This document shows, in pieces, positions 1 to 64,000 of a stretch of 64,000 nucleotides of DNA (the stretch's first letter is position 1; each line of letters starts with the position of its first letter). Source of the stretch: Chloroflexota bacterium (GTDB taxonomy: Bacteria; Chloroflexota; UBA11872); contig JAPOVQ010000030.1 of the NCBI GenBank assembly GCA_026708035.1, positions 1 to 64,000 of the forward strand, written 5' to 3'. The position numbers and the translations under genes are program-made. The notes under the pieces are model-generated. The model did not search any database, was not told the DNA's origin, and saw only the letters and a program-made list of their open reading frames with translations.

Positions 1-180
1 GGCGGTGCCGAGGCCCTTCCCCACGCGCCCCGCCCCCAATAATTCAAAGGTCTCCCACGGGAGAGGGAGCGGACGAGGGAATGACGGACCAAATTTGGGC
101 CATTACCGGAAGCAACGGGAAATTCTCGTGGTAAGGTACCCAGGCGCGGTCGTCGGAGTGATGGTCGCGCGGCGGGAGGC
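1..180. other. leading non-coding stretch
   Basis: No supported gene. It contains a GC-rich hairpin-like stretch around 50-79 that resembles a decayed copy of the intergenic family seen at 43774, 48734, 50151, 53393 and 62485, and a 10-bp palindrome CCAAATTTGG at 89-98. Open frames here have no ribosome binding site and no recognisable protein content. Confidence 0.5.
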
Positions 181-1089
181 ATGGAGCGTCAGTCCGTGCG
201 CCGTGTCTCCGCGGTTCTGTTGGTCGCATTCGTGGTCGGTGTTGGCGTGCAGAGCGCCTGCGTCGGCGACCGCGTTGAGCAAATTCCGACCGGCCAGGCC
301 CTAGTCGTTCCCGCCCCCGGAGCTGCCTGGTTCCGCGTCCCGGAGGCGGCCGCTCCCGGACCGGCCGGGGAGCCATTCAACATTCCGGCGCCAGCATTGA
401 CCGCGCCAGTCACTCCCCCACCGATCGCCGGGTGGTCTCAGACGTCCAGACCAGCCGAAACGGCATCGGCCGTTTCCACACCAACCGCCGGGTGGTCCCG
501 CACGTCCACGCCGGCTGTCACCGCATCAGCCACTCCCGTACCATCCGCCGCGCCGTTGCCCACCTCCACGCCAGCCGTGAGCGCATCAGCCACTCCCGTA
601 CCAACTGCCGCGCCGTCGCCCACCTCCACGCCAGCCGTGAGCGTCGCAGCCACCCCCACTCCGACCGCCGCGCCGACTCGAACCCGCGAGCCGGACACGG
701 GTTCACGGGGCCCTGGCTCGCGGGCGCCGCGATCGGAGGTTCCCGGACTAATCCCAGTGCCGGCGCTTGGCAACCCCGAGGCGGAGTGCGAGGCCCTCGC
801 GGATAGCTACACCGCCGCGCACAAGTTCTATCAGGCCGGCACCGCCACGAGCAGCACGGCGTGGAATGACTACCTCACCGCTCACAACTCCGGCCAGGCC
901 GATCCCGCCAGGGTCGCGCGGCTGCAGCAGTCGTATGAACGGCTCTCGGCGAACCTCGATCGCTCGCTGGCGACCATGGCCGCCAGCGAGCAAGCCGCGC
1001 ACGACCTCGAGGCCGATCGAAGAGGAAAGTGCGATCTCGATCAGGTCGCAGGCCAGCGCTACCTCGGCTTGCCACCGCCGCAAGGCTGA
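181..1089 (+). CDS. putative secreted lipoprotein with Pro/Thr/Ala-rich tandem repeats
   Basis: The 302-residue protein begins with a basic n-region and a hydrophobic segment (about residues 8-23), followed by Cys27 in the context VQSAC. The -3 residue is Gln, so the lipobox is weak and it may simply be secreted. Residues about 81-167 are a low-complexity Pro/Thr/Ala/Ser linker built from 20-residue repeats. The C-terminal part (about 195-295) looks helical, with Glu/Ala/Gln-rich segments and two cysteines (AECEAL and GKCDL). No family is recognised. A plausible picture is a cell-surface protein with a flexible stalk and a small helical head. GGGAGG lies only one base before the ATG, so the exact start is uncertain. 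Confidence 0.6.
   Translation: MERQSVRRVSAVLLVAFVVGVGVQSACVGDRVEQIPTGQALVVPAPGAAWFRVPEAAAPGPAGEPFNIPAPALTAPVTPPPIAGWSQTSRPAETASAVSTPTAGWSRTSTPAVTASATPVPSAAPLPTSTPAVSASATPVPTAAPSPTSTPAVSVAATPTPTAAPTRTREPDTGSRGPGSRAPRSEVPGLIPVPALGNPEAECEALADSYTAAHKFYQAGTATSSTAWNDYLTAHNSGQADPARVARLQQSYERLSANLDRSLATMAASEQAAHDLEADRRGKCDLDQVAGQRYLGLPPPQG
421..680 (+). repeat. 60-bp in-frame tandem repeat (about 4.4 copies)
   Basis: Units begin at 421, 481, 541, 601 and 661 (the last partial). Copies 3 and 4 are nearly identical, while copies 1 and 2 are more diverged. Each encodes a 20-residue Pro/Thr/Ala-rich module of the lipoprotein stalk. The exact 60-bp period without frame-breaking gaps is what slippage or unequal recombination within a gene produces. 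Confidence 0.85.
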
Positions 1090-1394
1090 GCGCACCGCTG
1101 CCGGCACGGCGACCCGTCCCACGCGCCGGCCCCTCCGTCATTCCGGTCCTTCGGGATTCGTCATTCCGGCCTGAGCCGGAATCCAGTACCACAGGACCAA
1201 TCAGCCGCGCGTAGGGGCGACGCATGCGTCGTCCTTCCCTCTTACGCACACGTCACTTGTGGGGAGTGGGCTAGAGCCTTCCCCAGACTTAACCCGGCGG
1301 TAAGGGTGATCCGAGCCTTGGACGTGGGATGTCGACCGTTTCTGCAATGGGCTCCAAATCAGGCCCGTCCGACCTCCCCGCCGGTTTGCCGGGG
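1090..1394. other. intergenic region with dispersed repeats
   Basis: No gene is seen. It holds a GTCATTCCGG...CCGGAATCCAG type palindromic repeat at 1138-1187, in two adjoining half copies. A GTAGGGGCG fragment lies near 1211. The 42-base segment 1300-1341 is about 80 percent identical to 48762-48803, where it directly extends a CCCTCTCCC/GGGAGAGGG repeat. The region separates the lipoprotein gene from the convergent vapC gene. Confidence 0.6.
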
Positions 1395-1844
1395 CTAACC
1401 GAGGACGCCGGGATCTCCGATCCAACGAACGTTCCGGGAAGCCTGGCTTGCTGCGCGGCAGAATCTCTCGTCGGCGGTCCACAACTCGCAGCCAAACTCT
1501 TCTGCCAGCGCCAAGTAGTGGGTGTCGTAGACCGCGCCCTGTTGAAGTTCGGTTGCCAACTCCAGGGCTCTGACGTGTAGCTCTTGCGTCTGGTGCAACT
1601 CAAGCCGCGAGCTAAGCAACTGCGAGATCATGCGAGCGGAGTCTCCGACGCTCAACTGGTCGCGAATCACCCTTCGATGGAGCGCGTTGGCGACTTCGAA
1701 GGGCAGCAGGTAGGGAGCGGCCGGGGTGACCTCATCGTCATGCCATGCACTGAGAATCGCCAAAGCCCTGTCAGTGTGCTCCTCTCTCACCAACCACTTG
1801 ACGGCCACGCTCGCATCGACGACGACATGTCCGCTCACGCCCAC
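1395..1844 (-). CDS. vapC: PIN-domain ribonuclease toxin (VapC family)
   Basis: This 149-residue protein is a complete PIN domain. The acidic Mg-binding residues are visible as Asp10 (VVVDASVAVKW), Glu50 (FEVANAL), Asp107 (AVYDTHYLAL) and Asp125 (WTADERF), the usual four-acid pattern of VapC endoribonucleases that cleave tRNA or rRNA when freed from antitoxin. It starts at GTG and overlaps the end of the upstream gene by 10 bp, so the two are translationally coupled; a second in-frame GTG two codons later is also possible. A toxin-antitoxin role follows from the fold and the pairing. The RNA target cannot be read from sequence. Confidence 0.85.
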   Translation of the reverse strand: MGVSGHVVVDASVAVKWLVREEHTDRALAILSAWHDDEVTPAAPYLLPFEVANALHRRVIRDQLSVGDSARMISQLLSSRLELHQTQELHVRALELATELQQGAVYDTHYLALAEEFGCELWTADERFCRAASQASRNVRWIGDPGVLG

Positions 1845-2137
1845 CGCTCCATCTGGGCATCCCTAATCTCGCGAACCTCGCGAATCAGGTCGACGGAATT
1901 TCCGGGTAGAGTCTTTTCCCCGAAGATCTCCGTCTGAAGTTCTGCGAACCGTTCGTGGTCGGGCTTGTCGGACAGCAATTCGCTCGCGCCGTTGGCCTCG
2001 TCCCTTGTCAACTCCCGATCGATAGCGGCCTGACAGTACCCACGCATGCTGACGCCCTTGAGCGCGGCCATGACCTTCAAGCGGCGCTGAAAGCCGGCCT
2101 CCAGGTCCAGGGTCAATCGCTTCTTCCGGGCTGGCAT
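1835..2137 (-). CDS. vapB: ribbon-helix-helix antitoxin partner of VapC
   Basis: This 100-residue protein starts MPARKKRLTLDLEAGF and has the short basic beta-strand followed by two helices (about residues 5-45) typical of Arc/CopG/FitA-type ribbon-helix-helix antitoxins. The acidic C-terminal part would wrap the toxin. The ATG at 2137 is preferred over an in-frame upstream start at 2242 because it follows GGAAGG and begins at the family-like N-terminus. It lies directly upstream of vapC with a 10-bp overlap, the standard antitoxin-first order. As in other VapBC systems the protein probably represses its own promoter in the 185-bp gap upstream, but no operator was identified. Confidence 0.75.
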   Translation of the reverse strand: MPARKKRLTLDLEAGFQRRLKVMAALKGVSMRGYCQAAIDRELTRDEANGASELLSDKPDHERFAELQTEIFGEKTLPGNSVDLIREVREIRDAQMERWA

Positions 2138-2322
2138 GGGTGCCCCTTCCCGACGATACGGGTTATCACGAAGCATAGTGCAAATACGGAAAAGCGTGTA
2201 CGCCCAACGAATCTCGAATGCGCAGACCTTCGACAGCCTCACAGTTAGCGCCGACCACCCGTTGGATCACCGAGTTGCCACAACGAACCAGCCCGAAGCT
2301 TCACCGCGCGCCCCGCTCTAGC

Positions 2323-3099
2323 TCAGATCGGTACCTCGGTGATGCACAGCCCGTCGTCGTTCACGTCCACCACCAGGAATCCCTGTTGGGCGTTGGCGTG
2401 CGGATTGGATTGATCCGGGCCGAGGGTTATCCAGGTCGATGGCGCCGTTTCGCTCCGAATGCCATTCACCGTGTCGCTCGTGCGCCGATGCACGTGACCC
2501 GAGAAGACGCCCAGCACGCGGTCGTGGCGCTCCAGGACGGCCATGAGAGCGGCAGCATTTGTCAGCATCACGCGGTCCAGCCAATCGATGCCAATTGGAT
2601 GGCAATGGTGATGGACGAACAGCACGGCTGACTCACCGCTACGGGCGTCCAACGTGCCATCGAGCCAGGCGAGTTGCTCGGCGCCCAGACGCCCCCCGAC
2701 GGCGCCGCCAACAGGGTTGGAATTGAGCACCACCAGCAGCACCCCGCCGCGGACGAGCGCGTAGTAGCCGCCGGGCGCTCCCGCGGGCTCGACGTCATTC
2801 GGGAGCGCGAGCGCGTCGGCCAGCATCCTGCCGTCGTCGTGATTTCCCTGCACGAAGAGTTGCGGCATGGCTACGTCATGCGTGATGCGCACGAATTCGG
2901 CATAGGCCGCCGGGCTGGACGTGCTCGTCTGGTCGCCCAGATGCACGACGAGCTGCGGCGCCGGACGAACGCCGGCCAGCGCGCGAACCGCCGCTTTCAA
3001 ATTCTCGCGTGCGTCCGCGCCATGCTGCGGCGGGGCGCCGGGCGAGATCATGTGGGCGTCGCTGAGGATGGCGAAGCGCAGGTTGGGCGACTGAGCTAT
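2323..3099 (-). CDS. calcineurin-like metallophosphoesterase, apparent ATA start
   Basis: The protein (about 258 residues) carries the full metallophosphoesterase signature: SDAH (Asp14, His16), HLGDQ (Asp56), GNHDD (about 85-89), a His-rich HHHCHP loop and GHVHRR near the C-terminus. It would bind two metals and hydrolyse phosphoesters; the substrate is unknown. Homology begins about 5 residues after the stop of the upstream DUF3105 gene. No ATG, GTG or TTG lies between that stop and the SDAH motif. The only canonical alternative is a TTG at 3186, 90 bp inside the upstream gene, behind a poor ribosome binding site. An ATA at 3099-3097 overlaps the upstream TAG and sits 7 nt after GGAGG, so it is taken as the start. 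Confidence 0.8.
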   Translation of the reverse strand: MAQSPNLRFAILSDAHMISPGAPPQHGADARENLKAAVRALAGVRPAPQLVVHLGDQTSTSSPAAYAEFVRITHDVAMPQLFVQGNHDDGRMLADALALPNDVEPAGAPGGYYALVRGGVLLVVLNSNPVGGAVGGRLGAEQLAWLDGTLDARSGESAVLFVHHHCHPIGIDWLDRVMLTNAAALMAVLERHDRVLGVFSGHVHRRTSDTVNGIRSETAPSTWITLGPDQSNPHANAQQGFLVVDVNDDGLCITEVPI

Positions 3100-3722
3100 G
3101 GCGCGGCCTCCGGTCCACGGTCCACGAAGTCGCGGTAGAACTCGCGCACGCGGTCGGGATCGAGGCTGTCCATCGGCTCCTGCCAATGCCAGGCCACCAG
3201 CATGAACTTGGGCGCCAGTCCCGCATACGGCATCGCGATCAGCTTCACCTCGCCGAATGCCCCGTTGGGAAGGTCCTGATGAATGGCCTCCAGCTGCGGC
3301 ACCACCTCGTCACAGTCGGTGTCACAGCGATACAGCACCGCAATGGCCCCGTGCTCCAGGTTGTGCACCCACAGACCTTCCTCGACCGGCTCTTCGTAGA
3401 CCCCGTAGGGCGCGCCGATGGGGTAGTGGGTTCCTGACGCCGGGGGAACGTTGGCGTACTCAATGGGCGTCCCCACGGGGACGTGCAGGCGGCCTTCGTC
3501 GTCGATCCGGACGCGCCGGGCGGCAACTTCGGCGGACGGCGTGTTTGAAACGATCAAGAGAACGATCAGCGCGGCGACGCCGCCCACCGCGAGCAACACG
3601 CCGCTGCCAATCAGCGAGCGCCGCAGCCAGCGGCGACGTCGCGCGATGCGCTGCCGCTCTTGACGCGCCTCCCGGCGACGTTCGAGTTTGACCGCCGCCC
3701 TGGACCCGCGTCGCCTCGCCAC
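3096..3722 (-). CDS. DUF3105 membrane-anchored protein
   Basis: The 208-residue protein has a very basic cytoplasmic N-terminus (Arg/Lys-rich, residues 1-35), one membrane helix (about 36-58) and an extracytoplasmic domain. That domain contains the DUF3105 hallmarks PPASGTHYP, GVYEEPV and VHNLEHGAIAVLY. The conserved histidines in these motifs suggest a metal or ligand site, but the function of the family is unknown. Two cysteines (RCDTDCDE) lie close together and could form a disulphide. It is the first gene of a two-gene unit with the phosphoesterase. The ATG at 3722 gives a normal length for the family. Confidence 0.85.
   Translation of the reverse strand: MARRRGSRAAVKLERRREARQERQRIARRRRWLRRSLIGSGVLLAVGGVAALIVLLIVSNTPSAEVAARRVRIDDEGRLHVPVGTPIEYANVPPASGTHYPIGAPYGVYEEPVEEGLWVHNLEHGAIAVLYRCDTDCDEVVPQLEAIHQDLPNGAFGEVKLIAMPYAGLAPKFMLVAWHWQEPMDSLDPDRVREFYRDFVDRGPEAAP
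3097..3111 (-). promoter_or_regulatory. Shine-Dalgarno plus ATA start overlapping TAG stop
   Basis: Reading the minus strand, GGAGG (3111-3107) is followed by 7 nt and then ATAG: ATA (3099-3097) is the proposed start of the phosphoesterase and TAG (3098-3096) is the stop of the DUF3105 gene. The arrangement mirrors the ATGA overlaps used elsewhere in the window. Confidence 0.55.
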
Positions 3723-4014
3723 GGCGTCTCCCGTCTGACACTTGGTTCATGCGATTGTGCCACCGGCTGCTTGGCCGGCCGGGACGCGGAAATACGGGCG
3801 CCCACGAGAGGCGCCCTTACATCGCCCGCCGGGGGATGAAGCCACGTCCCTCGGATGGCCACATGCGTAAGCGCCGTTTGTGGTGAGCCCTTCGGCAAGC
3901 TCAGGACAGGCTTTGTCGAACCATGAACGGCGCCCTTCGACTTCGCTCAGGGCGAGCGGATAATGGCGCCAGGCACCACCAGTGCACATAACGCTCTGAG
4001 AGGACCACCGCGAC
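3723..4014. repeat. intergenic palindromic repeats between divergent genes
   Basis: The gap holds two repeat types also found elsewhere in the window. GGGCGCCCACGAGAGGCGCCC followed by TTACAT at 3796-3822 is the inverse of the GTAGGGGCGCCC family (5578, 50097). The stretch 3886-3960 contains two imperfect CCCTTCG...CTCAGG half elements, related to the element at 56382-56400. The promoters of gnd and of the DUF3105 gene must also lie here, but no clear -35/-10 pair was recognised. Confidence 0.6.
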
Positions 4015-5466
4015 ATGCCTGCCACCGCAGCCGCCGGATTGATCGGCCTGGGCGTCATGGGTCGAAACCTCGCCCTCAATATCGCCTCGCGCGGCTTTCC
4101 CCTCGCGGTCTACAACCGCACCTACAGCCGGACCACGCATTTCCTGGAGCGCGAGGCGTCCGGCACTGACATCCAGGGGGTCGAGAGTCTGGAGGACTTC
4201 GTCGCCGCCCTGGAGCGGCCGCGGCGGGTGATCCTAATGGTCGATGCCGGCCGCGCCGTCGATGCGGTGCTCGACCAGCTCATCCCGCTACTGGATCCCG
4301 GCGACACTATCGTGGACGGCGGAAACTCCTTCTACGCCGATACCGAGCGCCGCATCGACGTGGTCGAGGGCGCCCGGATGCACTACCTGGGAACCGGCAT
4401 CAGCGGCGGCGAGACGGGCGCGCGCTACGGCCCCTCAATCATGCCCGGCGGCGACGAGGATGCGTATGCGCGTCTAGCGCCCATCCTCACGCGGATCGCG
4501 GCACAGGTGGACGACGGCCCCTGCGTGACCCACGTGGGGCGCCGAAGCGCTGGACATTATGTCAAGATGGTCCATAACGGCATCGAATACGGCGACATGC
4601 AGCTCATCGCCGAGGCCTACAGCTTTCTGGCCGCGGCGGGCTATCGACCCGACGAGCTGGCCGGCATTTTCGCCGCCTGGAACGAGTCCGACCTCGAGTC
4701 CTATCTGATTGAAATCACGGCGGACATCTTCAAGGTGCGGGACGCCGAGGGCGACGGTTTCCTGGTCGATGCCATTCTCGATCAGGCCGGCCAGAAGGGC
4801 ACCGGTCGCTGGACGTCACGCGACGCGCTCGATCTGGGGACGCCAATCCCAACCATCGACGCCGCCGTGTGGTCGCGCCACATCTCGGCGCTCAAGGACG
4901 AACGCGTCGCGGCGGCGCCGGTGCTCCGCCCACAGGGCGCCCCGCGGATCGAACGCTTCGATGGCCTCGTCGAATCCGTGCGCCTGGCGCTATACGCCGC
5001 CAAGGTGTGCTCGTATGCCCAGGGCATCTCCCTGCTGCGGGCCGCGTCCGAGTCCTACGCTTACGAGCTCGAACTCGCCGAGCTGGCGCGCATCTGGAAG
5101 GGCGGCTGCATCATTCGCGCCCGTTTGCTAGGAGACATCCAGCGGGCATTCACCGCCGACCCGTCGCTGGTGAATCTCTTGCTGGACGAGGAGTTCCGTG
5201 CGCAGTTGGCCGAAGCAGACGAGGGCTGGCGCCGGGTCGTAATCAGCGCCAAGAACGCCGGACTGCCGTTCGCCGCCATGAGCGCTTCGCTGGACTACTA
5301 CGACGCTTACCGCTCCGACCGTCTGCCGATGAACCTCACGCAGGCCCAGCGCGACTACTTTGGCGCGCACACCTACCGGCGCCTCGACCGGGATGGCGTG
5401 TTCCACACGCAATGGGAGGAAGGGGCAGAGACCGGCGCCGCCGGCAGCGATCCGGTCGACTCCTAG
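4015..5466 (+). CDS. gnd: 6-phosphogluconate dehydrogenase, decarboxylating
   Basis: This enzyme oxidises 6-phosphogluconate to ribulose 5-phosphate and CO2 with NADP in the oxidative pentose phosphate pathway. The 483 residues match the long dimeric form. The nucleotide-binding loop GLGVMGRNLALNI is at the N-terminus, followed by VDGGNSFYADT, the substrate motif GISGGETGARYGPSIMPGG, and the catalytic HYVKMVHNGIEYGDM (Lys and Asn). The all-helical domain carries GQKGTGRWTSRDALDLG. The ATG at 4015 follows GAGAGG by about 12 nt and begins just before the Rossmann strand. No zwf is in the window. The gene stands alone, between the DUF3105 unit and a repeat-filled gap. Confidence 0.97.
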   Translation: MPATAAAGLIGLGVMGRNLALNIASRGFPLAVYNRTYSRTTHFLEREASGTDIQGVESLEDFVAALERPRRVILMVDAGRAVDAVLDQLIPLLDPGDTIVDGGNSFYADTERRIDVVEGARMHYLGTGISGGETGARYGPSIMPGGDEDAYARLAPILTRIAAQVDDGPCVTHVGRRSAGHYVKMVHNGIEYGDMQLIAEAYSFLAAAGYRPDELAGIFAAWNESDLESYLIEITADIFKVRDAEGDGFLVDAILDQAGQKGTGRWTSRDALDLGTPIPTIDAAVWSRHISALKDERVAAAPVLRPQGAPRIERFDGLVESVRLALYAAKVCSYAQGISLLRAASESYAYELELAELARIWKGGCIIRARLLGDIQRAFTADPSLVNLLLDEEFRAQLAEADEGWRRVVISAKNAGLPFAAMSASLDYYDAYRSDRLPMNLTQAQRDYFGAHTYRRLDRDGVFHTQWEEGAETGAAGSDPVDS

Positions 5467-5657
5467 CACGGCGCGGGCCGGCCCCATGTCGCCTAAGGTG
5501 TACCGAGGCGTTCAGGGCAGCCACACAGGGCTGCCCCTACATCAGCCGACTCCTGGCCCCTCGGTGGCCGGTTTCCCTGTAGGGGCGCCCCTCGTGGGCG
5601 CCCGTTTGCTTCCGACTGCCTGTGGCCCCGGCATGGTGCGGTGCTAGGCCGACATCG
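5467..5657. repeat. paired GGGCAGCC / GTAGGGGCGCCC repeats
   Basis: Two short palindromic elements sit between the convergent gnd and acetamidase genes: GGGCAGCCACACAGGGCTGCCCCTACA at 5515-5541 (shown in part; arms GGGCAGCC and GGCTGCCC) and a TGTAGGGGCGCCCCTCGTGG element with a GGGCGCCC arm at 5578-5604. The same pair in the same order recurs at 50049-50123. Without a T tract they are poor intrinsic terminators but could stabilise transcript 3' ends. Confidence 0.7.
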
Positions 5658-6560
5658 CTAGAGGGCCGACTTCGGAAACCGGGCGTAGGCGCTCACTGGC
5701 ACGCCATAGCCCCCGGCTTGGCCCAATCTCAGGTCCACGGCCGCCCCCGAAAGCATGCGGGCCTGGGTTGGCGTCACGCCGAGGTCGCGCACCAACCGCT
5801 CCTCCATCGCGGACGTGGCCTGTCGCAGCGCTTCCGTGAGGTCGTCGGCGACGCCCACGGTCATCACATGCGTGGCCGTCTCGAACCAGGGCCGTTCCAG
5901 GGACTCACCGCGCAGCACGTCCAAAGTCACGTCGATCTCGGCGGTGATGTTTACCCCGGAGTGCGCCTCGGCGTCGCCCATGGTGGCGTGGACGTCGCCG
6001 ATGCCGAAAAGCGCGCCCGGCGCTCGCACCGGGAGATACACGGTCGTGCCCGCGGCGATCTCGTTGAAGTCCAAATTGCCGCCGTGGTCCCCGAGGCTGA
6101 GGGTCATGATGCTGCCCCCGGCCGGCGCCACGCCAATCGTGCCCACCATCGGGCGGGCCGGCAGACGGACTCGGCCAGCGAACCGGACGGCTTCGCCTTC
6201 CACGTCAAAGGGCTCAATTCCCGGATCCACCGGCCGATCGCCAAGGATGCCAGTGCCCGGCAGCGCCGCCACGTATCCGCGCGGCGCGAGCCGAATCGCC
6301 TCGATCGCCACCCGCAGCGTGTCGCCGGGCGCCGCATCCCTCACCCCGATCGGTCCCGTGCACGGGTTCATGCTGCCGGGGGTGCGTCGGCGGGCAAAGG
6401 CGTCGACATCGAGGTCGTCGCAATGCCCGTCGTAGGCGTCTCGGGCCTCGACGGTGAGACGGGCGTGCGACGGAACCCAGACGACCGGCGACGCGTCGGC
6501 GTCGAATTCGCAGGTCGCATGGCGCGCGGAGATGCGCTGGCGCTCTACTTCTGAATTCAC
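5658..6560 (-). CDS. acetamidase/formamidase family protein
   Basis: The 300-residue protein matches the FmdA/AmdA family, which hydrolyses short amides to acid and ammonia. Supporting blocks are GSMNPCTGPIGVRDAAPGDTL, then GTIGVAPAGG, LGDHGGNLDF and IGDVHATMGDAE. The last is the metal-site region of the family (acidic and His residues). The GTG at 6560 overlaps the uvrC stop (GTGA) and follows AAGGAGG by about 5 nt, so it is translated by coupling with uvrC. The frame stays open further upstream inside uvrC, but that part is not protein-like. The pairing with a DNA-repair gene looks like a positional operon rather than a pathway. The substrate could be formamide, acetamide or another small amide. 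Confidence 0.85.
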   Translation of the reverse strand: MNSEVERQRISARHATCEFDADASPVVWVPSHARLTVEARDAYDGHCDDLDVDAFARRRTPGSMNPCTGPIGVRDAAPGDTLRVAIEAIRLAPRGYVAALPGTGILGDRPVDPGIEPFDVEGEAVRFAGRVRLPARPMVGTIGVAPAGGSIMTLSLGDHGGNLDFNEIAAGTTVYLPVRAPGALFGIGDVHATMGDAEAHSGVNITAEIDVTLDVLRGESLERPWFETATHVMTVGVADDLTEALRQATSAMEERLVRDLGVTPTQARMLSGAAVDLRLGQAGGYGVPVSAYARFPKSAL

Positions 6561-8500
6561 AGGGCCTCCTTCAACGCCCGCGCGGCGCTGGCGGTCATGC
6601 CGTCGACGGTGGCGAGTTCCGTCGCCGATGCTTGACGAATCTGATCGAGCGACCCGAAGGCGCGAATCAGGGCCCGCTTGCGCTTCGGGCCGATGCCCGG
6701 GATTTCGTCCAGGATCGATCGCCGCCCCTTCTTGGTGCGCAGCTTGATGTGAAAGCTCACCGCGAAGCGATGCGCCTCGTCGCGAATTCGCTGCGCGAGT
6801 CGCATGCCATCGCTGTCGTGGGGGAGCCGAATCGAAGTCGAGCGTCCGGGAACGAACAGCTCCTCGTGCTGTTTGGCGATCGCGGCCAACGGCATTTCCG
6901 CCGGATCGATGGCGAACTCCCGGAACACATCCAGCGCCGCGCTCAGCTGGCCCTTCCCGCCGTCGATGAGCACCAGGTCCGGCGCTGAACCCCATTCGCT
7001 GCTCGAGCCCGCCGTCACGTTGGTCGGCGCGGGCAAGTCCGTGTCAGGGTCCATCTCCCGCAGCGGGACAACAGCCAGCGCACGCGCCCCCAGGCTGGTG
7101 TCGGAAGCCTCTCCGGCGACCTTGGTATAACGCGCAAAGCGGCGTCGCAGCACTTCCCGCATGGATTCGAAGTCGTCGTTGCCCGGCTGGTTTCGGATCT
7201 TGAAGCGCCGATACTTGCCCTTCTTGGCCACGCCGTCCTCGAAAACCACGAGCGAGCCCACAACCAAGGACCCTTGGATGTGGGAGATGTCGTAGGCCTC
7301 GATGCGCCGCGGCAGACGCTCGAGCCCCAGCGCCGTGCCGATTTCGAGCAGCGCCTGCCGAAGCTTGCGGCCGGAGTTGAGCCAGCGAGCCCGCTCGATC
7401 TGCAGCGTGTCGCGCACGTTGCGGGCGGCCATGGCCACGAGCTTTCGCTTTTGGCCGCGCTGCGGGGCGCGGACCTCAACCTTCGCGCCGCGCAGGGTGC
7501 TCAGCCACGCGGCCAGCGGCTCCGGATCCGAAAGCCGCGCCGATGTGAGCACCAAGAGCGGCACCTCGGGCGCGCGGTCGTAGTACTCACGCACGAAGTC
7601 GTCGAGCATCTCGGCGTCCGTCTCCTCGCCCGTCACCGCCAGCTCGTAGGCGCCGCGCCCGATCATCTTCCCGCCGCGGATTCGTAGCACGGTTGCCTGG
7701 GCCTCGCGCCCCTCGCGCGCCGCGGCGATGACGTCGATCTGGCCGCCGCGCAGATCGGTGATCTTCTGCTCGGCGACGACCTTGTCAATCGCCTTGAGCC
7801 GGTCGCGATGCTTGGCGGCGGATTCGTAGTCGTGGGACTCGGCGGCGCTCCACATTTGGGCCGTGAGTTGCTCCACCACGTGGTCGTAGTCGCCGCGCAT
7901 GAATCCAACCGCACCGTCCACGACCGCCGCGTACTCCTCCACGGTGCAATAGCGCGTGCAAGGCGCAATGCACAGGCCGAGGTGAAATTTCAGGCACGGC
8001 CGTGGGATCGGCGTGCCCATGTCGATGGTGCACGTGCGGTAGGGAAACAGCCGGTTGAGCAGCTTGAGCGTCTGTCGCACCGATTTGGCGCTGGTGAACG
8101 GTCCGAAATAGAGCGCGCCGTCCCTGAGGATTCGGCGAGTCGTCCCGACGCGCGGGTACGTCTCACCGACCGTGATCTTGACGTAGAGGTATCCCTTGTC
8201 GTCGCGAAAGGTGACGTTGAATGGCGGACGGTGCTCCTTGATGAGGTTGTTCTCCAGCAAGAGGGCCTCGACCTCGGAATCGGTGACGATCACCTCGAGA
8301 TCTGCCACGCGCTGCACAAGGGAAACCGTCTTGGTCGAGTGGTCGCCGCGCCGGAAATAGCTGCGCACGCGGCTGCGGAGGGAGCGCGCCTTGCCGATGT
8401 ACACCACGTTGCCCTGCGCGCCACGCATGAGGTAGACACCGGGCGCGTCGGGCAGCCCGGCGAGCTTTTCTTCAACGGCGGCGCTGACCGCGGGGGTCAC
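6557..8500 (-). CDS. uvrC: excinuclease ABC subunit C
   Basis: UvrC makes the 3' and 5' incisions around bulky lesions held by UvrB. The 647-residue product has, in order, the GIY-YIG nuclease (GVYLMRG...VVYIGKARSLRSRVRSYF), a cysteine group consistent with the known UvrC iron-sulphur site (TCTIDMG, PRPCLKFHLGLCIAPC), the UVR region binding UvrB (around KHRDRLKAIDKVVAE), the RNase H-like second nuclease (including YDISHIQG and LVLIDGGKGQ), and tandem helix-hairpin-helix motifs (IPGIGPKRKRAL). A TTG lies 9 bases upstream, but AAGGAG is 2 nt from that TTG and 11 nt from the GTG at 8500, so the GTG is preferred. The gene is divergent from the permease gene. Confidence 0.96.
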   Translation of the reverse strand: MTPAVSAAVEEKLAGLPDAPGVYLMRGAQGNVVYIGKARSLRSRVRSYFRRGDHSTKTVSLVQRVADLEVIVTDSEVEALLLENNLIKEHRPPFNVTFRDDKGYLYVKITVGETYPRVGTTRRILRDGALYFGPFTSAKSVRQTLKLLNRLFPYRTCTIDMGTPIPRPCLKFHLGLCIAPCTRYCTVEEYAAVVDGAVGFMRGDYDHVVEQLTAQMWSAAESHDYESAAKHRDRLKAIDKVVAEQKITDLRGGQIDVIAAAREGREAQATVLRIRGGKMIGRGAYELAVTGEETDAEMLDDFVREYYDRAPEVPLLVLTSARLSDPEPLAAWLSTLRGAKVEVRAPQRGQKRKLVAMAARNVRDTLQIERARWLNSGRKLRQALLEIGTALGLERLPRRIEAYDISHIQGSLVVGSLVVFEDGVAKKGKYRRFKIRNQPGNDDFESMREVLRRRFARYTKVAGEASDTSLGARALAVVPLREMDPDTDLPAPTNVTAGSSSEWGSAPDLVLIDGGKGQLSAALDVFREFAIDPAEMPLAAIAKQHEELFVPGRSTSIRLPHDSDGMRLAQRIRDEAHRFAVSFHIKLRTKKGRRSILDEIPGIGPKRKRALIRAFGSLDQIRQASATELATVDGMTASAARALKEAL

Positions 8501-8659
8501 GCTGGGCAATCTCCTTGTCTGGCACGAGAGCAGGCGTTTCCTGGGTCGATTCTAGTGCGATGACATCGCGACCGGCCTTCGGCCCGACCGAGAATTGACG
8601 GGAAAGCGCACGGGAAACGCCGCCCGCGCGGGTAGAATGCCGCACAGTCGACCGGTTTC

Positions 8660-9868
8660 GTGGGTCGCCGAGCCCACGCGCGCGTGAACTACCTGCGTCT
8701 GCGGACGATCCTGTTCGTTCTGGGGATCGTTGTCGCCAGCATTTGGCTCTTGCAGTTTCTTTGGGGACTTGTCGGGAACTTCGCGGCCTTGGTCGTGACG
8801 CTGCTGCTGGCCTGGATCATCAACCTCATCGCGCTGGAGCCCGTGCGATTCATGCGCCGCTTCCGGATACCACGGTTGCTGGCAGCCACCATCGTCTATC
8901 TCGTGATCGCCGGTATCACCGCCCTTTCCGCCTTTTTCATCCTGCCGCCGCTGTTCGCCGAAATCGGCCGGGCCGCCGGAAACCTGACGGCGGGCGCCGC
9001 GAATGCCACGCAAATCCTTGAGAACCTGCGCGCGCAGCTGCTGCAATGGGGCGTGCCCCAGGACACCGTGACCGAGGTGGTCACCGGCTTCAATGCACAG
9101 ATCATCACGCTCGGTCAGGACATCGCCGCCGGAATCTTGGCGTCGACGGGAGCCGTGCTCGGCGGGCTCGGTCTGGCCATCCTCACCTTGATCATTTCGT
9201 TCTACATCCTGCTGGGATGGGATATGAACCTGCAGCGGCTGCGCCGCGAATTGCCCGCCGAGTGGCGCGCGCGATTCGACCGCGGCATTCGCTCCGCCGA
9301 GCGCACGTTCGGCGGCTGGCTCGGCGGCCAGGCCGTGGCGTCGACCATCTGGGGCGGCGCGGTGGTCCTGATCTTCTTCATCGCCGACATGCCGTTCGGC
9401 CTACTGGTTGCCGTTGCCACGGGCTTGCTCATGTTCATCCCGTTCGTTGGCCTCGCGGCCGGCATCGGACTCCCTATCGTGATGGCCCTAACCATTCGCG
9501 TCGATCTGGCGATCTGGGTTGGCATCAGCGTGGCCGTGCTCTCGCTCGTCATCGAGAACATCGTCAAGCCGCGGGTCATGGGCACCGCCCTCGGGGTCAA
9601 TCCGCTGATCGTGATTCTGAGCGTGATCATTGGCGGGGTAGCGGCCGGATTCTGGGGCATCGTGTTCGGCATTCCGATCGGCGCCCTAATCTGGACGTTC
9701 CTGCGCTGGGGCGCCCTCGAGGTGCTCCACGCGCAAGCCCGCCTGCATGAGCACCCGGACGAGCCGGCGCCGCAGCCAGCCGCGGCGCCGGCGGAGGAAG
9801 CCGACGGTGCCAACGGCGCCACGCTGCCCGAAGAGGCCAAAGAGCCTTCGCAAGGGGTTCGCGCATAA
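8660..9868 (+). CDS. AI-2E / PerM family transporter
   Basis: The 402-residue protein has about eight hydrophobic segments arranged as in the AI-2E transporter (UPF0118/PerM) family. A first pair lies at residues 12-60, a pore-like pair in the middle (GLGLAILTLIISFYILLGWD), and a C-terminal cluster with LLMFIPFVGLAAGIGLPIVM and the conserved ENIVKPRVMGTALGVNPLIV motif. Members export signalling molecules or ions; substrates are usually unknown. The tail after about residue 365 is Pro/Ala/Glu-rich and probably cytoplasmic. The start is GTG at 8660 or GTG at 8684; neither has a good ribosome binding site. Its stop overlaps the proposed start of the next gene. Confidence 0.88.
   Translation: MGRRAHARVNYLRLRTILFVLGIVVASIWLLQFLWGLVGNFAALVVTLLLAWIINLIALEPVRFMRRFRIPRLLAATIVYLVIAGITALSAFFILPPLFAEIGRAAGNLTAGAANATQILENLRAQLLQWGVPQDTVTEVVTGFNAQIITLGQDIAAGILASTGAVLGGLGLAILTLIISFYILLGWDMNLQRLRRELPAEWRARFDRGIRSAERTFGGWLGGQAVASTIWGGAVVLIFFIADMPFGLLVAVATGLLMFIPFVGLAAGIGLPIVMALTIRVDLAIWVGISVAVLSLVIENIVKPRVMGTALGVNPLIVILSVIIGGVAAGFWGIVFGIPIGALIWTFLRWGALEVLHAQARLHEHPDEPAPQPAAAPAEEADGANGATLPEEAKEPSQGVRA
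9852..9868 (+). promoter_or_regulatory. Shine-Dalgarno plus ATA start overlapping TAA stop
   Basis: AAGGGG (9852-9857) is followed by 7 nt and ATAA: ATA (9865-9867) is the proposed start of the ABC exporter subunit, and TAA (9866-9868) ends the PerM gene. The next in-frame NTG codon is the ATG at 9934, 23 codons later and inside the conserved first segment. Confidence 0.5.
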
Positions 9869-11637
9869 GGTCGCTCGTCCGGATTCTCAAATATGTCCGG
9901 CCGCATTGGCGTTGGGCGCTGCTGTCGCTCGCCATGTGGGGCGTCGCCACCGCCATGGACCTGCTGATACCGCAGGTCATCGCGCGCGTCATCGACGAGG
10001 GCATTGGGGCCGGCGACCGGACGCGCCTCGCCGCGCTGGTGGGCCTGACCGCCGCGCTCATCTTCGTGCGCGGCGCCGGGTTCTTTTTCACCCGTATGAC
10101 CATGCGGGTGTACGAAACGCGGGTGGCGTCCCGCATGCGCCTCGACTTCTACGCGCACCTGCAGCGCCTGCCGTTCAGCTACTACGACCGCGTGGACAGC
10201 GGCGACATCATTACCCGGGCCGTCAGCGACCTTAACCGCGCCCGGATGTTCGCCGGCGTGGGTGTGACCGAGACGGTGCGCATTCTCGGGCTATACGTCG
10301 CGATCATCGTGGGCATGGCCGTCACCAGCGCCACGCTCACGCTGATGATCGTTCCCGTGCTTGTGGTCTTGGCGGGCATGTCCATTTGGTACGGGAGCGT
10401 GGTGCGACCCATGTGGCAGCGCATCCAGCAGCAGCAAGCCGCCCTGACCCGGGTACTGTCGGAAAACCTGAACGGCGTGCGGGTGGTGAAGGCGTTCGCC
10501 AAGGAGCACGCAGAAATTGAAGCCTTCGACCGCTCGGCCAGCGACCTGTTCGACCTTTCCATGCGTCCCGCGCAGCTTCGCGCGCGGCTGATGCCCGCCA
10601 TGCTGGCCGTCGCCGGCATTGGCACGGTCATCGTGCTCGGCGTCGGCGGACGAATGGCGCTCGAAGGCGCCGTCTCCGTGGGCGTGCTGGTGGCGTTCTA
10701 CTACTACTTCGCCCGGCTGATTCCGCCCACGCAGCAGCTGGGATTCGTGGTGCAGCGCATTGCCATCGCCATCGCGTCGGGGGGACGCGTCTTCGAGCTG
10801 CTGGATGAGCCCGTGCGTATTGCCTCGCCGCCAAACGGTCACGCGCCGGACCGGGTGGACGGCCGGGTTGAGCTTGACGGCGTGAATCTGTCCTACGGCC
10901 GCCGGGAGCCAGTGCTGCGCGAAGTCAACGCCGAAGTTTCGGCAGGCTCGGTCATAGGAATCGTGGGGCCCACAGGGTCCGGCAAGAGCAGTCTGGTCCA
11001 GCTCATTCCGCGTTACTACGACGCGACCGCGGGCACGGTGCGGCTCGACGGCGTCGACGTGCGCCAATTCGACCTGGCGACCCTGCGGCGACACGTGGCC
11101 ATCGTCCCGCAGGACGCCATGCTGTTCTCGGACACCGTCCGAAACAATATCGCCTATGGCGATCCCGGGGCGGACACCGATCGCATCGTCGCCGCCGCGC
11201 GCGACGCCCAAGCGCTTGACTTCATCGAAGACCTGCCCGAGGGATTCGAAACCGTCGTCGGGGAGCGCGGCGTGGGACTCAGCGGCGGCCAACGGCAGCG
11301 GGTGACCATCGCCCGTGCGCTGCTCACCGAGGCGCCGGTGCTGATTCTCGACGATGCGACGGCCAGCGTGGACACGGAGACCGAACGCCGCATCCAGGAA
11401 GCCCTGCGGGCGCGGGCGCGCGGGCGCACCACGTTCGTCATTTCCCAGCGCGTCAGCTCCGTCCAAGGCGCCGACCGGATTCTCGTCATCGAGGACGGCC
11501 GCGTGACCGACCACGGCACGCACGACGAGCTGGCCGCCCGCCCGGGCTTCTATCACGACCTTGTGCAGCGGCAGCGTCACTCCGCAATCAATTCCCAAAG
11601 CTCCGGGCGCGCAGCCGCCCTTCCGGACGAGAGGTAG
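9865..11637 (+). CDS. ABC exporter half-transporter, degenerate-site subunit
   Basis: The protein (about 590 residues) has six membrane helices and a nucleotide-binding domain of the MsbA/BmrC type. Walker A GPTGSGKSS is at about 368, the signature LSGGQRQR at 472, and Walker B LILDD at 493-497. The usual catalytic Glu is Asp497, and the switch His is Gln528 (VISQRV). This is the pattern of the degenerate partner in heterodimeric exporters. The first NTG start (ATG 9934) would delete about 23 residues that look native (LVRILKYVRPHWRWALL), so the ATA at 9865 with AAGGGG 7 nt before it is preferred. It is paired with the next gene, 4 bp downstream. Likely cargo is lipids or drugs. Confidence 0.88.
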   Translation: MRSLVRILKYVRPHWRWALLSLAMWGVATAMDLLIPQVIARVIDEGIGAGDRTRLAALVGLTAALIFVRGAGFFFTRMTMRVYETRVASRMRLDFYAHLQRLPFSYYDRVDSGDIITRAVSDLNRARMFAGVGVTETVRILGLYVAIIVGMAVTSATLTLMIVPVLVVLAGMSIWYGSVVRPMWQRIQQQQAALTRVLSENLNGVRVVKAFAKEHAEIEAFDRSASDLFDLSMRPAQLRARLMPAMLAVAGIGTVIVLGVGGRMALEGAVSVGVLVAFYYYFARLIPPTQQLGFVVQRIAIAIASGGRVFELLDEPVRIASPPNGHAPDRVDGRVELDGVNLSYGRREPVLREVNAEVSAGSVIGIVGPTGSGKSSLVQLIPRYYDATAGTVRLDGVDVRQFDLATLRRHVAIVPQDAMLFSDTVRNNIAYGDPGADTDRIVAAARDAQALDFIEDLPEGFETVVGERGVGLSGGQRQRVTIARALLTEAPVLILDDATASVDTETERRIQEALRARARGRTTFVISQRVSSVQGADRILVIEDGRVTDHGTHDELAARPGFYHDLVQRQRHSAINSQSSGRAAALPDER

Positions 11638-11641
11638 CGCG

Positions 11642-13486
11642 ATGGCCCTGAGCGGCGCGAACGCCCGCGGCACGTTTGCCGAGGAGTCGGCGGAAGTTGC
11701 CGGCCTCGGCGCCCGTGTGGCCCGACGGCTGCTTGGACTGCTGGCCGCCGACCGCCGTCGCATGAGCATCGCGCTCACGGCGCTCCTGGCCGTCGCCGGG
11801 TTCGGCGTGCTGCAGCCCATCATCATCGGACGCGCGATCGACGACGGCGTACTGGCGAATGACGGGAACGTGCTGCTGTTCGCGGTCGTCGCCTACGCGG
11901 CGGTGACGCTCGGCCACGGAATCGCCCTGGGCGTCCAGCGGCAGTTGACCGCACGTCTCGGGAACCAGCTGCTGCATCGCCTGCGCACGGGGGTCTTTCG
12001 GCAGTATCAGCGCCTCTCGCTTGGATTCTTCGACCGCCAGATCACCGGACGCCTGATCAGCCGCGTCGTGTCGGACATCGAAGCGATCGGCGAGGTGCTC
12101 ACCGAAGGCGTGCTTGGCGCCGCGGCCGACGTGGCCATGCTTGTCGGCATCTTGGTGGCCATGAGCCTGCTGAGCTGGCAGCTCACCCTGCTGTGCCTGG
12201 TGGTGACGCCGCTGCTGTACGTCAGCGCGCGGCTCGTGGCCGCCCTGGCGCGTCGGTGGTACCGAACCATGCGAGCCCGCACCTCGACGCTCAACGGCGT
12301 GCTCGCCGAGTCAGTGCTCGGCATGCGCATCACGCAAGCCTTTGCCCGGGAGGCGGTGAATCTCGAGCGTTTCGACGTGGTCAACCAGTCGCAGCTCCAG
12401 GCGCAGCTCCGCACATTCACCATCTCGTCCGCCACCGTGCCCGTGGTCGAGGTGTTCACCGCCATCGCCACCGGCCTGGTGCTCTGGTTCGGCGGCAGCT
12501 TCGTGATTGATGGGATTGACGGGCTGACGGTGGGTCTGGTGGCCACGTTCGCGCTGTTTATCGAGCGCTTCTTCGCCCCAATCCAGGAGCTCGCCGCACG
12601 CTACGAAACGCTGCAGGGCGCCCTGGCCTCGGGTGAACGCGTCTTCGAGATCCTGGACATCGAGCCGGAGATCATCGACGCCCCCGACGCGCAAGACCTC
12701 GGGGAAATCAGGGGGGAGATCCAGTTCAGGCAAGTGAATTTCGGCTACGACCCCGAGTCGCCGGTGCTCCACGACTTCGAGCTGCACGCGCGCCCGGGCG
12801 ACATGATCGCGCTCGTCGGGGCGACCGGCGCCGGCAAGACCACCGCCATCAACCTGCTGTTTCGCTTCTACGACGTGACGTCAGGCTCGATCACGGTCGA
12901 CGGTCACGATGTGCGCCACGTGACCCAGCAATCGCTCCGACGGCGCATGGCCCTGGTGCTGCAAGAGCCAACGCTATTCAGCGGAAGCGTCCACGACAAC
13001 ATTGCGTATGGCCGACCGACGGCAACGCGCGACGAGGTTATCGCCGCGGCGAAGGCGGTTGGGCTGCACGACTTCGTGGAGTCGCTGCCGTTTGGCTATG
13101 ACACGCAGGTCGAAGAGCGCGGCGGCGGCCTCTCGATTGGGCAGCGGCAGCTGGTGTCCTTCGCCCGAGCGCTGCTGCTGGATCCGCGCGTACTGGTGTT
13201 GGACGAGGCGACGAGCGCCGTGGATGCCCAGACCGAGGCGTACATTCAGCGAGGCCTCGAGACCCTCATGGCCGGCCGGACGGCCATCGTGATCGCCCAC
13301 CGCCTCTCGACGGTGCAGCGGGCAACGGAGATCGTCGTCCTGGAACACGGGCGAATCGTGGAGCGCGGCACGCACGACGAGCTGCTCGACCACGGCGGTC
13401 TGTATCACGGCCTGCATACGCTGGGTCTTGGCACGATGGACGAGCTTGACAGCGCCACCGCGCGCCGCGCGGCCAGGGATTCATGA
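11642..13486 (+). CDS. ABC exporter half-transporter, catalytic subunit
   Basis: The 614-residue partner of the preceding gene has six membrane helices and a nucleotide-binding domain. Walker A GATGAGKTT is at about 393-401, the signature is LSIGQRQ (497-503), Walker B ends LDE with catalytic Glu522, and the switch is His553 (IAHRLSTV). Together the pair gives one complete and one crippled ATP site, as in TM287/288-type heterodimers. ATG 11642 follows GAGAGG by 7 nt and begins 4 bp after the upstream stop. A longer open frame reaches back into the upstream gene but has no support. The gene ends in an ATGA overlap with an esterase. Confidence 0.93.
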   Translation: MALSGANARGTFAEESAEVAGLGARVARRLLGLLAADRRRMSIALTALLAVAGFGVLQPIIIGRAIDDGVLANDGNVLLFAVVAYAAVTLGHGIALGVQRQLTARLGNQLLHRLRTGVFRQYQRLSLGFFDRQITGRLISRVVSDIEAIGEVLTEGVLGAAADVAMLVGILVAMSLLSWQLTLLCLVVTPLLYVSARLVAALARRWYRTMRARTSTLNGVLAESVLGMRITQAFAREAVNLERFDVVNQSQLQAQLRTFTISSATVPVVEVFTAIATGLVLWFGGSFVIDGIDGLTVGLVATFALFIERFFAPIQELAARYETLQGALASGERVFEILDIEPEIIDAPDAQDLGEIRGEIQFRQVNFGYDPESPVLHDFELHARPGDMIALVGATGAGKTTAINLLFRFYDVTSGSITVDGHDVRHVTQQSLRRRMALVLQEPTLFSGSVHDNIAYGRPTATRDEVIAAAKAVGLHDFVESLPFGYDTQVEERGGGLSIGQRQLVSFARALLLDPRVLVLDEATSAVDAQTEAYIQRGLETLMAGRTAIVIAHRLSTVQRATEIVVLEHGRIVERGTHDELLDHGGLYHGLHTLGLGTMDELDSATARRAARDS

Positions 13487-14190
13487 TGGTGCCCGGAGGC
13501 TGGAATCCCATTTCGGCTCCTCTGGATCACCTCATCGCCCCGCCGCGGACGGTTTCGGAGACCTGCGCGCTGCTCGTACTGCTGCACGGGCGCGGGGCCG
13601 ACGCGCACGACCTTCTGCCACTGGCGAACGAACTGGGTCGCGAAGACCTGCTGGTGGTGTCCCCGCAAGCGCCCTACGCGCTCCCCGGTCCATTCGGCAT
13701 CGGCTACGCGTGGTACGACATGCACGACATTGGCGATCCCGATCCCGTGACCTTCGAGCCGAGCTTGGCCCGGCTGCGAGAGTTCATCGATGAGGTTGTC
13801 GCGGGCTACCCGGTCGATGCAGACCGCGTATTCCTGCTCGGCTTCAGTCAAGGCGCGGTGATGTCGCTGGCCACGGCCTCCACCGATCCCAGGCGATTGG
13901 CCGGCGTCGTCGCGCTGAGTGGGTACCTGCCCGAGTCGGTGGTATGCGCCGAAGGCGGAAGGCTCGACGACCTGCCCGTCTTCATCGGACACGGCAATGC
14001 CGACCCACTCATCCCCGTGACCGAGGGCCACAAGGCCCGAGACGTCCTGATCGCCAAGGGCGCCGACGTCACCTACCGCGAATACTCAGTCGCCCACCGC
14101 ATCGCTCCCGAGGAGCTGAACGACATTCGTGGGTGGCTCAATGCCCGGCTAGACGCGGCCCCGCCGCGGGAGCCCTCGGGCCGCGGCTAG
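13483..14190 (+). CDS. phospholipase/carboxylesterase family alpha/beta hydrolase
   Basis: This 235-residue protein is a compact alpha/beta hydrolase of the phospholipase/carboxylesterase (Abhydrolase_2) family. The oxyanion region VLLHGRGADAHD is near residue 35. The nucleophile is Ser122 (LGFSQGAVMS), and the acid and base are Asp174 (GNADPLIP) and His205 (VAHRI). It probably hydrolyses short acyl esters or thioesters in the cytoplasm; no signal peptide is seen. The ATG overlaps the exporter stop as ATGA, so it is coupled to the ABC pair. A second ATG directly follows. Its stop TAG shares the four bases CTAG with the stop of aspS on the other strand. Confidence 0.88.
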   Translation: MMVPGGWNPISAPLDHLIAPPRTVSETCALLVLLHGRGADAHDLLPLANELGREDLLVVSPQAPYALPGPFGIGYAWYDMHDIGDPDPVTFEPSLARLREFIDEVVAGYPVDADRVFLLGFSQGAVMSLATASTDPRRLAGVVALSGYLPESVVCAEGGRLDDLPVFIGHGNADPLIPVTEGHKARDVLIAKGADVTYREYSVAHRIAPEELNDIRGWLNARLDAAPPREPSGRG

Positions 14191-16016
14191 TCCGCCGGGG
14201 ACTCTTCCTGCTCGCCGCGCACCATCAGATGCAGCTCGTCTAATTGCTCCGGCGCCAGCGGCCCGGGCGCTCCAAGCATGAGGTCGAATCCGGCCTGGTT
14301 CTTGGGAAACACGGTGACGTCGCGCAGGTTTTCGGTGCCCCCAAGGAGCATCGCCAGCCGATCCACGCCCATCGCGATGCCGCCGTGCGGCGGCGCGCCG
14401 TAGGTAAACGCGTCCAACATGTGGCCGATGCTGTCATCAATCTCCGCGTCGCTGTAGCCCATCACCTGGTAGATGCGCCGCAGGTCCTTGGCGCGATGGG
14501 CGCGGATGCTGCCGCCGCCGATCTCGTGCCCGTTGCAAATCAAGTCGTATTGCTTGGACAGCGCGCGCCCCGGGTCCGTGTAGAGAAGATCGAATGAATC
14601 GTCGGCCGGCGAGCAAAACGGGTTATGGCTGAACGTGAAGCCCCCGGTTTCCTCGTCGATCTCGAAGAGCGGAAAGTCGATGATCCACACGAACGCCAAC
14701 TGGTTCGGCTGGATCAAGCCCAGGGCTCGGCCCAGATGCAGACGCAGGGCCCCGAGAGCTTCGGCCACGACGGGCGCGGATCCGGCGACGATGCAGACAA
14801 GATCGTCCTGGTTTGCGCCGGCGTTCCGCGCCGCCTCGCGGAGCGCGTCCTCGCCGAAGAACCGGACCAGCGGTGAGCGGATGGAGCCATCGTCGTTCAA
14901 CGCAATAGTCGCCATGCCAGCCGCGCCGGCCTCTTGCACGATGTCCTGCAACGCGCTCACCTCGCGCCGCGAGTAGCCGGCGATGCCGGGCGCCACCACG
15001 GCCTTGACCTGTCCGCCGTCGGCGACGGCGTCGTCGAACGCGCGGAAGCCGCGACCGGAGACATCCGGGGCCACGTCCACCAGCTCGAGGCCGAAGCGCA
15101 CGTCGGGTTTGTCAGTGCCAAACCGGCGGATCGCCTCCGCGTGAGTGATTCGCGGGAACGGAACCTCCGCAAGCGCCTGCGACGACAGCTTGTCGACGAT
15201 GTGCAGATACAGCGACTCAATGAGTTCCAGCAGGTCCTCGCGCTCCACGAAGGCCATCTCGATGTCGAGCTGGGTGTGCTCGAACACGCGGTCCGCCCGC
15301 AGGTCCTCGTCCCGGTAGCAGCGCGCCAACTGGAAGTAGCGGTCCAGTCCGGCCACCATGATCAGCTGCTTCATCTGCTGGGGCGACTGCGGCAGGGCGT
15401 AAAAGTTCCCGGGATGCAGCCGACTGGGCACGACGAAGTCACGCGAGCCCTCGGGCGTGCTGCGGACGAGCGTCGGCGTTTCCAACTCCAGGAAATCGCG
15501 CGCCCACAGATACTCTCGCATCTCGCGCACGACCTTGTGGCGCAGCTCGATGAGCTCACGCAGACGCCGCCGGCGCAGGTCCAAATACCGGTAGCGCAGC
15601 CGGACGCTTTCGTCCACGTTCGTCTCGGCCGTGATCTCGAACGGCGGCGCCTTGGACTCCGCCAGCACCGTCACGGCCTGCACGCCAAGCTCGACGTCGC
15701 CCGTGGCCAGGTCGGGATTGGCGGTGCCTTGCGGTCGCTCGCGAACCGGTCCGGACACGCTGAGCACGAATTCCGATCGCGCGCGGCTGGCGGCCGCGTG
15801 CGCTTCCGGCGCCTCGTCGCGGTTGATCACGATCTGCGTGATGCCGTAGCGGTCGCGCAGGTCGATGAAGATCAGCCCGCCCTGGTCGCGGCGACGGTGC
15901 ACCCAGCCGTTGAGCGTGACGGCCTGGCCGGCGTGCGCGAGTCGCAATGCGCCGCACGTATGCGTGCGCTGCGGCCACGTGGCGCGCAGCGGAGCGGGTC
16001 GTTCAGCAGAAGTCAC
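14187..16016 (-). CDS. aspS: aspartyl-tRNA synthetase
   Basis: Class II synthetase that charges tRNA-Asp. The 609 residues show the N-terminal anticodon-binding OB fold (VTLNGWVHRRRDQGGLIFIDLRD, seen in part), motif 2 (RCYRDEDLRADRV), the bacterial GAD insertion (about 300-430) and motif 3 (GIAMGVDRLAMLLGG). This is the bacterial architecture. Whether it is discriminating or also makes Asp-tRNA-Asn cannot be decided here, since no gatCAB or asnS is in view. It starts at GTG 16016, 34 bp after infC on the same strand, and is probably cotranscribed with it. Confidence 0.96.
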   Translation of the reverse strand: MTSAERPAPLRATWPQRTHTCGALRLAHAGQAVTLNGWVHRRRDQGGLIFIDLRDRYGITQIVINRDEAPEAHAAASRARSEFVLSVSGPVRERPQGTANPDLATGDVELGVQAVTVLAESKAPPFEITAETNVDESVRLRYRYLDLRRRRLRELIELRHKVVREMREYLWARDFLELETPTLVRSTPEGSRDFVVPSRLHPGNFYALPQSPQQMKQLIMVAGLDRYFQLARCYRDEDLRADRVFEHTQLDIEMAFVEREDLLELIESLYLHIVDKLSSQALAEVPFPRITHAEAIRRFGTDKPDVRFGLELVDVAPDVSGRGFRAFDDAVADGGQVKAVVAPGIAGYSRREVSALQDIVQEAGAAGMATIALNDDGSIRSPLVRFFGEDALREAARNAGANQDDLVCIVAGSAPVVAEALGALRLHLGRALGLIQPNQLAFVWIIDFPLFEIDEETGGFTFSHNPFCSPADDSFDLLYTDPGRALSKQYDLICNGHEIGGGSIRAHRAKDLRRIYQVMGYSDAEIDDSIGHMLDAFTYGAPPHGGIAMGVDRLAMLLGGTENLRDVTVFPKNQAGFDLMLGAPGPLAPEQLDELHLMVRGEQEESPAD

Positions 16017-16050
16017 GGCGCGGCTGTGTCTGAAAGCTGGGGAGCGCTGC

Positions 16051-16611
16051 CTAGGCTCGCCCGCTCGGCGCCATGATCACGCTGAGCACCCGGCCGTCCT
16101 GCTCGGGCATGATGTCCCGCTCGACCACCCCGCTATCGGCCAGCGTCTGCTTGACGCGTTCGAGAATTCGGACCCCGAACTCGGGATGAATGCGTTCGCG
16201 AGCGCGAAACCGAACCGTGGCCTTCACTTTGTTCCCATCTTTGAGAAAGCGTTCTAGTCGGCGGATGAGGAATTCCAAATCGTGCTCACGAGTGGCCGGA
16301 CGAAATCGAACTTCCTTGACCGTGCCGGCCTTTTGGCGCTTCTTGCCTTCACCCTGCTTGCGTGTTTGGTGGTATTTGAATTTGCCGTAGTCAAGGATCT
16401 TCGTGACCGGCGGACGGGCGTCCGGCGAAACTTCCACCAAGTCGAGCCCACGCCCCCGCGCCACTGCCAGGGCTTGCTCTGTCGGAACTATTCCGATCTG
16501 CTGACCGTCTTCGTCAATCAAGCGAACTTCGCGGATCCGGATCTCATCGTTGACCCGGGGGCCCTTGGGTCGGGTCCGCTGTTCCGCAAATCGATGGTGG
16601 GGGGCTCGCAG
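16051..16611 (-). CDS. infC: translation initiation factor IF-3
   Basis: IF-3 binds the 30S subunit, keeps it free of 50S and proofreads start codons. The 186-residue product has the N-terminal domain (RVNDEIRIREVRLIDEDGQ, in part), the basic linker with ILDYGKFKYHQTRKQ, and the C-terminal domain ending VIMAPSGRA. The frame opens with TTG (16617-16615) directly abutting AAGGAG (16623-16618), which is too close for initiation. CTG two codons later (16611-16609) sits at the ideal 6-nt spacing. infC is known for non-canonical, IF-3-sensitive start codons, so CTG is chosen. It is followed by aspS rather than rpmI-rplT. Confidence 0.93.
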   Translation of the reverse strand: MRAPHHRFAEQRTRPKGPRVNDEIRIREVRLIDEDGQQIGIVPTEQALAVARGRGLDLVEVSPDARPPVTKILDYGKFKYHQTRKQGEGKKRQKAGTVKEVRFRPATREHDLEFLIRRLERFLKDGNKVKATVRFRARERIHPEFGVRILERVKQTLADSGVVERDIMPEQDGRVLSVIMAPSGRA

Positions 16612-16624
16612 AGACAACTCCTTG
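16609..16624 (-). promoter_or_regulatory. infC ribosome binding site with CTG start
   Basis: AAGGAG (16623-16618), then TTGTCT, then CTG (16611-16609). The strong Shine-Dalgarno with a weak start codon is the layout expected for autogenous control by IF-3. Confidence 0.5.
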
Positions 16625-16665
16625 CGCCGAGGCGCGTCGCGTCAACCAATACTTCGATTAACGCT

Positions 16666-16693
16666 AGCATATGAGGACCGGGGCACTTAGCAA
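16666..16693 (-). promoter_or_regulatory. possible sigma70-type promoter of infC-aspS
   Basis: On the minus strand, TTGCTA (16693-16688), a 16-bp spacer and TATGCT (16671-16666) form the most AT-rich element in the 133-bp divergent gap. The spacer is one base short of ideal and the match is partial. Confidence 0.3.
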
Positions 16694-16750
16694 CCGCAGG
16701 ATCGGCCGCACGGCGCGCCCGGTCCCACAGCTCGAAGGAAATAGCTGCGC

Positions 16751-19234
16751 TTGGTTGACACTGGCCAGGCAAGCCTGAGAGGCGGCACACCCCGCCACGA
16801 CAGCCCCCGAATCCAGGTTGCCCGTGCACCGACGGCTCAAGCCGCACTCGGGGACCTCTATGTCGTGGTGCAAGGCGGCACGGACCGCCAGGGCCGCACC
16901 TTTGCCAGCACTGCGACCACCGCCTACTTCTCAGGTGAGCCCGATGACATCGCCGCGGCGTTGGTCAGCGGCATGCGGCAAGCGTCGTACAGCGTCGCCG
17001 TGGCGGCCGACCCGGGCGAGGCGGCGGCGATCGTCGGCGCCACGGGGGCCGTCATCGCCGACGGCATCGTCTACATCGCCCAAGTCATGCCCACGCAGGT
17101 CTTCTTCTTGCGCAACGGCACGATCAATGCTCTTCCCAACGAGCCCGATCTCGACTCCGCATACCAATCCAGTCTTGAGGTTGAGCAGGAGGTCGACCTG
17201 TTTCGCGCGCAGCTTCAGGACGGTGACTGCCTGGTTCTGGCGTCGACGGACCTCCGGCATGAACTCACGGAACGTGAAATCCGCGGGATGCTGGGCCGGC
17301 GCTCGGCCCAGGAAGCGGCGTATGACATGTGCGCCCTCATCGCCCAGCGCGGCGGGCAACAGTGCGAGGTCTTGGTCGTGCAGTTCGCGGACATCTCGGC
17401 CCGTGGAGTCCCGACGGGTGACAGGCATTCCCCCGCAGCGAGGGGCGTGCCCCCCATCGGCTCCCTGGACGACGAGGACCCGGAGCTCGGCTACGACAGC
17501 GAGCCGGCGAGCCAGTCGCCCGCCGCCAGCCCGGAGTGGCCGCGTCAAGCGGACCCGAGTCTCGGGAGGCGCGTTCAGACAGGTGGGCCCTACGCCGCCG
17601 AAGCCCAGTCCGACCTTTCGCGACATCGGGCGGCGTCGGCGCCAAGGAAAACACTGGCACAGCGGATTGTCGCGCTGCCCGTTACGCTCATCACGCTCAT
17701 TGTGGTGCTGCCGATGGTGGGGGTGCGTGCGCTCGTTGATCTCGTTACCGGCAGAGGCCGCAACCGCCGCGTTCAGCCGCAAGCTGCCGCGCCGGAGCCG
17801 CCGGCCGATCAGCTTAGCGACGACTGGGAGAGCCTGCGTGACCTTCGGGCCGCAGGTCCCAGCGTCCAGCGGTCCCCGGTCGATGCGGCGCCGACGGCGC
17901 GCCCGCTCGAATACGTAGGCGCCGACTTGCAGGGACACCGCGATCCGCTGCTGGTCCGCCGCCGGCGCTCGTTCCCAGGGCCGGGCACCCTCCTCTTCGG
18001 CTTGTCGCTGGCGTTACTCGTGGTCATGGCGGTGGTGCTGATTCTCCGAAACTCGCCTGCGCCGGCTGAGAGCGATCTCATCGAAACGCCCCCGGCCGAC
18101 GGTCCGGCGCCGGCTGCCACAACCACTCCGGGCAATTTTCAACCCGTTGAGTCAAGCTCACGGGCCACGGAGCTGCTCACCCAGGCCGAGGATCTGTTCC
18201 GCGAGGCGCGAGACCGCGGGCCCGAGGAGGGCCGCGCCGCCACACTGTTGATGCTGCGCGACGCCGAAGACTTGGCGAATCAAGCGCTATCGGCAGACAC
18301 CGCCCGGCTGCTCGATCAGGACATCAACCGTCTCCTCGACGACATCACGCGTGAGGAAGAACGCATCAATCGCGTTTACAAGATCGTTCCAAGCTCAACC
18401 ATCGACGAGTTCGATAGCGCAGGCATCGGCAGTGCGGTGGAAGCCCTTGATGTTCGACTGGACTCGAAATATGTGATCGATGCTATTTCGGATCAGCTGT
18501 TGTCCTATGAGACCGCGCGCCAAGGCGTGTCACTGCTCAGGAAGGGCGACGTCGTCGGTTCGGTGACCGTTCAGGATTTGATCGCCGTCATCGACCGATC
18601 ATTGAGCCCAATCGTCATCGACAATCGATACAACATTTTCAGCATCGATGAGAGCGATACGGCGCGCCTGCTGCGCATCACCGGCACCGAGGAGTGGCGG
18701 ACCCCGGTGGCCTTCGACAACTTCAACAACAATCTTTATGTGCTTGACCCAGGCGCGAACACGATCTTCAAATACCAGTGGACGGCAGGCGGATATGAGC
18801 TGGGGCCAACGAGCTATCTGGACGCTCGGGATGAAATCGACATCTCAACGGCCATTGACTTCGCGATCGACGGCGACATCTATGTCCTGCTCGAGGACGG
18901 ATCGATTCTGAGGTTCCGCGGCGGTTCCCAGATCGGCTTCACCATCACCGGGCTCGAGGGTGACGCGCTGCGCGCGTCCCGGATTTTCACCGACGCCGAG
19001 TCGGAGAGTCTGTTCCTGGCCGACGTATCCAACAAGCGCATCGTCGAAATCGACAAGCGCGAGGGAACCGCGGGCACCTTCGTCCGGCAGTTCAAATACG
19101 CCGGCTCGGATGACTTTTTCGGCGATATTCGCGGGCTCTGGGTCAGTGAAATCGACGGGCGCATGATCGTGCTTGGCAAGGACAGGCTGCGTCAGTTCGT
19201 CCTCCCGCGCCTCGCCGACGGCACGGGCGCCTAG
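16751..19234 (+). CDS. large membrane protein with degenerate PP2C-like domain and possible C-terminal propeller
   Basis: This 827-residue protein has several parts. Residues about 33-215 follow the layout of a PPM/PP2C phosphatase (GDLYVVVQGGT..., a central VIADGIVYIAQV strand pair, a Leu-rich CLVLASTDLRHELTEREI block, and a closing CEVLVVQF). The metal Asp positions are replaced: DGMGG reads QGGTD, and the terminal DN reads CE. A disordered linker follows. Hydrophobic segments lie at about 305-330 and 411-434. The C-terminal half (about 600-827) contains propeller-like strands such as NNNLYVLDPGANTIFKY. A Glu/Arg-rich helical part lies between. It starts at TTG 16751, about 9 nt after AAGGAA, and is divergent from infC. 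A sensory or scaffold role is inferred. Confidence 0.7.
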   Translation: MVDTGQASLRGGTPRHDSPRIQVARAPTAQAALGDLYVVVQGGTDRQGRTFASTATTAYFSGEPDDIAAALVSGMRQASYSVAVAADPGEAAAIVGATGAVIADGIVYIAQVMPTQVFFLRNGTINALPNEPDLDSAYQSSLEVEQEVDLFRAQLQDGDCLVLASTDLRHELTEREIRGMLGRRSAQEAAYDMCALIAQRGGQQCEVLVVQFADISARGVPTGDRHSPAARGVPPIGSLDDEDPELGYDSEPASQSPAASPEWPRQADPSLGRRVQTGGPYAAEAQSDLSRHRAASAPRKTLAQRIVALPVTLITLIVVLPMVGVRALVDLVTGRGRNRRVQPQAAAPEPPADQLSDDWESLRDLRAAGPSVQRSPVDAAPTARPLEYVGADLQGHRDPLLVRRRRSFPGPGTLLFGLSLALLVVMAVVLILRNSPAPAESDLIETPPADGPAPAATTTPGNFQPVESSSRATELLTQAEDLFREARDRGPEEGRAATLLMLRDAEDLANQALSADTARLLDQDINRLLDDITREEERINRVYKIVPSSTIDEFDSAGIGSAVEALDVRLDSKYVIDAISDQLLSYETARQGVSLLRKGDVVGSVTVQDLIAVIDRSLSPIVIDNRYNIFSIDESDTARLLRITGTEEWRTPVAFDNFNNNLYVLDPGANTIFKYQWTAGGYELGPTSYLDARDEIDISTAIDFAIDGDIYVLLEDGSILRFRGGSQIGFTITGLEGDALRASRIFTDAESESLFLADVSNKRIVEIDKREGTAGTFVRQFKYAGSDDFFGDIRGLWVSEIDGRMIVLGKDRLRQFVLPRLADGTGA

Positions 19235-19254
19235 ACGCGCCGCTGAACTGACGA

Positions 19255-19328
19255 TGGAGCGGGGAACGGGAATCGAACCCGCGTTTTGGGCTTGGGAAGC
19301 CCACGTTGGGCCACTCAACTATCCCCGC
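19255..19328 (-). tRNA. tRNA-Gly (anticodon CCC)
   Basis: The minus strand reads GCGGGGA...TCCCCGC as acceptor stem, with discriminator T and encoded CCA (19257-19255). The T arm is CGGG-TTCGATT-CCCG. The anticodon arm has a TGGGC/GCCCA stem around a TTCCCAA loop, giving anticodon CCC, which reads GGG. The length is 74 nt with CCA, and there is no intron. It lies antisense in the gap between the degenerate-PP2C gene and the MoxR gene. Confidence 0.93.
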
Positions 19329-19459
19329 CGGGAACGGGCCCGCCCGGCGCCCCAAGCTTCACGCGCGTCCGAACCGCCGTCAACTGGGGCCGCTTCGGGT
19401 ATAGTGCGGCTCGCTGGCTTGGCGCGGGCGGGACCAGCCCTCACGTGAGCGAGCACCAC

Positions 19460-20407
19460 ATGGATGACATCGGCACAGTTGCGCAGCGCGTCTCCGATAG
19501 CGTCAATCGGGTCATTGTCGGCAAGCGCGACGCCGTTGAACTCACCGTCGTTGCCCTGCTGAGCAACGGGCATATCTTGATCGAGGATGTGCCGGGGGTC
19601 GGAAAGACGACGCTGGCCAAGGCCATGGCGCAGTCGCTGGGCCTCACGTTCAGCCGCGTGCAGTTCACGCCGGACATGCTGCCCAGCGACGTGACGGGCG
19701 TGACGATCTACAACCAGAAGTCGCAGGAGTTCGAGTTCCGCGCCGGCCCGGTGATGTCGCAGATCCTGCTGGCGGATGAAGTGAATCGCGCCACCCCCAA
19801 GACGCAATCGTCGCTGCTGGAGGCCATGGAGGAACGCCAGATCACCGTCGACGGCGTGACTCACACGCTGCCCAGCCCATTCCTGGTCATGGCCACGCAA
19901 AACCCCATCGAGTACGAGGGCACCTTCCCGCTGCCGGAGGCCCAGCTCGACCGTTTCTTCCTGCGCGTCAACCTGGGGTACCCGGATCGATCCGACGAGG
20001 TCGAGGTCCTCGGCGCCCAGCAGCACACCCATCCGCTGACCGAGGTGCGGCAGGTGGCCGACGTCGACACGATCCTGGCGGCGCAAGCTGCCGTGCGGGA
20101 AATCTACATCGACCAACTGGTGCACGAGTACATCGTCGATCTCGTGCGGGCCACCCGCGACCATGGCGAGGTCTACCTTGGAGCCAGTCCACGAGGCAGC
20201 CTGTTTCTCTATCGCGGCAGCCAGGCGCTGGCGGCGATGCGCGGCCGGGACTATGTGATTCCCGACGACGTGAAGGACCTGGCCGTGGCGGTGCTGTCCC
20301 ACCGGGTCATCGTGAGCCCGGCCGCCCGAATTCGCAGCGTCGACACCCGCGACGTGGTGCGGGAGGTGCTGGATACACTGCCAGTCCCCGGAGCAAGCGC
20401 CGCCTGA
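19460..20407 (+). CDS. MoxR family AAA+ ATPase
   Basis: The 315-residue protein is a MoxR-type chaperone ATPase, a group that helps assemble or activate metalloenzymes and membrane complexes. Walker A is [16 protein letters not shown] (about 42-57). Walker B lies in [15 protein letters not shown], followed by sensor 1 [19 protein letters not shown] and an arginine finger region QLDRFFLRV. An in-frame GTG at 19445 gives five extra residues and cannot be excluded. A near-consensus TATAGT at 19400-19405 could be a -10 element. MoxR genes are often followed by DUF58 and VWA genes. Here ogt follows after 4 bp, so the usual client genes are missing from this locus. Confidence 0.92.
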
Positions 20408-20411
20408 CCAC

Positions 20412-21023
20412 ATGACCGACGGTTTCCTCGAGTTCGCCCTCGCCGTCAGGACCATCGATGGCTGGGGTTGGTGCGGCGTCGCGGCCAGCGAAGTCGGGCT
20501 GGTGGGCGCGACGCTGGCACACAGCCGCGAAGCGGCTTGCGTCACCGCCCTGCAACAGACGTCAGGGGCCGCGCGCACCCGGTCACGAGGGGCGCAGCGC
20601 TTGCGCCGACGGCGCGCCGAGCATGACCAGTGGCCGGTCGCGGGACGCGCCGCCTACCAGACGGCCGGCCAAGCGCTCGAAGAGTTGTGGGAGTACCTCA
20701 CGTCCGGGCGCCAGCGCCTGGACGTCGCCCTGGACCACCGAGCAGGCACCGACTTTCAGCGCCGCACCTGGGACGCCATCCGCGACGTGCCGTTCGGCGA
20801 AACTCGCAGCTATGCCTGGCTGGCCCGAGCGGTCGGCAGCCCCCATGCGACCCGGGCCATTGGCCGGGCCGTCGGATCGAGCCCAAACCTCATCTTCGTC
20901 CCCTGCCACCGCATCGTCGGCTCACGCGGTCTGGGCGGCTACGTCCGCGGCACCGGCGTGAAGCAGAAGCTTCTCGATCACGAAGCGGCCTGGCCGCGCA
21001 TGCAGCCCATGCTCGGCGCGTAA
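20412..21023 (+). CDS. ogt: methylated-DNA--protein-cysteine methyltransferase
   Basis: This is a suicide repair protein that takes the methyl group from O6-methylguanine (or O4-methylthymine) onto its own cysteine. The 203 residues have a variable N-terminal domain and a conserved C-terminal domain with TDFQRRTWDAIRDVPFGE, the helix-turn-helix region RAIGRAVGSSPNL, and the active site PCHRIVGS with Cys165. A further GLGGYVRG motif follows, typical of the family. The ATG at 20412 is 4 bp after the MoxR stop, so the genes are cotranscribed. It converges on nadC, 16 bp away. Confidence 0.93.
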   Translation: MTDGFLEFALAVRTIDGWGWCGVAASEVGLVGATLAHSREAACVTALQQTSGAARTRSRGAQRLRRRRAEHDQWPVAGRAAYQTAGQALEELWEYLTSGRQRLDVALDHRAGTDFQRRTWDAIRDVPFGETRSYAWLARAVGSPHATRAIGRAVGSSPNLIFVPCHRIVGSRGLGGYVRGTGVKQKLLDHEAAWPRMQPMLGA

Positions 21024-21039
21024 GGGCGACCGCCGCTAC

Positions 21040-21897
21040 CTAGAAGTCCAGCCCGATATCGATGGCGCGGGCCGAGTGCGTGAGCGCCCCAACCGAAATA
21101 TCGTGGACGCCGGTCTCGGCATATTGCCGCACGTTCGACAGGGTCACCCCGCCCGTGACCTCCAGGCGCACCTCGCCGGTGACCACCCCAACGGCGCGCT
21201 CAACCTCCGCCACCGGCATGTTGTCGAACAGCAGGGCGTGCGCGCCCGCGAAAACGGCCGCCGCTGCCTCGTCGGGAGTTTCGACCTCAACTTGGATCGC
21301 CATGCCGGTCGGGGCTCCGCTCCGCGCGCGCGAAATGGCCCGGACCACATCCCCCGCGGCCGCGATGTGGTTGTCCTTGATCAAGATCGCGTCGTAGAGC
21401 CCGGCGCGATGGTTGGCGCCGCCGCCCGTCCGCACGGCGTACTTCTCCAGGGCGCGCAGCGTCGGGGTGGTCTTTCGCGTGTCGAGGATGCGCACCCCGG
21501 TCCCTTGCACGGCGTCCACGAAGGCCCGAGTCAAGGTGGCAATGCCACTGAGGCGTTGCAGAAAGTTGAGTGCGACGCGCTCGCCCGTGAGCATGGCGGG
21601 GGTTTGAGCGCGCACCACGGCCGCTATTTCGGCGGCCCCGACCCGCGCCCCGTCGGCCGCGGCGGCCTGCACCTCGGCCGCGGCATCCAGCTGGAAAAAC
21701 ACCTCGCGCGCCACAGCCATTCCCGCCACGATGCCGGGTTCGCGGAACGCCATCCGCGCTTCCACGCTGCCGTGCGCATCGACGACGGCGTTGGTCGTCA
21801 CGTCGCCCGGACCAATGTCCTCGGCCAATGCACGGCGCACGACCTCTTGGATCGCCTCGGGTGCCTGCTCCGGCGTCGCCATCAGTTGCTGCATCAT
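21040..21897 (-). CDS. nadC: nicotinate-nucleotide diphosphorylase (carboxylating)
   Basis: Quinolinate phosphoribosyltransferase converts quinolinate and PRPP to nicotinate mononucleotide, CO2 and PPi in de novo NAD synthesis. The 285-residue chain has the N-terminal sandwich (EDIGPGDVTT, VEARMAFREPGIVAG, in part) and the barrel with LNFLQRLSGIAT, DTRKTTPTLR, NHRAGLYDAILIKDNHI (in part), VEVETPDEA and LLFDNM, all in family order. The N-terminal MMQQLM allows more than one start. nadA and nadB are not in the window. It is divergent from the HtrA-like gene and ends 16 bp from ogt. Confidence 0.96.
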   Translation of the reverse strand: MMQQLMATPEQAPEAIQEVVRRALAEDIGPGDVTTNAVVDAHGSVEARMAFREPGIVAGMAVAREVFFQLDAAAEVQAAAADGARVGAAEIAAVVRAQTPAMLTGERVALNFLQRLSGIATLTRAFVDAVQGTGVRILDTRKTTPTLRALEKYAVRTGGGANHRAGLYDAILIKDNHIAAAGDVVRAISRARSGAPTGMAIQVEVETPDEAAAAVFAGAHALLFDNMPVAEVERAVGVVTGEVRLEVTGGVTLSNVRQYAETGVHDISVGALTHSARAIDIGLDF

Positions 21898-22031
21898 CCA
21901 TTGACGGGCGGATGGGCCATCCTAGCCCGACCTGCAAGTGGTTTCCGGTGAACGTGAGAAAGCCCGCGCTTCGGCCAAGACTCCGGTGCTAGCCTCGACG
22001 GAGGATTCCCGGAGCACCTGAGAGTAGGGTC

Positions 22032-23342
22032 ATGAATCTCCGGCGACTCGTCCTGACAATTTCAATCGCGGTCGGCCTTGCGCTAGCCGTCGCCGCGTGC
22101 GACGGCAATAGCTCGCCGACCGGGATTTCAGCTGTTGGCCCAACGGCGAACCTGGCCGCGACCACGGCCTCCGCCAACCTTGCGGCGCCGACGGCGGGGG
22201 TTGCGGTCTCCCAGCCCACGGCGACCGCCCCGGCAGTGTCCACCACGCCGACTGCCGCCGTCCCGGCACCGACCGCGACGACGACGCCGGAGACGGCGGA
22301 GTCCGCCCTCGCCGGCGAAGACCTGCGACGTGCGGTGACCATTCCGGACCTTGTCGATCTCGCGCGCCCTTCGGTCGTCCACATCGCCACCGAGGTCGCG
22401 ACGACCGATACCAGTAGACCCCCCACGCCCGGCGGCGGCGTTGGCACCGGGTTCATCATCAGCGCCGACGGCTACATCGTCACCAACAACCACGTGGTGG
22501 CGGGCGCCGATCGCGTCGTGGTGACGTTCCCACCTCCCGAAGCCACGGCGACTGACGCAAGCGAAACGGAGGGTCCGCCGCGAACGAGTCGCCGCCATTT
22601 GGACCATGCGGTGGATGCGGAAATCGTCGGACTCGATCCGCAGACGGACCTGGCCGTACTTCGCGTCGACGTAGAAGGGCTCACGCCGCTGCCGCTGGGC
22701 ACCTCGGCGGATCTGCGAATCGGTGAAGTCGTGGTTGCCATTGGCCACGCCCTGGACCTTCCCGGCGGACCCACCGTCACCGCTGGGGTCGTCAGCGCCA
22801 TTGGACGGGTGCTCACCAACATCGGACCGCAACGCCTCACCCTGAGTGATCTCATTCAGACCGACGCCTCGATCAATCCGGGCAACAGCGGGGGGCCGCT
22901 GCTGAATCTCTACGGCGAGGTCGTCGCCGTGAATTCCGCCGGCGCGGGCGCCGCCGAGGGCATTGGCTTCGCCATCGCCATCGACAACGCCAAGCTGGTG
23001 ATCGACACCCTGATCCAGGACGGCGTTGTCACGCGGGGCTTCATGGGCATTCGGTCAGCCACCATTACGCCCGCGATTGCGCGACAGTTCGACCTGCCGG
23101 TCAACCATGGCTTGTACATTCAGGCCATCACCGTGGGCTCCGGCGCGGACCAGTCCGACCTGGAGGCCGGCGATATCATCATCGGCATCAATGACGAAGC
23201 TGTCGCCGACATCGGCGAATTGGGCCGCATTCTGGCAAAGTACGGACCAGGCAGTACCGTGACAGTCTGGTACCTGCGGACGGACGCGGGAGACGAGCCA
23301 CAACGAACCGAAGTCATGCTGGGCGAGCGGCCCGACCGCTAG
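22032..23342 (+). CDS. HtrA/DegP-like S1C serine protease lipoprotein with PDZ domain
   Basis: The 436-residue protease has a lipoprotein signal (LAVAACDG, Cys23), a Thr/Ala/Pro-rich linker (about 25-95), a trypsin-like domain and one C-terminal PDZ domain (about 335-430). The catalytic triad is visible as His154 (TNNHVVAG), Asp206 (QTDLAVLRVD) and Ser286 (NPGNSGGPLLN). The loop between the His and Asp strands carries an extra Thr/Glu/Arg-rich insertion. It would act at the outer face of the membrane in quality control of exported proteins. The ATG follows a GAGAGTAGG stretch. It is divergent from nadC and followed 63 bp later by rarA. Confidence 0.93.
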   Translation: MNLRRLVLTISIAVGLALAVAACDGNSSPTGISAVGPTANLAATTASANLAAPTAGVAVSQPTATAPAVSTTPTAAVPAPTATTTPETAESALAGEDLRRAVTIPDLVDLARPSVVHIATEVATTDTSRPPTPGGGVGTGFIISADGYIVTNNHVVAGADRVVVTFPPPEATATDASETEGPPRTSRRHLDHAVDAEIVGLDPQTDLAVLRVDVEGLTPLPLGTSADLRIGEVVVAIGHALDLPGGPTVTAGVVSAIGRVLTNIGPQRLTLSDLIQTDASINPGNSGGPLLNLYGEVVAVNSAGAGAAEGIGFAIAIDNAKLVIDTLIQDGVVTRGFMGIRSATITPAIARQFDLPVNHGLYIQAITVGSGADQSDLEAGDIIIGINDEAVADIGELGRILAKYGPGSTVTVWYLRTDAGDEPQRTEVMLGERPDR

Positions 23343-23405
23343 ACGTCGCCGATAGCCGAACACATCGTCCTCGGCAGGCGTCCACTCGGCGGTTTCCTCC
23401 TGCCC

Positions 23406-24755
23406 ATGGCTGACGATCTGTTCGAATACGCTTCGCGCGAGACCATCGAGGCCGAAGCGCCGCTCGCGGCGCGCATGCGGCCGCGCAGACTCGAGGAGCT
23501 TGTCGGTCAGCGCCATCTGTTGGCGCCCGGGTCGTCACTGCGTGCGTCGATCGAACGCGACGCCATCTGGTCGGCGATCCTCTGGGGGCCGCCGGGATCC
23601 GGCAAGACAACGCTGGCACGACTTGCGGCCTCCGCCACCCGCCGGCGCTTCGCTCAGCTCAGCGCGGTCACCTCGGGCGTGCGCGACCTTCGCGATGCCG
23701 TCGTCGAGGCCCGCGAGCAGCGGGCGCTGCACCAGGCCAGAACCGTCGTGTTCATCGACGAGATCCACCGGTTCAACAAGGCCCAGCAGGATGCCCTGCT
23801 GCCGCACGTTGAAGACGGCACAATCGTCCTTTGGGGCGCGACGACCGAGAATCCCTACACCAGCGTCATTGCGCCCTTGCTCTCGCGAGTGCGGGTGCTC
23901 CGACTAGAGCCGCTCTCACGCGACGACTTGCGCGCAATCGTGCACCGGGCCGTCGAGGATGAGAGTCGCGGCCTGGGAGAGTCGGGGCTCACCTTCGACC
24001 CAACGGCCGTCGACGCCATCGTCGCCGGCGCCGGCGGCGACGCGCGCACGGCGCTGAACTGGACCGAGGCCGCGGCGCTGCACGCCACGATGCTCGGCGA
24101 GGACACCGTGGACGCCACGACCGTTCGTCAAGCCGTGCTCGAGCGGGGCGTCCGCTACGACCGCGCCGGCGACGACCACTACGACACCATCTCAGCGTTC
24201 ATCAAGAGCGTCCGCGGATCCGACCCGGACGCCGCGCTGCTCTGGCTCGCCAAGATGCTGCGGGCCGGCGAGGCGCCGGAGTTCATCGCGCGGCGACTGG
24301 TGATTCTGGCCTCGGAGGACATCGGCAACGCCGATCCGCAAGGGCTCCCAATCGCAACCGCCGCCGCGGCGGCCGTCGAGCGCGTGGGCCTGCCCGAAGG
24401 TCGGTACGCCCTGGCGCAGGCAACGATCTACCTCGCCTGCGCGCCCAAGAGCGACGCCGCCGGACGCGCCCTCGGCGCCGCGGAAGAGGCGATCGCCGCG
24501 GGAGCGGACCTCGAAGTCCCCGCGCATTTGCGCAACACGCCGCCGCGCGGGCCGCACGAGGTGGACACGGACTACCTGTTCCCGCACGACTACCCAGATA
24601 ATTATGTCAAGCAGACGTATGCGCCGCCCTCGCTGCGGGAGCACCGCTTCTACGACGGCCGCGGTTCGGGACGAGAATCGGAACTCTGGCGTCGGCTGCA
24701 GCAACGCCTCCGCGACGACGGTCCGGAATCAGCCGTGCAGGATCCGGCGCCCTAG
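23406..24755 (+). CDS. rarA: replication-associated recombination protein A (RarA/MgsA)
   Basis: This AAA+ ATPase works with clamp and SSB at stalled forks. The 449 residues start with the typical DLFEY box and [20 protein letters not shown]. Walker [10 protein letters not shown] is at about 61, Walker [21 protein letters not shown] at about 116, and sensor 1 WGATTENPY follows. The C-terminal tetramerisation region is complete ([20 protein letters not shown] and the LRNTPP...YLFPHDYP block). The length is normal for the family. It converges on the Asp-box propeller gene with 9 bp between stops. Confidence 0.95.
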
Positions 24756-24764
24756 ACCCCGCCG

Positions 24765-26708
24765 CTACGTCGGAACAGTCGCCGGATCGTCAATCCGCCA
24801 GACCGCGCCGTGGATGGTGGCAACCAAGAGCACCTGGCCACCGGCGGCATCGCGCGCGACGGCCACCGACTCAATCGGGACGCCGTCGAGCTCGGCGACC
24901 AGCGGGTACCACAAGCGTCCGCGGTCGGAGGACCGGAGCAGACCGGCGCTCGTCCCCACGAACAGCGTGTTGTCGTCCGCAAAGTCGAGCGACGCGACCA
25001 CGGTGCGAATCGCCGTTTCCAGACTGCTGGGATACAGCGCGTTCCAGTGACCGACCACCGTGCCGCTGGGCCGCAGCACGTGCGGTCCGGTCGCCAGGCA
25101 GAAGAACTCCTCACCGTCGGCGGGCTCTGCATCGGGGACCGTGATCGACGCCCAGTGGTAGGCGCCGTCCTGCTGCACGTAGCGCGACCACGACGCGCCG
25201 CGATCGGTGGAGCGGTAGACGGCAATCACGCCTTCTCCGGTCGTTGCGGCGAGGATCGTTCCGTTCTCGGCGAATCGCGGCGAAAACGCCAGCTCCACGA
25301 CCGCCGATCCGCGAAACCGCTCACTGGCCGCATTCCACGTTTTGCCGGCATCGCTGCTCATCAGCACGTAGCCGCCGTAGCAGCCGAGCGCGATCAGCCC
25401 ATCCTCGGCGAACGTCGGCGAGAAGGCCGCCGCCATGACCGGATGCTTGGCGGGCACGCTATACGCCAGATTCCAGGATTCGCCGGCATCCGACGTACCG
25501 ATCAGAAAGTCGGCAGACAAGGCAAAGGCGACACCGTCTTCGGCAAACGCCGGCGAAAGCGCCAGGCCGAGCACCGTGGGTTCGGGGAACCCGCTGGTCA
25601 CCGCAGACCAATGCCGACCGCCGTCACGAGAAACCAGCACGCCCTCGCTGGCCGTTCCGGCCAAAATCACGCCGTCGCGGGCGAAGTCGGGCGACGGCTG
25701 CAGGGCAAGGATGGGCAGGCTCGTCAGGCCGTTGCTGCTCGCCGCCCACTTCTGGCCGCCGTTGGTGGAGCGGATAACGCCGGTGCCGTTGACTCCGGCC
25801 AGCACGACCCCATCTCCCGCGGTGGCCAGCGCCAGCAGCGACGCGCTGCGCGCTCCCCGTAGGCGCACGCGCTTCCAGGTCGCGCCGTCGTCTTGCGACC
25901 GCCAGAGCGTATTGCCGGCAACCGCAATCGCCGCCCCGTCGGCGCCCCCAACGACGGTGACCGCGTTGATGGGACGGTTCGGCGGCACGTCGTCGATGAC
26001 ATTCCAGGTGGTGCCGTGGTCCTGCGAGCGATAGAGCCCGTGCATCTCCGTTCCTGCAAGCGCCAGGCCGTCATCGAGGAACGTCGGCGACATGGCGATG
26101 CCCAGGACCGTCGCGTCGTCGGGAAGGCCAGCGCCTGCCGACCAGGATCGCGCCTGATCGACGCTGCGCATGATGCCGCCTTCGACCGCGCCCGCGAACA
26201 GCACATCGGCGGAGTGGGGCGCTACCGCCAACGCGGTGATCAGCGCGTCGGCCAACTCGGGGCCGTAGCCGTTCCACGATCCGCCGCGGTTATCGGAGAT
26301 ATAGACGCCGCGGCCGTCGGTTCCGGCGGCGATGGTTTCGTCGTCGGCGTAGAAGGGGGAGAACGCCAGGGCGGTCACCGTTGGATGCTCGCCCCAGAAC
26401 ATTCGGCGCTCCCAGCGCTCGCCGCCGTCATACGTCATGTGCAGCCCGGAGTCAGTGGTCCCGGCGATCGCCGTCTGGTCGTTGTCGAAGTCCGGCGAGA
26501 CGGCGACGGCCTCGATGAATGGACTGCGCAACGCGCTCGTCGGGGCCCAGCTTTGACCGGCGTCGTCGGAACGAAATACGCCGGTCAGCGTGCCGGCGAA
26601 CACCGTGGTCGTGCCGTCCGCGCCCACGACGCTGGACAGCGAGGTGACCGTCCCGCCCTCCCGCGCGGACAGGCGCTGGGCGACGGGTACGCGATCGGAC
26701 TCAGTCAT
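24765..26708 (-). CDS. Asp-box (BNR/YCF48-like) beta-propeller protein
   Basis: The 647-residue protein consists almost entirely of repeats of about 45-55 residues. Each ends in an Asp-box turn, S-x-D-x-G-x-x-W: examples are SDDAGQSW, TYDGGERW, SDNRGGSW, SQDHGTTW, SRDGGRHW, SSDAGKTW and STDRGASW. Twelve boxes are countable, with SVDQARSW degenerate. The alternating phrase AxSPxFxxDxxxxAG recurs. This fold occurs in sialidases, sortilins and YCF48, but the catalytic Arg triad and nucleophile of sialidases are not evident. The N-terminus (MTESDRVPVAQRLSAREGG) is not a signal peptide. It is the last gene after the TIM-barrel cluster, 92 bp downstream. Its function is unknown. Confidence 0.75.
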   Translation of the reverse strand: MTESDRVPVAQRLSAREGGTVTSLSSVVGADGTTTVFAGTLTGVFRSDDAGQSWAPTSALRSPFIEAVAVSPDFDNDQTAIAGTTDSGLHMTYDGGERWERRMFWGEHPTVTALAFSPFYADDETIAAGTDGRGVYISDNRGGSWNGYGPELADALITALAVAPHSADVLFAGAVEGGIMRSVDQARSWSAGAGLPDDATVLGIAMSPTFLDDGLALAGTEMHGLYRSQDHGTTWNVIDDVPPNRPINAVTVVGGADGAAIAVAGNTLWRSQDDGATWKRVRLRGARSASLLALATAGDGVVLAGVNGTGVIRSTNGGQKWAASSNGLTSLPILALQPSPDFARDGVILAGTASEGVLVSRDGGRHWSAVTSGFPEPTVLGLALSPAFAEDGVAFALSADFLIGTSDAGESWNLAYSVPAKHPVMAAAFSPTFAEDGLIALGCYGGYVLMSSDAGKTWNAASERFRGSAVVELAFSPRFAENGTILAATTGEGVIAVYRSTDRGASWSRYVQQDGAYHWASITVPDAEPADGEEFFCLATGPHVLRPSGTVVGHWNALYPSSLETAIRTVVASLDFADDNTLFVGTSAGLLRSSDRGRLWYPLVAELDGVPIESVAVARDAAGGQVLLVATIHGAVWRIDDPATVPT

Positions 26709-26800
26709 CGGCGGTGAACCTTAAGCGTTGGCAAAACACGGGCATTCTCCTTGCACACGGTAGTTCTTCGAAGCGCAACCGAAGCGGCAATCCTAACGGT

Positions 26801-27808
26801 CTACGTAAAGTACGGCGCGGCGTGCTCGCGCAGCCAGTCCAAGCTGGCGGCAACCCAGGCCTCGGCGTCGTGCTCGGGCGGTGCGAGGACCTCCACGCAA
26901 TGCTGCAGGTTCTCGGGGTCCGGAGCGCCCTGCTGCAACACCTCGAGGATTTCGAGCACCGGCACGTCACCGTCCCCGATCGGCGCGTTGAAGAACCTTG
27001 GTTCGCCGATCAGCGTATAGGGCTGCACGCGCATGTCCTTGATGTGCGTCATCACGGTGTAGGGCGCGGCCAGCCGCGCCGCGTCGAGCGGATCCTCGAC
27101 GACGGAAATCGAGTTGACGAAATCGAAGTTGTGCCGCAGCCAGGGCGACGCGACGGCCTCCATCACCTGCACGAAGTCGGCGACTCGGTAGTCCATGTGC
27201 GATTCGGTGGTCAGGACGATGCCCAGCTCTTCGGCGATGGGGATGAGCGACGCCAGGTTGCGGATCATCGCGTCGAGCTGCTCCGCCAGCGGCGGGTCGT
27301 CGATGAACCGGTGACGCAACCCGGCCTCGCGGTGGACCACGTTGACGATGGTCGCCCCCGCGGCCGCGGAAAGCTCGATGGCCCGCACGCACCGTTGAAA
27401 GTCGGTGCCGCCGCTCCATCCATTCGCCGTCTCGGACAGCCGGTAGGACACCGCGTCGCGGGCGCCGCGCCGCGCGGCCAGATCCGTGGCGCCCCAGGCG
27501 TCGGCGTCAGCGGGAAGATCCGGAACGGCAATGCCGAAATACTCAATTCCCGCATCGCGCATGATGCCGCCAAATTGGTGAGCGCCGGCCTCGTCCCCGA
27601 ACCAGCCGGGGTCCATGTAGAGCGCCGTGAGCCCGTGCACGCGCGCCCGCTCGATCATCCACATTGGAAGGTCGCCCGCAGTTTCCGGCGGATCGACCGA
27701 CTCGAAATACGGCAGGCGTCCGGTGGAATAGCGGTAGGTCGCGCTATCGGTGCGCAGCCAGGGATACGCCACCCAGCGATAGCTCGCCTGCGAGAGTCCG
27801 AGCTTCAT
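26801..27808 (-). CDS. sugar phosphate isomerase/epimerase-like TIM barrel (paralogue 1)
   Basis: The 335-residue protein is a xylose-isomerase-like TIM barrel. It begins MKLGLSQASYRWVAYP, a signature shared with the genes at 27805 and 41461. Predicted metal ligands are Glu in TTESHMDYR, Asp in HNFDFVNS, His in MTHIKDMR and Glu in HCVEVLAPPE. The ATG at 27808 overlaps the stop of the preceding gene (ATGA); a longer frame upstream of it has no protein character. A role as isomerase, epimerase or dehydratase on a sugar or sugar acid is inferred from the fold and from the enolase gene at the head of the operon. Confidence 0.82.
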   Translation of the reverse strand: MKLGLSQASYRWVAYPWLRTDSATYRYSTGRLPYFESVDPPETAGDLPMWMIERARVHGLTALYMDPGWFGDEAGAHQFGGIMRDAGIEYFGIAVPDLPADADAWGATDLAARRGARDAVSYRLSETANGWSGGTDFQRCVRAIELSAAAGATIVNVVHREAGLRHRFIDDPPLAEQLDAMIRNLASLIPIAEELGIVLTTESHMDYRVADFVQVMEAVASPWLRHNFDFVNSISVVEDPLDAARLAAPYTVMTHIKDMRVQPYTLIGEPRFFNAPIGDGDVPVLEILEVLQQGAPDPENLQHCVEVLAPPEHDAEAWVAASLDWLREHAAPYFT

Positions 27809-28737
27809 GCCGGCTCGAACAGATGCCCGCGCTCGGCGCGCAGCCACTCGATGCTGGCCCGCACCCACACGTCGGGATCGTGATCCGGCGGCGGCGCAAC
27901 TTCCACGCACACGGGCATCACGTCCGGGTCCGCCGCCTCGGCTTGCACTAGGTCCAGGATCTCAAGAATTGGGACACTGCCCCGCCCTAACGGCGCCCAG
28001 GACACCTGCGCCTCACCGGTGCCCGTGGCCGGCTGGATGCGCATGTCCTTCAGGTGCATGTTTACGGCGTATTTGGCTGCCAATCGCGCGCCGTCCATCG
28101 GGTCCTCGATCACGGCAATGGGGTTGGCCGTGTCGAGATTGATCCGCAGCCAGGGAGAGTCGATGGCCTCAACCACCTGCACGACCTCGGACAGGCGGTA
28201 GTCGATGTGGTTTTCCCACGCCAGCACCACGCCGTACTCGGCGCACACCGGCAGCAGCGATCTGAAGTTGGCCTCCGCCCGCTCCAGCTGAACCTCGATC
28301 GGCGGGTCCTTGGTGAAGTGGTTGTGTCGCACCGCCTGGTTGTGCACCGCCGCCGCCACCGTGCCGCCGCCCCACGCGCTGCGCCAGATCTGCTGGATGG
28401 TCGAGTGATACTCCCCGCCCTCCCACTCTTCGGCGCTGGCGGCGACGTTGAAGGCCGCATTGCCCACAAACATCACCCCGGCGGCCGCCGCCCGTTCGCG
28501 AAAGGCCTGGGCCGCCGCGCGCCCGGCGAACGTCCGCGACGCCACGTACAGCGACTCGACGCCCAGGGACTCCACCCGGTCCAGTAGCCAGTTCTCGAGG
28601 GGTTCGTCCGGGTCCGGCGGGTCCAGCGTTTGCAGATAGGGCAGCCGCCACTCGTCCTGGAGGAATATCGGGCGGTCGCGGCGCATGTCCGGGTAGGCCA
28701 TCCACCGATAGCACGCCTGTGAGATGCCGAGCTTCAT
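27805..28737 (-). CDS. sugar phosphate isomerase/epimerase-like TIM barrel (paralogue 2)
   Basis: The 310-residue close paralogue of the following gene begins MKLGISQACYRWMAYP. Ligand motifs are WENHIDYR (Glu), INLDTANP (Asp), NMHLKDMR (His) and VCVEVAPPPD (Glu). It shares the HF(x)xDPP(I/L) loop after the fourth strand with its neighbour. It starts 10 bp after the stop of the 28748 gene and ends in an ATGA overlap, so the three barrel genes are translated in series. Divergence between the paralogues lies mainly in the first third, where substrate loops are expected, which suggests different substrates rather than simple gene dosage. Confidence 0.82.
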   Translation of the reverse strand: MKLGISQACYRWMAYPDMRRDRPIFLQDEWRLPYLQTLDPPDPDEPLENWLLDRVESLGVESLYVASRTFAGRAAAQAFRERAAAAGVMFVGNAAFNVAASAEEWEGGEYHSTIQQIWRSAWGGGTVAAAVHNQAVRHNHFTKDPPIEVQLERAEANFRSLLPVCAEYGVVLAWENHIDYRLSEVVQVVEAIDSPWLRINLDTANPIAVIEDPMDGARLAAKYAVNMHLKDMRIQPATGTGEAQVSWAPLGRGSVPILEILDLVQAEAADPDVMPVCVEVAPPPDHDPDVWVRASIEWLRAERGHLFEPA

Positions 28738-28747
28738 GGGCGACTCT

Positions 28748-29719
28748 TCACGAAGTCTCGCGCAGTGCCTTCCACACCAACTCCTGCGTATCGAGGATGT
28801 CGTTGCGGCCCATGGCGTCGGCCAGCGCTTCGGCGTCGATCGCGTCGAGCACGCGCAGCAGGTAGTTGGTGTTGGAGACGAACTGCTGCGCGCTGCGGAT
28901 GGGCTCCTCGCGCGTCCAGACCACGTCCATGCCCAGGTAGTAGGGGTAGTCGGCCTCGCGCAGCCAGTGGAGCATCTCCAGCGATTCCCACAGGTGGCTG
29001 CTGGCGAAGATGGTCGACAGGTCCTGTGGCAGCTGGGTGTCGTTGAGGTGCACGTGATACAGCAGGCCGCGGCGGGCGGCCTCCCACGCCGCTTGCGCTG
29101 CGTTCTCGCCGCTCATGAAGGTGTGGCTCACCTCCAGCTGCGCGCCGAGGTTGGGCAGGTTGAGCTCGCCGATGATCTCCAGCGTCTTGCTCATCGAGCC
29201 CACCGTGGCCCAGCCGCGCGGGAGGTAGGGCCGGAACTCCAGGGCCACCTTCAGGTCGCCCGCGGCCGCGCAGATCTCGCGCAGCGCGTCCAGCGTGCGC
29301 TCGCGCGCCGCGCGAAAGTCCTGCTGAAACGGGTAGTCGGCCCCGTCCATGGGCGTGAACACGTAGACACCCAGGCCGTCGAGCGCGCGCGCCACCTCGA
29401 CGGCGTGCAGGCACATGTCGATGGCCTCGCGCCGCTCGGCCGCATCGGGCGAGGTATAGGCGGCCCACGGGAACGAGCCGCGAATGTAGGGCTCGCCGTG
29501 GTGAATCATGGAGCATTGCAGCCCGCGGTCGTCGAGCCGCTGCTTCACCTGGTGCGCGTTGTCCAGCGTGACGCACGTGCCGCTGAAGAACTCGATGCCC
29601 GCCAGGTCGGGAATCTTGTCGACGGCGCGAAACGCCTCGTCGATCTGGTCCATCGAGGGGCCGTCGACCATTCCCAGATGGTGATACAGACCCACGGAGT
29701 ATCGCGGCGCCCAGTCCAT
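28748..29719 (-). CDS. sugar phosphate isomerase/epimerase-like TIM barrel (distinct subfamily)
   Basis: The 323-residue barrel belongs to another branch than its two downstream neighbours and lacks their LSQAxYRW signature. It begins MDWAPRYSVGLYHHLGM and has ALEFRPYLPRG (Glu), QLEVSHTFMSGE (Glu/His), YHVHLNDTQ (His, Asp) and LGMDVVWTREE (Asp, Glu), consistent with a metal-dependent isomerase or epimerase. The ATG at 29719 follows AGGAG by 8 nt, 11 bp after the enolase stop. A longer open frame extends upstream through the enolase gene but is an antiphase shadow. It is second in an operon with a sugar-acid dehydratase. Confidence 0.82.
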   Translation of the reverse strand: MDWAPRYSVGLYHHLGMVDGPSMDQIDEAFRAVDKIPDLAGIEFFSGTCVTLDNAHQVKQRLDDRGLQCSMIHHGEPYIRGSFPWAAYTSPDAAERREAIDMCLHAVEVARALDGLGVYVFTPMDGADYPFQQDFRAARERTLDALREICAAAGDLKVALEFRPYLPRGWATVGSMSKTLEIIGELNLPNLGAQLEVSHTFMSGENAAQAAWEAARRGLLYHVHLNDTQLPQDLSTIFASSHLWESLEMLHWLREADYPYYLGMDVVWTREEPIRSAQQFVSNTNYLLRVLDAIDAEALADAMGRNDILDTQELVWKALRETS

Positions 29720-29730
29720 ACCCACTGCTC

Positions 29731-30891
29731 CTAGTAGTAGCCGAAGCCGCCGTCGGCTTTCGCCGGCACGGGGCGCCGCCACGATTGGTAGGGGTGCTGC
29801 TCGACGAGCGCCTCGTTGAGCGTCACGCCCCAACCCGGACCCTGCGGCAGTTTGACATAGCCGTCTTCGATCTCGATGCCGCCGTGAAGAAAGCCTTGCC
29901 GCAGCGCGCTTGCCTGGGCCCGCGGACCCACGGTCTGCGGCGACTCCATGATGAGAAAATTGGGCGTGGCCGCGCCGAAATGCGCCGTGGCGACGCTGGA
30001 TAGACCGCCGAAGGGGTTGTGCGGCGCCAACGACAGCATGTGCGCCTCGGCCAGCGCCGCGATCTTGCGAATCTCGGTCATGCCGCCGCAGAGCAGGATG
30101 TCGGGCTGCAGCAGGTCGGCGCCCTGCGCCTCGATTAGCGCCTGAAACTCGTGTTTGCCATAGAGGCTCTCGCCCGTCGCCACGGGCAGGTTCATCGCCC
30201 GCCGCGCCTCGGCCATCACGGTGTGACTGCCGGGCCGGATCGGTTCCTCGATGAACATCGGCCGGAAGGGCTCGATCGCCCGCGCCAGCTCGGCGGCCTT
30301 GGCCGGCTCCTCCAGCTTGGCGTGGAAGTCGACGCCAATCTCCGCCGCGTCGCCCACCGCATCTCGCACGGCCGCAACGCGCTCCGTCACCAGCCGGATG
30401 GCCTGTTGCCACGGCAAGCGGTCGTCCTCTGGCGAGTAGGGAAACAGCTTGAACGCCGTGAAGCCATGGTCGCCCGCCATGGCCTTGGCTTCCTGGGCCA
30501 TGTCCGCCGGCTCGCCGGTGACCACGTCGAAGTAGACCCACACACGGTCCCGATAGGGGCCGCCGAGCAGCTGATAGACCGGCTGATCGGCCAGCTTGCC
30601 CGCCAGGTCCCACAGCGCCAGGTCGATGCCGCTGATGGCCGCCCAGCCGACCGCGCCCGCCGGAAACCGCAGCCCGCGATAGCACAGGTGCCACAGCCGC
30701 TCGCGGCGCGTGGCGTCCTGCCCCACCAGCCACTCGCCGAGGTAGCGCACCGTCTCGGCGACCGCCAGGTCCGGACCGGCGGCGTAGGCCTCGCCGAGGC
30801 CCACCAGCCCCGACTCCGTCGTGATGGTGACGTAGTTGGCGTTGTGGTGCGTGTCGGAGGCCGTCCGCACCTCGACGGAACGAATCCGCAC
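29731..30891 (-). CDS. enolase-superfamily sugar-acid dehydratase (galactonate-dehydratase-like)
   Basis: The 386-residue member of the mandelate racemase/muconate lactonizing group has an N-terminal capping domain (about 1-125) and a C-terminal barrel. Motifs match the DgoD pattern: GVDFHAKLEEP (metal Asp plus the following His), FIEEPI (Glu), TGESLYG (Glu), QPDILLCGG (Asp) and LAPHNPFGG (His base). It would remove water from a six-carbon sugar acid to give a 2-keto-3-deoxy acid; the exact sugar is not readable. It starts at GTG 30891 with GAGG 8 nt before it, and this start codon adjoins a perfect 10-bp inverted repeat. It heads the operon running to 24765. Confidence 0.88.
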   Translation of the reverse strand: MRIRSVEVRTASDTHHNANYVTITTESGLVGLGEAYAAGPDLAVAETVRYLGEWLVGQDATRRERLWHLCYRGLRFPAGAVGWAAISGIDLALWDLAGKLADQPVYQLLGGPYRDRVWVYFDVVTGEPADMAQEAKAMAGDHGFTAFKLFPYSPEDDRLPWQQAIRLVTERVAAVRDAVGDAAEIGVDFHAKLEEPAKAAELARAIEPFRPMFIEEPIRPGSHTVMAEARRAMNLPVATGESLYGKHEFQALIEAQGADLLQPDILLCGGMTEIRKIAALAEAHMLSLAPHNPFGGLSSVATAHFGAATPNFLIMESPQTVGPRAQASALRQGFLHGGIEIEDGYVKLPQGPGWGVTLNEALVEQHPYQSWRRPVPAKADGGFGYY

Positions 30892-30931
30892 TAGGCTCGC
30901 CTCACCAATGCCGCGCCGCGCGCGAGCCTAG
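30889..30931 (-). promoter_or_regulatory. inverted repeat / mRNA hairpin at operon start
   Basis: CTAGGCTCGC (30891-30900) and GCGAGCCTAG (30922-30931) are perfect 10-bp arms separated by 21 bp. In the mRNA the second arm runs from just after the GAGG ribosome site into the G of the GTG start codon. It could be a translational hairpin, or an operator with half-sites three helical turns apart. Confidence 0.55.
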
Positions 30932-31177
30932 ACAGTAGGGCCCGTCCCGTCCAGCCAAGGGGCGAGGCGGTGTTGGGGTATCTCAACTTCGTCATTCCGG
31001 CGCACACGGGAATCCAGATTCAGCCCGATTGCGCAAGGCGAGACCACCACGCTGGAGCGGTGCAGCCATTGGACCACCAGCCGGTCCATCAACTAGGGGG
31101 TCGGCGGCATGGGGCCAGCGGAGACATCACGCCAGGAGACGTAGACAGACTCTGCTCATGGCCGCAACGCTTGAGCT
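30892..31177. other. intergenic gap with one dispersed repeat
   Basis: Besides the inverted repeat at its left edge, the gap has one copy of the GTCATTCCGG...GGAATCCAG element at 30991-31018, with a mismatched right arm. No gene was found. It lies between the start of the enolase operon and the end of the leucine-rich-repeat gene. Confidence 0.5.
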
Positions 31178-33604
31178 TCAGCTAGCTCCGCAGGCCGGCA
31201 CACCGAGCTCGCCGAGGTCATTGACCTCCACCTCTTGCAACTCTTCGGGGATGCAACCCGCGACTTGGTTGCTCCCGCCGAGCATCAGCACGTCCAGGTT
31301 GGAAAGGTAGCCCAACTCAGGTGGAATCTCCCCACTCAGCCGGTTGTCGTCGAGCCGCAGCACGGTCAATCTGGAGAGACGATTAGCGCCGGTGAGAGAC
31401 AGCCGACCCAGTTCGGGCGGAATCGCTCCATGCAATTGGTTGCCATTGAGCCCCAGTCGAATCAGGTTGGCGAGGCGTCCCAGCTCGGGCGGGATCGGCC
31501 CGCTTAACTGGTTGTCTCCGAGTAGCAGATATGCCAGGCGGGAGACACGCCACAATTCGGACGGTATCTCACCACTTAGCTGGTTGCCTTCCAGCGACAG
31601 AAACCCCAAGTTGTCAAGACCGGAAAACTCGGACGGAATCGCCCCGCTTAACTGGTTCTTGCTCAGATCCAACACTGCCAGGTTCGAGAGTCTGCCCAGT
31701 TCCGGCGGAATCACCCCGCGCAATTGGTTGTCGGCGAGCCACATCCGCTGCAATCTGGCGAGGTTACCCAGTGCGGATGGGATCCCTCCATGCAATTGGT
31801 TGCCATGCAGATACAGTCTTGTCAGATTAGAAAGACGGCCCAACTCGGCTGGGATCGCGCCGCTGAGCTGGTTCTCCCTAAGCCCCAGTTTGGTCAGGTT
31901 TGCGAGGCGGCCCAGTTCAGGCGGGATCGATCCGCTGAGCTGATTCTCGCTGAGCCACAACTCCGTCAGGTTGGTGAGGTCGCCCAACTCGGGCGGGATC
32001 GTCCCGCTGAGCCGGTTCTCGCTCAGCGTTAGCAGGGTCAGGTTGGCGAGGCGGCCTAGCTCGGACGGGATCGATCCGCTGAGCTGGTTCTCACTCAGCC
32101 ACAACTGGGACAGATTGGTGAGGAGGCCAAACTCGGCTGGGATCGCCCCAGTCAACTGGTTTTGCTCCAGATGCAGCACTCGCAGATGGGTGAGGCGGGC
32201 CAGTTCGGACGGTAGCTCGCCATGCAGGTGGTTGTCGCCGAGCCGCAGCCACGTGACCCGCCCGCCGGCGGTGGTGACGCCGTACCATTCGTCGATTGGC
32301 GCCTCACTCAGCCACTTGCTGTTGTTCGCCCAGTTCGGTCCGTCGGTCGCGTGGTAGAGCGCGGCTAACGCGGCTCGATCAGCGGGCGGCGCGGGCGTCT
32401 GGACCGGCGCCGCGACGCTCGAGCCTCCGTCAGCTCCGCAGAATGGCAGACCGAGTGCATCGAGATCACTGAGCGCTACACCCTCCAACTGCTCGGGAGC
32501 GCATCCGCTGAGTTGGTTGCCTCCGCTAATCAGCAGCCATTGCAGCGTGGAGCCATGGCCCAGATCGGGCGGGATCGATCCGCTGAGCTGATTCTCACTG
32601 AGATCGAGGTGCGTCAGCCTCGTGAGTCTGTAACCCAACTCGGGCGGGATCGCCCCATCGAGTCGATTGTCACCAAGCCCCAGTTGGGTCAGCCTGAGGA
32701 GGTCGCCCAGATGGGGTGGGATCGCCCCGCTAAGCTGGTTCCCACTGAGCCCCAAGTGCGTCAGCTTAGCGAGGCCGCCTAACTCGGGCGGGATCGTCCC
32801 GCTCAGCTGGTTCTCATTGAGCCATAGCTGTGTCAGGTCGGTAAGGCGACCTAGCTCGGGTGGGACTATTCCCGTCAACTGATTCGCATGCAGATTCAGG
32901 AATTCCAGGTTGGCGAGGCGGCCCAGCTCAGGCGGGATCGTCCCACTCAACTGATTGCGCTCGAGCGACAGCCATTCCAGGCTGGAGAGACTACCCAGCT
33001 CGGCTGGGATTACCCCCCTGAATTGATTCCGATCAAGCGCCAGCCATGTCAGGCTCTCGAGACGCCCGAGTTCCGTCGGAATCTCTCCGCTCAGCTGGTT
33101 GTCTTGGAGTTGCATTTGCCTCAGCTGCGAGAGGCTGCCCAGTTCGGACGGGATCGCCCCGCTGAGATGGTTCTCCTGGAGCCGCAACTGCCCCAGTTGG
33201 GAAAGGCTGCCAAGTTCGGGCGGGAGCCCCCCACTGAGTTGGTTTTCCTGGAGCCACAGAATCCTCAGGTTGGCGAGGCGGCCCAGCGCGGGCGGAATCG
33301 CCCCGCTGAGTCGGTTCTCCTGGAGCCACAGCACGATGACGCGGCCGGTGCGATCGGTGGTGACGCCATGCCATTCGCTGATAGGAACGTCGCTCAGCCA
33401 GTTGCGGTTGTTTGTCCAGTTCGGCCCGTCGGTCGCGTGGTAGAGCGCGACCAGCGCCTCCCGGTCGGCGGCGGAGGTGGCGAGTGCAGTCGCAGCCGCC
33501 GGCGCCGGGCCTGACGCCTCACGGGTGTCGGCGGGCGCGTCGCACGCAGCCGTCGCGAGCGCGAAGGCGAGCATGACCGCGAATGTGACGGGCCGGAGAG
33601 TCAC
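31178..33604 (-). CDS. large leucine-rich-repeat putative lipoprotein, plant-type LRR
   Basis: The 808-residue protein starts MTLRPVTFAVMLAFALATAAC: a lipoprotein-like signal with Cys21 but Thr at -3, followed by an Ala/Pro/Thr linker. Two modules follow. Each opens with a DREALVALYHATDGPNWTNN-type cap and an NWLS...WHGVTT or KWLS...WYGVTT segment, then carries 24-residue repeats LxxLxLxxNQLSGxIPxELGxL. Twelve repeats are counted in the first module and fourteen in the second, each closed by a GNQLSGC or SNQVAGC cap. The GTG at 33604 lies 8 nt after GAGGAGG, better than an upstream ATG in the same frame. A cell-surface binding or adhesion role is inferred. Confidence 0.88.
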   Translation of the reverse strand: MTLRPVTFAVMLAFALATAACDAPADTREASGPAPAAATALATSAADREALVALYHATDGPNWTNNRNWLSDVPISEWHGVTTDRTGRVIVLWLQENRLSGAIPPALGRLANLRILWLQENQLSGGLPPELGSLSQLGQLRLQENHLSGAIPSELGSLSQLRQMQLQDNQLSGEIPTELGRLESLTWLALDRNQFRGVIPAELGSLSSLEWLSLERNQLSGTIPPELGRLANLEFLNLHANQLTGIVPPELGRLTDLTQLWLNENQLSGTIPPELGGLAKLTHLGLSGNQLSGAIPPHLGDLLRLTQLGLGDNRLDGAIPPELGYRLTRLTHLDLSENQLSGSIPPDLGHGSTLQWLLISGGNQLSGCAPEQLEGVALSDLDALGLPFCGADGGSSVAAPVQTPAPPADRAALAALYHATDGPNWANNSKWLSEAPIDEWYGVTTAGGRVTWLRLGDNHLHGELPSELARLTHLRVLHLEQNQLTGAIPAEFGLLTNLSQLWLSENQLSGSIPSELGRLANLTLLTLSENRLSGTIPPELGDLTNLTELWLSENQLSGSIPPELGRLANLTKLGLRENQLSGAIPAELGRLSNLTRLYLHGNQLHGGIPSALGNLARLQRMWLADNQLRGVIPPELGRLSNLAVLDLSKNQLSGAIPSEFSGLDNLGFLSLEGNQLSGEIPSELWRVSRLAYLLLGDNQLSGPIPPELGRLANLIRLGLNGNQLHGAIPPELGRLSLTGANRLSRLTVLRLDDNRLSGEIPPELGYLSNLDVLMLGGSNQVAGCIPEELQEVEVNDLGELGVPACGAS

Positions 33605-34155
33605 TGATACGGCCTCCTCGGGAGGTGAATGCATGTCGAGCCGAGCGCTGACTTTGATTCTCAGCAGTATGCAGATGTCGTCATGATTCTCCAGAGCCGT
33701 CATGGTCACGTTATATCAACGAAATCCGATTGTGCGCAGGCATGCGCGCCTCGGGCGGGGACCGTGGATGCCCATGACGTCCCAATAGGCAACAAGGAGT
33801 TGGTGGATGAAATGTCCCACCAAGTCCACGGGTGGAGGAGACTTTGGCAAGGGGCTGATAGCGCGAACCCGGCAGGAGCCGCCTGAGGCTGAGGCACGCC
33901 AACCTCGTTCGGCGGAGCCGCCCGGCTGCGAATCGAGTCGGCTTGTGAGCCCGTGGAACTGCTGAACCGAGCCAACTGGCGTCGCGAAGGGCGCCACCGA
34001 TGGCCTCACCGGAAGCACTTCGGCGGATTTGGCGGCACCCGTCCGAACTGCGAGCGCCGAGGCTCCACGACAATCGGGTGAGCGGCGCGAGCCCTTTGGC
34101 TCCCGGCCCGTGGAGCCCCGAAACAACTGCCGAGCGGACCCGACTCCTGGTCGGC
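33605..34155. other. 551-bp intergenic region without a recognised gene
   Basis: It separates the leucine-rich-repeat gene from the end of oppF. A TATAAC sequence on the minus strand (33715-33710) could be a -10 element for the repeat gene, leaving a leader of about 100 nt, but no convincing -35 was found. Open frames here have no ribosome sites and no protein-like composition. Confidence 0.4.
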
Positions 34156-35244
34156 CTAAGCCCCGTTCGCGGCCATGGGCAGCGCGCCGCCGGCCTCCTC
34201 GATGTCGTCCCAGAAGTGGCAGGACACGAAGTGACCGTCGCCGACGTCCCTGAGCTCCGGCTCCTCCGTCGCGCAACGATCCTGGGCCCACGGGCAGCGG
34301 GGATGGAAGCGGCAACCCGACGGCGGGTTCACCGGGCTGGGCACGTCGCCGGTGAGGATGATGCGCTCGCGCTTGGCTTCCAGGTCGGGGTCCGGCACCG
34401 GCACCGCGGACAGCAGGCATCGCGTGTACGGGTGCAGCGGGCGCAGATAGAACTGCTCGCTGGGCGCCATTTCGACAATCTGGCCGAGATACATCACCGC
34501 GATGCGGTGGCTGATCTGGCGCACGACCTTGAAGTCGTGGGAGATGAACAGGTAGGCCACGCCCAACTGCTGCTGCAGGTCAAGCAGCAGGTTCATGATC
34601 TGCGCCTGGATCGACACGTCCAGCGCCGACACCGGCTCGTCGCAGACGATGAACGAGGGCTGCACCGCTAGCGCGCGGGCAAAGGCGATGCGCTGGCGCT
34701 GTCCGCCGGAGAACTCGTGCGGGTAGCGACTCGAGAAGCGAGGATCGAGCCCCACCAATTCCAGCAGCTCGCGTACGCGTTCGCGGCGCTCCTCACGCTT
34801 CCCATGCAGGTCGTGCACCTGCAGCGGCTCTTCGATGATCCGCCCGACGGACATCCGCGGATTCAGCGAGCCGTACGGGTCTTGGAAGATCATCTGCATC
34901 TTCCGGCGGGCGCGCCGCTGGTCGTCGCGGGAGAGCTGCACGAGGTCGTTGCCCTCGAAGATCACCTCGCCCGCCGTCGGCGGCTCGAGCTGCATGATCG
35001 TGTTGCCGGTGGTGGTCTTGCCGCAGCCGGACTCGCCGACCAGGCCCAGGGTCTCGCCCGCATTCAGCTCGAAGCTGATGCCGTCAACCGCCCGCACCAG
35101 CCCGGACTGGCGGCGAATGATGAAGCCGCGCATGACGGGGAAGTACTTCGTAAGCCCCTTGACCGTCAGCAGCGTTTCGCCATTGGCGGAGCCGTTGCGG
35201 CTCGAAGCGGTGGACATCGTCTCGCCGGCCCTGGCTTCACTCAT
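34156..35244 (-). CDS. oppF: oligopeptide/dipeptide ABC transporter ATP-binding protein (OppF/DppF type)
   Basis: The 362-residue ATPase has Walker [14 protein letters not shown]-loop [13 protein letters not shown], signature [15 protein letters not shown], Walker [13 protein letters not shown] and switch FISHD. The C-terminal oligopeptide extension has a Cys cluster ([14 protein letters not shown]), the feature that marks Opp/Dpp ATPases. It overlaps oppD as ATGA. No permease or binding protein is adjacent, so it must serve membrane subunits encoded elsewhere. In the operon it follows oppD and the hydantoinase genes, suggesting that the imported solute is a peptide-like or cyclic amide substrate; this is inference. 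Confidence 0.92.
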
Positions 35245-36305
35245 CGCAACTCACCCGTATCCACGTCCACCCAGCAGCGGAGCGAACGGCCCTCGCCGAT
35301 CGTCTCCACGGGCGGCATTTCCTCGATGCACTTGTCCTTCACGAACCGGCAGCGCGGCGCAAATGGGCACCCGACCGGAAGATTGGTCATGTCCGGCGGG
35401 GCGCCGGGGATGGCGCTCAGCTTGTCTCCCCGCGCCGCGGAGATGCTCGGCATGGACTCCAGCAGGCCGATCGTATATGGATGCTTCGGCGTATAGAACA
35501 CGTCCCGGGCGGGTGCGCGCTCGACGATATATCCGCCGTACATCACCACGATCTCCTGGCAGAATCCGGCGACCAGCGCCAGGTCGTGGGTAATGAGGAT
35601 CGCGGCCATGCCCAGCTCTTGGCGCAGACTCGAGATCAGCTCGATGACCTGCGCTTGAATGGTCACGTCCAGCGCGGTCGTGGGCTCATCGGCGATGAGC
35701 AACTGCGGCTCGCAGGAGATCGCCATCGCGATCATGGCGCGCTGTTGCATGCCCCCCGAGAGCTGGTGCGGGTAGTCGTTGGCGCGTTCGGCGGGCGAGG
35801 GAATGCCTACCCGATCCAGAAGCTCGACGGTGTGGGCGCGGGCCTCGTCCTTGCTCACGCCCATGTGCAGCCGCTGCGCCTCGTCGATTTGCCGGCCCAC
35901 CGTCAGCACCGGATTGAGCGAGCTCATCGGGTCTTGAAAGATCATTGAGATCCTTCCGCCGCGAATTCCCCGCATCTCGTTGGGCGGAATCTGCAACAGG
36001 GACACCCGCCCGGCACGCGTCTCGATGATTTCCTCGGGATCGACATCCATCACGTTGGTGTCGCCGAACATCACCTCGCCGCCCGTGATCTGACCGGCGG
36101 GCTGAGGAATCAGCCGCAGCAGGGCCAGCGAGCTGACGCTCTTGCCGCTGCCGGACTCGCCCACGATGCCGAGGGAGCCGCCCGCCGCAAGCTCGTAGGC
36201 AATCCCGTTGACCGCCCGAACGATGCCCTCGTCCGTCTTGAATTGGACGGCGAGATCCTTGACCTCGAGCAAGTGGCCGTTTTCGCTCATGCCGTTCTCG
36301 CTCAT
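35241..36305 (-). CDS. oppD: oligopeptide/dipeptide ABC transporter ATP-binding protein (OppD/DppD type)
   Basis: The 354-residue ATPase has Walker [13 protein letters not shown]-loop [12 protein letters not shown], signature [15 protein letters not shown], Walker [13 protein letters not shown] and switch LITHD, plus the C-terminal Cys motif [14 protein letters not shown]. The N-terminus is a small tandem duplication (MSENG twice), so either ATG (36305 or 36290) may be used. The first overlaps the HyuB stop as ATGA. It pairs with oppF for an importer whose membrane parts and binding protein are not in the window. Confidence 0.92.
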
Positions 36306-38350
36306 GTCGCCTGCTCAATCACTTGGTCCGCGTGCCTCGGCAGCCAGTAGTCGTGATACCGATCATCGCACTCCACGGAGCAGAAGCGCATGCCGCCGGC
36401 GCTCACCCACACGTCGCGCGGGACTACCTGGCCGCATAGCTGGCAATTCGTGACGCTAGTTTGCCACCAATCGCCCTTGTGCTCCTCCCAGTGTCCGCCG
36501 GTCTCGGATCGGGGCGCTGCGGCGACGAGCTCGCGCGATTCGTCGGTGACGGTCGGCGCCGCGGGAGCCGGGGCGTCGGCGCGGAGGCTCGCCGTCTCGG
36601 CGGCATCGATCGTCAGCGTTCCGTTGAGGCGCTGCAGCGCGACGCCGTAGATGTCGCGCGCGGCCGTCTCCGACACGAATCCCTCCAAGACATCCCGTCG
36701 CACGGCTTCCGCGGCACGTGTCCTCGGGTCGCCGTAGCCTCCCCCGCCGGGACTCGCGAGCATAACCTGATCGCCCTCTTTCAGCACAATGTTGGCCACG
36801 CGCGAGTTGCTGGCCGTGCCGTATTCCTCGCGGAATGTCACGAACGTGTCTTCCCCGGCGCGCTTGACGAGCAGCGCCGATCGCTGCCCGTCCTCGCCGC
36901 CAAAGAGGCCCCAGGCGCCCGACACCATGCGGTCGAACAGCGCCGACACGGTGATCTCGGGCGCTCGCACCTCGAGAATCCGCTCCGAGCCAAGCCCTCC
37001 CCGCTGCATGCCGGCGCCGCCGGAGTCCTGCCGCAGGCGATAGGACCGCTCCAGGAATGGATATCGCGTCTCAAAGATCTCCACCGGCGTCGACGGGCAG
37101 TTGCCGTTGGGGATCACCTGGTTGCTGTTGCCGTCCGCGTTCGCGCGCCCGCCCCAGCCCACGCCGTCAAAGTGGTAGTGCACGTAGTAGCGGTCGGTGT
37201 CCGGATGCGTGCCGCCGAAGAGAAAGTTGCAGGAGGTGCCGCCGGTGTCGGCCGAGACCCGGTCCGGCACGGCCTTGGAGAGCGCGCCGATCACGATGCC
37301 CCACACCCGTGGATGCGTCTCGGTGTTGCCGCCAACGCACGGCCCGGGATGGACGACGTTGGTGATCGTGCCCGGCGGCGCGATCACCGTAATCGGCCGA
37401 TAGGCGCCGTCATTGTGGGGCACGTTGTTGTCGGCAAAGTGGAACACGGCGTTGTAGGTGCCCGAGGCGGTCACGCCGTAGGTGCAGTTCAGCACGTGCT
37501 CCGCCTGCGGATCGCTCTCACTGAAATCGGCCACCAGGCTCCCGTCGGAAACGACAAGCCGCAGCCGAATCCAGTCGTGCAGCGGCACGTCGCGGGCGTC
37601 CTCCATGTGGCCCTCGAACGTGTACTCGCCGTCGGGAATGGCGCGAATCTCATCTCGCATCCAGCGCTCGGCATAGTCGAGCAGCTCGTCGCTCACCTGC
37701 GTGATGCGCTCGACGCCGTAGGCGTCCAGCAGCTCGTGCGTGCGCTGCTCGGCCACGTTCAGCGACGCCATCATGGCGTGCAGGTCGCCCCAGGTGTAAC
37801 GCGGCGCGCGGTGGTTGGACATCATGATGCGCCACACGTCTTCGTTGTATTCGCCGCCGCGCATCAGCCACACCGGCGGCAGCCGCAGGCCCTCCTGGTA
37901 GATCTCGGTGGCGGTGGCCGCGAACCCGCCGACGGCCAAACCGCCGATCTCCACCAGGTGCGCGATGTTCGCCACGTAGCCAAAGATCTCTCCGTCGAAA
38001 TAGACCGGCTTGATGACCACGTGCTCGGGCATGTGGACGCCGCCGCGGTACGGGTCGTTGTGCACGATGATGTCGCCCTCGCGCACGTTCTCCTCGCCGA
38101 TCTCGGCGATGAGCCACTTGACCACGAAGCGAATCGCGCCCACCTGGGCGGGACAGAACTCGGTCTGGGCGAGCATGCGTCCGTGGCGATCGAAGAGCAC
38201 GCACGAGAAGTCGCGGCTCTCGCTGAAGATCGGCGAGTAGGCCGTGCGCATCATCGTGGTTCCCATCTCGCGGCAAATGCCGACGAGGCGGTTGTAGACC
38301 ACGTTCAGGGTGACGAGGTCGACGCTGGATGGGGCGCTGGACGTTGTCAT
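36302..38350 (-). CDS. hyuB: N-methylhydantoinase B family protein with C-terminal Cys4 zinc-finger-like tail
   Basis: HyuB, with HyuA, forms ATP-dependent hydantoinase/oxoprolinase-type amidohydrolases. The 682-residue chain has the family blocks TAYSPIFSESRDFSCVLFD, IVHNDPYRGGVHMPEHV, GPCVGGNTETHPR and LASPGGGGYGDPRTRA. After about residue 600 a tail not found in the second HyuB here contains CQLCG and, about 20 residues later, CSVEC, a Cys4 arrangement suggesting a bound zinc. The ATG at 38350 follows GGAGA by 8 nt; an upstream in-frame ATG has no support. It is preceded by hyuA (28 bp) and overlaps oppD by 4 bp. Confidence 0.9.
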   Translation of the reverse strand: MTTSSAPSSVDLVTLNVVYNRLVGICREMGTTMMRTAYSPIFSESRDFSCVLFDRHGRMLAQTEFCPAQVGAIRFVVKWLIAEIGEENVREGDIIVHNDPYRGGVHMPEHVVIKPVYFDGEIFGYVANIAHLVEIGGLAVGGFAATATEIYQEGLRLPPVWLMRGGEYNEDVWRIMMSNHRAPRYTWGDLHAMMASLNVAEQRTHELLDAYGVERITQVSDELLDYAERWMRDEIRAIPDGEYTFEGHMEDARDVPLHDWIRLRLVVSDGSLVADFSESDPQAEHVLNCTYGVTASGTYNAVFHFADNNVPHNDGAYRPITVIAPPGTITNVVHPGPCVGGNTETHPRVWGIVIGALSKAVPDRVSADTGGTSCNFLFGGTHPDTDRYYVHYHFDGVGWGGRANADGNSNQVIPNGNCPSTPVEIFETRYPFLERSYRLRQDSGGAGMQRGGLGSERILEVRAPEITVSALFDRMVSGAWGLFGGEDGQRSALLVKRAGEDTFVTFREEYGTASNSRVANIVLKEGDQVMLASPGGGGYGDPRTRAAEAVRRDVLEGFVSETAARDIYGVALQRLNGTLTIDAAETASLRADAPAPAAPTVTDESRELVAAAPRSETGGHWEEHKGDWWQTSVTNCQLCGQVVPRDVWVSAGGMRFCSVECDDRYHDYWLPRHADQVIEQAT

Positions 38351-38378
38351 TGATAGCGTCTCCCTACACACCTTGCAT

Positions 38379-40436
38379 TCATGCGGACGCCTCGGTCCAT
38401 TCGAGCACGGCCGTGCCATGCGGGCTGACGGTCAGAAGTTGACCGGGGTGGACGACGGTCGTTGAGTCGAGCTCTTCGATGATGGCCGGCCCGGTGATGC
38501 GGTCGGCGGGCGAGAGGTCCTCCCGGGCGTAGACCGCGCATTCGACCGGACCTTCCGACGAAAACCACACGTCGCGCGTCCCGGCCGGTTCCGCGGGAGG
38601 CCCCTCCGGCAGCACCGGCAACGCCGGCTTGGCGGTGTCCCCAAACACGGTGACGTTGAACTGCACCAGCTCGATGATCTCATCCGGGATGCGGTAGCCG
38701 TAGGTGGCCTCGTAGTGCGTCTCGAACGCCGCAAGCAACCGGGACAGCGATTCAGACGTGACTTCGCCGCCGGGGATCGGGATTTCTTCCTCGTAGTTCT
38801 GACCGAGGTAGCGCATGTTCACGGACCGCTGAACTTGCGGCGTGCCCGCAAAGCCCTCGTGCTGCAAGTCGGCCGTGGCCTCCGCCACCAGCTCGTTGAG
38901 CCGCGCGTCAATGGACGGCGCGTCCAATCGATCCGACCGAAGAATGTGCGTCCAGGTCTTGTCCACGCGCATGTCGGCCAGCAATGTGCCGAAAGCCGAG
39001 CAGAGACCCGGATGCGGCGGAATCAGCACTCGCCGCGCGCCGATCACCTTGGCGATGGCCGCCGCGTGCAGCGGGCCGGCGCCGCCAAAGGCCACCAGGC
39101 TGAATTGCCGCGGATCCAGACCACGCCTCACGGTGAGCAGGCGCATGGCCTCTGCGATGTTCTCGACGGCAATGTCCAGCACGGCCTGAGCCGTGGCCTC
39201 CGGCCCGAGGCCGAGCTTGCCTCCCAGGTCGGAAAGGGCCCGATGCGCGAGGTCCGCGTCGAGCCTCACCTCGCCGCCCAGGAAGTTCTCGGGATTGAGC
39301 CGGCCCAGCACCACGTTGGCGTCCGTGACCGTCGGCTCGGCACCGCCCTGCGCGTAGCACGCCGGCCCCGGCACGGCGCCGGCGCTCTGCGGCCCGGCCT
39401 GAAGCAATCCACCGCGGTTGATCCAGGCAATGGACCCTCCGCCCGCGCCCATGGTCGTCATCTCGATGAACGGCGCCGCGACCGGCAGGCCGAATTCGAT
39501 TTCCCAGGCCGTCGTGTAGCCGATGGCGCCGTCGTCCACTACGCCGACGTCGGTGCTGGTGCCGCCCATGTCGAAGCTGATGATGTTGTCGTCGTTGAGC
39601 GACTCCGCGTAGTACTTCGCCGCGATGATCCCGCCCGGCAGGCCGGATAGCACCGTCTGCGCCGGCCGGTCGGCCGCGGACTCCGCCAGCATTTGGCCGC
39701 CGTTGGACTTCATCACCGCCCACGAGCGGGTATTGCCCCACGCGTCCAGGCCCTCATCCAACGCGTGGATGAATCCCTGCAGCAGCGGCCTGATATAGGC
39801 GTCGGCGATGGTCGTGCTCGCCCGGTCGTACTCCCGCCAGATCGGCGCGACCTCATGTGAAAGCGAAATCGACAGCTCGGGGAATTCGCCGGCCAGGTAT
39901 TCGCGAATCTTGCGCTCGTGGTCGGGCTTGACGTACGAGAACAAGCAATTGACCGCCACGGCGACGGCGCCATTCGTCGATTCGTCCAGCCGGGCGCGCA
40001 GCATGTCGCCGAGATTGCCGAGGGCCTCCGGCGTCAACGGGTCCACCACGGCGCCCATGTAGTCCAGCCGCTCCGCCACGCCCAGGCAGTCCCGGCGTGT
40101 CACCAGAGGCTCCGGTCGCTCCCAGTCGAGGTCGTAGTGAAACTTGCGATCGACCCGCTGTAGGAATGGCACGTCCTCGAATCCCGAGGTGGTCACATAC
40201 AGCACGCGGGCGCCCTTGCGTTGGAGCAGCGCATTGACGCCGACGGTGGTGCCGAGCACGAAATAGCCCACTTCGTCGGCGGGAATGCCGCTGTGCTCGA
40301 TCGCGTCGAAGATCGCGTCGCTCGGGGAATCGGGCGTCGAGGGCCGCTTGACGATCTGCGCCTCCCCCGTCGCCTCATCGAGGGCGACGAAGTCGGTGAA
40401 GGTTCCGCCCGTGTCGATACCGATGCGAATCGCCAA
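38379..40436 (-). CDS. hyuA: N-methylhydantoinase A / 5-oxoprolinase family protein
   Basis: The 685-residue ATPase subunit has an actin-like fold. Motifs include IGIDTGGTFTDFVALD at the N-terminus, LGTTVGVNALLQRKGAR, FDMGGTSTDVGVVD and LVAFGGAGPLHAAAIA, in the order usual for HyuA. The partner HyuB is encoded immediately downstream. Together they could open cyclic imides such as hydantoins or 5-oxoproline using ATP; acetophenone- or acetone-carboxylase-like activities are alternatives within the family. It starts at TTG 40436, 12 bp after the stop of the dehydrogenase gene. Confidence 0.93.
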   Translation of the reverse strand: MAIRIGIDTGGTFTDFVALDEATGEAQIVKRPSTPDSPSDAIFDAIEHSGIPADEVGYFVLGTTVGVNALLQRKGARVLYVTTSGFEDVPFLQRVDRKFHYDLDWERPEPLVTRRDCLGVAERLDYMGAVVDPLTPEALGNLGDMLRARLDESTNGAVAVAVNCLFSYVKPDHERKIREYLAGEFPELSISLSHEVAPIWREYDRASTTIADAYIRPLLQGFIHALDEGLDAWGNTRSWAVMKSNGGQMLAESAADRPAQTVLSGLPGGIIAAKYYAESLNDDNIISFDMGGTSTDVGVVDDGAIGYTTAWEIEFGLPVAAPFIEMTTMGAGGGSIAWINRGGLLQAGPQSAGAVPGPACYAQGGAEPTVTDANVVLGRLNPENFLGGEVRLDADLAHRALSDLGGKLGLGPEATAQAVLDIAVENIAEAMRLLTVRRGLDPRQFSLVAFGGAGPLHAAAIAKVIGARRVLIPPHPGLCSAFGTLLADMRVDKTWTHILRSDRLDAPSIDARLNELVAEATADLQHEGFAGTPQVQRSVNMRYLGQNYEEEIPIPGGEVTSESLSRLLAAFETHYEATYGYRIPDEIIELVQFNVTVFGDTAKPALPVLPEGPPAEPAGTRDVWFSSEGPVECAVYAREDLSPADRITGPAIIEELDSTTVVHPGQLLTVSPHGTAVLEWTEASA

Positions 40437-40448
40437 TGCGCGCCTGCC

Positions 40449-41423
40449 TCAGATCACCCGATATTGGGGCTCGTCGCCGAGCAGGATACGACGCACCTCG
40501 GCCACTGCCGCAAGTTCACAGTCCAACGCCGCGGTTTCCGACTTCCAGGCAATGTGGGGCGTGACGATGAGGTTTGGCTCGCGAAGGAGTGGATGGTCGA
40601 AGTCCGGCGGCTCGGTCTCGAACACGTCGAGACCGGCCCCGCCCAAGTCGCCGGAGGCCAGCGCACGTTGCAAGGCATGGTGATCGACGATGCCGCCGCG
40701 CGACACATTGATGAGAAGCGCACCGCGGCGCATGCGAGCGAACTCCGGCGCGCCCAGCATGCCCCGCGTGTCGTCCGTGAGCGGCACGTGCACCGTGAGC
40801 GCATCCACCGAACCGAGCAGATCATCGAAGTCGCTCGCCACGCGCATCTCGGCACCCGACGGCGGAGTGAGCCGATCCGCCGGAAGGAAGGGATCGAAAA
40901 CTACCAGCCGCATGCCAAACCCCGCGGCCAGCGCCGCGGTCGCCCGGCCGATGCGCCCATAACCCAGCACCCCAAGCCTCGAGCCGCGGAGGCGCCGCGG
41001 TCGAAACGTGTCGTCGTAGGTGCGCCACAGATGGCGCTGGCGCACGTCGGCGTCCGAGTCCGTGACACAGCGCGCCAGAGCCAGCAGCAGCGCGATGGCG
41101 TGCTCGGCGACTTCCGAGGTGAACGCGTCGGGCGTATGCGCCACCACCACGCCGCGCTCCTTGGCTGCGTCCAGATCGACCTTCTCCGTGCCGACGCCGT
41201 AGACCACGACGCCGCGCAGCTTTGGCGCGTGATCGAGCAGATCGCCATCCACCGGCGTCAGCTCGGTCAGCATCACGTCGGCGTCGAATATGGCGTCGTA
41301 GAGTTCGGCGCGCGGCGGCGCGCCCAGAAACATCATGTCGGCGATGTCGGCAAGCGCCTCGGCCTCTCGATCGTGATGCGGCAGCCCCGCGCCTGCGGAC
41401 ACCACGCGAAACCGACGGCTCAT
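40449..41423 (-). CDS. D-2-hydroxyacid dehydrogenase (paralogue 1)
   Basis: The 324-residue enzyme oxidises or reduces a 2-hydroxy/2-keto acid with a nicotinamide cofactor. The Rossmann loop is GYGRIGRATAALAAGFG, and the strand after it ends in Asp (LVVFDPF), which favours NAD. Catalytic Arg is in INVSRGGIVD, Glu in FETEPPDFD and His in VTPHIAW. It sits between a TIM-barrel gene (37 bp) and hyuA (12 bp), inside a six-gene operon. Its substrate may be the hydroxy acid formed by the neighbouring enzymes; this is inferred from position only. Confidence 0.9.
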   Translation of the reverse strand: MSRRFRVVSAGAGLPHHDREAEALADIADMMFLGAPPRAELYDAIFDADVMLTELTPVDGDLLDHAPKLRGVVVYGVGTEKVDLDAAKERGVVVAHTPDAFTSEVAEHAIALLLALARCVTDSDADVRQRHLWRTYDDTFRPRRLRGSRLGVLGYGRIGRATAALAAGFGMRLVVFDPFLPADRLTPPSGAEMRVASDFDDLLGSVDALTVHVPLTDDTRGMLGAPEFARMRRGALLINVSRGGIVDHHALQRALASGDLGGAGLDVFETEPPDFDHPLLREPNLIVTPHIAWKSETAALDCELAAVAEVRRILLGDEPQYRVI

Positions 41424-41460
41424 CGCAGGGGGACAACCACTCGGCTACCGAACGCCTGCC

Positions 41461-42438
41461 TCACGCGCTGGCAAACCGCTTGGGGAAGTACTGCGCGCAG
41501 TTCTGCTCCAGCCACTCGACGGTCAGCTTCATCCACAGCTGCGGGTCGTACTGCGGCAGACAGCACGTCTCGATGCAATGGGGCAGGTAGTCGGGATCAG
41601 GCGCATTTTGCTGCAGGATCTCCATGATCTCGAGAACCTCCACGCTGCCGTAGCCGACCGGTGCGTGGAAAAATTTCGGCTCGCCGGTCGTGGTGATGGA
41701 CTGAACCCGCATGTCCTTGAGATGCGTCATCACGGTGTACGGCGCGGCCATGTGGGCGGCATCCACTTGGTCCTCGACGACCGAGTAGCTGTTGGCGAAG
41801 TCGTAGTTGATCCGCAGCCACGGCGACGCGACGCCCTCCACCACCTGCACAATCTCGCTGATCCGGTAGTCCATGTGGTTTTCGAAGGCGAGGACGATGC
41901 CGCACTTCTCGGCGTCGACCACCAGTTTCGACAGGTTGTCGATCATGCGGTCGATCTGCACGCCGATCGGCGTCTCGGTGCTGAAGTGCCCGAACCGCAG
42001 TCCCCCGTTTGGCATGGGCTGACCGGGAGGGCCGGGCGGGTCGGCGTTGACCATGGCGCTGGTTCGCACGCCGCCGGCCTGCATCCACTCCAGGTGCATA
42101 GCGGCGCGCTCGTGAACCGGCGCCCACTCGTCGCGATCGACGGCCCAAGCGCCATTTACGGAGCCGACCCACTCGATGCCGTTTTCGGCCAGCAGGCGAC
42201 CATTGGCAGCGGCTGCCTCCTTGCCGTCCAACAGCGACGCCGCCGTATAGAGGTTGTCGAAGCCCCATTCACTGCAGCGTTCGATCCACCACTCCAGCGC
42301 CCCGTCAAGCTCCGCCGGCGGCTCCGTGGTGGTGCCGTAGGGATACTCCAGGCCGCGAAATCCATACTCGGGCTGATCGATGCGCAGCCCCGGGTAGGAC
42401 ACCCAGCGGTAGGCCGCCTGTGAAAGGCCGAGTCTCAT
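41461..42438 (-). CDS. sugar phosphate isomerase/epimerase-like TIM barrel (paralogue 3)
   Basis: The 325-residue barrel starts MRLGLSQAAYRWVSYP, the same signature as the genes at 26801 and 27805. Ligand motifs are FENHMDYR (Glu), INYDFANS (Asp), MTHLKDMR (His) and HCIETCCLP (Glu). A VNADPPGPPGQ insertion near residue 130 is particular to this copy. The ATG at 42438 is used; an in-frame extension upstream lacks protein character. It is the first gene of the hydantoinase/OppDF operon and is divergent from a Gfo/Idh/MocA gene. Confidence 0.82.
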   Translation of the reverse strand: MRLGLSQAAYRWVSYPGLRIDQPEYGFRGLEYPYGTTTEPPAELDGALEWWIERCSEWGFDNLYTAASLLDGKEAAAANGRLLAENGIEWVGSVNGAWAVDRDEWAPVHERAAMHLEWMQAGGVRTSAMVNADPPGPPGQPMPNGGLRFGHFSTETPIGVQIDRMIDNLSKLVVDAEKCGIVLAFENHMDYRISEIVQVVEGVASPWLRINYDFANSYSVVEDQVDAAHMAAPYTVMTHLKDMRVQSITTTGEPKFFHAPVGYGSVEVLEIMEILQQNAPDPDYLPHCIETCCLPQYDPQLWMKLTVEWLEQNCAQYFPKRFASA

Positions 42439-42490
42439 GTCAACGCTCCCTGGTCCGCCGGCAATCGCGCGCCGCTCAAGTATGACCGAA

Positions 42491-42513
42491 ATGCGCCCGG
42501 CGCATGCGCGCAT
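42491..42513. promoter_or_regulatory. overlapping palindromes between divergent operons
   Basis: ATGCGC-CCG-GCGCAT (42491-42505) runs directly into the perfect 10-bp palindrome ATGCGCGCAT (42504-42513). The pair lies in the 137-bp gap between the hydantoinase operon and the divergent oxidoreductase gene, a natural place for a shared operator. No promoter hexamers were recognised. Confidence 0.35.
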
Positions 42514-42575
42514 TGCCTACCATAGCCATCACCCCGCTTGGGTCGGCGCCGCCGCACCGGAATAGAGGCCATACC

Positions 42576-43712
42576 GTGGAGCAACCGCGAGCCATCGTGC
42601 TGGGCACGGGCGTGATCGGGCGCGTGCACATCGACGCCCTGCGCCGCAACAACGTCGACATCGTGAGCGTGGTGGCGAGCAGCGAATCGCGGAGCATTGC
42701 CGCCGCAGCCGAATTCGGCATTCCCCGCGGCGACCCGGACGTGGCCACCGCCCTTCGCGCCACCAGTCCGGACGTGGTGCACGTCTGCACGCCCGACACC
42801 TACCACCTGGAGCACGCCGGCATGGCTTTGGACGCCGGCGCGCACGTGGTCTGCGAGAAGCCCCTCACCACCGACGCCGGGTCGGCCGGAGAGCTCTACC
42901 GGCGCGCGGCGGACTCGGGCCGCGTGCACGCCATCTGCTTCAACAACCGCTTCTACACGCTGGTGCAAGAGCTAGCCGCGCGCCGGCGGCTGGGCACGCT
43001 GGACCGCGTCATGCTCGTCCGAGCATCCGTCGCGGACGACACCTTTTGGCTCGAAACCGATTGGGACTGGCGCCTGCTCCCCGAAATGGGCGGGCCGACC
43101 ATCGTCACCTCGACCACCGGCAGCCACCTGCTCGATCTGACCAGCTTTCTCATCGGCAGCCGCATCGTGGCCGTGTGCGCGGACTTCCTCACGGCGCACG
43201 ACGTGCGCAAGCGCCCGCGTTCCGACGGGGGCATGGACGACTACCACGCGCCCGGCGAGGATGTCTCGAACCTGCTGGTGCACTGGGAAAATGGCGCCCG
43301 CGGCGTGCTCTCGCTGTCGCACGTGGCCGTGGGGCACCCCTACCGCATCCGCGTCGAGATCGACGCCACGGCGATGGGCGTGAGTTGGGACTCCGAGCGG
43401 CCCAACGAGCTGTGGCTCGGACACCGCACCGAGCCCAACGAGATCGTCCTCCCGGACCCACGCCAGGCGACGGAGGAAGGCAGCCGGTTCATGGACAACC
43501 CCGGCGCCTACCGCGAGGGCTTCGGCGATACCTTCCGCCTGCTGTTCCGCGAGGTCTACCGCGCCGTCGGCGACGGCGGCCAGCCCGACGCGCCGACGTT
43601 TCCCACGTTCCAGGACGGCTACGGCATCCAAATCGTGCACGACGCCGCCCTGCAGAGCTTCCAGGAACGCCGCTGGGTCGACGTGGACTGGACGGCCTTC
43701 GACGGGAACTAG
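42576..43712 (+). CDS. Gfo/Idh/MocA family oxidoreductase (1)
   Basis: The 378-residue protein has an N-terminal Rossmann fold starting AIVLGTGVIGRVHIDALR, the CEKPLTTDAG motif (EKP with catalytic Lys) at about 95, and a C-terminal substrate domain. It would oxidise or reduce a sugar or cyclitol with NAD(P). The start chosen is GTG 42576, 8 nt after GAGG, because homology begins 7 residues later; a longer in-frame reading back to 42504 crosses the probable operator. The gene stands alone on the plus strand and ends in a repeat-bearing gap. Confidence 0.9.
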   Translation: MEQPRAIVLGTGVIGRVHIDALRRNNVDIVSVVASSESRSIAAAAEFGIPRGDPDVATALRATSPDVVHVCTPDTYHLEHAGMALDAGAHVVCEKPLTTDAGSAGELYRRAADSGRVHAICFNNRFYTLVQELAARRRLGTLDRVMLVRASVADDTFWLETDWDWRLLPEMGGPTIVTSTTGSHLLDLTSFLIGSRIVAVCADFLTAHDVRKRPRSDGGMDDYHAPGEDVSNLLVHWENGARGVLSLSHVAVGHPYRIRVEIDATAMGVSWDSERPNELWLGHRTEPNEIVLPDPRQATEEGSRFMDNPGAYREGFGDTFRLLFREVYRAVGDGGQPDAPTFPTFQDGYGIQIVHDAALQSFQERRWVDVDWTAFDGN

Positions 43713-43773
43713 ACCCGGACTTGAGACCCCTGCATAACACCCCTCCGCCGGAAATCTGAGAGCCGGCCCTGTT

Positions 43774-43806
43774 CCCTCTCCCTGAGGGAGAGGGTTAGGG
43801 TGAGGG
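43774..43806 (+). repeat. CCCTCTCCC...GGGAGAGGG intergenic repeat (copy 1)
   Basis: Stem CCCTCTCCC / GGGAGAGGG with a short loop, followed by TTAGGGTGAGGG. The same element occurs at 48734-48768, 50151-50184, 53393-53425 and 62485-62519, always between genes and here in one orientation. This copy lies between convergent genes. Confidence 0.8.
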
Positions 43807-43879
43807 GGATCTGGAGTTTGGAGCTAGGCAGTCGGCCAGTAGTGCAAGGATCTCCGAAGGCGGAAGTCCAGCGGCCCCG

Positions 43880-44866
43880 CTACTCCGGCTCGAACAGCGA
43901 CTTCGGCGGCTCGCCGCGCAGCACCCGCGCAACCTCCGCCGCGGCCTCACGGCGCAGGATGCGGATCGACGTCCGCGAGTAGAAGCCGCCGTGCGGCGTC
44001 ACGATCAGGTTCGGCGCCTCGCGCAGCGGCGAGTCCATCGGCAGCGGCTCTTCTTCCGTCACGTCCAGCCCCGCGCCGGCGATCCGCCCGTCCTTGAGCG
44101 CCTGCGCCAGCGCCGCGTTGTCGACGACCGCGCCGCGTGCCGTGTTGATGAGAAACACGCTGGGCTTCATGAGGTCGAACTCGGCCTCGCCGATGAGGTG
44201 GTGCGTCTGCGCCCGCAACGGCGTGTGCACCGAGACGAAGTCCGACTCTCGCAGCAGATCATCCAACGGCACGCGCTCGACCTGCGCCGCCTCGAACGCC
44301 GAGTCTGGCGCGCGCGGCGAGTGCCCGATGGCCCGCAGCCCAAAAGCCCGCGCACGCGCCGCCACGGCCTGCGCCGTCTGTCCCAGACCGATCAGCCCAA
44401 GCGTCTGACCCTCGACGCGCTCCATCCGCTCCGGCACGCCGCCGCTGGCGTCCCAGATGCCGGCGCGCACGTCGTCGTTGTAGACCACGATGTGGCGCGC
44501 CAGGGCGAGCAGAAAGCCCATGGTGTGGTCCGCGACCTCGCCGACCTGGTAGTCGCGCACGTTGCACACCACGATGCCCTTCGCCGTCGCCGCCGCCACG
44601 TCGATCGGGTCCATGCCGGTGCCGTAGCGCACGATCACCTTGCAGCGCTCCAGCGCGTCGACCACCCGAGCCGTGATCGGCGCGTACTGCTCGAGCAGCC
44701 CGTCGGCGTCGGCCACCTTCTCGATCAGCGCGTCTTCGGTGAAACACTGCTCGACGACAAGCTCGGCGCCGATGGGATCGAGCTCGGCCTGCTCGATCAC
44801 CGGCGGCATCTCGAAATCGCAGTCGGTGATCACGACCCGGAAGCGGGGCTCGGTCATCGGCGCCAT
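43880..44866 (-). CDS. D-2-hydroxyacid dehydrogenase, CtBP-like (paralogue 2)
   Basis: The 328-residue enzyme contains the Rossmann loop LIGLGQTAQAVAARARAFG, catalytic Arg in INTARGAVVD, Glu in TEEEPLPM and His in VTPHGGFYS. The strand after the loop lacks the usual Asp (AIGHSPRAP), which may favour NADP. The N-terminus offers two ATGs three codons apart. It is the last gene of a unit with hyuB2 and the aldolase at 44916, 49 bp downstream of the latter. It probably reduces or oxidises a keto or hydroxy acid linked to that aldolase. Confidence 0.88.
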   Translation of the reverse strand: MAPMTEPRFRVVITDCDFEMPPVIEQAELDPIGAELVVEQCFTEDALIEKVADADGLLEQYAPITARVVDALERCKVIVRYGTGMDPIDVAAATAKGIVVCNVRDYQVGEVADHTMGFLLALARHIVVYNDDVRAGIWDASGGVPERMERVEGQTLGLIGLGQTAQAVAARARAFGLRAIGHSPRAPDSAFEAAQVERVPLDDLLRESDFVSVHTPLRAQTHHLIGEAEFDLMKPSVFLINTARGAVVDNAALAQALKDGRIAGAGLDVTEEEPLPMDSPLREAPNLIVTPHGGFYSRTSIRILRREAAAEVARVLRGEPPKSLFEPE

Positions 44867-44915
44867 CCAATCACGGGGCAGTCACCACGCGTGAGCGCGG
44901 ACCAACGTCGCGTGC

Positions 44916-45584
44916 CTACAGAATGCCGTATTCCCTGAACACCTCGCCCACATCGCGACCGGTGGCCAGGATCTCGCGCACGTTGGTCTCGCCCCGGCCC
45001 TTGGCCTCGGCGCGGTCCAGCACTTCGGCCGCCGCCTCGCCCGGAACCACCACCACGCCCATGTCGTCCCCGACGATCACGTCGCCGTAGGCAACCCGCG
45101 CGCCGGCGCAATCGATGGGCTGGCCCCACTCGATGCCCTCGCAACGGCCCTCGGAGTCAACCGGACTCTGGCCGACCGCGAATACCGGAAAGTCGATCTC
45201 CTCGATCTCGTGCACGTCGCGCGTCAGTCCGTCGATCACGCAGCCCACGGCGCCCCGAGTCTGTGCGGACGTGCTGAGCAGGCCGCCCCAGACGCCCGAT
45301 TCGTAGTGCCCGGTGGTGGTGATCACCAACACGTCGTTGGGCCGCATGGCGCGGAAGGCCTCGAACAGCACCTGGTAGGGTTCGTCCGGCGGCCGGTAGA
45401 CGGCGGTCTGCAAGAGCGGCAGCGCCCGACCGACGATGCGGGCGCCGGGATACATCGGACGCACGTCGCGCCGCATGGCCTGCACCGGCACGCCCATGCG
45501 GTCCAGGCTGTCGGCGATCAGCGCAGAGTGCAGCGCCTGGAATCGCTCTCGCGTGGCATCGTCAAATTCAGGCGCTTGGCTCAT
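44916..45584 (-). CDS. RraA-fold 4-hydroxy-4-methyl-2-oxoglutarate-type aldolase
   Basis: The 222-residue protein is longer than E. coli RraA (about 160) and fits class II HMG/CHA aldolases, which release pyruvate from tertiary alcohol keto acids. The diagnostic G-x20-R-D-x2-E pattern is present: the second Gly of WGGLL, then exactly 20 residues to RDVHE. The ATG overlaps the stop of hyuB2 (ATGA). Retro-aldol cleavage of a branched or hydroxylated keto acid is the likely role, with possible oxaloacetate decarboxylase side activity. A role in RNase E inhibition is unlikely given the motif. Confidence 0.85.
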   Translation of the reverse strand: MSQAPEFDDATRERFQALHSALIADSLDRMGVPVQAMRRDVRPMYPGARIVGRALPLLQTAVYRPPDEPYQVLFEAFRAMRPNDVLVITTTGHYESGVWGGLLSTSAQTRGAVGCVIDGLTRDVHEIEEIDFPVFAVGQSPVDSEGRCEGIEWGQPIDCAGARVAYGDVIVGDDMGVVVVPGEAAAEVLDRAEAKGRGETNVREILATGRDVGEVFREYGIL

Positions 45585-47383
45585 TCAGCGGCTCCATTGG
45601 CTGTGCGGCGCTGGCCCGTCTCGTTAAGCTCCGCGTGGCCAGCCGCCACGTTGACGGCCACACCGTACATCTCGCGCGCCTCGTCCGGATCGAGGAGCAG
45701 ATCCCGCACGTCTTCGAGCACCAGCGCCGGATCGCGCTCGCTCGGATCGCCGTAGCCGCCTCCGCCCGGTGTGCGCAGCAGGATCTGGTCGCCGATGTCG
45801 AGCACGACGTTCGAAAACTTTCCGTCGGAGATCGTGTCGAACATCTCCCGGGCCGTTTGCCAGTCACTCTCCCCGGCGCGTCGGAAGAGCAGTGCCGTCG
45901 TTCCGCCCTCGGACCCGCCGTGCAGCCCCCACGCCCGGTTGGATGTGCGGTTGAGATGCGCGCTCACGGTGATCGGCGACAGGCACGTCCAGATGCGCTG
46001 CACGCCGTGGCCGCCGCGATAGGCCCCCGCGCCCGCGCCGCCCTCGGCGATCGAGTATTCATCCAGACGCACCGGATAGCGCGTCTCCCACACCTCGCAC
46101 GGCGCATTGAGGCAGTTGCCGTTCTTCACGATCTGCGCGTCGTTGCCGTCGGCGTCGCGCCGGCCGCCCCAGCCCATGCCCTCGTGGTGCAGGATCACGA
46201 AGGGCTCGCCGGTGTCAATGTTCGTCCCATAGAACCCCAGCAGGCCGCAGGTGCCGCCGTCGGCCGCGGAGCTGCGATCGCTGGCCTGCGCGAACGCGGC
46301 CAGCAGAACGTCAACGGTCGTCGGATAGGTGTCGGAGTTCCCGCCCACGCACGACCCGGGATAGTTCACGTTCACGATCGACCCCGGCGGCGCCACGATG
46401 GCAATGGGCCGGTAGGCGCCGTGATTCCACGGAATCGGGATGTCGATCATGTGAAAGATGCCGGCGTACGTCGCGGACGCCGTGGTGCCGAACGACTGGT
46501 TGATCGCGCCGGCCGCCTGCGAGTCCGACCCGGTGTAGTCGACGATCACCTCGTCGCCGCGAATCACCACCGTGGCCCGGATCTTCCAGGGACGGTCCGG
46601 GATCACGCCGTCGTCCTCCAGGAAGCCCTCGGCCGTGTAGGCGCCGTCCGGCAGCCGATCAAGGGCCTGCCGCATCAGCACTTCCGACACGTCCTTGATC
46701 TGGCCGGAAAGCTGGCGGAAGCGCTCGACGCCAAGCTTTTCGACGAGGCCCACGATGCGCCGCTCGGCCAGGTAGGTCGAGCCCACCATCGCCATCAGGT
46801 CGCCGCGCGACACCTTGGGCGTGCGCACGTTCGACGTGATGATGGCGAAGATGTCTTCCACCGGCTCGTCGTCCTGGTAGATCTTGATCGGCGGCAGCCG
46901 CAATCCCTCCTGGAAGATGTTGCGCGTGTCGCCAAACGCGGCGGGCACCATGCCGCCGATATCCGTCATGTGCGCGATGTTGGCCGCGTAGGCCACCACT
47001 TCGCCTTCGTAGAAGCAGGGCTTCAGGGTCATGAACTCGGGCAGGTGGCAGCCGCCGCGGTAGGGGTCGTTGTGCAGGATCACGTCGCCCGGATGCATGT
47101 TGTCGGGGCCAACCTCTTTGATGGCCCACTCGACGGTGTGCACGATGGCGCCGATGTGCGCCGGGCAGAAGTCGCCCTGCGCGATCATCTCGCCTTCGGC
47201 GTCAAACACCACGCAGGAGAAGTCGCGCGCCTCGTTGAACATCGTCGAGTAAGACGTGCGCAGCATGGCCACGCCCATCTCCTCGCAGATGCCGACCAAG
47301 CTGTTGCGCGTGATCTCCAGCTCAACCGGATCGTCGATATGCAGGTCGGCGACGCTGCGCTTGGGGTCGGTGTCTCGGGGCAT
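45581..47383 (-). CDS. hyuB: N-methylhydantoinase B family protein (second copy)
   Basis: The 600-residue HyuB paralogue has SYSTMFNEARDFSCVVFD, ILHNDPYRGGCHLPEFM, GSCVGGNSDTYP and RTPGGGGYGDPSERD. It matches the upstream copy throughout but ends at the conventional length and lacks the Cys4 tail. No hyuA gene is adjacent; it must either share the HyuA at 38379 or act with one elsewhere. It is the first gene of a unit with the aldolase (ATGA overlap) and a hydroxyacid dehydrogenase. The upstream 104-bp gap is shared with the divergent SnoaL-like gene. Confidence 0.9.
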   Translation of the reverse strand: MPRDTDPKRSVADLHIDDPVELEITRNSLVGICEEMGVAMLRTSYSTMFNEARDFSCVVFDAEGEMIAQGDFCPAHIGAIVHTVEWAIKEVGPDNMHPGDVILHNDPYRGGCHLPEFMTLKPCFYEGEVVAYAANIAHMTDIGGMVPAAFGDTRNIFQEGLRLPPIKIYQDDEPVEDIFAIITSNVRTPKVSRGDLMAMVGSTYLAERRIVGLVEKLGVERFRQLSGQIKDVSEVLMRQALDRLPDGAYTAEGFLEDDGVIPDRPWKIRATVVIRGDEVIVDYTGSDSQAAGAINQSFGTTASATYAGIFHMIDIPIPWNHGAYRPIAIVAPPGSIVNVNYPGSCVGGNSDTYPTTVDVLLAAFAQASDRSSAADGGTCGLLGFYGTNIDTGEPFVILHHEGMGWGGRRDADGNDAQIVKNGNCLNAPCEVWETRYPVRLDEYSIAEGGAGAGAYRGGHGVQRIWTCLSPITVSAHLNRTSNRAWGLHGGSEGGTTALLFRRAGESDWQTAREMFDTISDGKFSNVVLDIGDQILLRTPGGGGYGDPSERDPALVLEDVRDLLLDPDEAREMYGVAVNVAAGHAELNETGQRRTANGAAE

Positions 47384-47487
47384 GCCAGCACCGGCGATTG
47401 GCGGCGGGGCGCTCCCGCCACCTCGGTATCATAAGGTCCCCGCCGCGCCGCCACGCCGAGCCGGCGCCCCCGAAGCGAGGCCGCCAG

Positions 47488-47823
47488 ATGCGAACCGCCC
47501 AAGAGGTGTTCGACGATCATTGGGACGCGGTGATGTCCGGCGACATGGACCGCTTGCTTTCCGACTACGCCGACGACGCGCTCTTCGTGCGACCGGGCCA
47601 GGTTGCCCAGGGTCACGCGGAGATCACCGCGTTCTTCATGGATATCGGCGGCGCGCTCGACGGCTTCTCCGTCGAGCAGGTGTCGGTGACCACCGCCGAG
47701 CCGATCGTGGTGCTGGAGTGGCAGGGCAGTCACGCCGACGGCCGCAGCGCGTCGGGCACGGACTCGTTTGTCATCACCGACGACAAGATTCGGCTTCAAA
47801 CGCTCGTGTTCAGGGTCGACTAA
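47488..47823 (+). CDS. SnoaL/NTF2-like domain protein
   Basis: The 111-residue protein (MRTAQEVFDDHWDAVMSGD...) has the alpha+beta cone layout of SnoaL-like/NTF2 proteins: an N-terminal helix pair with LLSDYADDALFVRPG, then strands with a conserved ITAFF and a final VFRVD strand. Members are small polyketide cyclases, dehydratase-like enzymes or binding proteins, and function cannot be assigned. The ATG at 47488 follows GCGAGG by about 7 nt. It is divergent from hyuB2 and 45 bp upstream of the beta-lactamase-fold gene, with which it is probably cotranscribed. Confidence 0.75.
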   Translation: MRTAQEVFDDHWDAVMSGDMDRLLSDYADDALFVRPGQVAQGHAEITAFFMDIGGALDGFSVEQVSVTTAEPIVVLEWQGSHADGRSASGTDSFVITDDKIRLQTLVFRVD

Positions 47824-47868
47824 GCGCGTCGGGCAACACGCGACCAGCCATTCGGAGGACTTAATCCC

Positions 47869-48609
47869 ATGAAATCGGTCCAAATCGACTTTCTCGGCCA
47901 CGCGTCGTTCCGCTTCACCGCCCCCACCGGCGAGGTCATCTACTTCGATCCCTGGCTCGACGACAACCCCGTCTGCTCGGAGGGGTTGGCCGACGTCGAC
48001 CGCGCGGACGTCGTATGCGTGTCGCACGGGCACGTCGACCATCTCGGCGACGCCATCGCCATCGTGCAGAAGACCGGCGCCACGCTGATCGCCAGCCCGG
48101 AAGTGGCCGGATACGCCGACACCCACGGCATCGGCTTCGACACCGACTCCTGCCCGCTCAACATCGGCGGCACGGCCAAGCTGGGCGGCGTGGCCTACAC
48201 CATGGTGCGCGCCGACCACTCGACCGGCATGCACGGCCAGGCCTACCGCGAAGGCGCCGTCTACGCCGAGCCCGACGGCAGCGTCTGCGGCTTCGTGCTG
48301 ACGTTCGACGACGGGCCGGTGATCTACGACACCGCCGACACGGGCGTGTTCGGCGATATGGCGCTCATCAGCCAGCTCTACGCGCCCGACCTGGTGATCA
48401 TGCCCGCCGGCGGCAAATACACCATGGGCGTCAAGGAAGCGGCCATGGCCGCCGCGCTGACGCGACCGCGGGCCGTCATCCCCTGCCACTACGACACCTT
48501 CCCGAACCAGGCGGCGGATATCGACGACCTGCGGCGGCGCATCGCCGACCTCACGCCCCGCACGAGCGTGATCGAGCTCAAGCCGGGCGAATCCGTCAGC
48601 TACCCGTAG
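47869..48609 (+). CDS. metallo-beta-lactamase-fold hydrolase (UPF0173 type)
   Basis: The 246-residue protein has the MBL-fold metal motif SHGHVDHLGD (HxHxDH) near residue 52. An upstream FLGHASFRF start, the later DTADTG Asp and a C-terminal His (IPCHYDTFP) complete a two-metal site. This matches the UlaG/UPF0173 branch, whose members act on sugar lactones or other esters (UlaG opens L-ascorbate 6-phosphate). A lactonase role would fit the sugar-acid setting, but this is inference. GGAGG lies 11 nt before the ATG. Confidence 0.85.
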   Translation: MKSVQIDFLGHASFRFTAPTGEVIYFDPWLDDNPVCSEGLADVDRADVVCVSHGHVDHLGDAIAIVQKTGATLIASPEVAGYADTHGIGFDTDSCPLNIGGTAKLGGVAYTMVRADHSTGMHGQAYREGAVYAEPDGSVCGFVLTFDDGPVIYDTADTGVFGDMALISQLYAPDLVIMPAGGKYTMGVKEAAMAAALTRPRAVIPCHYDTFPNQAADIDDLRRRIADLTPRTSVIELKPGESVSYP

Positions 48610-48846
48610 CCGCACCGAGGTGACCATCACCAACGTCCGAGCCCATCACCCCGGCGAAGAGCTTGCCCCGTACGCGATACGGGGGAGACCTTTGCGCAAT
48701 CCCTCCAGTAGAGATTTGAGAGTAGTTCCGGTTCCCTCTCCCTTCATGGGAGAGGGTTAGGGTGAGGGTGAGCCGAGGCTTGGGCGTGGGATGTTGACCA
48801 TTTGTTCGGAGGCCTCCGAAGGCGGGAACATGAGAGCCGTGACGGC
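48610..48846. repeat. intergenic repeat cluster
   Basis: Three elements are stacked in this gap. CCCCGTACGCGATACGGGGG at 48666-48685 is a palindrome related to 56356-56375. A CCCTCTCCC/GGGAGAGGG element lies at 48734-48768. The segment 48762-48803 also occurs, diverged, at 1300-1341. The gap separates the hydrolase from the rhamnonate-dehydratase-like gene. Confidence 0.7.
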
Positions 48847-50004
48847 ATGAGAATCGCCAGCGTCCAAGCCGTCGCCCTCGACTTTGGCGAACGGCGCGCC
48901 ACCAGCAAACCCCGCGCGTCGTGGACGGAGGACGCCCGTGTGGGCTCGCCCATGGCCCCCTACCCGCGCTACGCCGAGGTCCGCTCCAGCTGGACGCCGG
49001 ACTGGCCGGGCGTGGGCGTGGTGGTCACCGCCGACGACGGTACCCAGGGCCTCGGCATCGGCGCGCTCGGCCGGCCCATGGCCGCCCTGGTGGACGACTA
49101 CCTCGGCCCCCGCATCGTCGGCGAGCCGGCGCTGGCCACCGAGCGCCTGTACGACATGATGCTGCGGCTGTGCTCGCCGTTCGGCGCCACGGGGCTCGCC
49201 TCATACGCCGTGAGCGCCATCGACCTGGCGTTGTGGGACCTCAAGGGCAAGGTGCTGGATCGACCGGTGTACGAGCTGATGGGCGGCCCATCCCGCGACG
49301 AAATCGTCTGCTACGCCACCGGGCCACAGCACGAGTGGCACCTGGAGTTGGGCTTCACCGCCACCAAGCACCCCTGCCGCTACGGCCCGCCGGACGGCCT
49401 GGACGGACTGCGCCGCAACGTCGACGACATCGCCGCCCTGCGCGACTTCGTCGGGCCGGACATCGAGCTGATGCTGGATTGCTGGATGTCACTCGACGTG
49501 GAGTACGCCGTGCGCCTCATCGAGGAACTGCGGCCCTTCAAGCTCAAGTGGATCGAGGAGGTGCTGCGCTCCGAGGACATGGACAGCCACGCCGCGCTGC
49601 GTAACCGCGTGCCCTGGCAGACCCTCGCCACCGGCGAGCACTGGTATACCCCGGTCCCGTTCCAGCACGCCGCCAGCCGCCGCCTGGTGGACATCCTGCA
49701 GCCCGACATCATGTGGGTGGGCGGCATCACGGCCCTGATGCGCATCTGCGCCATCGCCGACGCGGCCGGGCTGTCGGTCATCCCGCACGGCGGCGTCAAC
49801 GAGCCCTACGGCCAGCACGCGTGCTACGCCCTGCCCGGCATTCCCTGGGGCGAGTATTTCGTCGCCTCGGGCCCCGGCACCGACCTCGCCGACGCTGTCT
49901 CGGTCCCCGGCGCGTCTCACCCAGTCGACGGCCGCCTACGCCCCTCCGACGCCCCCGGCTTCGGCATCGAAATCGACCTGGCGACGCTGCGCCCCTACGG
50001 CTAG
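48847..50004 (+). CDS. L-rhamnonate dehydratase-like enolase-superfamily enzyme
   Basis: The 385-residue protein resembles RhmD more than the galactonate dehydratases. It has MLDCWMSLDVEYAVRLIEEL (metal Asp), KWIEEVLRSED (Glu), ATGEHWYT (Glu, His), QPDIMWVGGIT (Asp) and IPHGGVNEPYG (His), then a C-terminal PGFGIEIDLATLRPYG. RhmD turns L-rhamnonate into 2-keto-3-deoxy-L-rhamnonate, which an HpcH/HpaI aldolase can split to pyruvate and lactaldehyde; such an aldolase is at 61543. ATG 48847 is chosen because conserved sequence starts at MRIASVQAV. The gene is monocistronic between two repeat clusters. Confidence 0.82.
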   Translation: MRIASVQAVALDFGERRATSKPRASWTEDARVGSPMAPYPRYAEVRSSWTPDWPGVGVVVTADDGTQGLGIGALGRPMAALVDDYLGPRIVGEPALATERLYDMMLRLCSPFGATGLASYAVSAIDLALWDLKGKVLDRPVYELMGGPSRDEIVCYATGPQHEWHLELGFTATKHPCRYGPPDGLDGLRRNVDDIAALRDFVGPDIELMLDCWMSLDVEYAVRLIEELRPFKLKWIEEVLRSEDMDSHAALRNRVPWQTLATGEHWYTPVPFQHAASRRLVDILQPDIMWVGGITALMRICAIADAAGLSVIPHGGVNEPYGQHACYALPGIPWGEYFVASGPGTDLADAVSVPGASHPVDGRLRPSDAPGFGIEIDLATLRPYG

Positions 50005-50343
50005 TCCCTGTAGGGCCGTCCCTGGTGGGCGCCCTCCGGATCGGATACGGGCAGCCACAAGGGCTGCCCCTACACCCGATGGGAACCCAGAATTCGTGTA
50101 GGGGCGCCCCTTGTGGGCGCCCGCGTGCCCGTCGTCGCCACGTTCCGGCTCCCTCTCCCCGCGGGAGAGGGTCAGGGTGAGGGGTTCGGTGGCCCAAATC
50201 CGGTGGCCCGCGCTGCGTGCAGCGTGGGATCGGCCTCAGGTGGATCTTTAAGGCCAATCCACTTGTAAGCGCCCTTCCATTCGCCGCCCCGCCCTCGCTG
50301 GTAGGCTCGCCGCAGCACCGCGCATCGTCCATCGGAAGACTCC
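50005..50343. repeat. 339-bp gap filled with palindromic repeats
   Basis: The gap holds four dispersed elements in a row: a TGTAGGGCCGTCCCTGGTGG form with a GGGCGCCC arm (50009-50034), GGGCAGCC...GGCTGCCCCTACA (50049-50074), GTGTAGGGGCGCCCCTTGTG with a GGGCGCCC arm (50097-50123), and CCCTCTCCCC...GGGAGAGGG (50151-50184). The middle two repeat the 5515-5604 arrangement. No gene was found. Confidence 0.75.
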
Positions 50344-51369
50344 TTGCAGCGTCAACCCGCCGTCGTGGTCCAGGGTCTGGAAAAGACCTACCCCGGCGGC
50401 ACGCGCGCCATCGACGGCATCGACTTCACCGTCGAGCAGGGCGAGTTTTTCGGCTTCCTCGGACCCAACGGCGCGGGCAAGACCACCACCATCAAGATCC
50501 TGGCCACGCTGCTGCCCAAGAGCGCCGGGCACGTGGAAGTCGCCGGCATCGACATCGACCGGGACGCGCGAGGCGTCCGGGCGTCCATCGGCGTCGCCCT
50601 GCAGGAGGTCGGCCTGGACGATCTCTCGAAGGGTCGCGACTTCCTGGTCTTGCAGGGGCGCCTCTACGGCGTCGGACGCGCCGAGGCCAACCGCCGCGCC
50701 GATGAGCTGCTGGAGCTGGTGGGACTCTCGGGCGTCGGCAAGCGCAAGATCGGCTCGTACTCCGGCGGCATGCGGCGGCGCATCGACCTGGCCGGCGCGC
50801 TCATGCACCGTCCGAACATCCTGTTCCTGGACGAGCCCACGTCCGGCCTCGATCCGCAGAGCCGCCTGGCGATCTGGGAGCACCTGGAGCAACTCAACGC
50901 CGAGGGCGTGACCGTCATGCTCACCACCCAGCACATGGACGAGGCCGACCGGCTGTGCCGCCGGCTGGCCATCATCGACCACGGGCGCCTGGTGACCGAA
51001 GGCTCACCCAGCGCGCTCAAGGCCGGCGTCGGCGGCGACGTTGTGCGCGTGAGCTTCGGCCCGATGGAATCGCCCGACGGCCGCGCGGACACCGCGCTCG
51101 GCACCCTGCGCCAGCTCCCCTCGGTGCAGGAAGCCGACACAACCCCTGACGGATTGACCGCCACGGTCGACGACGGCGGTACGGCCGCGCCCGCGATTCT
51201 GCGCGCGCTCAACGACGTGGAAGTCCCCGTGGCCAACCTCGCCGTCACCCGTCCATCGCTCGACGACGTTTTCCTGCATCACACGGGACGCGAGATTCGT
51301 GAGGCCGCCGCCGACGAGGACGCCGAGTCGCGCGTGTGGGGCCAGTGGATGGGCGTGAACCGGAGGTAA
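50344..51369 (+). CDS. ABC transporter ATP-binding protein, DrrA-like
   Basis: The 341-residue ATPase has Walker A GPNGAGKTTT, signature YSGGMRRRIDLAGAL, Walker B ILFLDEPTSGLD and switch TTQHMDEADRL. The C-terminal region has the LDDVFLHHTGR motif seen in DrrA-type drug and lipid exporters. It starts at TTG 50344, about 5 nt after GGAAG; no better start exists because the domain begins at residue 6. With the permease 2 bp downstream it forms an ABC-2 export pair. The cargo (antibiotic, lipid or polysaccharide) is unknown, and nothing links it to the sugar-acid genes around it. Confidence 0.92.
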   Translation: MQRQPAVVVQGLEKTYPGGTRAIDGIDFTVEQGEFFGFLGPNGAGKTTTIKILATLLPKSAGHVEVAGIDIDRDARGVRASIGVALQEVGLDDLSKGRDFLVLQGRLYGVGRAEANRRADELLELVGLSGVGKRKIGSYSGGMRRRIDLAGALMHRPNILFLDEPTSGLDPQSRLAIWEHLEQLNAEGVTVMLTTQHMDEADRLCRRLAIIDHGRLVTEGSPSALKAGVGGDVVRVSFGPMESPDGRADTALGTLRQLPSVQEADTTPDGLTATVDDGGTAAPAILRALNDVEVPVANLAVTRPSLDDVFLHHTGREIREAAADEDAESRVWGQWMGVNRR

Positions 51370-51371
51370 CC

Positions 51372-52136
51372 ATGCTGATCCTGCGCGAGAGCTCCTACAT
51401 CTACGTCCGCAATCTGAAGACCTGGCTGGCGCAGCCCTCGATGATCGTGGCCGCCGTGTTCTCGTCCGCCGTCATGTATCTCTTCTTCGGCGAGCCGCTG
51501 CGCGGCATCACGGGCCTGCCCGGATTCCCGGCCACCGACTACCAGGCCTTCCTGACCGCCATGGTGATCGTGATGGCCGTGGTCTTCAGCGGCAGCGACA
51601 TGGCGATGGTGCTGCTCACCGACATCATGTCGGGCTACGTCGACAAGCTGCTGCTTTCGCCGGTCAACCGCTTCTCGATCCTGCTCGGCACGCTCGCCAT
51701 CGGCGCCACGCGGGCCATCGCCCAGGTGGTCGCGATCGTGCTGGTGGCCACGGCCATCGGCGTCCGGTTCGAAGGCGGCGTACTGGGCATCCTGGCCGTC
51801 ATCGTGGGCACCACGCTGCTGGGCGTGGCCATGGGCTGCGTGGGGCTCATCATCGCCGTGCGCACCCGCAGTGTGCAGGTCACCGTGAACAGCTGGCTGC
51901 TGTTCATGCCGCTGGCGTTTCTCACCTCGGCCTTCATGCCGCGCGACCTCATCACCGGCTGGTTCCAGTTCGCCGTCGGCCTCAACCCCATCGAATACAT
52001 CCTGGTCGCCGTGCGCACCATCATCATCGACGGCTGGATCTGGGAGCACATCGTCCCCGGATTCTGGGTGCTGCTGGCCACCAGCGCCGTCCTCGTCGCC
52101 GCCGCCACCTACGAATACCGCCGCGCGACGAACTGA
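51372..52136 (+). CDS. ABC-2 type permease, DrrB-like
   Basis: The 254-residue permease has six hydrophobic segments: about 22-42, 58-80, 104-125, 137-160, 168-188 and 222-242. It also has the ABC-2 signature-like region GLNPIEYILVAVRTII. ATG 51372 follows GGAGG by 5 nt and starts 2 bp after the ATPase stop. It would form a dimeric channel energised by the preceding ATPase, at the cytoplasmic membrane. Confidence 0.92.
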   Translation: MLILRESSYIYVRNLKTWLAQPSMIVAAVFSSAVMYLFFGEPLRGITGLPGFPATDYQAFLTAMVIVMAVVFSGSDMAMVLLTDIMSGYVDKLLLSPVNRFSILLGTLAIGATRAIAQVVAIVLVATAIGVRFEGGVLGILAVIVGTTLLGVAMGCVGLIIAVRTRSVQVTVNSWLLFMPLAFLTSAFMPRDLITGWFQFAVGLNPIEYILVAVRTIIIDGWIWEHIVPGFWVLLATSAVLVAAATYEYRRATN

Positions 52137-52229
52137 GCCATCGTCGGGCGGCGCCACGGCCGCATGACACCCGCCGCCCCGTCGTCCACAATCGCTCCCT
52201 GAGGTGACTCACCACCGGAGCGCCCCGCG

Positions 52230-53390
52230 ATGAAGATCACCGACGTCCGCACCTTTCTCTATCGGGCCGGTGAGGCTGATCGGCGCTATGGGCCGATCCT
52301 GTTCGTGCGGGTGGACACCGACGCGGGCATCTCGGGCTGGGGCGAGGGGTCGACCTGGGCCGGCGGGGCGGCGCTGATCGCCGACTTCGGCATCAAGCAG
52401 GTCCGAGACATGCTGATCGGTCGGGACCCGTCCGAGATCGAGGCCATCTGGCACGCCATCTACCGCCGCTACACCTACATGGGCTCGCGCGGTCTGCCCA
52501 CGCAGGTGCTCAGCGCCATCGACATCGCGCTGTGGGACATCAAGGGCAAGGCGCTGGAACGTCCGATCTACGACCTGCTCGGCGGCAAGGTGCGCGAGAC
52601 GGTGCCGGTCTACGCCAACGCCTGGTGGCCGGACGGCGCGCGCGAGCCGCAGGACTATGCCGACGCCGCGCGGCGCACCGTCGACAGCGGCCACCAGTCG
52701 CTGAAGTTCGATCCATTCCTCGAAATGGCGGAAGCGTTCTATGCCTACATCAGTGGCGAGATCACGCCCGAGCACGAGTCGGCGGGAATCGCGCGCGTGG
52801 CGGCGGTGCGCGAGGCCGTGGGACCCAACGTCCACATCCTGATCGACGCCCACGGCCAATACGACGTGCCCAGCGCCATCCGCATCGCCGACCGCCTGGC
52901 CGAGCTTGACGTCGCCTGGCTCGAGGAGCCGGTGCCGCCCGAGAGCCACGACGCGCTGCGGCAGGTGCGCGAGAACACGGCGGTGCCCATCTGCGTGGGC
53001 GAGCGGCTGTTTACGCGCTTCGACTTCGCGCCGATCCTTGAGCGGCGCCTCGCCGATTTCGTCATGCCCGACGTGTGCTGGACCGGCGGCATCAGTGAGC
53101 TGCGGCGCATCGGCGCGCTGGCCGAGGCCCACTACGTGCCCCTGAGCCCGCACAACGCCGCCGGACCCATCCAGATCGCGGCGGGCGCGCACGTGGGGCT
53201 GACGACGCCGAACTTCTACCGGCTGGAGCACGCCATGGGCTGGATTCCGGTCTACAACGCGCCGCTATTGGAGCCGCTGGGATTCGAGCGCGACTTCCTG
53301 ACCGTGAGCAACAGTCCGGGGCTGGGTATCGAGATCGACGAGGACTACCTGGAGCAGCATCGCTACACCGAATCGGAGACGACTTCATAG
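52230..53390 (+). CDS. enolase-superfamily dehydratase (mandelate racemase group, paralogue 3)
   Basis: The 386-residue enzyme has ILIDAHGQYD (Asp plus His two residues on), WLEEPVPPES (Glu), VGERLFTRF (Glu), MPDVCWTGGISE (Asp) and LSPHNAAGPI (His). All metal and acid/base positions of the galactonate-dehydratase-like group are present, so it is probably an active sugar-acid dehydratase. A GGAG lies about 10 nt before the ATG. It follows the ABC export pair by 93 bp and precedes another, more divergent enolase paralogue. The substrate is not identifiable. Confidence 0.88.
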   Translation: MKITDVRTFLYRAGEADRRYGPILFVRVDTDAGISGWGEGSTWAGGAALIADFGIKQVRDMLIGRDPSEIEAIWHAIYRRYTYMGSRGLPTQVLSAIDIALWDIKGKALERPIYDLLGGKVRETVPVYANAWWPDGAREPQDYADAARRTVDSGHQSLKFDPFLEMAEAFYAYISGEITPEHESAGIARVAAVREAVGPNVHILIDAHGQYDVPSAIRIADRLAELDVAWLEEPVPPESHDALRQVRENTAVPICVGERLFTRFDFAPILERRLADFVMPDVCWTGGISELRRIGALAEAHYVPLSPHNAAGPIQIAAGAHVGLTTPNFYRLEHAMGWIPVYNAPLLEPLGFERDFLTVSNSPGLGIEIDEDYLEQHRYTESETTS

Positions 53391-53392
53391 TT

Positions 53393-53477
53393 CCCTCTCC
53401 CTCTGGGAGAGGGTTAGGGTGAGGGCATTTCCGGGGCTTTGGAAGGGGCCTGGATTCCCGCCTCCGCGGCAATGACG
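53393..53477. repeat. CCCTCTCCC element joined to an inverted GTCATTCCGG element
   Basis: The first element (53393-53425) begins 3 bp after the stop codon of the preceding gene. It is followed by CTGGATTCCCGCCTCCGCGG...ATGACG (53450-53477), the reverse complement of the family at 54906. Two families in one 100-bp gap again show clustering. Confidence 0.7.
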
Positions 53478-53526
53478 GTATGGAGGGCAAGCGTCACATG
53501 GGAGTTCCCATGAGTCTCGTGTCGGC

Positions 53527-54795
53527 ATGAAGATCACCGCCGTCGAGCGCATCGAGCTTGATGTCGGGTTCACCCCGCGCACCGAGCCGCACATGCGGCG
53601 CGGCATCACCAACTTCTCGCTGATCGAGATCTGCCGCGTCACCACCGACACCGGCATCGTCGGCTGGGGCGAGTCCCGCGCCATGCACAACTGGGGCCAT
53701 GATATGGCCACCGTGGACGCCGGCGTCATCGGCCGCAACCCGGCGGAGCTGCTCTGGCGCGACGAGCTTGGCTCCGGCTTGCAGCAAGCCATGTTCGACC
53801 TCACCGGCAAGGCGCTCGGCGTACCCGCGCACCGGCTCATCGGCCGCCAGGCGCGCGCGTGGGTGCCGCTAGCGTGGTGGTGCTACGACATGCCGCCGGA
53901 GGACTGGGCCGCCGAGGCCGAGGACGCCGTCGCCGCGGGCTATACGGACTTCAAGCTCAAGCCGCGTCCCTGGTTCGATCTCATGGCGCAGATGGAGGCG
54001 ATCAGCGCCGCCACTCCGGACCACGTCACCTTCGATCTCGACTTCAACGGCTTCCTGCTCGATGCCGGATTCGCGCAGCAGGTCCTGGCCGAGCTCGAGG
54101 CCTTTCCCAAGATTCACATGTTCGAGACTCCCATTCCGCAGCGCGACGTCGCCGGCAACGCGGCGCTGCGGGCCAAGTCCCCGCGCGCCATCGCGTTGCA
54201 CTTCGAAGAGCCGGACTTCCTCACCGCCATGCGGGAGGGGGTCTGCGACGGCTTCGCCGGCCATGGCGAAGGCGCCGCCAGCACACTGCACTACGCCGCG
54301 CTGGCCCAGGCCGCCAACCTGCCGTTCTTCGTGCAGCTCGTGGGGACGGGCATCACCACCGCCTTCGCCGCCCACCTGGCCGCCGCACTGCCCGCGGCCC
54401 GCTGGCCGGCCGTCACCGCGTCGAATGTCTACGCCCACGACCTGCTCCGCACGCCGCTCGACATCCGGCGCGGCTACGTCCGCGTGCCCGATGCGCCCGG
54501 CTTGGGCGTCGAGATCGACGAGCAGGCGCTCGAGAATTTGCGCCGAGACGTGACGGGGCCAAAGCCCCTTCCGCGCACGATCTACACCGTCCGCTGGCCC
54601 GATGGTGGCACCGCCGAATACGTGTCGGTGCGCGCCTACGAACGGGACTTCACGCTCGGCAACCAGCCGGCATTCGAACGCGGTGTCACGCTCACCACCC
54701 GCGAGGACGACGGCAGCGTCGAGTTCGACAACCGCTACCGCGCGGTGGCGGCAGCTGGCATCGCTCCTCCATCGCTCCCGATCCCCAAGTTCTAG
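53527..54795 (+). CDS. divergent enolase-superfamily protein with rewired active site
   Basis: The 422-residue protein clearly has the capping domain and barrel, with GIVGWGES near the start and FKLKPRPW (KxK) on the second strand. Metal Asp is in FDLDFNGF and Glu in MFETPIPQR. The third ligand position reads ALHFEEPDF instead of a GE motif, the DxxxxGG strand reads CDGFAGHGEG, and the PHN strand reads VQLVGTGIT, so the usual His-Asp dyad is missing. About 70 extra residues follow the normal end (from TGPKPLPRT). It may be a racemase, a cycloisomerase or a non-catalytic relative. Confidence 0.75.
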   Translation: MKITAVERIELDVGFTPRTEPHMRRGITNFSLIEICRVTTDTGIVGWGESRAMHNWGHDMATVDAGVIGRNPAELLWRDELGSGLQQAMFDLTGKALGVPAHRLIGRQARAWVPLAWWCYDMPPEDWAAEAEDAVAAGYTDFKLKPRPWFDLMAQMEAISAATPDHVTFDLDFNGFLLDAGFAQQVLAELEAFPKIHMFETPIPQRDVAGNAALRAKSPRAIALHFEEPDFLTAMREGVCDGFAGHGEGAASTLHYAALAQAANLPFFVQLVGTGITTAFAAHLAAALPAARWPAVTASNVYAHDLLRTPLDIRRGYVRVPDAPGLGVEIDEQALENLRRDVTGPKPLPRTIYTVRWPDGGTAEYVSVRAYERDFTLGNQPAFERGVTLTTREDDGSVEFDNRYRAVAAAGIAPPSLPIPKF

Positions 54796-55119
54796 ATGGG
54801 AGAGGGTGACTGGCTCGACGGCGTAGGTCCTAGGGCTCATCTCTCCGCACTGATTTCCCTCAGCCTTTCCGGCTCCTATCAGGGCGACCCTTCCGAAACC
54901 CCTCCGTCATTCCGGCGGAGGCCGGAATCCAGTCGGGTCAAATCTGGAGGCGCGCCGGACGCTTGGCATCGGGCGGGTCTGAGACCCGCCCCTACCGGAT
55001 TCCGCAAGGTTCTCCACCAGGGGAGAAGGCACCGGACTCGCTCACGCGGCGTCCTGACCCGATAGAATCAAGCCATCACCACGCTTTGGCGCGCCCGCGC
55101 CAAGCAGAGGAGGTCCTCT
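54796..55119. repeat. 324-bp gap with two palindromic repeats
   Basis: GTCATTCCGGCGGAGGCCGG...AATCCAG at 54906-54932 and GGGCGGGTCT-GA-GACCCGCCCCTAC at 54971-54995 (arms GGCGGGTC / GACCCGCC). The rest has no gene. The right end carries the GAGGAGG ribosome site of the following small gene. Confidence 0.65.
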
Positions 55120-55302
55120 ATGCGGGTCATCCTCGCGCTGCCTCGTTTCGTCATGCGCCTCGCGCGCCGATTCTCGCGCTGGCTGAGCCCGTCAGCCGAG
55201 CAGCGGATGCGCTCGACTCTCCACAAGCGAGAGGCGCGCCAAAAGGGGTACGACGCCATGCGCGAGCATTACCCCCGCAGCGGCGGGCCGGGCTGGCGCT
55301 AG
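55120..55302 (+). CDS. small basic protein of 60 residues
   Basis: The start MRVILALPRFVMRLARRF looks like an amphipathic or membrane-surface helix, followed by a Ser/Arg-rich second half (total about 15 Arg/Lys). GAGGAGG (55107-55113) lies 6 nt before the ATG, one of the best ribosome sites in the window, which is why this short frame is accepted. No family is recognised. It ends with TAG directly adjoining the stop of the convergent Gfo/Idh gene. It could be a membrane-associated regulator, but this is a guess. Confidence 0.6.
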   Translation: MRVILALPRFVMRLARRFSRWLSPSAEQRMRSTLHKREARQKGYDAMREHYPRSGGPGWR

Positions 55303-56337
55303 CTAGCCGAACGGCCGCCGTTCGTTGCGGTCCAGCGGCAGCGAGATCGGCCGGCTGCCCTCTTCGACCGAGATGTAGGCCGCCTGCATGATCTCCACCG
55401 CTCGCAGGCCGTCCTCGCCGGTCAGCACCGGCGGCTCGTCGCGCAGCACCCAGCCGGCGAAGCTGTCCCACTCGGTGTCGAACGCCTCCTCGAAGCCGTA
55501 GCCCTCGAAGAACGTCGTCTGCATCGGGCCGTCGTGCGTGGCGTAGTGCACCGCCACCTGCCTTGGGTCGTAGGCGATGCCGCCGTGCTCGCAGGCGATC
55601 TGGTAGCTGAACGAGGTGCGATAGGTCGCCATGGGAAAGGCCGTCGTGACCTGGATCGAGCCCAGCGCCCCGTTGCGGAACCGCAGATTCACCGCTATCG
55701 CGTCGTCATAGTCGGTGACGTCGGGAAACAGCTTCGGACCGGCCATCGCCGAGACCGTGTCGACTTCGCCCAGGTAGTGCCGGATGGTGTCCACGTCGTG
55801 AGTGCCGGCCCAGTAGAGCAAGCCGCCGTTGGCCGCCCGGCGGGACCAGAATCCGTGAATCCGCCGTCCGAAGTAGCCGTGCACGTTGATGGAAAGCGGC
55901 CGGCCAAACTCGCCGGTGTCGAGCAGGCGCTTGATCTCGGCGTGCGCGCCGCGGAAGCGTCGCTTGTGGCCGATCATCAGCTTCACGCCGTGCTCGTCAG
56001 CGGCTTCGATCATGTCGTGGCACTCGGCCACGGTGATCGCCATGGTCTTCTCGCAAAAGATGTGGCGCCCGGCAGCCGCCGCGGCCACCACGATGTCCCG
56101 GTGCGTGTTGTGCGGGGTGGCGACGGCAACCGCGTCGCAGTCGCACTCCGCCAGCAGGTCGCCGTGATCGCCCCACCACGGCACGCCGTACATCTCGCCA
56201 CGATTTCGCGCCGCGTCGGCGTTCACGTCGGCCACGCCGACCAAGTCCAGTTCGGGACGCCGGGCGACGATCTTGGCAACCTCGCCGCCAAAGTTCCCCG
56301 CGCCGATCAGTGCGACGCGTACGACCGATTGCGACAT
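55303..56337 (-). CDS. Gfo/Idh/MocA family oxidoreductase (2)
   Basis: The 344-residue protein has Rossmann start VALIGAGNFGGEVAKIVA, the Lys-containing FCEKTMAITVAEC (EKT in place of EKP), and a substrate domain with GTHDVDTIRHYLG (His-Asp pair). It is expected to oxidise a sugar, sugar acid or cyclitol using NAD(P). It is last in the minus-strand unit after the Fe-ADH-like gene, with a 142-bp gap carrying repeats, so it may have its own promoter. Confidence 0.9.
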   Translation of the reverse strand: MSQSVVRVALIGAGNFGGEVAKIVARRPELDLVGVADVNADAARNRGEMYGVPWWGDHGDLLAECDCDAVAVATPHNTHRDIVVAAAAAGRHIFCEKTMAITVAECHDMIEAADEHGVKLMIGHKRRFRGAHAEIKRLLDTGEFGRPLSINVHGYFGRRIHGFWSRRAANGGLLYWAGTHDVDTIRHYLGEVDTVSAMAGPKLFPDVTDYDDAIAVNLRFRNGALGSIQVTTAFPMATYRTSFSYQIACEHGGIAYDPRQVAVHYATHDGPMQTTFFEGYGFEEAFDTEWDSFAGWVLRDEPPVLTGEDGLRAVEIMQAAYISVEEGSRPISLPLDRNERRPFG

Positions 56338-56355
56338 TAGCGACAGATCCGTTCG

Positions 56356-56400
56356 CCCCCGTATCGAGTACGGGGCTGGCTCTGAGCTTGTCGAAGGGCA
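56356..56400. repeat. CCCCGTATCGAGTACGGGG-type palindrome plus CTGAGCTTGTCGAAGGG
   Basis: CCCCCGTATCGAGTACGGGG (56356-56375) is an imperfect palindrome related to 48666-48685. It is followed at 56382-56400 by CTGAGCTTGTCGAAGGGCA, the inverse of part of the 3886-3960 element. It lies between two genes of the same strand. Confidence 0.6.
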
Positions 56401-56479
56401 TCTCCTGGGAATGCCTCAGGGCCGTGGTTCAACTGGCTCACCACGAACGGAGCGACCACCACAGCTAGCACTCCTTCCG

Positions 56480-57508
56480 CTATTCGGCGTCGATGGCCGC
56501 CGCCATCCGCGCGAATGACGCGTCGTCCAGCGTGCGGTGGTGGAACCAGTTGGGCGGATTGCCCAGGAGATCGTGCAGCTCGTTGATCCTGCCAAGCACC
56601 GTCTTCACCTCGTCCCAGGTGCAGCCGACCTCGGCGGGACGGTAGCGCACGCGGCAGAGGTCGAGCAGCGCCTTCGTCTCGTCGAATCCCCACTCGTACA
56701 CGTGTGCGTTGATGAGCGAGCCCAGCGACACCACTTCCGAGTGAATCAGCTCGCGGCCCAGCACCCACTCGAACGCGATGACGAAGGTGTGGTCGATGCT
56801 GCGCGAGATCTTCATGTCGAACGTGGGCACGTCGTAGCGTTCGCGGTTGATTTCGCTGGCGATGCGGATCGCGTGGTCGTTCAGCTGCCCGTTTTCGTCG
56901 AGGCCCTCGCTGAACTGCCGGCACCGTGCGTGGATCCACGCCAGCGTCCCATCCGCCACGGCCTGGTCCATCGGCGGGAGGCCGTCCAGACCCTGCTCCC
57001 CCCACCAACGCCACGACGCCACGTGTCCCAGGTTGCAAATGCACTCGCCCATGCCGGCGCGGTTGAGGTGCGGCGGCGCCGCCGCGATCACGTCGTAATC
57101 AAGCAGCAGATAGTCCGGCGCCACGGTGTCGAAGCAAAACTCCCAGATTTTCTCCCGGCGGATCGCCACGGGCGCTTGGAAGATCGCGCCCGTGGACACG
57201 ATGGTGGGAATCAGCACCAAGGGCTTTTCCAGCTTCCAGGCGACGAATTTCCCCACGTCCAGGGCGTTGCCGCCGCCGATGCCCAGCACCACGTCGGCGT
57301 CGGGCAACCGTTCGATCAGCGGCTCGACATACTCCTCCGCCATACCTTTCTGGAACTCGAGCTGACGAGGCGGGTTGGGAAAGTACTCCTCCACCACGGC
57401 CCAGGCGCTCGGCGACGTGATGGCGAGATACGAGGTGTACGTCGGCCCGTAGGCCGCGAGCAGATCGTGACCGTAGCGGGCGTCCCACTTCCGGCTATCG
57501 AGAACCAT
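56480..57508 (-). CDS. iron-containing alcohol dehydrogenase / glycerol-1-phosphate dehydrogenase-like protein
   Basis: The 342-residue protein has the cofactor loop VLGIGGGNALDVGKFVAW (about 74-91) and LVLIPTIVSTGA typical of the group including AraM/EgsA and glycerol dehydrogenases. Expected metal ligands would be the His in SIDHTF and in LIHSEVV. The usual GxGD Asp reads GMGE (Glu), a conservative change. It could reduce dihydroxyacetone phosphate or oxidise a sugar alcohol. It sits 49 bp after the DapA-like gene in a minus-strand unit headed by an enolase paralogue, so reduction of an aldehyde from the aldolase step is possible. Confidence 0.8.
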   Translation of the reverse strand: MVLDSRKWDARYGHDLLAAYGPTYTSYLAITSPSAWAVVEEYFPNPPRQLEFQKGMAEEYVEPLIERLPDADVVLGIGGGNALDVGKFVAWKLEKPLVLIPTIVSTGAIFQAPVAIRREKIWEFCFDTVAPDYLLLDYDVIAAAPPHLNRAGMGECICNLGHVASWRWWGEQGLDGLPPMDQAVADGTLAWIHARCRQFSEGLDENGQLNDHAIRIASEINRERYDVPTFDMKISRSIDHTFVIAFEWVLGRELIHSEVVSLGSLINAHVYEWGFDETKALLDLCRVRYRPAEVGCTWDEVKTVLGRINELHDLLGNPPNWFHHRTLDDASFARMAAAIDAE

Positions 57509-57557
57509 ACGCGCATCCTCCGCCGCCGCGGTCCGCCGCCATCATACGCTGGAGCGG

Positions 57558-58469
57558 CTAGTCGACGGGATATCGCTCGGCCAGCTCCAGCCGGTCGATC
57601 AGCTTCCCGATCTCGTCCCGCGTCTCCGCGTCGATCGCAGGCGCCGGATCGCGCACCGTTGCATAGCCGATCAGCCCCCGCCGCTTGAGAATCTCCTTGC
57701 GCACCGCCCACATAAGTCCGGGCCGCGCATCCATCGCCGTCAAGGGCATCAGCCGGTCCCACAGAGCGTTCGCGCCCGCCGCGTCTCCTTTGTGGAACAG
57801 CTCCAGCGTCTCGACGATGACCTCGGGATAGGGATAGCCCGTCATCATGCCGCTCGATCCCCGCTCCAGCTCCTGCACGAAGGACGTTCCCGCAGCCGAG
57901 TACAACGGGCGCGTATCTCCGACCAAGGCCCGAACCGCGCTCAGCCGCTGCGTCACCGGCTGCCCCTCGACCTTGAACGCTGCGACACCGTCGACCTCGC
58001 GGGCAAGTCGCGCCAGCAGCGCGGCGCTCATAGTGATGCCACTGGTATTGGGCTCGTCCTGCACGATCACCGGGACATCCAGCGCATCCGTGACCGCCGC
58101 GTAGTGGCGCACCACCGCATCATCCGTGGGCGCCGCGGCGTAGGGCGGCAACACCACGACTCCGGACGCTCCAAGGTCCGTCCAGCGCCGGCCAAGCTCA
58201 ACCACCGCGGCCGCGGCGGGCGCATACGCCGCAACCAGCACCGGCCGCCGCCCGCCAAGCTCGCGCATGATGAGGCCGACGACTTCCTCCTGCTCGGAGC
58301 GGCTGAGGAACATGACCTCCGACGCCACGCCGAGCAGAAACAGCGCGTCGCAGCCGCAGGTTTCGCGGTGGCGCAGCAGCCGCACCAGGCTCGCGCAGTC
58401 GATCGCGCCGTCGGCGTCGAATGGCGTTTGCAGGATCGAGTAGAACCGCCCCAGTCGAGACTCGCTCAC
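57558..58469 (-). CDS. DapA/KDG aldolase-family class I lyase
   Basis: The 303-residue protein is a DHDPS/NAL-family barrel. The Schiff-base Lys is in VAAFKVEGQP, and the GVASEVMFLS loop replaces the usual GTTGE. The position of the proton-relay Tyr (YNxP in DapA) reads VQDEPNTSG, so that Tyr is absent. Lysine-pathway DapA is therefore unlikely, and a keto-deoxy-sugar-acid aldolase or dehydratase fits better. Its GTG overlaps the stop of the enolase gene (GTGA), so dehydratase and lyase are translated together, matching a De Ley-Doudoroff-like pair. Longer in-frame starts inside the enolase gene are unsupported. Confidence 0.85.
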   Translation of the reverse strand: MSESRLGRFYSILQTPFDADGAIDCASLVRLLRHRETCGCDALFLLGVASEVMFLSRSEQEEVVGLIMRELGGRRPVLVAAYAPAAAAVVELGRRWTDLGASGVVVLPPYAAAPTDDAVVRHYAAVTDALDVPVIVQDEPNTSGITMSAALLARLAREVDGVAAFKVEGQPVTQRLSAVRALVGDTRPLYSAAGTSFVQELERGSSGMMTGYPYPEVIVETLELFHKGDAAGANALWDRLMPLTAMDARPGLMWAVRKEILKRRGLIGYATVRDPAPAIDAETRDEIGKLIDRLELAERYPVD

Positions 58470-59623
58470 CAGTTCGTGTATGAGCCGTCGCGGCGGCGCA
58501 GGTGGGGCGCTTCCCAGAACATCGTCGGATGGTCCGCCAGCGCGTCCTCGTTGAGCTTGACGCCCAGCCCCGGCGCCTCGGGCAAGGGAAATGCGTCGCC
58601 CTCGATGTCGAGACCCTCCGGAAACAGGTCCGGCGGGCGCGCCCGCGTGTTCCAGTTGTATTCGAGCAAGGCGAAGTTCGGGATGGCCGCGCACAGGTGC
58701 ACCGCCGCCGCCGTCGATATGGGGCCCAGCGGGTTGTGCGGCATCACCTCCAAGTAGTGCGCCTCCGCCATTCCGGCCACCTTGCGCGCTGCCGTGAACC
58801 CGCCCACGTTGCAGACGTCCAGCCGCACGTAGTTGCTCAGCCCACGCTCGATGAAGGGCGCGAAGACGTAGATGCCGGAAAACTCCTCGCCGATGGCGAA
58901 GGGGATGTCGGTCATGGCACGCAGCGAGGCGTAGGCGTCGGGGCTCTCGGACCGGATGGGCTCTTCCAAGAACATCAGGTTGACGTCGTCGACCAGCCGG
59001 CAGAACTCGGCGGCGTCGGCCACGCTGAGCCGGTGGTGGAAGTCGATCCCCATGCGCAGTCGTGGTCCCACTCGAGCGCGCACGGCGTGCAGCATCTCAG
59101 CCGAAGCCACCACCGACTCCCACGGCTCGTAGATGTCCTCGGGCGCGTCGGGATCGTCATCGCTCGGTGCCACGGGCGAAAAACGAACCGTGCCCCACCC
59201 CTTGGCCGCCAGGTCCGCCGCGCACTCGGGCATGGTGTCGCCCTCACCGGCGACGGCGTCCGCGAAGCACGTCACCTTGTTTCGCGACGCCCCGCCCAAG
59301 AGCTGCCAAATCGGCGTGTTGAGGTGCTGGCCCAGGATGTCCCACATCGCGATGTCGATCGCCGAGGCGGCGGCGGTGATGACGGTGCCGCCTTCGAAAT
59401 ACTGGCTGCGGTAGAGCACCTGGTGGATGTCTTCGATTCGCCGTGGGTCCTGGCCGATCAGGAACTCGCGGTAGTGGTCGAACATGCCCCCGACCGCCCG
59501 CTCACGGCCCGCCGTGCCGGATTCGCCGAGCCCCGAGATGCCGGCGTCGGTCTCGACCTTGACGATGATTTGCGGCCGCATTCCGACCGTGGGCGCAAAG
59601 TGCTTGACGTCGGTGATCCGCAT
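58466..59623 (-). CDS. enolase-superfamily sugar-acid dehydratase (galactonate-dehydratase-like, paralogue 5)
   Basis: The 385-residue enzyme has MGIDFHHRLSV (Asp, His), FLEEPIRSES (Glu), AIGEEFSG (Glu), RLDVCNVGG (Asp) and VMPHNPLGPI (His). These keep every metal ligand and catalytic His of the DgoD-like group. ATG 59623 follows GGAGG by 4 nt. It heads a unit with a DapA-like lyase, an Fe-ADH-like protein and a Gfo/Idh enzyme, so it likely makes a 2-keto-3-deoxy acid for the lyase. A 16-bp dyad lies 22 bp upstream. Confidence 0.9.
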   Translation of the reverse strand: MRITDVKHFAPTVGMRPQIIVKVETDAGISGLGESGTAGRERAVGGMFDHYREFLIGQDPRRIEDIHQVLYRSQYFEGGTVITAAASAIDIAMWDILGQHLNTPIWQLLGGASRNKVTCFADAVAGEGDTMPECAADLAAKGWGTVRFSPVAPSDDDPDAPEDIYEPWESVVASAEMLHAVRARVGPRLRMGIDFHHRLSVADAAEFCRLVDDVNLMFLEEPIRSESPDAYASLRAMTDIPFAIGEEFSGIYVFAPFIERGLSNYVRLDVCNVGGFTAARKVAGMAEAHYLEVMPHNPLGPISTAAAVHLCAAIPNFALLEYNWNTRARPPDLFPEGLDIEGDAFPLPEAPGLGVKLNEDALADHPTMFWEAPHLRRRDGSYTNW

Positions 59624-59644
59624 GTCGCCTCCCCCGCGAGGGTT

Positions 59645-59681
59645 GGGTGCGCTCGCACCCGCGGAACCGGCAGCCTATGAT
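59645..59681. promoter_or_regulatory. operator-like dyad and -10 element in divergent promoter region
   Basis: GGGTGCG-CT-CGCACCC (59645-59660) has perfect 7-bp arms. TATGAT at 59676-59681 is one base from the -10 consensus for the plus-strand dehydrogenase gene. The dyad covers where its -35 would be, and no good -35 is seen, so binding there could control both divergent units. Confidence 0.4.
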
Positions 59682-59749
59682 CGCATGCTGCCCCAGGAGT
59701 TTGGCGCCCGTTGTCGTTGGGCCGCGGGCGAGCAAAGGCGGACCGTCCC

Positions 59750-60700
59750 GTGGACCTGCTGTTCTGCAACGACTACATGCCGGACCTCTCGGGCGGCATC
59801 CAGGCGGCGCTCCCCGATCACCGGGTGCGTTCCTGTCCCGAGGCCGATGTCGCGGAGCACGCGGGTGACGCCGCGGTCCTGCTCCCGGCCCGGGCTGTCA
59901 TTGATGCCAGGGTCCTAGACGCGTCGCCGAAGTTGCAACTGGTGCAGCAGCCCGGAGTTGGGCTCGACGCCATCGATGTGGCTGCGGCGAACGCCCGAGG
60001 CGTGCGCGTCGCCAACGTGCCCTCGGCGGATGGCGGGCTGGCGCAAGCCGTGGCGGAAATGGCGCTCTTCCTGCTCATCGGCGGCGGACGCCGCTATCCG
60101 CGCCTGCTCGAGGGCATTCGCACCCAGGACTGGAACGTGCCGTTCGGGCATTCGCTGTTTGGTTCGAGGGTCTGCGTCATCGGCCTGGGAGGCATCGGCA
60201 GCCAGCTCGTGCGACTCTTGCAGCCGTTCGGCTGCGAAATCGTCGGCGTGCGCCGCACGCCCCGCGACGCGGATGTGCAGGAGCTCGGCCTGGTGTCGGT
60301 GCATTCGCCCGACGAGCTGCATGAGGCCGTGCGCGGCTGTCGCTTCATTGCGCTGGCCACGCCGCTCACGCCGGAGACCGAGGGCATGATCAACGCCGAC
60401 TCCATTGCCGCCATGGACGACGACGCCGTGATCGTAAACGTGGCGCGAGGTCACGTGATCGACCGCGAAGCGCTCATCGACGCGCTGCGCAGCGGCAAGC
60501 TGAGCACGGCCGGGATTGACGTCTTCTGGGAAGAACCGGTCGATCCCACGGACCCGCTCTTCGACCACGAGGTGTTCGTCACGCCGCACGCCTCGAATGC
60601 GTGCGACGCCTTTGTTCGCGAGACTTCGGCCGGCGTCGCCGAGAACGTGCGGCGGTTGATCGCGGGCGAGCCGCTGCTCTGGGAGGCCAAAGCGCCGTGA
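59750..60700 (+). CDS. D-2-hydroxyacid dehydrogenase (paralogue 3)
   Basis: The 316-residue enzyme has the Rossmann loop IGLGGIGSQLVRLLQPFG, followed by VGVRRTP (Arg instead of Asp, suggesting NADP). Catalytic Arg is in VNVARGHVID, Glu in FWEEPVDP and His in VTPHASNA. GTG 59750 is used because the domain begins there (VDLLFCND) and AAGGCGG lies about 9 nt upstream; a TTG at 59711 gives 13 extra basic residues. Its stop overlaps the start of the amidohydrolase gene (GTGA), so the two steps are coupled. Confidence 0.88.
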   Translation: MDLLFCNDYMPDLSGGIQAALPDHRVRSCPEADVAEHAGDAAVLLPARAVIDARVLDASPKLQLVQQPGVGLDAIDVAAANARGVRVANVPSADGGLAQAVAEMALFLLIGGGRRYPRLLEGIRTQDWNVPFGHSLFGSRVCVIGLGGIGSQLVRLLQPFGCEIVGVRRTPRDADVQELGLVSVHSPDELHEAVRGCRFIALATPLTPETEGMINADSIAAMDDDAVIVNVARGHVIDREALIDALRSGKLSTAGIDVFWEEPVDPTDPLFDHEVFVTPHASNACDAFVRETSAGVAENVRRLIAGEPLLWEAKAP

Positions 60701-61539
60701 TCGTCGACGTCCACACCCACCTGAGCACCACCGAGCAGTGGGGCCCGCAGTTCAGCCAGGCCATCGAGCTGACCTATCCGCCGGACGTGCTGGACATCAA
60801 CGTCACGCCCGAGCGGCACTGGGAGGCGGAGAAGGCCGCGGACCGCGTGATCGTGTTCGGAATCAACTCGATCGCCATGGAAATGAGCACGCCCAACGAC
60901 CACATCGCCGGCTACGTGCGCCAGCACCCCGAGAAGCTGATTGGTTTTATGTCAATTGACCCGAATCAACCGGATGCGCTCGACGAAATCGACCGCAGCG
61001 TCAATGACCTGGGCCTGCGCGGCATCAAGATGAGCCCTGTCTATCAGCACTATCACCCAAACGACCCCAAGGCCGGACGCGTCCATGCCCGCGCCCAGGA
61101 GCTCGGGCTGCCGATCCTGACCCACGCCGCCTACCAGGGCATGGCCAACACGCCCATGGAGCTGGCGAGCCCGCTGCTCTACGACCCCGTGGCGCGGGAG
61201 TTCCCGGACCTCAGGATCATCCTGGCGCACATCGGCCTGCCGTGGTTCGCCGACGCCATGGTCGTCGCCCGCAAGCACCCCAACGTCTTCACCGACGTGT
61301 CCGGTCTCGAGAACAAACCGTGGTGGCTCTACCAGGCGCTGGCCATGCTCAGCGAGTTCGGCGCCATCGACAACGTGCTCTTCGGCAGCGATCTGCCATT
61401 CAGCACTGTCGACGGCACGATCAATGCGTTGCGGAACATCAACGCCGTCACCGAGGACACCGGGCTGCCCAGGATCCCCTCCGAGGAGATCGAGGCCATC
61501 ATCCACCGTGACAGCCTGAGCCTGCTGGGCTTGGAGTAG
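60697..61539 (+). CDS. amidohydrolase 2 family metal-dependent hydrolase
   Basis: The 280-residue barrel has DVHTHLS (His6, His8), GIKMSPVYQHY, LTHAAYQG (His), ILAHIGLPWF (His) and FGSDLPF (Asp), the layout of the Amidohydro_2 (PF04909) group that includes decarboxylases and lactonases such as 2-pyrone-4,6-dicarboxylate hydrolase. In this setting a sugar lactonase or a decarboxylase is plausible. The GTG at 60697 overlaps the preceding TGA. Longer readings back to 60601 run inside the dehydrogenase gene and are unsupported. It converges on the HpcH gene with 3 bp between stops. Confidence 0.87.
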   Translation: MIVDVHTHLSTTEQWGPQFSQAIELTYPPDVLDINVTPERHWEAEKAADRVIVFGINSIAMEMSTPNDHIAGYVRQHPEKLIGFMSIDPNQPDALDEIDRSVNDLGLRGIKMSPVYQHYHPNDPKAGRVHARAQELGLPILTHAAYQGMANTPMELASPLLYDPVAREFPDLRIILAHIGLPWFADAMVVARKHPNVFTDVSGLENKPWWLYQALAMLSEFGAIDNVLFGSDLPFSTVDGTINALRNINAVTEDTGLPRIPSEEIEAIIHRDSLSLLGLE

Positions 61540-61542
61540 CCC

Positions 61543-62367
61543 TCAGTCCAGCAGCCGGCTGCCCAACAGGTCGCGCACGCCGCCGACAAACTGCTTCGAC
61601 GCCTGCATGAGCATGTCGCCGTCGTAGCCGTAGCTCATGAAGGTCGCGCCCTTGTCGGCCCATTCGAGCGACTCCTCGATCGAGCCGATGTGCGGGCCGC
61701 CCGCGATGCCGTGGCGCTTGACCGCCTCCAGCATGCGCTCGACGGAGTCCCTGATGTCCGGGTGGTGAATTTGTCCCGGAATACCGATGGTGGCCGAAAG
61801 GTCGGTGCGGCCGATCAGGATGGCGTCCAGGCCGGGCGTCGCGGCAATCTCATCGATGTTCTCGATGCCGAGTCCGCTCTCCACCTTGACGGCAGTCAAA
61901 ACCTCGCGGTTCTGCCCCGCGGTCAGCTCGCCGCAGTCCGGCTCGGCAAACTCCGTATGCACGCCCGCCGTCAGCACGCCCCGCTTGCCCTCCGGCGGAT
62001 ACTTGCTGTAGCGCACCGCCATGGCCGCCTGCTCGGCCGTCTCGACGTGGGGCACGATCACCCCCATCGCCCCGGCGTCCAGCGGTCGGGCGATCAGGTG
62101 GTCCTCGACGCTGGTGGTGCCAGCAATGGGCACCATTCCGGTCAGCTTGGACGCCATGCAGATCGTCGCCAGCTCCGGATAGCCGGGCTGCCCGTGCTCC
62201 ATGTCGATGTAGTAGAAGTGAAACCCGGCCGAGCCGAAGATCTGGGCCACGGGCGGGGACGCAAACGAGATGCTGCACGCCCCCAAGACCACTTGGCCTT
62301 CGCGCAAGGCGCGCGTCACGGGGTTGATTTGATGGTTGATGGCGGGACGGACGGCATAGCTGCTCAT
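61543..62367 (-). CDS. HpcH/HpaI family class II aldolase
   Basis: The 274-residue enzyme cleaves 2-keto-4-hydroxy or 2-keto-3-deoxy acids to pyruvate and an aldehyde using a divalent metal. Motifs are YYIDMEHGQPGY, MGVIVPHVETAEQA, VKVESGLGIENIDEI (metal Glu) and IGRTDLSATIG (metal Asp). Members include the rhamnonate pathway aldolase, so it could follow the RhmD-like enzyme at 48847. ATG 62367 lies about 5 nt after GAGGAG; in-frame upstream sequence runs through a dispersed repeat and is not coding. It is divergent from a hydroxyacid dehydrogenase gene. Confidence 0.9.
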   Translation of the reverse strand: MSSYAVRPAINHQINPVTRALREGQVVLGACSISFASPPVAQIFGSAGFHFYYIDMEHGQPGYPELATICMASKLTGMVPIAGTTSVEDHLIARPLDAGAMGVIVPHVETAEQAAMAVRYSKYPPEGKRGVLTAGVHTEFAEPDCGELTAGQNREVLTAVKVESGLGIENIDEIAATPGLDAILIGRTDLSATIGIPGQIHHPDIRDSVERMLEAVKRHGIAGGPHIGSIEESLEWADKGATFMSYGYDGDMLMQASKQFVGGVRDLLGSRLLD

Positions 62368-62484
62368 GGCGCTCCTCGGCGGCAGGGGCTCAAACCGCGC
62401 CAATGTATCGCAGGGCCGTGCTTTGGCAGTGGGCCACTGCGGTCGACCATAGGTAAATTCCTGCCTCTGCGCTGAAGTCCGGTG

Positions 62485-62519
62485 CCCTCTCCCTCGATGG
62501 GAGAGGGATAGGGTGAGGG
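62485..62519 (+). repeat. CCCTCTCCC...GGGAGAGGG intergenic repeat (copy 5)
   Basis: Arms CCCTCTCCC and GGGAGAGGG with a TCGAT loop, then ATAGGGTGAGGG. It lies in the 287-bp gap between the divergent HpcH and dehydrogenase genes. The rest of the gap has no recognised feature. Confidence 0.75.
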
Positions 62520-62654
62520 TGCCGGGAAGGATTGCTCCAGACGCACGCACGCCTGAGGAATCATGAGTGAGCCGCTGCTCCTGGCCCTGTGGGAGCGCAC
62601 TGCCCGGCCGCCGCGCGATACGATCAGGCGCGCCGCCTCACGGCAGGACCCCGC

Positions 62655-63596
62655 ATGACCCAATCGCCGCTCCAAGTCGTCGTCACCTTCGATGCCCACG
62701 GTGTGGCCGAGGCGCTGGAGGACGTACCGGGCGTGCGTCTCGCCGCCGTGGGGGACGCGGATGTGGTCGCGCCGCACATCCGGACGGCCGACGTGCTGCT
62801 CGTGGGGGACTTCGACGCGGCCATGCTCGCCCGGGCGGAGCGGCTGCGGTGGGTCCACGCGGCCTCGGGTGGCGTCGAAAAGTTCTTGTTCCCCGAGTTC
62901 GTGGCCAGCCCCATTCCCTTTTCGTGCTCCAAGGGCGTGTTCGACACGCCGGGCGCCGAGCACGCCCTGGCCTCGATGCTCGGGTTCGCCCGCAATTTGA
63001 TCTACGACGTGCAGCACCGCGCCGCGCGCGACTACGTCTACGGCTCGCCCACCGAGCTGCGCGGCAAGACGCTCGGTATCGCCGGCCTCGGCCGCATCGG
63101 GCGCGAACTGGCGCGCCTGGCCCAGGCCTTTGGCATGCGCGTGATCGCACTGCGTCGATCGGACGGCGGCGAGCACCCGCACGTCGACGAGATGTTGAAT
63201 CGGGATGATCTCCCGCGCCTGCTCAGCGAGTCCGACTACGTCGCCGTGGCCGTGCCCAATACGCCCGAGACCCAGCAGCTGATCGGCGCCCCGGAACTCG
63301 CGCTGATGAAGCCGTCGGCTTTCCTGATCGATATCTCTGGGCGCGACGCCCTCTACGACCTGGACGCCCTGGCCGACGCCCTGCGCGACGGGCGCCTCGC
63401 CGGCGCCAGCCTGCAGATTTCGCCGCCTCCCGACGACTCGCCGCTGTGGGACATCGACACCTTTCACCTGTCGTTCCACCGGGCCACCTCGACGGAAGAA
63501 GAGCGTCGCTGGCTGGATCTCTTCACCGACAACATCCGCCGATTCCAAGCCGGTGAGCCCCTCCTCAGTCTGGTCGACAAGCACGCGGGGTACTGA
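62655..63596 (+). CDS. divergent D-2-hydroxyacid dehydrogenase-like protein (paralogue 4)
   Basis: The 313-residue protein has a clear cofactor domain (LGIAGLGRIGRELARLAQAFG, in part, then VIALRRS with Arg after the strand, suggesting NADP). The catalytic set is altered: the INxxRG segment reads IDISGRDALYD, the Glu segment reads LQISPPPDD with no Glu, and only a His in LSFHRAT remains near the expected place. Activity may be lost or changed. ATG 62655 follows AGGA by about 8 nt; an upstream start at 62589 is unsupported. It precedes a Gfo/Idh gene by 72 bp. Confidence 0.82.
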   Translation: MTQSPLQVVVTFDAHGVAEALEDVPGVRLAAVGDADVVAPHIRTADVLLVGDFDAAMLARAERLRWVHAASGGVEKFLFPEFVASPIPFSCSKGVFDTPGAEHALASMLGFARNLIYDVQHRAARDYVYGSPTELRGKTLGIAGLGRIGRELARLAQAFGMRVIALRRSDGGEHPHVDEMLNRDDLPRLLSESDYVAVAVPNTPETQQLIGAPELALMKPSAFLIDISGRDALYDLDALADALRDGRLAGASLQISPPPDDSPLWDIDTFHLSFHRATSTEEERRWLDLFTDNIRRFQAGEPLLSLVDKHAGY

Positions 63597-63668
63597 GCGC
63601 CCAGCCCCGGTTGCCACCGCCGGGGCTGGCCGACACAATCCGCCAAACGCACCGCAAGGACCCTCCCC

Positions 63669-64000
63669 ATGAGCGACCAACTCCGCCTGGCCATGCTCGG
63701 CGCCAAGCACGGACACGCGCGCACGAAGACGCGCTGGCTGCGCGACACCCCCGACATCGATCTCGTCGGCATCTACGAGCCCAGCCTCGAGTTCCGCGCC
63801 GACCGCGAGACCACCCCCGACTACCAGCACATCACCTGGATCGACGACATCGACGACGTGCTCGGCGACGCATCCATCGAGGGCGTCGTCATCGGTGGGG
63901 CCGAGGTCGAAAACCCGTCCTACGCCCGCCGGGCGCTCGCCGCCGGCAAGCACGTGCTCATGGAAAAGGCCTGCGGCTGGACCAAGGCCCACGCCGACGA
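63669..64000 (+). CDS. Gfo/Idh/MocA family oxidoreductase (3), cut by window end
   Basis: Only the first 110 residues are present. They start MSDQLRLAMLGAKHGHARTK with a Rossmann strand and a nucleotide loop variant (GAKHGHA). The chain continues through VVIGGAEVENPSYARRAL to HVLMEKACGWTKAHA, where EKA takes the place of EKP but the catalytic Lys remains. AAGGA lies about 8 nt before the ATG. The reading frame is open to the last base of the window, so the gene continues beyond it. With the preceding dehydrogenase-like gene it probably forms one transcription unit. Confidence 0.85.
   Translation, partial: MSDQLRLAMLGAKHGHARTKTRWLRDTPDIDLVGIYEPSLEFRADRETTPDYQHITWIDDIDDVLGDASIEGVVIGGAEVENPSYARRALAAGKHVLMEKACGWTKAHAD

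Follow-up and report, generated by a model that had tools for sequence, protein, structure and literature searches.

Initiation at AUA codons is normally discriminated against by IF3, and in Escherichia coli infC the start codon is AUU. Natural AUA starts were identified by Ribo-Ret in the Staphylococcus aureus genes infC, ccpN, and citZ, where initiation in the tested reporters is ~10 to 30% of that at AUG (PMC13009471). A different set of studies has dealt with overlapping genes: post-termination ribosomes reinitiate at the common ATGA overlap (PMC6728339), and the four-base overlap has been described as (A/G/T)TGA (PMC3887535), since TGA is the sole stop codon able to share bases with an NTG start. 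Both near-cognate initiation and four-base overlaps are thus known, while an AUA start inside a TAA or TAG stop is new. From sequence comparison, at least two genes of a Chloroflexota family, encoding a metallophosphoesterase (MPE) and an ABC exporter, appear to begin with this very rare start codon inside the stop codon of the preceding gene.

Both junctions have the geometry of a four-base overlap, in which stop and start share bases in the −4 register on the same strand (ATAG at 3099-3096 and ATAA at 9865-9868). They share with ATGA, GTGA, and TTGA overlaps the register, the overlap length, a Shine-Dalgarno (SD) sequence within the upstream gene, and the co-directional gene pair (PMC6728339, PMC3887535), but fall outside the published definition (PMC3887535) and would be missed by surveys of ATG, GTG, and TTG. 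As the overlap word is ATAG or ATAA and not ATGA, GTGA, or TTGA, they are a variant of that class rather than members of it. With the S. aureus genes they would have in common a natural AUA start, SD contact, and probably weak initiation, and the AUA of ccpN is likewise conserved, whereas the S. aureus genes have SDs that are extended and are described without a stop/start overlap (PMC13009471). Near-cognate and IF3-sensitive starts also characterize infC (AUA in S. aureus, PMC13009471; apparently CTG in all six species of the genus studied here), but infC is an autoregulatory case, and neither the MPE nor the ABC exporter shows evidence of such logic.

The window, that is, the whole 64-kb stretch of DNA analyzed, belongs to a draft assembly, and all organisms compared are Chloroflexota metagenome-assembled genomes (MAGs). 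The MPE junction was compared among six species of one genus, the window's species (G000) and its congeners G001 to G005; comparison of the window with the syntenic stretches of the five congeners was the route to the ABC-exporter case. Features are listed in the table.

Table. Features of the two candidate AUA junctions in the window
Feature	Position	Strand	Remarks
DUF3105 gene, upstream of MPE	3096..3722	minus	GTG start, TAG stop 3098-3096; PF11303 E=3e-28
GGAGG, Shine-Dalgarno-like	3111-3107	minus	7-nt spacer CCGCGCC at 3106-3100
Proposed ATA start of MPE	3099-3097	minus	overlaps DUF3105 TAG (3098-3096) as ATAG, 3099-3096; kept in G000, G004, G005
MPE coding sequence read from ATA	2323..3099	minus	258 aa, class III cyclic-nucleotide-phosphodiesterase-like; PF00149 (Metallophos) E=2e-11 / PF12850
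CTG, near-cognate rival start	3081-3079	minus	replaced by GTG in two congeners and by CTC in G004
TTG, only canonical upstream candidate, rejected	3186-3184	minus	in-frame TGA downstream in G004, G005
AI-2E family transporter frame (stop-to-stop), upstream partner	8636..9868	plus	TAA 9866-9868; PF01594 E=6e-49
AAGGGG, Shine-Dalgarno-like	9852..9857	plus	7-nt spacer; 6/6 in genus
ATA start of ABC exporter	9865..9867	plus	overlaps upstream TAA as ATAA; ATA in 19/19 family genomes
ABC exporter coding sequence from second ATA start	9865..11637	plus	590 aa; PF00664 + PF00005

A first-pass annotation of the window had noticed, on the minus strand, a GGAGG followed after 7 nt by ATAG, and had placed DUF3105 upstream and a metallophosphoesterase downstream of it. 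The motif is indeed present at 3111-3096, where the strand reads ...GGACC GGAGG CCGCGCC ATAG CTCAGTCGCCCAACCTGCGCTTCGCC..., and Pfam assigns the two proteins in the same way (PF11303 and PF00149, the MPE scoring above the gathering threshold for the latter). It had also stated that the interval from the DUF3105 stop to the first metal motif is free of ATG, GTG, and TTG, which is correct, the first in-frame ATG being the codon directly after the D-x-H motif.

The DUF3105-MPE pair (2323-3722) was found in the window's genus only, and all five congeners of G000 have it. DUF3105 orthologues of the sister genus share the C-terminus ...GPE(x)AP* and end at the same position; their stop is TGA in 11 of 12, and none is followed by an MPE gene. 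The homology of the two stops means that the TAG position is genuine and that DUF3105 has not been truncated by an error, and the distribution of the pair places the gain or loss of the MPE gene near the split of the two genera. The SD-like site is GGAGG in two of the ATA-bearing species and GAGG in the third, and is absent from the species with GTG starts. A matching anti-SD, CCTCC, stands at the 16S end in four congeners, the 16S ending GGATCACCTCCTTTCT. The GGAGG is nevertheless less telling than it looks, and weighs somewhat against the AUA reading, because it is also plain DUF3105 coding sequence (Pro-Glu-Ala).

In the MPE, the calcineurin-like motifs (DxH, GD, GNHD, H, GHxH) are all present, with SDAH, LGDQ, GNHDD, HHHCHP, and GHVH invariant among the six species, and dN/dS is 0.21 to 0.40 for all pairs of species, which is purifying selection. 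Its best sequence relatives are the class III phosphodiesterases of the CpdA/Rv0805/GpdQ type (NF008359, E=6.7e-31; PDB 2dxl and 2hy1), but with 107.8 bits it stays below the cut-off of 225 for the CpdA equivalog NF008359 (3′,5′-cAMP phosphodiesterase). Downstream of the MPE gene, at 1395-2242 on the same strand, lie two overlapping small genes, the GTG start at 1844 being inside the end of the previous frame, which by eye look like an antitoxin/PIN-toxin pair.

Alignment of the orthologous junctions, which had been proposed as a check, gave CCATAGCTC in both G000 and G004, CCATAGACG in G005, CCTTAGTGC in G002, CCGTAGTGC in G001, and CCGTAGGGC in G003. The ATA is conserved in three of the six species (G000, G004, and G005), which form one clade with a support of 1.0. 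The other three start in the ordinary way with GTG, at a distance of a few codons from the ATA position: in G002 and G001 a GTG shares the G of the TAG (TAGTG), and in G001 and G003 a GTG replaces the CTG ahead of CGC TTC. Conservation of the GGAGG, which was to be examined alongside, extends to two ATA species and, as GAGG, to the third, while the GTG-start species lack it. The position of the MPE start is mobile, given that the nearest relatives lacking the ATA start at a GTG only a few codons away. Among 10 comparable A-ending fourfold codons of DUF3105, 4 are kept in all three ATA species, the codon at the ATA junction among them, so that a conserved A across three related species proves little and is not significant. 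The MPE case therefore rests on the exclusion of alternatives, together with the purifying selection on the gene.

The most serious alternative start is the near-cognate CTG six codons downstream of the ATA in G000 and G005, which the first-pass annotation had overlooked although it was right that TTG 3186 is the sole canonical option upstream. Initiation at the CTG would give MRFAILSDAH, a product whose MRFAILSD is a typical MPE N-terminus, and two congeners may start with GTG at this very position (GTG CGC TTC in G001 and G003; CTG CGC TTC in G000, G005, and G002). However, in G004 the codon is CTC and no CTG occurs upstream of it, which leaves the ATA as the sole near-cognate codon of this species before an ATC inside beta-strand 1, no SD stands at a proper spacing ahead of the CTG in G000, and the ABC-exporter start described below would go unexplained; we therefore consider this start unlikely. 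The TTG at 3186, with an overlap that we count as 91 nt (90 bp in the first-pass annotation), is the sole nearby upstream in-frame ATG, GTG, or TTG in the window's species. Orthologues starting at its equivalent would have spoken against the ATA, but G004 and G005 carry an in-frame TGA between the TTG position and the junction, followed by no ATG, GTG, or TTG up to the metal motif, so that a start of this type is impossible in these two species. The stretch in question is moreover constrained by the DUF3105 frame and bears no sign of MPE coding, making the TTG a very improbable start.

Other explanations would dispense with an MPE start altogether. A DUF3105-MPE fusion produced by −1 ribosomal frameshifting before the TAG would fit the −1 register that is constant in all six species, but a slippery heptamer is missing at GCGCCATAG, GTG starts lie immediately beyond the stop in congeners, and the sister-genus DUF3105 ends at the same residue with no MPE behind it; in addition, the basic and hydrophobic N-terminal segment of DUF3105 is typical of a membrane anchor, while the MPE looks soluble. 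We regard such a fusion as highly unlikely, and hold the same view of the idea that the MPE gene has lost its start by mutation and is untranslated in the ATA clade: canonical starts are missing in that clade only, yet within it dN/dS is 0.21 to 0.32 and the 258-codon frame is intact in each species. The chance that the base is wrong and the true start is ATG is negligible. The assembly is a draft and the congeners are MAGs, but three separate species' assemblies have identical bases here, the ATAG of G004 and G005 thus excluding a base error, and ATGG would, as had been anticipated, destroy the stop, extending DUF3105 past the C-terminus that is conserved in the sister genus.

The second gene of the window with a proposed ATA start is the stronger and, as judged from the aligned genomes, far more conserved AUA case. 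The AI-2E gene ends in GCATAA, and the conserved reading of the ABC exporter begins at the ATA of this ATAA. In the 19 available genomes of the family the junction word is ATAA in 17 and ATAG in 2 (G006 and G016), and an AI-2E gene is likewise the upstream partner in three second-genus genomes (G007, G006, and G016). No canonical codon exists between the upstream in-frame stop and codon +14 in any of the 18 genomes scored, and by eye the remaining one (G012) is the same. In the six species of the window's genus the exporter frame opens 35 to 39 codons upstream without ATG, GTG, or TTG; in almost every member of the second genus, just 5 to 12 codons separate the preceding in-frame stop from the ATA. 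The ATA residue aligns without gaps with the ATG (initiator Met) of G022, G034, and G037, with the TTG of G021, and with the CTG of G020. An ancestral ATGA overlap, suggested by the word ATGA in G022, G034, and G037, was rejected, as the frames that end there have 16 to 19 codons and are not AI-2E; the outgroups consequently fix the column of the exporter start but not a path from ATGA to ATAA.

The terminal codon of the AI-2E gene varies by lineage (GCA, CCA, or TCA) and always ends in A, although A-ending codons make up only 6 to 8% of those codon families. Out of the 19 A-ending fourfold codons of the G000 AI-2E gene, the terminal one alone is A-ending in all 17 genomes compared, which is what selection acting on the first AUA base would produce. 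The exporters of the two genera are only ~54 to 60% identical, and a start kept in all 19 available family genomes looks like real biology missed by standard gene finders rather than sequencing error. With this second example in one window, it becomes credible that the lineage initiates at AUA in stop/start overlaps.

Systematic screening for missing starts was based on junctions and covered ~1 Mb of G000 together with portions of the five congeners; a screen for conserved blocks was too noisy. In the ~1 Mb of G000 we counted 57 ATGA, 61 GTGA, and 10 TTGA junctions, which by construction of the count never occur without a nearby canonical start, while 4 of 14 ATAA/ATAG junctions do. These four are the MPE, the ABC exporter, and two unconvincing sites. 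The other ATAA/ATAG sites seen in the screens were dismissed, mostly because of a normal ATG 13 to 19 codons downstream.

The translation machinery looks ordinary. No tRNA with the anticodon UAU (TAT) was called among the 53 best-scoring of the 55 tRNA hits (4 of these 53 gave no ARAGORN call), and the main initiator tRNA, read by eye, combines a CAT anticodon with a 1:72 mismatch and three G-C pairs. Altered decoding was accordingly dismissed as a cause of the ATA starts. A second initiator-like tRNA(CAT) gene (L097:98-172, minus strand, equal to G000:C26:28721-28795) lacks the three anticodon-stem G-C pairs and is possibly degenerate; it occurs in the window's species only, which excludes it as the cause of the conserved ATA.

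Several further genes have apparent or candidate near-cognate starts. The infC gene (IF3) has an apparent CTG start at 16611-16609 on the minus strand of the window, within a site (16609-16623) whose AAGGAG-N6-CTG is invariant in all six species; an in-frame TTG/ATG abutting the SD is not conserved. The lysS gene lacks a canonical start in four species (G005, L169:4570-4590, and its orthologues in G001, G002, and G003), and a constant ATC, whose A also belongs to the stop codon of the gene before it (TGATC/TAATC), suggests initiation at AUC in an overlap of one base. Candidates in G000 only are plsX (GGAGG-N7-CTG, L253:10511-10550), uppS (a CTGA overlap, L242:7743), and a gene that is ProA-like by eye (GAGGAGG-N5-ATC, G000:C6, ~8.4 kb from the end of the C6 stretch examined, minus strand). 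The likely start of uvrC (window ~8500, minus strand) is GTG in five species and CTG in G005.

We consider coupled termination-reinitiation at an AUA in a four-base overlap, an AUA-based equivalent of the ATGA arrangement, to be the probable mode of initiation (a probability of roughly 0.77) for the MPE of G000, G004, and G005 and for the ABC exporter family-wide. The first-pass annotation had already proposed an AUA start in a coupled stop/start for the MPE, and the ATA in three species and the exporter in 19 of 19 genomes argue in its favor. The MPE gene would follow DUF3105 as second cistron of the pair and start at the AUA within AUAG. A ribosome terminated at the UAG would be held by contact of GGAGG with the anti-SD, move back one base, and reinitiate on the AUA with the initiator tRNA, this codon being AUG but for its third base and the register that of the common AUGA overlap. 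We infer that the AUA is read with fMet, by reinitiation in preference to de novo binding, and with low output; because AUA is weak, MPE output is probably low and tied to the translation of DUF3105. The same arrangement, as AUAA or AUAG, would serve the ABC exporter behind AI-2E throughout the family. It may have arisen from ATGA by a single G-to-A change, turning TGA to TAA and AUG to AUA together; in ATAG, mutating back to ATG in one step would destroy the stop, and this may stabilize the arrangement.

The odds seem to us evenly balanced that AUAA/AUAG overlaps are a stable and selectively maintained class of coupling junction in this family, derived from ATGA when the stop became TAA by one transition or by loss of a start beside TAA/TAG. 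They would then belong to a broader near-cognate usage (CUG for infC, AUC for lysS, and the CUG candidates plsX and uppS), and any such junctions elsewhere would be overlooked by ATG/GTG/TTG surveys. As a rule, gene finders and overlap surveys consider no start codons other than ATG, GTG, and TTG, and for this reason a start hidden in a TAA or TAG is invisible to them and its gene is dropped, truncated, or wrongly extended. Such starts have a simple possible origin, since a change of the stop in an ATGA overlap alters both codons in one mutation. Whether the coupling of termination and reinitiation relaxes start-codon selection thereby becomes a testable question. The retention of an AUA start in both genera suggests that an ordinary transport gene can rely on near-cognate initiation normally and over long periods, and that such initiation is more than a regulatory peculiarity of infC.
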